Part shown: positions 1-22,375 of the stretch, piece after piece
How positions within the stretch are numbered: position 1 is the first letter of the stretch
How the letters are laid out: each line of letters starts with the position of its first letter
Virus record (IMG/VR): IMGVR_UViG_3300032084_001609
Span: 1-22,375 of that record
Source: a virus
Direction: 5' to 3' (one strand)
Length of the DNA: 22,375 nucleotides
Position numbers and translations under genes: made by a program
The notes under the pieces: generated by a model
Seen by the model: the letters and a program-made list of their open reading frames with translations, nothing else
Told to the model about the DNA's origin: nothing
Database searches by the model: none

Positions 1-360
1 AGTTTTGACCCTGATTTAACGGATGGGGTACATCATTTTCACGTTAAAAGCCAGACTTTAGAGAGTAAAAGTATGTATGGAGCATCATGGATTATGCAGC
101 GTACAGATCCTATTATAAACTCACCTAAAAGACTTCATTATATGGTGCCTAGTACGGTGGATATTGACACTGGTAGGGTCGAAATATACGGCATTATGTC
201 CCTACTTTCGCTAGTTCAAAACGGTTGTATAGGTGAATGTAAGAATGAATGGTTTAGAAAGACTAAGATAGCTATTTACCTGGATCATATAGAAGGTATA
301 TTGTCTAGTAAAGCTAGATGGGGCTTTTTTAAAAGTGGTTTAAGTAGATTGGAGGAATAA
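1..360 (+). CDS. Unrecognised protein, 5' end outside window
   Basis: The reading frame is open from base 1 with no stop before the first ATG at 73, so this is probably the C-terminal part of a longer gene and not a 95-aa protein starting at 73. At least 120 residues are visible. They include HHFHVKSQTLESKS upstream of M73 and end in FFKSGLSRLEE. I see no membrane segment and recognise no family. The TAA at 358-360 overlaps the next ATG (TAATG), and the GGAGG at 351-355 inside its last codons is the ribosome site of the next gene, so the two are translationally linked. It heads the visible part of a rightward operon of small phage genes. Confidence 0.7.
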   Translation, partial: SFDPDLTDGVHHFHVKSQTLESKSMYGASWIMQRTDPIINSPKRLHYMVPSTVDIDTGRVEIYGIMSLLSLVQNGCIGECKNEWFRKTKIAIYLDHIEGILSSKARWGFFKSGLSRLEE

Positions 361-680
361 TGAGTGTTACACCAGAGTTACAAGAAGCTAGGGACTACAT
401 AGCTAAAAGTAGAGAAGAATATTTTGATAGACAAAAGGAGGATGTTGTGAAATATGGTAATTCAAATGAATCTGCATTTGGTAAACAGATTGCAGGAAAT
501 CACTATAGTAAATTAAAAATACAGCCTATGGAGTATAATTTAGCCAATAATCTAAATTATGGTCAAGCTAATGCTATTAAATATGTAACCAGATATAAAG
601 ATAAAAATGGCATAGAGGATCTTAAAAAGGCTATTCACTGTATTCAATTACTTATAGAGTTTGAAGAAAGTAATTCATGA
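360..680 (+). CDS. DUF3310 family protein (phage nucleotide kinase-like domain)
   Basis: This is a 106-residue protein. Residues about 42-103 carry the DUF3310 pattern found in many phages and in the C-terminal part of T7 gp1.7: a GNHYSKLKIQPMEY stretch, then NAIKYVTRYKDKNGIEDLKKA and a helical end. The N-terminal 40 residues are charged and helical (DRQKEDVVKYG). T7 gp1.7 is known as a nucleotide kinase, and the function of stand-alone DUF3310 proteins is less clear, so a role in nucleotide metabolism is only an inference. The start is supported by GGAGG six bases upstream and a one-base overlap with the preceding stop. The TGA overlaps the next ATG (ATGA at 677). Confidence 0.85.
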   Translation: MSVTPELQEARDYIAKSREEYFDRQKEDVVKYGNSNESAFGKQIAGNHYSKLKIQPMEYNLANNLNYGQANAIKYVTRYKDKNGIEDLKKAIHCIQLLIEFEESNS

Positions 681-922
681 ACCTGTTTGAGTATCATCGG
701 AATTTAGCCGAGTTACCATTCTTTAATGATAAGGTCACGGCAATGTTCGTGACTTCTTTTCCTACATCGGTTATCAATATGTTAAAGAGAACCTGTGAAG
801 GATATTACAACGTGTACCATAAAAGGAGTGTAAGCGTCATTTATAATGAAAAGACTAAAATTTGGCGCGTACATTGCAGAATAACTAGTAGATTACTTTT
901 TATAGTAAAGGAGAAAAAATGA
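677..922 (+). CDS. Unknown small phage protein
   Basis: This 81-residue protein overlaps both neighbours by four bases (ATGA junctions at 677 and 919), which is good evidence that it is translated as part of the operon. It is rich in aromatic and basic residues (YYNVYHKRSVSVIY, KIWRVHCRITSRLL) and ends KEKK, giving a net positive charge. I see no transmembrane segment or known motif. The final codons AAGGAGAAA (about 908-916) supply the SD for the next gene. No function is proposed. Confidence 0.7.
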   Translation: MNLFEYHRNLAELPFFNDKVTAMFVTSFPTSVINMLKRTCEGYYNVYHKRSVSVIYNEKTKIWRVHCRITSRLLFIVKEKK

Positions 923-1131
923 AAATACCTCAAATTATGATTTTAGACAGAGACCCTGAAGACCAGAGCGAAGTACTTAATATTCAACTAGACTCAGATA
1001 CCCTTATCTTACACGCCCTAGAGGATGTTGTAATTAGCCTATTAGACGGTGCTTTTCCAAGCGGTACATTGCGCTTTAAAGCCGGTCAAGTAATCATGCT
1101 TCCTTTATTGGAAATTGATATGGAGGCATAA
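919..1131 (+). CDS. Unknown small acidic phage protein
   Basis: This 70-residue acidic protein begins MKIPQIMILDRDPED and contains alternating hydrophobic stretches (SEVLNIQLDSDTLILHAL) that look like beta strands. The SD AAGGAG sits a suitable distance upstream within the end of the preceding gene. Its TAA overlaps the next ATG (TAATG at 1131), and a GGAGG just upstream serves that gene. No recognised family and no membrane segment. Confidence 0.7.
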   Translation: MKIPQIMILDRDPEDQSEVLNIQLDSDTLILHALEDVVISLLDGAFPSGTLRFKAGQVIMLPLLEIDMEA

Positions 1132-1334
1132 TGTACGGAACTATACACCCTTCTGATTTATATTTTCACATAGTTAAAGTTTATCATAAAAGTGAAAAGT
1201 ACGTTAAGTGTAAGATGTTATTTTTCTATAAAAGTAATAATGATATCTGCTACTGGCTAAATCCTGGAGGAAGAGCTAAGACTTATAAGATAAATAGAAA
1301 CGCTTTTGATAACTATGTGAGGTACAACCCATGA
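1131..1334 (+). CDS. Unknown small basic phage protein
   Basis: This 67-residue protein is rich in Tyr and Lys (FHIVKVYHKSEKYVKCKMLF, NPGGRAKTYKINRN). It starts one base before the end of the previous stop, with GGAGG upstream. It ends in an ATGA overlap with a 41-aa membrane protein gene at 1331. The alternating pattern suggests a small beta-rich fold, but I recognise no family and propose no function. Confidence 0.68.
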   Translation: MYGTIHPSDLYFHIVKVYHKSEKYVKCKMLFFYKSNNDICYWLNPGGRAKTYKINRNAFDNYVRYNP

Positions 1335-1456
1335 AAATAATGGACGTTATATTTATTGGAATGATGTTTATGATGACTATATCCCTGGTAGCCAAGGGAC
1401 ATTTGTATTTAGAGAACCGTATAAAAGAAGTTTATAAGGTTTGTAAGGAGAAATAA
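1331..1456 (+). CDS. 41-aa single-span membrane protein next to holin
   Basis: This short frame reads MKIMDVIFIGMMFMMTISLV and then a charged tail, AKGHLYLENRIKEVYKVCKEK. The first 20 residues form one hydrophobic span and the remainder is charged and helical, so an N-in, C-out single-pass topology is plausible. It overlaps the upstream gene by ATGA at 1331 and the holin by TAATG at 1456. The AAGGAG in its last codons is the holin SD. A membrane anchor plus charged helix beside a holin is what an inner-membrane spanin or a holin partner would look like. That is contextual inference, not family recognition. Confidence 0.65.
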   Translation: MKIMDVIFIGMMFMMTISLVAKGHLYLENRIKEVYKVCKEK

Positions 1457-1800
1457 TGTTAGATTTTATATCAAATATATTTAAACCAGCCGCAGATCTT
1501 GTTGATGAGTTGCATGTAAGCGATGAAGAGCGGCTTAAATTACGTAATGAATTAGCCAGAATACAGGCTGATATGCAAGCTAAGAGTGTTGAGTTAATGA
1601 CGGCTGAGGCTAAAAGTGACCATTTTATAGTGGCTGCCTGGAGACCTTTAATAGCTTTATTATTATTTAGTCTTATACTGGCAGACGGCTATGGATTGGC
1701 AAATGCTCCAGATCAAGTGTATAATTTAGCTGAGATCTTTCTAAGCGTTTATGGAGGATCTAGAGGACTTGAAAAAGTAGCAAGGATTATGAAGAAATGA
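1456..1800 (+). CDS. Holin, 3TM GTA-type family
   Basis: This 114-residue protein has the layout of the GTA_holin_3TM family. A short N-terminal segment (MLDFISNIFKPAADLVDEL) comes first. A long charged helix follows at about residues 20-57. Then come the conserved W-R-P turn (WRP at 62-64) with the hydrophobic span ALLLFSLILADGYG and a second segment, LAEIFLSVYGGSRGLEKVA, whose GG-S-R-G-x-E-K end is typical. Family members are small phage or gene transfer agent membrane proteins thought to permeabilise the inner membrane at lysis. The SD AAGGAG lies upstream within the preceding gene. The stop overlaps the HNH gene (ATGA at 1797). Its likely partner peptidase is on the opposite strand (6502-6852). 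Confidence 0.87.
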   Translation: MLDFISNIFKPAADLVDELHVSDEERLKLRNELARIQADMQAKSVELMTAEAKSDHFIVAAWRPLIALLLFSLILADGYGLANAPDQVYNLAEIFLSVYGGSRGLEKVARIMKK

Positions 1801-2381
1801 GAAAAGTAAGAAAGCTAGATAAAAGGTCTGATATAGTAGGTAAAGAATTTAATGGTATTAAAGTTACTTCTATTACAGATAAATTGAAATGGAAATCTCG
1901 TGTATTTAAAGCTGTTTGTAGATGTGGTAAAGAGTTTGAGGAGGTAGGATATTTATTAAAGAAAGGTTACGGATGTGGTTGTAAAATAAATAATAAAGGA
2001 AGGAAAACAGTTGAATATGATCAAGAAAGGTATTTGAAAACCAAGTATAGCGAGTATAAATGCGGAGCTAAGTCTAGAAATCTTCCTTTTAACCTTCCTT
2101 ACAAAGCTTTTCAATACATTGTCAAAAAAGATTGTCATTACTGTGGAGAAAGCCCCTCTAAAAATACTGTCAATAAAGGTAAGTCTTATAAATATACAGG
2201 TATATCTAATGGTATAGATAGAAAAGACAATAGTAAAGGATATAGTTTTTTTAATTGTGTTCCTTGTTGTACTACATGTAACATGATGAAAAAGACTTTG
2301 GACTATGAAGTATTTTTAGAGCATTGTTTTAAGATATCGGGACGTAGTCTGGAAAAAGCGTTATCAGGGATTAAGTCATGA
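1797..2381 (+). CDS. HNH homing-type endonuclease
   Basis: This 194-residue protein carries an HNH-type zinc-anchored nuclease core. CHYCG (C113, C116) comes first, then NGIDRKDNSKGYSFFNC (138-154), then CCTTCNMMKK (157-166). This is the ordered arrangement of free-standing phage HNH endonucleases: a Cys pair, an N-G-I-D-R-x-D-N block, a second Cys pair and N-x-M-K. A separate N-terminal Cys cluster (CRCG at 41-44 and CGC at 60-62) with a basic lead may be a DNA-binding finger. The gene is fused seamlessly to the operon, with ATGA overlaps to the holin upstream and the zinc-ribbon gene downstream. Such genes spread by cutting unoccupied alleles; activity here is inferred. Confidence 0.9.
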   Translation: MRKVRKLDKRSDIVGKEFNGIKVTSITDKLKWKSRVFKAVCRCGKEFEEVGYLLKKGYGCGCKINNKGRKTVEYDQERYLKTKYSEYKCGAKSRNLPFNLPYKAFQYIVKKDCHYCGESPSKNTVNKGKSYKYTGISNGIDRKDNSKGYSFFNCVPCCTTCNMMKKTLDYEVFLEHCFKISGRSLEKALSGIKS

Positions 2382-2614
2382 AAGATTTGCCCACATATTG
2401 CCCACAATGTATGAAGAAATGGACCAGGAGACAATCGCCCTGGTTTCGTCATTTAGAGTACGTACATTGTGAGAACTGTAAAGCCAATGCTGAGACCATA
2501 ATGAAAAGGTGTGAAAAGAATTCAAACCTTGTTAAAAAGAAAGAAACTAAAAGCAATTACAACTATGGTGACTGGGGTTACTGGGGATCTAGTGGTGATT
2601 GGGGAGTAGATTAA
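2378..2614 (+). CDS. Zinc-ribbon protein with aromatic Gly/Trp tail
   Basis: This 78-residue protein has two Cys pairs, CPQC at 8-11 and CENC at 31-34, spaced as in a small zinc ribbon. They are separated by an Arg/Trp-rich linker (KKWTRRQSPWFRHLEY). The middle is Lys-rich. The last 20 or so residues are an unusual low-complexity Tyr/Trp/Gly/Asp tail (YNYGDWGYWGSSGDWG). It overlaps the HNH gene (ATGA at 2378) and the next membrane protein gene (TAATG at 2614). Nucleic-acid or protein binding is plausible from the ribbon, but no specific family is recognised. Confidence 0.72.
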   Translation: MKDLPTYCPQCMKKWTRRQSPWFRHLEYVHCENCKANAETIMKRCEKNSNLVKKKETKSNYNYGDWGYWGSSGDWGVD

Positions 2615-2757
2615 TGAGAATCAGGTTTACAATTTATTTATTTATCTTATTAGGAGTTCTATTATATAGAGCTTATTTAAAGGACACTGAAGGAATGGCT
2701 TTGTGTATGGCTGTACTTCCGATGAATTTATATGCAATAGTAAATGCCCCTAATTAA
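2614..2757 (+). CDS. 47-aa small membrane protein, last gene of + strand operon
   Basis: This frame encodes 47 residues beginning MRIRFTIYLFILLGVLLYRA, a clear transmembrane segment after a short basic N-terminus. A short polar loop (YLKDTEG) and a second moderately hydrophobic stretch (ALCMAVLPMNLYAIV) follow, so it may cross the membrane twice. The ATG shares a base with the preceding TAA. The last codons and the stop lie inside the stem-loop of the transcription terminator. The function is unknown; with a holin in the same operon, a lysis or superinfection role is possible but unproven. Confidence 0.62.
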   Translation: MRIRFTIYLFILLGVLLYRAYLKDTEGMALCMAVLPMNLYAIVNAPN

Positions 2758-2772
2758 AGGGGCTTTCTTTTT
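2746..2772 (+). terminator. Intrinsic terminator of + strand operon
   Basis: GCCCCT (2746-2751) pairs perfectly with AGGGGC (2758-2763) around a 6-base AATTAA loop, and is followed by TTTCTTTTT. The gene's stop codon TAA (2755-2757) sits inside the loop, so the terminator shares sequence with the end of the coding region. It closes the rightward operon just before the convergent leftward block. Read on the - strand the hairpin is followed by ATTTAC, so it is a weaker terminator for the leftward transcript. Confidence 0.85.
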
Positions 2773-2781
2773 AAGCTTGAA

Positions 2782-2801
2782 AAGCGTCGCTGCAAAGCAG
2801 C
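2782..2801 (-). terminator. Possible weak terminator of the leftward late operon
   Basis: GCTGC (2789-2793) and GCAGC (2797-2801) form a 5-bp stem with a 3-base loop directly after the stop of the last leftward gene. On the - strand it is followed by GACGCTTTT, so the U-rich part is short and offset. It may act with the adjacent + strand terminator hairpin to stop leftward transcription. Weak evidence. Confidence 0.3.
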
Positions 2802-4844
2802 TTAATAGTTATGTACTTTCTTTGTTCTTGGTACGTGTGGTTGAGGAACTGGTCTAATAACTTCTTGCATATTAGGTATGTTTCCATTATTTCTAAGATC
2901 TTCTAACATTTCCATTCTTTGAGCAGCAGGTACATCTGACTGTTTTAATTGTCTTTCTAAAACTGCTTTATCAGCCGGATCATATACTTTTCCGCCAAAT
3001 CCTACACCTGGCTCAAACATGTCTTTAATATCTTCAATCTTACTTACACCATCCATAAAAGCATTGATAGCCTCATCACCGTCTTTTAAAGCCCGGTCAA
3101 AAGCAGGTAGAGATGTAGGTTGATTTAACTTAATATAGTTTCTAATATCTTTTTGCTTTAATTTAACATCTTCAGCAGTTCTTTGAATAGGGTTTTGAGA
3201 TAAATTTACTTGCCCAATAAGACCATATACAGTATCTTCAAACTTTTGATTATTCATCATTGCAGCAGAATTTAATCTTGTAGCAATTTCTCCTGAAGGC
3301 ATTGCATTAATAACATTTCCTACTTTCTTTAATCCTTCAGATAAGTATAAAGGAGTCTTAGGACTTCTAATGATTCTTTCTGCAATTGGACCTACAGCCA
3401 GACCAGCCGGACCCATACCAGTTGTAGCGGCTCCTGAGATAATCATAGATCTCATTCCGATAGCCTCTTTTAACATAGCCATAGGATTATCAGCTTGTCT
3501 GTATATAGCAGCTTCAACGCTTTCTTCTACAGTAGCCATGTTACCAAATTGTTTTCTAAGGTTCTTTACTTGACCGATTGCGTCATCAGCTTCAGTTGAA
3601 ACAGCGTCAAGAACTTCATCCATATGTTTACCCAGAGAAGTAGCGACTTTACGCTCTTGCTCTTTAGCAGCCGAGATGTCTAATCCGTTTCTCTTATAGA
3701 TGTTTTCAATTCTTTTTCTAATATCTTTTTGAAGTTTATGTGTTCTAGAAAGTGTCCACTTATCTTCTTGAACTACATCTTCAATAATCTTAGTTCCTTC
3801 TTGAGTAATTTCTTTTTTAAATCCTTTACTTTTTCTACCAATAGAAGAGATATATTCATCTAATTCTTTACCTATTTGGTTCATACCAGGGTCATCAGAG
3901 TTTCTAAAAGGTGCGGCTACATCGTCACTTAAAGATGCTTTTAAATCTGAAATATCAATATCAACTTTATGCGCCTCATCAATTTGCTTATATACTTTAC
4001 CAATTTGATTTCCTAATTGACCTTTTCTAACTTTAATTTTATCTATCATTAGTTCCGGCTTTTCAGAGAAGTTAACAACTACTTCGCCAGTATCATCCAT
4101 TTTCTGAGTTAATACGTCATTAAGAAATTCACTTTCTTTCTGGTTAGTTCTCTTTAAATGCTTATGGAATTGTTTCTTACTACTAACATTTTCAATTCCC
4201 ATTAGCTTCTTAGCAGCTTGAGAACCCATGTCATCAGCCTTATCTAGTAAGTATCTCCCACCTTTCTTAATACCTTTCATTAAGTAGTGACCACCAAGCT
4301 CCGATAAAGCCCCCATAGCACCGCCAGCAGCAACGTCAGAAATACCCCTATCTTCAGATCTAGATAATCCAGAAGCAGCCCCTGCACCAGCACCAGACAC
4401 AACACCTACTCCAAGTGGTGTCAAAGCAGCACCTAATTGAGTAGCTTTTAAAGCCGCTCCACCCGCTGCAAAAGTCGCCGCAGTTCCAGCTATATCGCCA
4501 GCAGCAAATGTCCACGGAGATTGTTCTTCAACATTTTTTAAGTCTTTATTTATTTCATCTAGGTTTTCTTTATAATTAGAGTAAGCCGTATCAAAAGATG
4601 CTCCGTCTTCTTCCATTGCATCAGCAATTCCGTCAGCAGCGGCTACACCATCTTTTAAGAAAGGGATACCTTGTACCCATCCAGCAGCAAGTGCTTCACC
4701 CGTAGTAGGTTCAACAGCGGCTCTAGCAGCTTCCATTTCTTCTACTGTAGGAGCAAAGTTTTGAGACCTTGCTTCCATGGCTTCTAGTTTTTCTAGTTCT
4801 TCTAACTCTTTAAGTTCCTGTTGTTCTGCTTTAGATAAAGCCAT
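2802..4844 (-). CDS. Large internal virion / DNA-ejection protein candidate
   Basis: This 680-residue protein has an acidic helical N-terminus (about 1-45, Glu/Leu/Ala-rich). An Ala/Gly-rich hydrophobic region follows at about 110-180 (FAAGDIAGTAATFAAGGAA, LGVGVVSGAGAGAASG). Next is a long charged coiled-coil-like central part (about 200-460), then a second small-residue hydrophobic patch (SGAATTGMGPAGLAVGP) and a Pro-rich basic C-terminus. This pattern of long helices with membrane-active Gly/Ala patches, last in a podovirus structural operon, resembles internal virion proteins that are injected to form a trans-envelope channel, as T7 gp15/gp16 are known to. No enzymatic motif was seen. The SD GGAGGA lies within the end of the preceding gene, and the ATG overlaps that gene's stop. 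Assignment is by composition and position. Confidence 0.6.
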   Translation of the reverse strand: MALSKAEQQELKELEELEKLEAMEARSQNFAPTVEEMEAARAAVEPTTGEALAAGWVQGIPFLKDGVAAADGIADAMEEDGASFDTAYSNYKENLDEINKDLKNVEEQSPWTFAAGDIAGTAATFAAGGAALKATQLGAALTPLGVGVVSGAGAGAASGLSRSEDRGISDVAAGGAMGALSELGGHYLMKGIKKGGRYLLDKADDMGSQAAKKLMGIENVSSKKQFHKHLKRTNQKESEFLNDVLTQKMDDTGEVVVNFSEKPELMIDKIKVRKGQLGNQIGKVYKQIDEAHKVDIDISDLKASLSDDVAAPFRNSDDPGMNQIGKELDEYISSIGRKSKGFKKEITQEGTKIIEDVVQEDKWTLSRTHKLQKDIRKRIENIYKRNGLDISAAKEQERKVATSLGKHMDEVLDAVSTEADDAIGQVKNLRKQFGNMATVEESVEAAIYRQADNPMAMLKEAIGMRSMIISGAATTGMGPAGLAVGPIAERIIRSPKTPLYLSEGLKKVGNVINAMPSGEIATRLNSAAMMNNQKFEDTVYGLIGQVNLSQNPIQRTAEDVKLKQKDIRNYIKLNQPTSLPAFDRALKDGDEAINAFMDGVSKIEDIKDMFEPGVGFGGKVYDPADKAVLERQLKQSDVPAAQRMEMLEDLRNNGNIPNMQEVIRPVPQPHVPRTKKVHNY

Positions 4845-6502
4845 TATTTCCTCCCTAATTTATTACGTAGTTCTTGTAGTCTTTTTCTTTGAAAATCTGA
4901 CATAACCTCTCTTCTAGGTTGTGTAACCTCTTTATTAGGTTGAGTAGGAATACCTGCGTCTCGAAGGCTATTTACTTCATTCATAATAGCTTTAATAGTC
5001 TCTTTTTTCATTGGCTGACCTTTCTTAATTGCATTAGCAAAAGCTTCTCTATGTGAAGTAATAATTCTTGTAAACACATCTAATTTACTCTTAAATACTT
5101 TTGGAGCATCTTTCTCCGAAGGAATAATGGAAGCGATTAAATCCATTTCTCTTTCGTTAACTTGTAGACCAGAAGTAGCTTTTTGGTATGCTAGCTTTGC
5201 AGCACTTGCTTCTGCCTTTAACTTATTAAATACTTCTGGAGAAGCGTCCATTAATTGACCCATACTCTGCATACGTCCTATTAAAGGACCAGTGCTTGCA
5301 TCCTTAAATAATCTATCTATTTCATTAATAGCGGACATTGAAGCGTCATAATCACCTAGTCTAGTTAGTTGTTTCTCAGATAATTGAGAATCTTTTCTAA
5401 TAGCGTGGGCAAATTTATCTTCAGATAACTCTTGCCTAATATCTGCTCTTTGTAAGTTCTTCTCTTGTCTAAAATTAATAGCGTTTTTAATCTTAGTTGC
5501 TGGAACTATATTATTCTCAGTATCTACATATTGACCAGTAGAAGGGTCAAATACAACTGGTTTACCGTCTGCTGTCATCCATTCTTTAGCTTGTTGTAGG
5601 TTTGGCTTATCAGTCCTACCTGTATTAGCCTCTAATAAATCTTTTTTATATTGAATGTAAGAGTCTCTAGCAATTCCACCTTCTCTATATCCAGCTACCA
5701 TTCCTTCGTCACCTTCTAACATTCCTCCTATAGCCCCTCCTATTAATTGAGGTGCAAAGAAAGTTAAGGCTTGTTTAAACTCTTCAGCTATTCCAGACTT
5801 CTTAGGAGCCTTTTCTAAACCCACAGCTTGTCTGGCAGATTTTTCTATACTCTTATCATTCTGTAAATGCTTAATGACTTTTTTAGTTTGTTTCTGATCT
5901 AGATCCGGGTTTTCAACAACGGCTTGAGCAATTTCTTCTTTATTTTTAGAAATAAGAGATGCTCTAGCAGCGGCTTCTACTTCTTTACTCATTCTTTCTT
6001 TTTCAGGTTGTTCTATTAACTCACCTCTAAGTAGTTTTTGAACCGGTCCTGTAGAAACATCAGATAAAGGCGTAGGTCCTTTGAAAAAGCCGGCTTCATT
6101 GGCAGGTATATCAGAGCCTTCTCCTAACCCTTCCTGTAAGAATATTCCTGCCGCTCCTGCTAAGGGTCCTACAAATTTACTTACTTTAGATAGTCCTTTA
6201 ACTATTTTTTTAGAAGATTTTTTTAATGCATGTTTTACGGGAAGTCCTGCCTTCTTTTTTATTGCAGGTACAGAAGCCTTCGGGTCAGGTATTGTGAAAT
6301 TGGGGGAAGAAGGTTTCTTTGTAGTAGGTTTTCCTTTTAAGGTAAAGGAGTCTCCTCTAGCTTTAGATGTTCGTCTAGGAGAAGTGTCCTTTATATGTTT
6401 TTTCTCAACATCCTTATATTTTTTCTCCCTAGCTCTTTTTGCAGCCTTTTTTTTAGCTCTTTCTAAAGCCTTTATGTTTTCCTTGCTTCTAAAATCCTTC
6501 AT
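4844..6502 (-). CDS. Internal virion / DNA-ejection protein candidate
   Basis: This is a 552-residue protein. I start it at the ATG at 6502, which overlaps the upstream TGA (TGATG), rather than at the TTG one codon earlier. The first 110 residues are extremely Lys/Arg-rich (ALERAKKKAAKRAREKKYKD), with Ser/Pro stretches, so they could bind DNA. Short hydrophobic Gly/Ala segments follow (FVGPLAGAAGIFLQEG near 113-128, FFAPQLIGGAIGGMLEG near 250-267), then a helical C-terminal half. It sits between the M15 peptidase and the 680-aa protein and resembles it in overall style. No catalytic motif is visible. An ejected virion protein is the best reading; a scaffold-like or packaging role cannot be excluded. 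Confidence 0.55.
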   Translation of the reverse strand: MKDFRSKENIKALERAKKKAAKRAREKKYKDVEKKHIKDTSPRRTSKARGDSFTLKGKPTTKKPSSPNFTIPDPKASVPAIKKKAGLPVKHALKKSSKKIVKGLSKVSKFVGPLAGAAGIFLQEGLGEGSDIPANEAGFFKGPTPLSDVSTGPVQKLLRGELIEQPEKERMSKEVEAAARASLISKNKEEIAQAVVENPDLDQKQTKKVIKHLQNDKSIEKSARQAVGLEKAPKKSGIAEEFKQALTFFAPQLIGGAIGGMLEGDEGMVAGYREGGIARDSYIQYKKDLLEANTGRTDKPNLQQAKEWMTADGKPVVFDPSTGQYVDTENNIVPATKIKNAINFRQEKNLQRADIRQELSEDKFAHAIRKDSQLSEKQLTRLGDYDASMSAINEIDRLFKDASTGPLIGRMQSMGQLMDASPEVFNKLKAEASAAKLAYQKATSGLQVNEREMDLIASIIPSEKDAPKVFKSKLDVFTRIITSHREAFANAIKKGQPMKKETIKAIMNEVNSLRDAGIPTQPNKEVTQPRREVMSDFQRKRLQELRNKLGRK

Positions 6503-6852
6503 CAATATTTTCCTTTACCAAAATAAGGTTTCTTTCTTATATCAACATGAATATGATTTGGGTACACAATGACCCCATTAAAATATTTTTTAGCTATTTG
6601 AGCAATATCATCAAAATGAGTAAGACATTTAGGGAATACTAGATCCAGTGCCTTACCGTGTAAATGGTATGAATTCTTAGCTCCGCCTACAGCTTTGTTT
6701 TTCTTTGGACTTCTATAACCAGAAGAAATAATTGGCTTACAGGATAATTCTTTTTTGAACTCTTCGTATGCTTTTAAAAGCTTTTTATTCAACCCTTTTG
6801 CTGAAACATTAAAGCTTAATATGAATGTTAGTATTAATATAAGTCTTTTAAT
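6502..6852 (-). CDS. Exported M15 peptidase (endolysin), apparent ATT start
   Basis: Read from ATT at 6852 the product is 116 residues. It has a Sec signal peptide, MKRLILILTFILSFNVSA (A18 at -1, V16 at -3), then a Peptidase_M15_3-type domain. Conserved features are SSGYRSPKKNKAVGG, then S-x-H-x-x-G-x-A-x-D (H63, D70), and H-x-H-V-D near the C-terminus (H100, H102, D104). These are the zinc and catalytic positions of the D,D-/L,D-carboxypeptidase-like fold used by phage endolysins. The first conventional start is TTG at 6792, which has no spaced SD and deletes the signal peptide. An in-frame TAA lies four codons before ATT, so no upstream ATG is possible. AGAGGA at 6860-6865 is 7 nt from ATT. 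The gene overlaps the GNAT-like gene by 19 bases. Either an ATT start or a sequencing error at that base would explain this. Confidence 0.82.
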   Translation of the reverse strand: MKRLILILTFILSFNVSAKGLNKKLLKAYEEFKKELSCKPIISSGYRSPKKNKAVGGAKNSYHLHGKALDLVFPKCLTHFDDIAQIAKKYFNGVIVYPNHIHVDIRKKPYFGKGKY

Positions 6853-7157
6853 ATCGTTATCCTCTTATCAGTTACATTTATTATTTTAGCACCATGACCT
6901 AATTGAATCAAAACTTTCTTTGTGTAGGTTTCGACATTATGGTCATTTAGGTCTATATTTCCAGTAATATACTTACAGCCTACCTTCTTGGCAATTTCTG
7001 TAATTTCTTTATAGAAGCTATAACCTTTGCCTTTTTCGGCAAAAAGATGGGCAATAAAAAACTCATCCCCATCGTAAACATAAGCACAGAAACCATCGTC
7101 GGTATAATGAACTTCATACCCTTCTTCCTGAGCCCAATACTTTTTTAATTTCTCCAT
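6834..7157 (-). CDS. GNAT-like fold protein
   Basis: This 107-residue protein has an order of segments like a compact acetyltransferase fold. An N-terminal helix and strands come first (WAQEEGYEVHYTDDG, FFIAHLFAEKGKGYSFYKEI). Then a helix with IAKKVGCKYITGNIDLNDHN, a small helix, and the strands GHGAKIINVTDKRITILKD. The pattern of a helix, then G-x-x-x-I-x-x-x-I/V-D-x-N, then a late strand pair is common in phage GNAT-like proteins. T7 internal virion protein gp13 has been related to GNAT folds, which fits the position beside ejection-type genes. The acetyl-CoA loop is not obvious, so activity is uncertain. The SD GGAGG is 6 nt upstream. Its start overlaps the Hint-protein gene by 44 bases. 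Confidence 0.55.
   Translation of the reverse strand: MEKLKKYWAQEEGYEVHYTDDGFCAYVYDGDEFFIAHLFAEKGKGYSFYKEITEIAKKVGCKYITGNIDLNDHNVETYTKKVLIQLGHGAKIINVTDKRITILKDLY
6860..6865 (-). promoter_or_regulatory. Ribosome site deciding the ATT start of the M15 peptidase
   Basis: On the - strand AGAGGA lies 7 nt before ATT at 6852, inside the 3' end of the GNAT-like gene. No ATG, GTG or TTG lies between the preceding in-frame stop and this position. The TTG at 6792 has only an A/G run directly abutting it. Confidence 0.6.
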
Positions 7158-8247
7158 TTAAAACCTCCAAACTTTCCTTGTCATTAATCTTACTTCCTAA
7201 GTCTGTCTCATCATAATCTGCAAATTCTATGCCATTATTTGAGATAATCCTGTGGTCTTCATTACTTAGGTTATATACAGCAAAAATTCCTTCTTGCTTA
7301 AATGCTCTTACAGAGTCTTCTATTCTAATCCATTTACCATCTTCTAGGACAGCGTGTCCTCCAGTAACTAAATTATTCTTATATTGGTAGATCTCAGTTA
7401 CAAGTGCTTGAAATAACGAGTAAACAATTCCTCCCTCAGCTAATCTGTCACCTAATTTAATATTCTCAATATTCTTAGAAGTACCGTCTTCCATTAAGAT
7501 CTTAGTGCCTTCAATAAAACATCCGCTTGATTTACTTGCTTTAGCAGCCTGTACTTGAGCCAAACGAGCAGCTTCTGCCCCTCTTTCTGTAGCGCCTAAT
7601 CCGGCAAATCCTAAACCAGCTTGTAAAGCGATATCTTTTTCTTTAGCTGCTTGAGATATGTCAAATTGACGTACACCAGTAACTAAATCTGCTTGAGCCT
7701 GGAACCCCTGCATTTGAGCTTCGCGATCTGCGATAATTAGGTCTCTCTCAAGGTTTCCTCTAGCCTGTACGCCTCCTAAGGCTATTTGCCCTAATTGAGC
7801 CCCAGCGGCTTGACCTTTAACACCGGATCTAGCTAATGCTGCCTGAGCGGCTCTAGATTGGGCTTGAGTCCCTGATGTAATAGCCTCTAGACCCTTTTCT
7901 TTTCTGGCTTGCATTTCTTCAGAACTGAATCCTTTAGCTAATTCCGCAGCCTGGGCTTCCATAGCTTGGACAGTAGCGTCTGTTCCTAATCTACCTAAAC
8001 CTTCTCCAACTACAGCTTCTCCAAACTCAGCGCCAGTTACAAGATCTTTCTGTAACGCTGTAGGAGATACCCCTACTTTCTTTTTAATTCTTTCAGAGAC
8101 AGTTTTACCTTCCATAGCGTCTAATTCTTTTTGTTTGGCGACTTTTGCTGCGTCTTGATCTGAGTTCTGTTTTGCAAACTTTTGTTCCACTTTCTTCAGA
8201 TTTTCCTTAAGCTTACTCAGATCTCCTGTTTTACCAAATCCGTTCAT
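7114..8247 (-). CDS. Virion (ejection-type) protein with C-terminal Hint domain
   Basis: This is a 377-residue protein. Residues 1-240 are helical and Ala/Gln/Gly-rich (QAQSRAAQAALARSGVKGQA, AAGAQLGQIALGGVQ), like podovirus internal virion proteins. From C243 a Hint (Hedgehog/intein-type) domain begins: CFIEGTKILMEDGTSKNIEN, then KLGDRL, then LVTGGHAVLEDGKW (block-B-like T295-x-x-H298), then VYNLSNEDHRIISNNGIEFA (H332). A 28-residue tail follows. The C-terminal His-Asn plus nucleophile of splicing inteins is absent, so splicing is not expected. N-terminal thioester cleavage at C243, as in Hedgehog-type Hint proteins, is possible. Start: ATG with AGGAG upstream. The last 44 bases overlap the GNAT-like gene. 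Confidence 0.8.
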   Translation of the reverse strand: MNGFGKTGDLSKLKENLKKVEQKFAKQNSDQDAAKVAKQKELDAMEGKTVSERIKKKVGVSPTALQKDLVTGAEFGEAVVGEGLGRLGTDATVQAMEAQAAELAKGFSSEEMQARKEKGLEAITSGTQAQSRAAQAALARSGVKGQAAGAQLGQIALGGVQARGNLERDLIIADREAQMQGFQAQADLVTGVRQFDISQAAKEKDIALQAGLGFAGLGATERGAEAARLAQVQAAKASKSSGCFIEGTKILMEDGTSKNIENIKLGDRLAEGGIVYSLFQALVTEIYQYKNNLVTGGHAVLEDGKWIRIEDSVRAFKQEGIFAVYNLSNEDHRIISNNGIEFADYDETDLGSKINDKESLEVLNGEIKKVLGSGRRV

Positions 8248-8255
8248 TCTATCTC

Positions 8256-8558
8256 CTATTTTAGAAAAATTATTTTTATTGTTACTTCACTTGCTCCATT
8301 ATTATACAAATAAAGGAAATTACTTGTCCACTCTGTTGAACCTTTTGTTATCAGTCCATTCCCCTCTTGAGATACTATTATATATCTTGTAGGGATTGTA
8401 TTCAAGGAATTACGGACCCTTACCTCTGTAGTAGCAGGGATAACAACCGTTTCTTCAAAACTTACAAAATTATCTGCAAATCCAAGGTCTCTTAGCCCGA
8501 CAGCTAATTGTCTGGTAAGGTTTACTATGTCTTTGATTCTCTCTAAATTAAATTTTAT
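8256..8558 (-). CDS. Small tail-associated protein, apparent ATA start
   Basis: This 101-codon frame fills an otherwise empty 300-base gap and has no ATG, GTG or TTG before about residue 52. Read from ATA it gives 100 residues, MKFNLERIKDIVNLTRQLAV, and later SFEETVVIPATTEVRVRN, RYIIVSQEGNGLITKG, TEWTSNFLYLYNNGASEVT. The helical start followed by beta strands ending in an aromatic-rich W-T-x-x-x-L-Y-L-x-N motif resembles small beta proteins seen beside phage tail genes. AAGGAG (8565-8570) lies 6 nt before the ATA. The frame continues that of the upstream nozzle-like gene and is separated from it only by TAA and GAT, so readthrough is a second possibility. Its TAG lies 9 bases before the next gene's start. 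Confidence 0.72.
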   Translation of the reverse strand: MKFNLERIKDIVNLTRQLAVGLRDLGFADNFVSFEETVVIPATTEVRVRNSLNTIPTRYIIVSQEGNGLITKGSTEWTSNFLYLYNNGASEVTIKIIFLK

Positions 8559-8561
8559 ATC

Positions 8562-11021
8562 TTACTCCTTTATTTGTAAATCATAAGGTGTTGATATTTC
8601 ATACTCATAACCTGATATAAGTACGTTTTCATGTACGTTACTGTTAGTAAATACGGTTCTTAAAGACTTAGCTTTCTGGCTGTTTAATTTACTGGCTATT
8701 TGCTCTAATCTAGATTCACCCCAGTTAAATTGTCCCCATGGGGTTAGACCCCATCCTAGTATTCCTCCAGAAAAATCCATAGTAAGAGAGGACACTGTAA
8801 CTGGTTTATAATCATGTTGAGTAACAATGTTTAAATCAAATTTATCAGTCTCAAAATCGTTAATTGTACCGTCTAAAGAATGTACCTTTATCCTCAAAAA
8901 CTTCTTAAATACAGACGGCTCTTGTAAAGCTTCCCAGTGCGTTTTGTAAGAAAAGCTTATTGCAGCTTCATGGTCTGCATAATCATCCTTAGTTCCTGTA
9001 TCTAATACTTTATATGTGTATTGCTTTGATAAAGAATCACTGGAGTCTTTTCTGAAACCTTGTGTATAAAGATTTCCGTTATACTCAGCCATTCCTCCAG
9101 TCATATTTATAGTGTTCCACTCATACCAAGCTTGGCGATATAAATCATACACCATGATAAAAGAATTTGTTTCATCCATATATAAATCATTGCTTCCGTC
9201 CTCTAGTAGTACTGGAAATTGTAGTAGATATAAATCTTTTTCAATCCAGTAATGAGCTACGGCTCTTTTCTCTGTATAAGATTCTTCAAATTTTGGATCA
9301 ATCATTTCACTTTGTTTAACTGTACCGCTTCGATCCACAGAGTAGATACCTTGTTTACCTAGGAACCATAATCGCCCCTCAAGTTCTTTAATGGTAGCGT
9401 GTGCTACACATCCTACACCATCGTCTGCCATACCGTCTACCTGGAAAGTATCGGTCCCTAAATCACCTGTACAAGTAATTACAGATCGGGGTTTAAATAT
9501 AAATAAAGTGTTATCTAAAGATTTAATACCACTATTACCTCCACCTAATCTGGCTTCAGTAACGAATGACTGATCTACAGGAAAACTTTCTCCGTCAAAA
9601 TCACTATAATAAACAGTGTTTAGATTTTCTCTATTTCCTGTCATAACTAATTGCCCTCTCCATACATCAATATATCTACATGAAGGTGGTGGACCCGGTA
9701 TTTTTACAGCATCTATCTTATCTATTACTAAACTAGAGTCAGCATTAGTAGACGTATAAGCAGTGGTAGAATTGGTAGTATCGTTAACAAATTCTTTTTC
9801 AAGATAAAATAAAGTTCCATCTGCTTTAGTTCTCCAAAGGCTAATTTTTATAGGGCATAGTGTATCGTTATCTGTAACATCAACAGCATCACCGCTTATG
9901 GTTATAGTAGTAGTTGTTATACCTGTTACTTCTCGTTTAACTATTTCTCCAGAGACACCATCATCAATATAGACTTGATCTCCCGTTTTAAGGTCGTGTC
10001 CAGAATCAACTGTAATAGTTGTTACTCCAGCCTGGTTTCCATTAACCACTGCTGTTGCAGTATTATAACCAGAAGATGCTGTAAGGTTTGTTACAGTCAC
10101 TACTCTTGAATCAGATCCGGCTGCTGTATGTGTAGTTTCATCAGAATCTTTACTTGTTAATATATTCTCTTTAGCGTCAGTATGTTCGAATGTGTATTTC
10201 CACTTATATACACCAGCAGAAAGCGATCCTGCCCCTCCTCCAGAATCTGTTGGGGTTGTTGGTTGAGGTAAACCGGCTTTATAAACCCTACTACCGTCAT
10301 ACTTATGTAAATCATCATATCCGTTTGCTATATATAAAACGTCAAGCATTTGGGCAAAACTAGCTATTTCAAAGTCAGAGTTGTTTTTAATAGCCCAGTG
10401 AGAACTAAACGGTGTAGTGTATGTTCCTGGTTTATCCACAGTTTCTAATGTGAAGTATGTGTGAGAAGTACCTCCACTAGATACAGTCTTTGCGCGTGCA
10501 ATAGTGGCGTATGCGGCTGGTGTTGCTCCTGCATCTGATATAGTCATTGAAAAATCTGTAACAGCATCTACATTTGTTTTTAAGTTAGCTATTGTTACAG
10601 GAGTTCCTTCTTCCCCTGTACCTAAATCAAGGGCTAGTACATTTACATTATCATCATATAAATCAAACTTAAATTTAGAGTCAGTATCATCTAGATATAA
10701 ATCAAAATAAGCTGTATCAGAACCAGCGTATGTTATGGTAAATGTTTGTTCTGTATGTTTATGTAAATCATCATCTGCACATAATAATTCTTCTGTAATG
10801 GTTCCTGTACCTAGAGCAACATTATTAAACTTAACAAGTCCTGCTGATCCTTTACCTATTTCAGAATTTATTTGTACACCGTTTCTTTTTGATAAAGCTC
10901 CAGTTTGTCTAAATATAATATTTTTAGCTTCAGTAGCTGCATTATTACTTCTTAATAAATCAGAAACCCTAAGATCTAATCCTAAGATGTTTCTATAGTA
11001 TTTACTTATTTGATAAGCCAT
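8562..11021 (-). CDS. Large tail (nozzle-like) structural protein
   Basis: This 819-residue beta-rich protein starts MAYQISKYYRNILGLDLRVS, with NNAATEAKNIIFRQTGALSK soon after. That N-terminus is common in podovirus tail nozzle/stabilisation proteins. Blade-like repeats follow: LDVLYIANGYDDLHKYDG, VWRGQLVMTGNRENLNTVYY, LDNTLFIFKPRSVITCTG and LEGRLWFLGKQGIYSVDRSG. A Thr/Ser-rich insertion at about 290-400 carries a TTITVDSGHDLKTGDQVYID element like other adhesin-type modules. It lies directly downstream of the adaptor-like gene, as nozzle genes do in P22/T7-type tails. The assignment is from blade pattern and position; exact homology is not proven. The start has AAGGAA upstream. The 3' end contains the SD for the ATA-start gene. 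Confidence 0.72.
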   Translation of the reverse strand: MAYQISKYYRNILGLDLRVSDLLRSNNAATEAKNIIFRQTGALSKRNGVQINSEIGKGSAGLVKFNNVALGTGTITEELLCADDDLHKHTEQTFTITYAGSDTAYFDLYLDDTDSKFKFDLYDDNVNVLALDLGTGEEGTPVTIANLKTNVDAVTDFSMTISDAGATPAAYATIARAKTVSSGGTSHTYFTLETVDKPGTYTTPFSSHWAIKNNSDFEIASFAQMLDVLYIANGYDDLHKYDGSRVYKAGLPQPTTPTDSGGGAGSLSAGVYKWKYTFEHTDAKENILTSKDSDETTHTAAGSDSRVVTVTNLTASSGYNTATAVVNGNQAGVTTITVDSGHDLKTGDQVYIDDGVSGEIVKREVTGITTTTITISGDAVDVTDNDTLCPIKISLWRTKADGTLFYLEKEFVNDTTNSTTAYTSTNADSSLVIDKIDAVKIPGPPPSCRYIDVWRGQLVMTGNRENLNTVYYSDFDGESFPVDQSFVTEARLGGGNSGIKSLDNTLFIFKPRSVITCTGDLGTDTFQVDGMADDGVGCVAHATIKELEGRLWFLGKQGIYSVDRSGTVKQSEMIDPKFEESYTEKRAVAHYWIEKDLYLLQFPVLLEDGSNDLYMDETNSFIMVYDLYRQAWYEWNTINMTGGMAEYNGNLYTQGFRKDSSDSLSKQYTYKVLDTGTKDDYADHEAAISFSYKTHWEALQEPSVFKKFLRIKVHSLDGTINDFETDKFDLNIVTQHDYKPVTVSSLTMDFSGGILGWGLTPWGQFNWGESRLEQIASKLNSQKAKSLRTVFTNSNVHENVLISGYEYEISTPYDLQIKE
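8565..8570 (-). promoter_or_regulatory. Ribosome site deciding the ATA start at 8558
   Basis: AAGGAG on the - strand encodes the last Lys-Glu of the upstream tail protein. It lies immediately before that gene's TAA and 6 nt before ATA at 8558. No conventional start codon follows at a useful distance, so this SD points to ATA initiation for the 100-aa frame. Confidence 0.55.
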
Positions 11022-11030
11022 TTATATTCC

Positions 11031-11993
11031 TTATGACCATGCGTCATCGTCAGAGATAATATCAGGTATTTCGTATATATCATCCATAACATCAGCATAT
11101 GCTGCTAAGATATCTTGTTCCATAGCCAATAATATATTTTGTTGAGTAGCTAAGTCAGTTACGTTACTATCTCTTTGTAATATCTTTAAAGTAGCGTATG
11201 CTATTAAATATCTCTCCACTAGGTCGTCTAATTGAACGTGAGTTGTACTATAATTACCAGCTACAACGTAGTTTCCTACAGAAATAGTTTCTCCAGACTG
11301 GTATGTAAAATTAGAGTCTACAGTAACCTCTCCGGTAGAAGAGTTTATAGCAGTATACTTTATATTAGACATTTTTACATTTCCTTCCTCATCTACGATA
11401 GAAAGTCTTGTAAACTTATCTAACTGAGTACTATCTACAGTATCTGTACTAACATTCATAGTAAGGGTTGTAATAGTGCTTGTAGCAGAATCTAGAGTTA
11501 CTGCTGAAATGGACCCCCTTCTTAAATCTAGTTTAGGAAGTTTTCTAGTATAAGTAATTCTTAATTTACCAGTGCTAGAAGTCGGGATTGGTGTTAACAT
11601 TATTTGACCTGATCTTCTAATGTACTTTCTTGGGTATCCTAATCCGGCTCTTGCGCTGGGACCCGGGCTTCTTTCGTATAATGCACCAGGACGTAAAGGA
11701 TAGTAATAGCTTGTACCAGCGGATTGTGCTGTATATTCTACTTGAGTAACTTTATTTCCAATAAAAGCATTATTCGGTAAAGAATATGATTCCTGGTTTC
11801 CTACAATATCTGTAGTATATTCTTCTAAAAATACAGACGGATGCTGTTGTACAATTAGGTTTTGTATTCTAAATTGAGCGTCATTAAGAAATCTTAAGAA
11901 CTCGGAATCTGGAATACCTATTGTATCAGAGAAATCCGTGTTTTCCGTACTCTGTCTTACATCGTCTATTAAATAACTTACGTATCTTGACAT
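11031..11993 (-). CDS. Head-tail adaptor / tail tube A-like protein
   Basis: This 320-residue protein begins MSRYVSYLIDDVRQSTENTD, then IPDSEFLRFLNDAQFRIQNL. This helical pattern is typical of podovirus adaptor (gp4/T7 gp11-like) proteins in which helices seat under the portal. Further typical signs are SYSLPNNAFIGNKVTQVEY, KYIRRSGQIMLTPIP, LRITYTRKLPKLDL and a C-terminal helical part with RYLIAYATLKILQRD and an acidic end. It is followed by the nozzle-like gene, matching the usual gene pair. Recognition is by layout and characteristic segments. ATG start; the next gene lies 9 bases downstream. Confidence 0.75.
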   Translation of the reverse strand: MSRYVSYLIDDVRQSTENTDFSDTIGIPDSEFLRFLNDAQFRIQNLIVQQHPSVFLEEYTTDIVGNQESYSLPNNAFIGNKVTQVEYTAQSAGTSYYYPLRPGALYERSPGPSARAGLGYPRKYIRRSGQIMLTPIPTSSTGKLRITYTRKLPKLDLRRGSISAVTLDSATSTITTLTMNVSTDTVDSTQLDKFTRLSIVDEEGNVKMSNIKYTAINSSTGEVTVDSNFTYQSGETISVGNYVVAGNYSTTHVQLDDLVERYLIAYATLKILQRDSNVTDLATQQNILLAMEQDILAAYADVMDDIYEIPDIISDDDAWS

Positions 11994-12001
11994 ATTTTTC
12001 C

Positions 12002-12439
12002 TTATCTAATTTTCATTCTGCTACCCATACCAGCTAGTACGTTAGCAATTTGTTGACCTTCTTGCTGCTTGATCTCTCCAATGGCTTTGAGTTTTTGGGC
12101 TTCGATCTGTCTATTCTTGGCTTTTCTAGCTGCTGACGCAGACGCAGATCCCATTACAGCCCCTGCTACGGCTCCTATTGCGGCTCCATATGGTCCAAAT
12201 GCTGCTCCGGCTGAGGCTCCTTGAACTGCTCCAGACATCATTCCGGAACCTTCATCAGTATTTCCTCCGCCTTGATCTCCACCACCTTCTCCAGAAGACA
12301 TCATCTTTTGTGCAACACCTGCTGCTTGAATATACTTATCTGTATTTCCACCACTTTTAGCTTGTTTCTTTTGTTTTTGCTCAGCTTCATATTGCCCTTG
12401 AGCCTGTCTTAACGATTCTAAACTAAATTTGTTACTCAT
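12002..12439 (-). CDS. Gly/Ala-rich small virion protein with glycine-zipper segment
   Basis: This 145-residue protein starts with Gln/Lys-rich helix (LRQAQGQYEAEQKQKKQAK). A Gly/Asp/Ser linker follows (SGEGGGDQGGGNTDEGSG), then a glycine-zipper-like hydrophobic stretch at about 70-100 (GASAGAAFGPYGAAIGAVAG), and a basic helix ending GMGSRMKIR. This arrangement is frequent in small phage virion proteins that interact with membranes, including T7 gp14-type ejection proteins. The function is inferred. The SD AAAGGAA precedes the ATG. The gene sits between the repeat fibre and the adaptor. Confidence 0.6.
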   Translation of the reverse strand: MSNKFSLESLRQAQGQYEAEQKQKKQAKSGGNTDKYIQAAGVAQKMMSSGEGGGDQGGGNTDEGSGMMSGAVQGASAGAAFGPYGAAIGAVAGAVMGSASASAARKAKNRQIEAQKLKAIGEIKQQEGQQIANVLAGMGSRMKIR

Positions 12440-12442
12440 TTA

Positions 12443-13660
12443 TTATTCCTTTATTACCACGTAAGTCATTGATCCTGAAAATCCAGTTGAAGTTGTAGCG
12501 TATTGTAATGCTCCTGCAGATACAGTGAAAGTAACTCCTACATCTATACCATTATAGATTTCACTTGGGATTGTGTCTACGTCACTAAATTTAATTACAC
12601 CAGATTGAACATCTCCGTTTCTTACTACTCTATAATGTACAGAGCAAGATTCGTTTGCACTTAAAGTAACAATTCCAGCCGAAGTAGCTGTCTGGTTATC
12701 GTTTAAAGTAACCGCACTATCTAAAGTATCGATTAAGCTTGTAGATGTTGATTCAATACTGGCTGACGCTATATTAGCTCCTAACTCAATTTTATCAGAG
12801 GCGTTAATCTTGATAGTATCAATATATGCTGAATCAGCGGCATTTCTATGTCTTAATGCAACATTATTTGAAATATCGGCTCCGGTTAACTCGGCTCCTA
12901 GGACAATCTTATCACTAACATTAACTTTAATTGTATCTATATAAGCCGAATCTGCGTTATTACGGTGTCTTAAAGCAACATCGTTACTAATGTCTGCCCC
13001 AGTAAGTTCGGCACCTAATACAATTTTATCACTGGTATTAACTTTAATTGTATCTATATATGCACTATCTGCGTTATTTCTGTGCTGTAAAGCAACGTTG
13101 TTTATAATAGCTGCATTTGCTAAATCAGCCCCTACAGCAATCTTATCTGAAGTATTTACTTTTAATAAATTTATGTAAGCAGAGTCTGCGTTATTGCGAC
13201 CAGTTAGATATGTATCATTAATAATTGCTAGATTAGCAAGATCTGCTCCTAGTGCTATTTTGTCACTAGTGTTTAGATTAATTGTACTTACATAAGCTGA
13301 ATCAGCAAAGTTTCTATGTTGTAAAGCGATATTATTGCTTAATTTAACAACTGCGCTAATTTCTGGATTTACAACCAGTTTATCCGCAGTATCTATTTTA
13401 ATCATACTAATGTCAGCACTATTAGCCGCGTTTCTGGCTCTTAAATATTCATCGTTGTCTAAACGAATTTTTGCACCAGTAATAGCGTCTGCTGAGATTG
13501 ATCCTGTACCTAATTGAGTCCCATTTCCTGAGCCTGAGTGATCGTGTTCTGCGATTTTAACAAAAGTGTCAGTCCGCATTGTATCGCCCCAGTCGGTAGA
13601 TCCAATTGTAGGCACTTTGATCTGGAGTTGGCTAGTATTTCCGAGTAAAATGAAGGGCAT
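12443..13660 (-). CDS. Tail fibre with six 39-residue repeats
   Basis: This is a 405-residue protein. N-terminal residues 1-60 include TVPTIG-like beta segments and a histidine motif, AEHDHSGSGNGTQLGTGSI, typical of trimeric phage fibres. Residues about 62-296 are six tandem repeats of about 39 residues, each with a core like VALRHRNNADSAYIDTIKVN followed by x-S-D-K-I-x-L-G-A-x. The C-terminal ~105 residues (VTLSANESCSVHYRVVRNGD, GALQYATTSTGFSGSMTYVV) form a distinct beta domain that may bind receptor. ATG start; the SD AAGGAG is encoded within the last codons of the GIY-YIG gene, whose TAG abuts it. A receptor-binding fibre is inferred from repeats and layout. Confidence 0.78.
   Translation of the reverse strand: MPFILLGNTSQLQIKVPTIGSTDWGDTMRTDTFVKIAEHDHSGSGNGTQLGTGSISADAITGAKIRLDNDEYLRARNAANSADISMIKIDTADKLVVNPEISAVVKLSNNIALQHRNFADSAYVSTINLNTSDKIALGADLANLAIINDTYLTGRNNADSAYINLLKVNTSDKIAVGADLANAAIINNVALQHRNNADSAYIDTIKVNTSDKIVLGAELTGADISNDVALRHRNNADSAYIDTIKVNVSDKIVLGAELTGADISNNVALRHRNAADSAYIDTIKINASDKIELGANIASASIESTSTSLIDTLDSAVTLNDNQTATSAGIVTLSANESCSVHYRVVRNGDVQSGVIKFSDVDTIPSEIYNGIDVGVTFTVSAGALQYATTSTGFSGSMTYVVIKE
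12773..13477 (-). repeat. Six tandem ~117-bp coding repeats in the fibre gene
   Basis: The six copies encode 38-40 residues each. The most conserved part is R-N-x-A-D-S-A-Y-I-x-x-I-K-V-N-x-S-D-K-I. Copies 4 and 5 are nearly identical in protein and close in DNA. The outer copies diverge (first copy LRARNAANSADISMIKID), a gradient that suggests internal amplification by recombination. This is an in-frame fibre shaft array and not a CRISPR. Confidence 0.8.
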
Positions 13661-14182
13661 CTACTTCTCCTTTATATATGAAAATGTTTTTCCTTTAAAA
13701 GATTTACACTTTCCTTTTAATAGTTTACTTAAATGGGCGTTATCCCCTTTATAAAAATTAGCTGCATCTTTTACACTTCTAAAACATATTTGATCTTCTA
13801 TGCAAAGAACAGGTTTTCTAATTTTTCTCATTCTATTTTCTGTATGCTCTGGCTTTTCTTTCTTACCTAAACGGCTTAGTCTTATTTTTTCAATGGATTT
13901 CTTAGTAAGCCTAATTTGACCTCCTTCCATTAAATTATATCCGTTTGGGTACATTGTATTATAACTCTTTATTAACTGTTTTTCAGCTTTATTTAAGTAT
14001 TCTGTATCGAAAGAATTAAAAAGAATTTCTACTTTAAAATTTTCTTCTCCGTATTTTCTATAAGCGTTTCCAATAGCAAAAGGACCTATTTTATGTCTAT
14101 CTATTCTCCTAGATACATTTTGTATAGTTTGTCCTATATATTTTTTACCGTTTAATGTGTTTGTTATACAGTATATAACCAA
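13661..14182 (-). CDS. GIY-YIG homing-type endonuclease, TTG start
   Basis: This is a 173-residue protein. The catalytic GIY-YIG signature appears as VIY (2-4) and KYIGQT (14-19), with a conserved Arg in RRIDRH and the later Glu in LNKAEKQLIKSY. A linker rich in basic residues follows. The C-terminus (about 118-170) is a DNA-binding IENR1/NUMOD-like module: KPVLCIEDQICFRSVKDAAN, then HLSKLLKGKCKSFKGKTF. The TTG at 14182 is the only start near the AGGAG upstream that keeps the VIY strand intact. It lies between a 58-aa gene and the fibre gene, and its last codons provide the fibre's SD. It is a probable selfish insertion; mobility is inferred. Confidence 0.9.
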   Translation of the reverse strand: MVIYCITNTLNGKKYIGQTIQNVSRRIDRHKIGPFAIGNAYRKYGEENFKVEILFNSFDTEYLNKAEKQLIKSYNTMYPNGYNLMEGGQIRLTKKSIEKIRLSRLGKKEKPEHTENRMRKIRKPVLCIEDQICFRSVKDAANFYKGDNAHLSKLLKGKCKSFKGKTFSYIKEK

Positions 14183-14192
14183 TTTATATCTC

Positions 14193-14369
14193 CTATTTAG
14201 TTTCTGAATATCTTGAAACGCCTTGTGCTTTTTTAGCGGCTTCTCTGGCTTTTCTTCTTCTTTCTCGGGCTGCTCTAGATTGATCTTGTCCTGACTTCTT
14301 CTTAGCTGCTCCGCCTCTAGCTAAAATAAAGAAATCCCTTCCTAAGCTCTTTGGTGATCTATCGCTCAT
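14193..14369 (-). CDS. 58-aa Lys/Arg/Ala-rich protein
   Basis: This short frame (MSDRSPKSLGRDFFILARGG, then AAKKKSGQDQSRAARERRRK, AREAAKKAQGVSRYSETK) is strongly basic and predicted helical in its second half. It overlaps the end of the 67-aa gene by 11 bases. An SD (GGAGAAAAA) lies upstream of its ATG, and the AGGAG after its stop serves the GIY-YIG gene. No family is recognised. Its composition suggests nucleic-acid binding or a role in fibre assembly, but neither is shown. Confidence 0.6.
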   Translation of the reverse strand: MSDRSPKSLGRDFFILARGGAAKKKSGQDQSRAARERRRKAREAAKKAQGVSRYSETK

Positions 14370-14562
14370 TTTTTCTCCTATTAAAATAATTTATGTAAAG
14401 GTTTCTTCTTTTCATTAAAGCCTTTTCTTCGTCAGAACCTTCTTTAGTTTCTTCTATCTGCTTACCTAACTTAAGAATTCTATCAGAAGCTTGATCTAAG
14501 TCTTTTTCCATTTTCTTTCTAGCAGCGGCTCTAGCTTTTTTTCTTTTTTCTAAAATACTCAT
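14359..14562 (-). CDS. 67-aa Lys/Arg/Glu-rich coiled-coil protein
   Basis: This small protein starts MSILEKRKKARAAARKKMEK and continues with heptad-like helix (LDQASDRILKLGKQIEETKE), ending NYFNRRKNER. It is almost entirely helical and highly charged. The SD AGAGGA precedes the ATG. It follows the C1q-like fibre gene after one base and overlaps the 58-aa gene. The basic blocks of the two adjacent miniproteins (KKARAAARKK and RRRKAREAAKK) resemble each other, which may reflect common origin or just composition. Function unknown. Confidence 0.65.
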   Translation of the reverse strand: MSILEKRKKARAAARKKMEKDLDQASDRILKLGKQIEETKEGSDEEKALMKRRNLYINYFNRRKNER

Positions 14563-14563
14563 T

Positions 14564-15466
14564 CTAATTCCTCTTTACTATATGTAGATAACAGTATTTG
14601 GCATCTCCATCTATAGTTAACGCATCATTATCCGAGTTTCTTTGAAAAGCTCTTAAATCTACATAATCCCCTGCCGTGAGAGGTACCCCAAGTGCCGTGA
14701 CAGATACAGCTATTTTTTGAGTAGAACTACCATTTCCGGACCAATCTCCACTAAAAGATTGTACATCGTTTACATAAATAAAAGCACTCATTCTTATTTC
14801 GTCGTTATCTATATCCGCCGCATATCTTAAAGCACCTACTATATCGTAATATCCGGTTTCGTCTATATCATATCGGCTATTTCCGGAATCCCATTTTCCT
14901 ATAGTGTCTGTGTCTGTAGCCAGTACTGTGATCTTTGTAATAGAATTTTCCGTAATACTTTGAGTAGTTCCGTCCCCATTTTGATTTAAAACTACTTTTC
15001 TATTATCGCTTAGAAAATACCAGTTACTACCGTCACAAGTAATTATAATACTGTCATTTTTAGCTCCCATTAAAATAGAGGTGTTTCCTCCAATAGTTTC
15101 TGAAGCATTTCCGTCTATAGTTACAATATTGGCTGGAGTTGTTTTAGTTATTTTATATGTTACTCCAGAATTTCCAGATGCTGCTGGAAGTGTCACAGTA
15201 AAGCTTGCTGTAGTAGCATCTACCAGGACGTTATCTTCTCCAGAAGTAGCCAAAGTTGCTGTAGTTGTTTTAGTAACTGTGGTAAAACTAGGAGGCACTG
15301 CTCCAGTTAATAATTTGTTCCAACTAGCGTCTTTATAGAAGTGCAGTCCCTCGTCTTGGGATGTCCCATCACTATAAAAAATGTCTCCTTCGGCAGGGCT
15401 GCTGGGGTCTGCTGATTGAGGGTCCAGGTGTATAGAGTTCTTAAATTTTGTTGATCCTGATGCCAT
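14564..15466 (-). CDS. Tail fibre/spike with C1q-like C-terminal domain
   Basis: This is a 300-residue protein. The N-terminus has IHLDPQSADPSSPAEGDIFY then GLHFYKDASWNKLL, a short attachment module common in phage fibres. Residues about 65-150 form a beta domain typical of fibres: ATTASFTVTLPAASGNSGVT, NIVTIDGNASETIGG, then DGSNWYFL. Residues about 160-300 resemble a C1q/TNF-like jelly roll: YDIDETGYYDIVGALRYAAD, FIYVNDVQSF, VPLTAGDYVDLRAFQR, and a last strand, YCYLHIVKR. Such trimeric domains often bind receptors. The ATG overlaps the preceding TAA. The role is inferred from domain pattern. Confidence 0.75.
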   Translation of the reverse strand: MASGSTKFKNSIHLDPQSADPSSPAEGDIFYSDGTSQDEGLHFYKDASWNKLLTGAVPPSFTTVTKTTTATLATSGEDNVLVDATTASFTVTLPAASGNSGVTYKITKTTPANIVTIDGNASETIGGNTSILMGAKNDSIIITCDGSNWYFLSDNRKVVLNQNGDGTTQSITENSITKITVLATDTDTIGKWDSGNSRYDIDETGYYDIVGALRYAADIDNDEIRMSAFIYVNDVQSFSGDWSGNGSSTQKIAVSVTALGVPLTAGDYVDLRAFQRNSDNDALTIDGDAKYCYLHIVKRN

Positions 15467-15600
15467 TATTCGTCCTCTTTATTAACTTCTTGTATAATTT
15501 TGCTTATCAATTGACTCACTTCATTATACGGCTTTACTTGTAAATAGTCTATAAGTTCTTGTAATACTTCTAAACTTACCTTAACTTCCTGTTTTTTCAT
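15466..15600 (-). CDS. 44-aa small acidic/helical protein
   Basis: This frame encodes MKKQEVKVSLEVLQELIDYL, then QVKPYNEVSQLISKIIQEVN and KEDE. GGAGGA sits 3-4 bases before the ATG, and its TAA overlaps the ATG of the C1q-like fibre gene, so translation is well supported. It is amphipathic and may form a helix-turn-helix or a short coiled coil like small antitoxin/ribbon-helix-helix folds, but it is too short for a confident call. Function unknown. Confidence 0.6.
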   Translation of the reverse strand: MKKQEVKVSLEVLQELIDYLQVKPYNEVSQLISKIIQEVNKEDE

Positions 15601-15622
15601 AATTCCTCCAAATTAAAATAGA

Positions 15623-15886
15623 TTAAATTTCTCCAAGTAGTTTTAATACTGTAAGTACTGCACCGGCTATAGCGGCTACATACATTGCTGCGCTTTTAAT
15701 TAGAAGTAATGCTTTTTTAGGCTCTTCTAACATTGCTATTCTCTGCTGGTTATCTCTATGTAATTGTTCTAAAATATCTGTTCTTCGCATATGTTCTGCT
15801 AGATTTGAGTCTATACTATCAAGGCGTTTATCCGTACTTTCTTTTAAATCCTCGATTCTGTCTACTACTAAATCTAACTTGTCCAT
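15623..15886 (-). CDS. XhlA-like coiled-coil membrane protein
   Basis: This 87-residue protein has a long charged coiled coil at about 1-60 (MDKLDLVVDRIEDLKESTDK, NLAEHMRRTDILEQLHRDNQ). A C-terminal hydrophobic span of about 22 residues follows (LIKSAAMYVAAIAGAVLTVL). This matches the layout of haemolysin XhlA-type phage proteins, membrane-bound partners of holins in some lysis cassettes. SD GGAGACAGT before ATG. The preceding 54-aa gene also encodes one membrane span. A lysis accessory role is plausible; the gene is on the late strand, away from the 3TM holin. Confidence 0.65.
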   Translation of the reverse strand: MDKLDLVVDRIEDLKESTDKRLDSIDSNLAEHMRRTDILEQLHRDNQQRIAMLEEPKKALLLIKSAAMYVAAIAGAVLTVLKLLGEI

Positions 15887-15894
15887 ACTGTCTC

Positions 15895-16059
15895 CTAAAT
15901 CAACTTCTTAAGCAGTGAGTCTATTTTATCACTAAGTGTTAAAGATTTCTTTAAAATTAAAATAATTATAGCCACTGGTAGTAAAACTACATTTGTAACA
16001 TTGTTTGCAATAAGTCTATTTAAAGCTTTTAAAAATCTAATTAATTTAATTTTAATCAT
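15895..16059 (-). CDS. 54-aa single-span membrane protein
   Basis: This frame reads MIKIKLIRFLKALNRLIANN, then VTNVVLLPVAIIILILKKSL, then TLSDKIDSLLKKLI. A basic N-terminus, one strong hydrophobic span (about 22-37) and a charged amphipathic C-terminus suggest a small phage membrane protein. TAGGATAATAA provides a weak SD. It overlaps the end of the preceding structural gene by 8 bases and lies 8 bases before the XhlA-like gene, so the two could act as a membrane pair. No family recognised. Confidence 0.6.
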   Translation of the reverse strand: MIKIKLIRFLKALNRLIANNVTNVVLLPVAIIILILKKSLTLSDKIDSLLKKLI

Positions 16060-16705
16060 TTATTATCCTATCAAATCCATATGCAATAATATCAAATTTA
16101 TCTACACCACTTACATTATCTTTAATTCTAGTAACCAACCTTAAAGTGGTTCCTTTAGGTATTTTAATACCGTACGGCAGTCCAAATACTTCTGAGAAAT
16201 CCAAAGACATTATATAACCTTCTGAGTTTCCTTGTACATTATTTGCTTTATATGATGTGGCTCCTGATCCAATTCCGTGAACACCTCCTGCGCACATTCT
16301 TAAAAACTCAAAATTACTTACAAGATCTTCTGCAATAGTTACGTCTCCTAGAGAGGCGTCCTCGTAAAATATTTCTATTCCATTAGTTAATGCCCCTATG
16401 TTACCAAATTGGTTAAGTGTTGCCCCGGTGTCTGCAATAGCTATAGATATTGTATCTATATACCTATCACCATCTATTGAGGCACTTATATAGAAATCTA
16501 CGTTGGTAGTAGATCCGTCTACTCGCATATCTGTAGATCCGGTCGAGGTTCCGTCGTCTGTAAAATACTGTCTAAAAGGTCTTATTAAAGACACGTCTGT
16601 AACAGGCGGAACTTGCGTAGATGTAATTAAAGCCTCATTTTCAGAAGTTATATGTAACTCCTTACCTGTACCTTTTCCATCTAATAATTTAGTTTTAATA
16701 GTCAT
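16052..16705 (-). CDS. Structural protein, third of a tandem set sharing an N-terminal module
   Basis: This 217-residue protein begins IKTKLLDGKGTGKELHITSE, the counterpart of the D-G-T/K-G-x-G motif opening the next two genes upstream. The rest differs: DVSLIRPFRQYFTDDGTSTG, NVDFYISASIDGDRYIDTIS, FEFLRMCAGGVHGIG and a C-terminal beta domain (IPKGTTLRLVTRIKDNVSG, DKFDIIAYGFDRI). It retains the I-P-K-G-T/S strand seen in the other two. It is predicted to be a virion surface (head fibre or decoration-type) protein because of beta content and position between capsid and fibre genes. Start ATG overlaps the preceding TAA. Confidence 0.6.
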   Translation of the reverse strand: MTIKTKLLDGKGTGKELHITSENEALITSTQVPPVTDVSLIRPFRQYFTDDGTSTGSTDMRVDGSTTNVDFYISASIDGDRYIDTISIAIADTGATLNQFGNIGALTNGIEIFYEDASLGDVTIAEDLVSNFEFLRMCAGGVHGIGSGATSYKANNVQGNSEGYIMSLDFSEVFGLPYGIKIPKGTTLRLVTRIKDNVSGVDKFDIIAYGFDRIIND

Positions 16706-17280
16706 TAAAGTGTTTCTCTAGATATATGTGCTTCTAAAGTAACTGTTACAGTTACAGACGTATTAGATGCTCCAGGAGTTACTGTTACCGCTATCGTACT
16801 TCCTTTAGGGACAACCCATGCAGTTGACGTATTAAAAAATACTGCTTCTTGAATATAGAAAGCTCCCGATGCTGTACCAGAGGTTACTGTAGCTGCCTCT
16901 TGTCCGGCTGTTATATCTGCCGTTAGGGTTTTGCTTGATCCAAAATTGTTATTAAGAGCTGTCTGGCTTGTGCCTGCTGATAGTCCTGTTCCTCCTGTAT
17001 AAAGTTTTGCTAAAAATACACCTGCGGAAGACCCTGTTTGTTTACTTGATGTAATGTTTACAGCAGTAATTATAACGTCCTTTTCTTCATTATTTTTAAA
17101 ATAAAGAACTGCTGACTCATTAGCGGAGGTTAGTGTAACCGCTCCTGAACCAATTTGATATGAGTCTCCTTTAACTGCCGCTTCTAATTGCTCTGTTTCT
17201 ATAACAGCTTCTGTTAGAAGCCTGTTTGTTGAATCAACTCTTGCTTCAAATCCTGATCCTGTTCCATCATGTATTTTCAT
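16705..17280 (-). CDS. Structural protein, paralogue in tandem set
   Basis: This 191-residue beta-rich protein starts MKIHDGTGSGFEARVDSTNR. The next strands, GSGAVTLTSANESAVLYFKN and DVIITAVNI, match those in the upstream neighbour (17289-17873) position by position (GIVTLTSDSESAIFYIKN there). The C-terminal part contains VVPKGSTIAVTVTPGASNTS, matching LIPKGIALGISVTPPTGNTN in that neighbour. Two full-length paralogues in tandem indicate duplication. Probably a virion decoration or fibre-type protein, inferred from place and fold. The SD AGGAGATATA is clear; the 8-base spacer after the upstream gene holds nothing else. Confidence 0.65.
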   Translation of the reverse strand: MKIHDGTGSGFEARVDSTNRLLTEAVIETEQLEAAVKGDSYQIGSGAVTLTSANESAVLYFKNNEEKDVIITAVNITSSKQTGSSAGVFLAKLYTGGTGLSAGTSQTALNNNFGSSKTLTADITAGQEAATVTSGTASGAFYIQEAVFFNTSTAWVVPKGSTIAVTVTPGASNTSVTVTVTLEAHISRETL

Positions 17281-17288
17281 TATATCTC

Positions 17289-17873
17289 CTATTTAGTATA
17301 TTGACTTGGATCTTTTATAAGGTTAAGTCCAAATGTAAAAGCCTGGTTCGTATTTCCTGTAGGAGGTGTTACTGAAATACCTAATGCAATTCCTTTCGGA
17401 ATAAGGAATGTACCTGTATTTGTAAAACCATTTGTAACAAATGAAGATTGTGTTCCTCCAGATAAAGTAAGACCTTCCGCCCCATAGTAGGCATCTACAT
17501 CTAAAACAGTACTATCTAAAAACCTTCTGTTAACTGAGGTTATTTCATTAGCCGTACTTACTATAGTTCCAGAACTATCTGCTCCCGTGTAGTACTTTAT
17601 TGTAGGAGAACCTGATCCTCCTGTAGATGTACCAAATAATAGAAATTGCTCAATTATTAGTAGATCGTCATCTGTATTATTTTTAATATAAAAAATAGCA
17701 CTTTCTGAATCACTAGTCAAAGTAACAATTCCCGAACTTACCCCAAAGGCATTTCCATCAACAGAGGCTTTTTGTTCTAAAGTTACACTAATTGATTGAG
17801 ATCTAATTCTATTGTCTTCGCCAACTTTGGCTTGGTACCCTTTACCTGTACCGTCTTTTATCGTATTACTCAT
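17289..17873 (-). CDS. Structural protein, paralogue in tandem set
   Basis: This 194-residue protein begins MSNTIKDGTGKGYQAKVGED, then NRIRSQSISVTLEQKASVDG. It shares the N-terminal D-G-T-G-x-G-x-x-A-x-V-x-x-x-N-R module, the SG-x-VTLTS-x-x-ESA-x-x-Y-x-KNN strand pair and the C-terminal IPKG-x-x-x-x-x-SVTP strand with the following gene. I recognise the pattern from uncharacterised phage structural genes but cannot name a function. ATG start overlaps the preceding stop; the SD GGGAAC is modest. Confidence 0.65.
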   Translation of the reverse strand: MSNTIKDGTGKGYQAKVGEDNRIRSQSISVTLEQKASVDGNAFGVSSGIVTLTSDSESAIFYIKNNTDDDLLIIEQFLLFGTSTGGSGSPTIKYYTGADSSGTIVSTANEITSVNRRFLDSTVLDVDAYYGAEGLTLSGGTQSSFVTNGFTNTGTFLIPKGIALGISVTPPTGNTNQAFTFGLNLIKDPSQYTK

Positions 17874-18355
17874 TATAGTTCCCTTCCCTCATGATCTGTT
17901 ATAAGACCTATCTGTATTTTTAATACTTCTATTTGTTTTTCTATACACCCTATTTTTTCATTCGTTTCTTCTATAAGACTTTTTATATCTTGGTTCATAC
18001 TAGAGATAGCTTCTGTTATAAACATACCGTCATTGAAAAACCCTGATGTAAGTAGGGTGGCTCCTGATGAAGCAGCATTATAAAAACTACATTCAAAACA
18101 GATATAATCCCAAGAAGCTATATGAAATATTTTACTTTCGTTTCCATACACTTCTCCAATTTCCAACCACTCTTTATCTGTAGCTACTCTACCTAATATT
18201 TTTATCCTGTTTGTAGGAAATGCGTTTAAACTCTTTACTCTAACAACTACCTCTTTAAAAACTTCAAACCCATTTTCTGGACCAAGTACACCTTGACCTG
18301 TATAGGTAATCTTAGACTGGTGTTTTGAATTTAATTCGCTCCGACCTTTACTCAT
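17873..18355 (-). CDS. Unknown virion protein with C-terminal coiled coil
   Basis: This 160-residue protein has a beta-rich N-terminal two-thirds (KEVVVRVKSLNAFPTNRIKI, EWLEIGEVYGNESKIFHIAS, WDYICFECSFYNAASSGATL). The C-terminal coiled coil starts at about 118 (SSMNQDIKSLIEETNEKIGC, IEKQIEVLKIQIGLI). The coil suggests oligomerisation. It precedes the tandem paralogue set and overlaps the first of them at the stop/start. The clear SD TAGGAG lies just after the structured spacer. No family name can be given. Confidence 0.6.
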   Translation of the reverse strand: MSKGRSELNSKHQSKITYTGQGVLGPENGFEVFKEVVVRVKSLNAFPTNRIKILGRVATDKEWLEIGEVYGNESKIFHIASWDYICFECSFYNAASSGATLLTSGFFNDGMFITEAISSMNQDIKSLIEETNEKIGCIEKQIEVLKIQIGLITDHEGREL

Positions 18356-18365
18356 AGTTCTCCTA

Positions 18366-18426
18366 AAGTAAGCCTTTTTAAATCATGCTCAGGATTAGGG
18401 GTGGAGGCTCCCCTTAAAGCCTACTT
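18366..18426 (-). other. Structured intergenic RNA element
   Basis: On the - strand, AAGTAGGCTTT (starting at 18426, just after the upstream stop) can pair with AAGGCTTACTT (ending at 18366) to give an 11-bp stem with two G-U pairs. It encloses a smaller hairpin, AGGGG-loop-CCCCT. The outer stem ends three or four bases before the SD (AGGAG) of the 18355 gene. No U-tract follows, so it does not look like a simple terminator. It could be an RNase processing site, an mRNA-stability element or a translation regulator (inference). Confidence 0.5.
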
Positions 18427-18427
18427 A

Positions 18428-18757
18428 CTATATTCTATCTGCAACAGAAGAACCAATAATTAGAACGTGACAGATTGCGTCTTTTGCAGTTGTACCGTCA
18501 GTACTGTCGAAAGTATTTACAACGTACACACTATCAGAAGTAACTGAAACTTGAGCAACAGAATCTGCTGTAGCTGTGGTTACTAAACAAGCTGCATCTT
18601 GTAAAGGCTCGTCTAATGTAATAGTCTTTACACCTGTTCCAGTATCTGCAACAGAAACTTTGTTAGCGTCTAATCCAGATACAGTTGTACCGTCTGCTGA
18701 AACGATGATTGATACGACTTCTACTTTTCTTTGATTTGATTGAATAGATCTTTTCAT
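18428..18757 (-). CDS. Small phage structural protein, beta-rich
   Basis: This 109-residue protein begins MKRSIQSNQRKVEVVSIIVS, then DGTTVSGLDANKVSVADTGT, GVKTITLDEPLQDAACLVTT, and ends AICHVLIIGSSVADRI. The pattern matches small uncharacterised proteins often encoded just after phage capsid genes: a strand, A-D-T-G-T-G-V-x-T-I-T-L, an acidic loop, an alternating V-S-V-T-S-D-S-V-Y-V-V region, and a final V-x-I-I-G-S. It may be a capsid decoration or head-fibre component, judged from position. SD AGAGGA lies upstream. It is the first gene after the small 64-aa gene and the capsid terminator. Confidence 0.6.
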   Translation of the reverse strand: MKRSIQSNQRKVEVVSIIVSADGTTVSGLDANKVSVADTGTGVKTITLDEPLQDAACLVTTATADSVAQVSVTSDSVYVVNTFDSTDGTTAKDAICHVLIIGSSVADRI

Positions 18758-18773
18758 TTTTGAATCCTCTTGT

Positions 18774-18790
18774 AACCCTATGGAGGGGTT
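18774..18790 (-). promoter_or_regulatory. Small hairpin near a ribosome site
   Basis: AACCC and GGGTT form a 5-bp stem with a 7-base loop (CTCCATA on the - strand). Alternatively CCTC in the loop can pair with the SD GAGG at about 18766-18769 of the 109-aa gene. No U-run follows. Only weak evidence for a translational control element. Confidence 0.25.
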
Positions 18791-18792
18791 GG

Positions 18793-18987
18793 TTATTGTT
18801 TATATGATAAATACTGTTCTTCAGTAATTTTCCCAACTTTGTATTTATATTCTAAGTGATAGTTTAAATGTTCTTCTACAGAAACATTATCACAATCTAC
18901 TTTGAACATTTTATTGATTTCTTCATGTTCTTTAATGTGTTCCTCATAAGGAGTGTTTGCCATAATTTCTTTTCTAAATTTTCTCAT
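18793..18987 (-). CDS. 64-aa unknown acidic/aromatic protein
   Basis: This small protein begins MRKFRKEIMANTPYEEHIKE, then HEEINKMFKVDCDNVSVEEH, and ends LEYKYKVGKITEEQYLSYKQ. It is helical and charged; the last part (ITEEQYLSY) resembles the C-terminal helix found in several small phage proteins. GGAGTAGTT precedes the first ATG, which I prefer over the internal ATG at codon 9. It lies directly downstream of the capsid terminator, so it depends on readthrough or on a promoter not seen here. Function unknown. Confidence 0.6.
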   Translation of the reverse strand: MRKFRKEIMANTPYEEHIKEHEEINKMFKVDCDNVSVEEHLNYHLEYKYKVGKITEEQYLSYKQ

Positions 18988-18996
18988 AACTACTCC

Positions 18997-19024
18997 AAAG
19001 AAAGAAGAGGGGACTAAGCCCCTC
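18997..19024 (-). terminator. Intrinsic terminator after the major capsid gene
   Basis: On the - strand GAGGGG (19019-19024) pairs with CCCCTC (19007-19012) around a 6-base CTTAGT loop. TTCTTTCTTT (19006-18997) follows at once. This is a standard Rho-independent terminator placed just after the capsid gene, comparable in position to T7 T-phi. It would produce excess capsid mRNA, with partial readthrough feeding the downstream tail genes. Confidence 0.85.
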
Positions 19025-19029
19025 CTTTA

Positions 19030-20298
19030 CTATACAGCTAGGTTATCTAGTTGACCTTGGAAGTGAGGATTTACAAAGAAATCACAGTATCCACCATATC
19101 GAGCTTCGTAGCTATCGCCAGACTCTCTCAAGAATACAGTACCATCTTCGTCAAACCACTCGAATCCACCTGGACGACAACATAATTCCATGTGCTTACT
19201 GTTAAGGAAAAGCATCTTTTCGTCACTTACAAATCTTGAAGCGATTACAGGAATTACTCCGTCTGGAGACATATATTCAACACCAGAAAAAGAGATTTGA
19301 CCTTTGAATTTCTTATCTCTTGCAGGTAATTGATATCTTTTGTGATCTTCTAAAAGGTTAAGAAGTTTAATGTACTGGTGATAAGAAGTTAAGATCATGT
19401 CTGGAGACTCACCAGATTGTCTTTTGATATTAACAACAACTTCGTTCATAAGATCAGTACTAAGAGCAGCAGAAGAAGCGTCTTTAGAGTAAGACTTCCA
19501 TCTACGACCGATAGAAATACCTTTGTAAGAACCAGAAGTTGCAGCGATGATTCCTTCAAGACCTGCTAATTCATTATCTTTAGAACCTTGCATGTGAAGG
19601 TCGTCAGCAGCAGCGAATGGTCCAGAACCAGCAAGAGCAGCAAGTCTAGTACTTGTACCAACTAGAGAAATTTCAATATCAATTGAACCCGGAACAGCAG
19701 AAACAACATTTACGTCAGTAACTTCAAGATCAGTAGTTTCAGAGTTAACATTTAAAAGGTCTCCGATTTCGATACTTTCAGCGTGAGCAATAGAATAAAC
19801 ACCTGCTTGATCTAGAGAAACAACGTAAGGACAACCACTTGTACCAGCTCCAGATACGTTACTGTTAGTAGCAGATCCAGAAGCTAAAACACCTGAGTTA
19901 TCAAGAGGTGCTCTAGTAATCATTCTTTCTAAGTTTCTGTTGAAAGACTTAGTAGCGATTTTAACTGGGAATTTAGTCATTCTTACGAAAGAACCTTCGT
20001 CAGTTTTAGCTGCTTTCATAGTTTCTCTGTCAATACTAACAGTAGCGTAAAGTTTCTTAGTAGTTAAAGAAGCCTTACTGATTTTGTTCTCGTTAGCTGT
20101 TGGAAGAGAACCTGCACCAACACCACCACCAATAGATTGAACTACTGGATAGTCTTTTTGAGAACCTACAAAATCTTGAGATTTTTTGATTCTACCAAAT
20201 AATACGTTTTCCATGTTAAATTGTTTTTCGATCAATTTAGCATATTTAATTTTCATTAAGTTTGCTTCGTTAGAAGCTGAATAAGTCCATGAACTCAT
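19030..20298 (-). CDS. Major capsid protein
   Basis: This is a 422-residue protein. It begins MSSWTYSASNEANLMKIKYA, then KLIEKQFNMENVLFGRIKKS, then FVGSQKDYPVVQSIGGGVGA. Later it has TKKLYATVSIDRETMKAA, FNRNLERMITRAPL, and near the end RYQLPARDKKFKGQISFSG, IPVIASRFVSDEKMLFLNSK and a C-terminal tail. These are typical features of HK97-fold capsid proteins of podoviruses (N-arm, E-loop, P-domain helix, A-domain strands). Position after an acidic scaffold and before a terminator supports it. Its codon choice is visibly more G/C-ending than its neighbours, as expected for the most abundant virion protein. Start ATG with GAGGT upstream. Confidence 0.9.
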   Translation of the reverse strand: MSSWTYSASNEANLMKIKYAKLIEKQFNMENVLFGRIKKSQDFVGSQKDYPVVQSIGGGVGAGSLPTANENKISKASLTTKKLYATVSIDRETMKAAKTDEGSFVRMTKFPVKIATKSFNRNLERMITRAPLDNSGVLASGSATNSNVSGAGTSGCPYVVSLDQAGVYSIAHAESIEIGDLLNVNSETTDLEVTDVNVVSAVPGSIDIEISLVGTSTRLAALAGSGPFAAADDLHMQGSKDNELAGLEGIIAATSGSYKGISIGRRWKSYSKDASSAALSTDLMNEVVVNIKRQSGESPDMILTSYHQYIKLLNLLEDHKRYQLPARDKKFKGQISFSGVEYMSPDGVIPVIASRFVSDEKMLFLNSKHMELCCRPGGFEWFDEDGTVFLRESGDSYEARYGGYCDFFVNPHFQGQLDNLAV

Positions 20299-20311
20299 TT
20301 AATACCTCGTT

Positions 20312-21496
20312 TTATAACCAGTCGTCTAATTCAGGGTCTATACCGTCGTCTTCCGCTGGGTTAGTTTGTTTAGTTTGTTTTGCAACAGGCTTTGATTTTT
20401 TCTCAACCTTTTGCGCCAATTTTTGTTCTACTGAAGTCTTTTTAGTCGAATCTAAAGCAATCTTTAAAATCTCCTGCAAGTCTTCATCTGTATATTCAGG
20501 ATTTCTTTCTTTAACGTCAACTAACGCTTCAATAACTTCCTGCTCATTTGGCAATTGCTCTACTGAGGATTTAACAACTGACTCCGCTTGCTCGTACATT
20601 CTACCGTAGTTGACTGTCTCTATTACAAGTTCCGGTGTTAGTTCTTCTCCTTCACCTAAAGTTTGCTCCAATGTAGCTTTCGCATCATTGTACGTTTGCT
20701 CGTCAATACCATTAGTTTCCCGAAGTTCAGTAATCGAGTTTTGGAGTTCTATGTTAGCTTGCTCCGCCTCTCTCATCTTTAGTTCGGACTCTCGGCTCTC
20801 CTGCAAATACTTATTTTGATGGCTTAGATATTCATTTTGAATTTCCGTAGCCGTCATTTGTTCTCTTCTAACTATCTCAGGTCTTAATGCTGCAATTAAT
20901 TGTTCCTTAATCATATAAGGAGGTGTTCCAGCAAAATCACCTAAGTAAGACATTGCTCCAACTGCGTCACCACTTTTTAAGATTGATGCAAATTCGTTTA
21001 CATAACCATTAATTTCGTTAGTATCAGCTTCTAGTTGTTTACTTTTAATATCATATTCAGTAAATCTTCTAGCAATCTCTTTTTGTCCCATATAAGAATT
21101 CTTTAATTCTTTTAATGCGACCTTTTCTTCACCAATTTCAACTTCTAAGCTTCCGTCTTCAATTTGCTTAGATAATTCAACAGTTGGCTCTTGTTCATCT
21201 TCGGAAGGCTCTTCTTTTGATTCTCCTTCTTCGACTTTATCTTCTTTACTTTCTGACTCTTCAATTTCTTCTTCGCTTCCGTCTTCGCCTTCTTCTCCGC
21301 TTTCGCTTTCGTCAGATTCGTTTTCTTCTTCTTTTGGTTCTTCTGATATCTCTTCAGAACTTTCCTCGCTTTCTTCAGAAGCTTCTACTTCAACTTCGTC
21401 TGTAAAATCACCTTCTTCCACAACTTCATCAAATGGATCATAAGCCATATCTGATCCGGTCTCTACTACAATTGGCTCTTGAATGTCGTCACTCAT
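20312..21496 (-). CDS. Capsid scaffolding protein
   Basis: This is a 394-residue protein. Residues 1-112 are almost entirely Glu/Asp/Ser (EASEESEESSEEISEEPKEE and similar). A helical middle with coiled-coil runs follows (SRESELKMREAEQANIELQN). A Lys-rich patch near the end (KVEKKSKPVAKQTKQ) and an acidic end, DDGIDPELDDWL, close it. An acidic, helical, low-complexity protein between portal and capsid genes is typical of podovirus scaffolds, which interact with capsid through charged tails and leave the shell. No enzyme motif. The SD GGAGGAAAT is strong and the ATG is 7 bases later. It lies just after a possible promoter. Confidence 0.88.
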   Translation of the reverse strand: MSDDIQEPIVVETGSDMAYDPFDEVVEEGDFTDEVEVEASEESEESSEEISEEPKEEENESDESESGEEGEDGSEEEIEESESKEDKVEEGESKEEPSEDEQEPTVELSKQIEDGSLEVEIGEEKVALKELKNSYMGQKEIARRFTEYDIKSKQLEADTNEINGYVNEFASILKSGDAVGAMSYLGDFAGTPPYMIKEQLIAALRPEIVRREQMTATEIQNEYLSHQNKYLQESRESELKMREAEQANIELQNSITELRETNGIDEQTYNDAKATLEQTLGEGEELTPELVIETVNYGRMYEQAESVVKSSVEQLPNEQEVIEALVDVKERNPEYTDEDLQEILKIALDSTKKTSVEQKLAQKVEKKSKPVAKQTKQTNPAEDDGIDPELDDWL

Positions 21497-21512
21497 AAAA
21501 TTTCCTCCAAAT

Positions 21513-21534
21513 ATTAGTACTATGTTAATACTAT
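21513..21534 (-). repeat. Two 11-bp direct repeats in a promoter-like region
   Basis: On the - strand ATAGTATTAAC is followed at once by ATAGTACTAAT, matching at 9 of 11 positions. The 11-bp spacing is about one helical turn, so the repeat could be an operator or a phage-specific promoter motif. It may also be AT-rich chance. Confidence 0.4.
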
Positions 21535-21550
21535 ATTAAATAAAAATCAA
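21522..21550 (-). promoter_or_regulatory. Possible promoter for scaffold and capsid genes
   Basis: On the - strand TTGATT (21550-21545) and TAACAT (21527-21522) are separated by 17 bases, each a 4/6 match to sigma-70 -35 and -10 boxes. They lie in the only real spacer between portal and scaffold genes, so they could raise expression of scaffold and capsid above portal. AT-rich DNA gives many such matches. Confidence 0.35.
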
Positions 21551-22375
21551 GATTGGTTGTCAATATCCTCTTTATCAGTACCAGGAATAACTCCGGTTAC
21601 CTCTTCTCCGCGGTTTGCTTGTCCTCGGACCATAGCTTCCTGATGCTCTTGAGAATATGGTTGATTCTGCTCTCCGTGATAGAATATAGGAAATAGCTTT
21701 AAACTCGCTAACTTAGCTTGGAATAAAGGGCTGTTTTTCATCTTTTCTAACATTAACTGCTCAGTAACTCTTAAGTGTTGCTTCATAGCAGCTTGAACTT
21801 CTAGACTAGCTTCTTCTTTAAAACTACGCGATTGCATGGCTCTAACGTGACTTTCCCAGTGAGCAATATGATCTTCCCAGTCTTCAGGCATTCCTACAGG
21901 TTCTCCGGCTAAGATATCTTCATTTTCAGAATCCGCTGCTTGGATAGCGTCTGTAGATAATTTAACCATTCTCTCACTTGAACCAAGATCTAATAACTCT
22001 TCCCATCTCTCAGGACTAAATAAATTAGGGTTTCTCTGCATAGTATCCATAATTCTCTGGATCTTAGCAGATTTAGTTTCAGGAAGTCCCGTAGAGTTAT
22101 CAAATCTGATATCATAATCTTTATTTAAATTAGCAACGTCAAAATGCTTAATTAAGTGTTTATTACTGTCTCCAACAATTCTTAACATTCTTCCGTCATC
22201 TACATCATAGTAATCACCAGCAATAGCTACAGACATCTTAGCAATATCTAAAACCAGAAAAGAGTGCTTACTAATATCTGTTGAGTTTCTTTCATTTTCT
22301 AATTCGTTTAAGAATTGTAACGCAGAAGCGGCTGTAATCCCTTTAGGAACCTCTCCTCTTGAAATACCGTGGTTT
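21547..22375 (-). CDS. Portal protein, C-terminal part
   Basis: This is the last 276 codons of a gene whose 5' end is beyond the window. It includes the stretch upstream of the internal ATG at 22236, where the frame stays open (HGISRGEVPKGITAASALQF, LNELENERN). That S/P-R-G-x-V-P-x-G-I/V-x-x-x-S/A-ALQ-x-L motif is typical of podovirus portal proteins (region next to the crown). Residues further on form helical segments (EDWEDHIAHWESHVRAMQSR, RVTEQLMLEKMKNSPLFQ) and end TDKEDIDNQS. Its position before scaffold and capsid genes fits. Stop TGA at 21547-21549 overlaps the candidate -35 box. Confidence 0.85.
   Translation of the reverse strand, partial: NHGISRGEVPKGITAASALQFLNELENERNSTDISKHSFLVLDIAKMSVAIAGDYYDVDDGRMLRIVGDSNKHLIKHFDVANLNKDYDIRFDNSTGLPETKSAKIQRIMDTMQRNPNLFSPERWEELLDLGSSERMVKLSTDAIQAADSENEDILAGEPVGMPEDWEDHIAHWESHVRAMQSRSFKEEASLEVQAAMKQHLRVTEQLMLEKMKNSPLFQAKLASLKLFPIFYHGEQNQPYSQEHQEAMVRGQANRGEEVTGVIPGTDKEDIDNQS

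Follow-up and report, generated by a model that had tools for sequence, protein, structure and literature searches.

How is translation of a phage peptidase gene begun when the only start-like codon behind its Shine–Dalgarno (SD) sequence is ATT, and what would the N-terminal segment gained from that start do for the enzyme? The question arises from an IMG/VR virus record of 22,375 bases, the whole of which was analysed and is referred to here as the window. ATG starts 21 of the 22 tabulated window genes; the exception is the gene of an M15 peptidase, tabulated with a mechanically assigned TTG (Table 1). The comparisons described below make it likely that this gene is translated from AUU, under the direction of its SD and probably in coupling with an overlapping GNAT-like gene, to give a 116-aa M15 endolysin exported by the Sec route.

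Table 1. Features of the window that bear on initiation and export of the M15 enzyme
Feature	Position	Strand	Evidence
M15 peptidase (endolysin-like) CDS from ATT, 116 codons	6505..6852 (stop 6502-6504)	minus	Open frame, Pfam, PHROG, fold
Proposed ATT start codon of the M15 gene	6850..6852	minus	Sole start-like codon in SD range; ATT shared with L002 and G012
SD sequence AGAGGA, 7 nt ahead of ATT	6860..6865	minus	AGGATAAC identical across three phages
Putative Sec signal peptide (first 18 residues; cleavage predicted after VSA)	6799..6852	minus	Hydropathy, shuffles, model, equivalent segment in four homologues
TTG, mechanical alternative M15 start	6790..6792	minus	No spaced SD; L002 and G012 do not keep this codon as a start
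Upstream gene, 107-aa GNAT-fold protein	6834..7157	minus	AlphaFold pLDDT 81, Foldseek to GNAT acetyltransferases; conserved in L002 and G012
Holin-like gene, possible partner	1456..1800	plus	PHROG 3427 holin, E 2.6e-16; Pfam GTA_holin_3TM

The ATT-headed frame and its relatives

The M15 frame of the window reads TAA (6867-6865) GAG GAT AAC GAT ATT (6852-6850) AAA AGA CTT and, further on, GTT TCA GCA AAA GGG TTG (6792). Four codons thus lie between the in-frame TAA and ATT, none of them ATG, GTG or TTG. No near-cognate start other than ATT lies at a suitable distance from the SD, AGAGGA (6865-6860), whereas AAAGGG abuts TTG 6792 directly, with zero spacer. On these points the preliminary description was accurate: it had placed AGAGGA 7 nt from ATT, had found no canonical start from the TAA to ATT and had denied TTG a spaced SD. 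Translated from ATT, the N-terminus is (fMet)KRLILILTFILSFNVSA, followed after the predicted cut site by KGLNKK...; a start at TTG would drop the signal segment. The SD is created by an AGG arginine codon of the GNAT-like gene, AGG accounting for 11% of the Arg codons in the window, and the fact that this codon behind the SD is conserved also hints at selection for initiation. RNA structure around the ATT start is not unusual (z -0.5 to +0.4).

Two related phages, L002 (IMGVR 3300045135_002557) and G012 (3300008255_000037, 42.7 kb), share the gene order of the window (tail protein, Hint-tailed protein, GNAT-like protein, M15, virion-type proteins), and their M15 proteins are 81% and 60% identical, respectively, to that of the window. 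Neither M15 frame contains ATG, GTG or TTG ahead of the signal segment: that of L002 reads TAA GAG GAT AAC GAT ATT AAA AAA ATT and that of G012 TAA CAA CAG GAT AAC AGT ATT AAA ACA TTT. The window, L002 and G012 carry AGGATAAC and TATTAAAA as identical blocks, and ATT and the SD core are kept in all three. Because two of the three ATT sequences are close (GNAT 97% identical), they represent about two independent ATT lineages. Scans of viral and genome contigs with M15, GNAT, tail proteins, major capsid protein and DNA motifs found no further ATT-type relatives; the major capsid protein scan comprised 31 contigs, few of them extending to the M15 region. A phage collection gave distant M15 homologues only and no GNAT or adaptor matches. 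L063, from the same phage group, has neither the GNAT gene nor the signal-bearing M15 gene and is therefore uninformative on the start codon.

The coincidence of SD, ATT and signal segment was assessed with a filter that looks for an SD, an open frame of 20 codons and agreement with simple criteria for a signal peptide, applied to all ATT triplets on both strands. It passes one of 1,300 ATT in the window, one of 960 in the scanned G012 stretch and one of 697 in L002, always that of the M15 gene. Base shuffles of the signal segment satisfy the peptide criteria in 0.006-0.05%, rates that are only indicative, as the filter was defined after the sequence had been seen and differs from SignalP. Widening the filter to ten start-like codons and to the complete G012 record still leaves one ATT match per phage; the few other matches (ATA, ATG) all open frames no longer than 45 codons.

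Several features of the surrounding genes were also recorded. The virion-module protein at 7114-8247 (minus strand) of the window has a Hint-like (intein/hedgehog-type) C-terminus, CFIEGTKILMEDGTSKNIENIKLGDRL, which scores under the Pfam cut-off; it is present in L002 and G012 and missing from the equivalent L063 gene. In L063 the counterpart of the virion protein that follows the window M15 gene (4764-6722, minus strand) contains an M15-like N-terminal stretch, VRVTSGDRG...SNHSKGNAFDLV...HTHID; it has no signal peptide and no Pfam match and is possibly a virion-associated M15 version. A GIY-YIG-type homing endonuclease gene (13661-14182, minus strand) lies amid the structural genes of the window, and genes for small paralogous proteins whose repeats (MNIDEELDKARKEAYSAARSA...) are rich in alanine and serine are clustered at 2616-4272 of L068 (G012), minus strand.

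The signal segment and the enzyme

The M15 protein matches Pfam Peptidase_M15_3 (PF08291; E 2.3e-15, 57.1 bits against a curated cut-off of 23.2) and PHROG 894, endolysin (E 7.2e-19). Its zinc-site residues His63, Asp70 and His102 are kept in five close homologues and nearly all others, and its predicted fold (pLDDT 87) is matched best by Foldseek to the DD-peptidase 1LBU and to phage endolysins. On the basis of family membership, the enzyme most likely serves as the phage endolysin, the alternative being a different periplasmic peptidoglycan peptidase. The holin-like gene has a homologue in G012, and a scan covering ten G012 proteins found none that resembled another endolysin. The M15 gene sits in the virion module, but its product is unlikely to be carried in the virion, given the putative signal peptide.

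By simple criteria, the N-terminus of the window protein has the charged n-region, the hydrophobic core and the small residues at -3 and -1 of a Sec signal peptide. In the AlphaFold model a separate N-terminal helix (residues 2-14) is followed by a stretch of low confidence (15-18), and the confidently predicted domain begins at about residue 21. The signal segments of L002 (KKIIILLTFTITTTASS, then K) and G012 (KTFILITLLLSNLSFS, then K) have diverged; the charge, the hydrophobic core and the small residues before Lys are retained in all three phages. Two more distant M15 homologues, G017 (3300033148_003616) and L003 (3300017963_001161), are stand-alone, ATG-started proteins with a signal-peptide-like N-terminus at the equivalent place. 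The segment is accordingly found in all five nearest proteins, started by ATT in three and by ATG in two, and the homologue comparison bears out the preliminary description, whose proposal of an AUU start with a Sec signal peptide is supported by the SD, the open frame, the signal-like segment and the relatives. As far as these sequences go, the predicted export signal is a property of this M15 clade, ATT standing where others use ATG.

All five signal-bearing M15 proteins share the pair Cys38 and Cys76, the second Cys of L003 being shifted by one alignment column, whereas the pair is absent from all 26 other phage and bacterial M15 homologues compared. Among these 26, L076 has a lipoprotein-like N-terminus and is probably exported despite missing the Cys pair. 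Since a disulfide is expected only outside the cytoplasm, the pair fits a periplasmic enzyme, in which Cys38 and Cys76 would probably be linked. The proposed AUU initiation of the M15 gene is strongly supported and the predicted export of the enzyme is well supported; the first 18 residues would act as the Sec signal peptide and be cut off probably before Lys19.

The segment translated from AUU might instead remain uncleaved as a SAR anchor, tethering an inactive enzyme up to the point at which a holin or pinholin dissipates the membrane potential. The phage has a holin-like gene, holins are known to activate SAR endolysins (PMC7143992) and the L002 segment is rich in Thr, Ser and Ala. However, small residues at -3 and -1 recur before Lys (VSA, ASS, SFS), the core of the window segment is strongly hydrophobic and the G017 segment ends A-E-A; we regard a SAR anchor as unlikely.

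Two products might be made, one exported from AUU and one cytoplasmic from an internal start. An embedded second endolysin is known from phage Ms6 (PMC3111421), and all three phages happen to have a downstream ATG or TTG near residues 21-25. These candidates, however, stand at different places (residues 21, 25 and 25 in the window, L002 and G012, respectively); neither their positions nor their SDs are conserved, and those of L002 and G012 fall within the first helix of the M15 domain predicted for the window protein by AlphaFold, which leaves a dual product improbable. If translation began exclusively at an internal codon, TTG 6792 or some other, the upstream segment would be left untranslated and the product would be a cytoplasmic endolysin released by the holin. 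TTG is a standard start and the M15 domain begins at about residue 22, which together with the holin-like gene would suit such an arrangement, but the TTG lacks a spaced SD and its codon is not conserved in the relatives, while the upstream segment stays open and signal-like despite sequence divergence. With the Cys pair and the signal borne by the ATG-started homologues also against it, an internal start alone is very improbable.

Overlap with the GNAT-like gene

The M15 gene is overlapped over 19 nt by the upstream GNAT-like gene, a circumstance absent from the preliminary description. In the model of the GNAT-fold protein, the last strand (residues 99-105) is coded across the SD and ATT, and any NTG at the ATT site would convert GNAT codon 103 into TGN, replacing a conserved Leu by Cys, Trp or a stop. 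ATT is plausibly a compromise between two overlapping genes, kept since any NTG there would alter this Leu, and the overlap may be a simpler, constraint-based reason for its retention than lysis timing. As ATT lies in codons conserved for GNAT, its conservation is not creditable to initiation alone. Synonymous conservation within the overlap (six of seven codons identical, against 24 of 43 in codons 16-97) is in the right direction, the sample being too small to count.

Within the GNAT gene, the +1 frame contains a 45-aa ORF (6980-7117, minus strand; MKFIIPTMVSVLMFTMGMSFLLPIFLPKKAKVIASIKKLQKLPRR) that starts with ATG, has AGGA upstream and encodes a transmembrane stretch and a basic tail; in G012 a 50-aa ORF begins at the same ATG. 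Synonymous shuffles are equally open and hydrophobic in 7% (window) and 4% (G012) of cases, and no raised synonymous conservation is found at this ORF.

Relative to GNAT, M15 is read in the -1 frame, an arrangement in which a programmed -1 frameshift would produce a GNAT-transmembrane-M15 fusion and dispense with AUU initiation. In the dnaX frameshift layout a slippery A run follows an SD-like element, and L002 resembles it in having A AAA AAA about 10 nt past the SD-like AGAGGA. No slippery heptamer is conserved across the three phages, this run being confined to L002; an X XXY YYZ heptamer is absent from the window (TTA AAA GAC) and from G012 (TTA AAA CAT). The SD spacing suits ATT, and the stand-alone, ATG-started homologues of G017 and L003 make a fusion unnecessary; frameshifting is thus highly unlikely. 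Metagenomic contigs contain errors, but a sequencing or assembly error hiding a true ATG is in practice ruled out as the source of ATT by its agreement in three separate records with M15 proteins 60-81% identical, and ATG at this site would truncate GNAT (TGA) in each phage.

Under the preferred reading, AUU initiation of an exported M15 enzyme, AGAGGA would direct translation from AUU 6852 into the 116-aa zinc peptidase. Both the SD and AUU fall within the final codons of the GNAT gene, so that initiation, itself probably weak, is probably coupled to GNAT translation; GNAT ribosomes would terminate within 19 nt beyond AUU, and re-initiation may supply much of the initiation. Re-initiation in E. 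coli is enhanced by an SD and reduced by excess IF3 (PMC2268962). IF3 discriminates against codons such as AUU (PMC5472188), and in S. aureus grown in RPMI medium a conserved AUU start with a strong SD yields about 10% of what AUG gives (PMC13009471). An exported hydrolase would be active as made, so that low synthesis would be useful, and the weak start may possibly also have been retained to limit a harmful enzyme. Lysis timing through the weak AUU start is speculation. Its most explicit version is a built-in timer, in which rejection by IF3 holds the exported endolysin low until a late shift in the IF3-to-ribosome ratio, or heavy GNAT translation drives re-initiation, tying lysis to the translation state of the host; this we consider doubtful.

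Precedents and implications

An internal AUU start occurs in gene 26 of the tailed phage T4; it is the internal start of a baseplate gene, whereas here AUU would start an enzyme with a signal peptide. The infC and pcnB genes of E. coli, cited as AUU precedents in the preliminary description, are genuine cases (infC, PMC5472188; pcnB, as cited in PMC13009471). They and S. aureus cvfC1 likewise have AUU with a well-placed SD, conserved in relatives, and low expression is expected (PMC5472188, PMC13009471). They are, however, cellular genes, while the present case is a phage lysis-type enzyme whose start is nested in an upstream gene, with no known feedback. The GTC start of Streptomyces sigR is another rare non-NTG start, limiting a protein harmful in excess (PMC5472188), although codon, host and function all differ.

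Among exported endolysins, Lys44 of Oenococcus phage fOg44 has a cleavable Sec signal peptide (described in PMC7143992), but it belongs to a Gram-positive host and is a different enzyme. The SAR endolysins of P1, 21 and phiKMV share the Sec-dependent, holin-independent export proposed here (PMC7143992); their N-terminal anchor is uncleaved, whereas the segments described here have signal-peptidase-type sites. The phage M15 L-Ala-D-Glu endolysins LysECD7, RB49, T5 and Ply500 have the same M15 fold and His/Asp/His metal-site residues, and the sampled phage M15 homologues have neither the signal segment nor the Cys pair of the window clade. A literature search for an AUU/ATT start in a phage or endolysin found no direct precedent. 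AUU starts are known and exported endolysins are known; their combination would be new.

Gene callers limited to ATG, GTG and TTG would give a shorter, seemingly cytoplasmic enzyme and conceal its export signal. Should initiation at AUU prove real, other phage enzymes may have export signals that go unnoticed in this way, and the choice of start codon would be a candidate point of control over lysis enzymes exported without a holin. The M15/GNAT pair is a clear candidate for a poor start codon being held in place by an overlapping gene.
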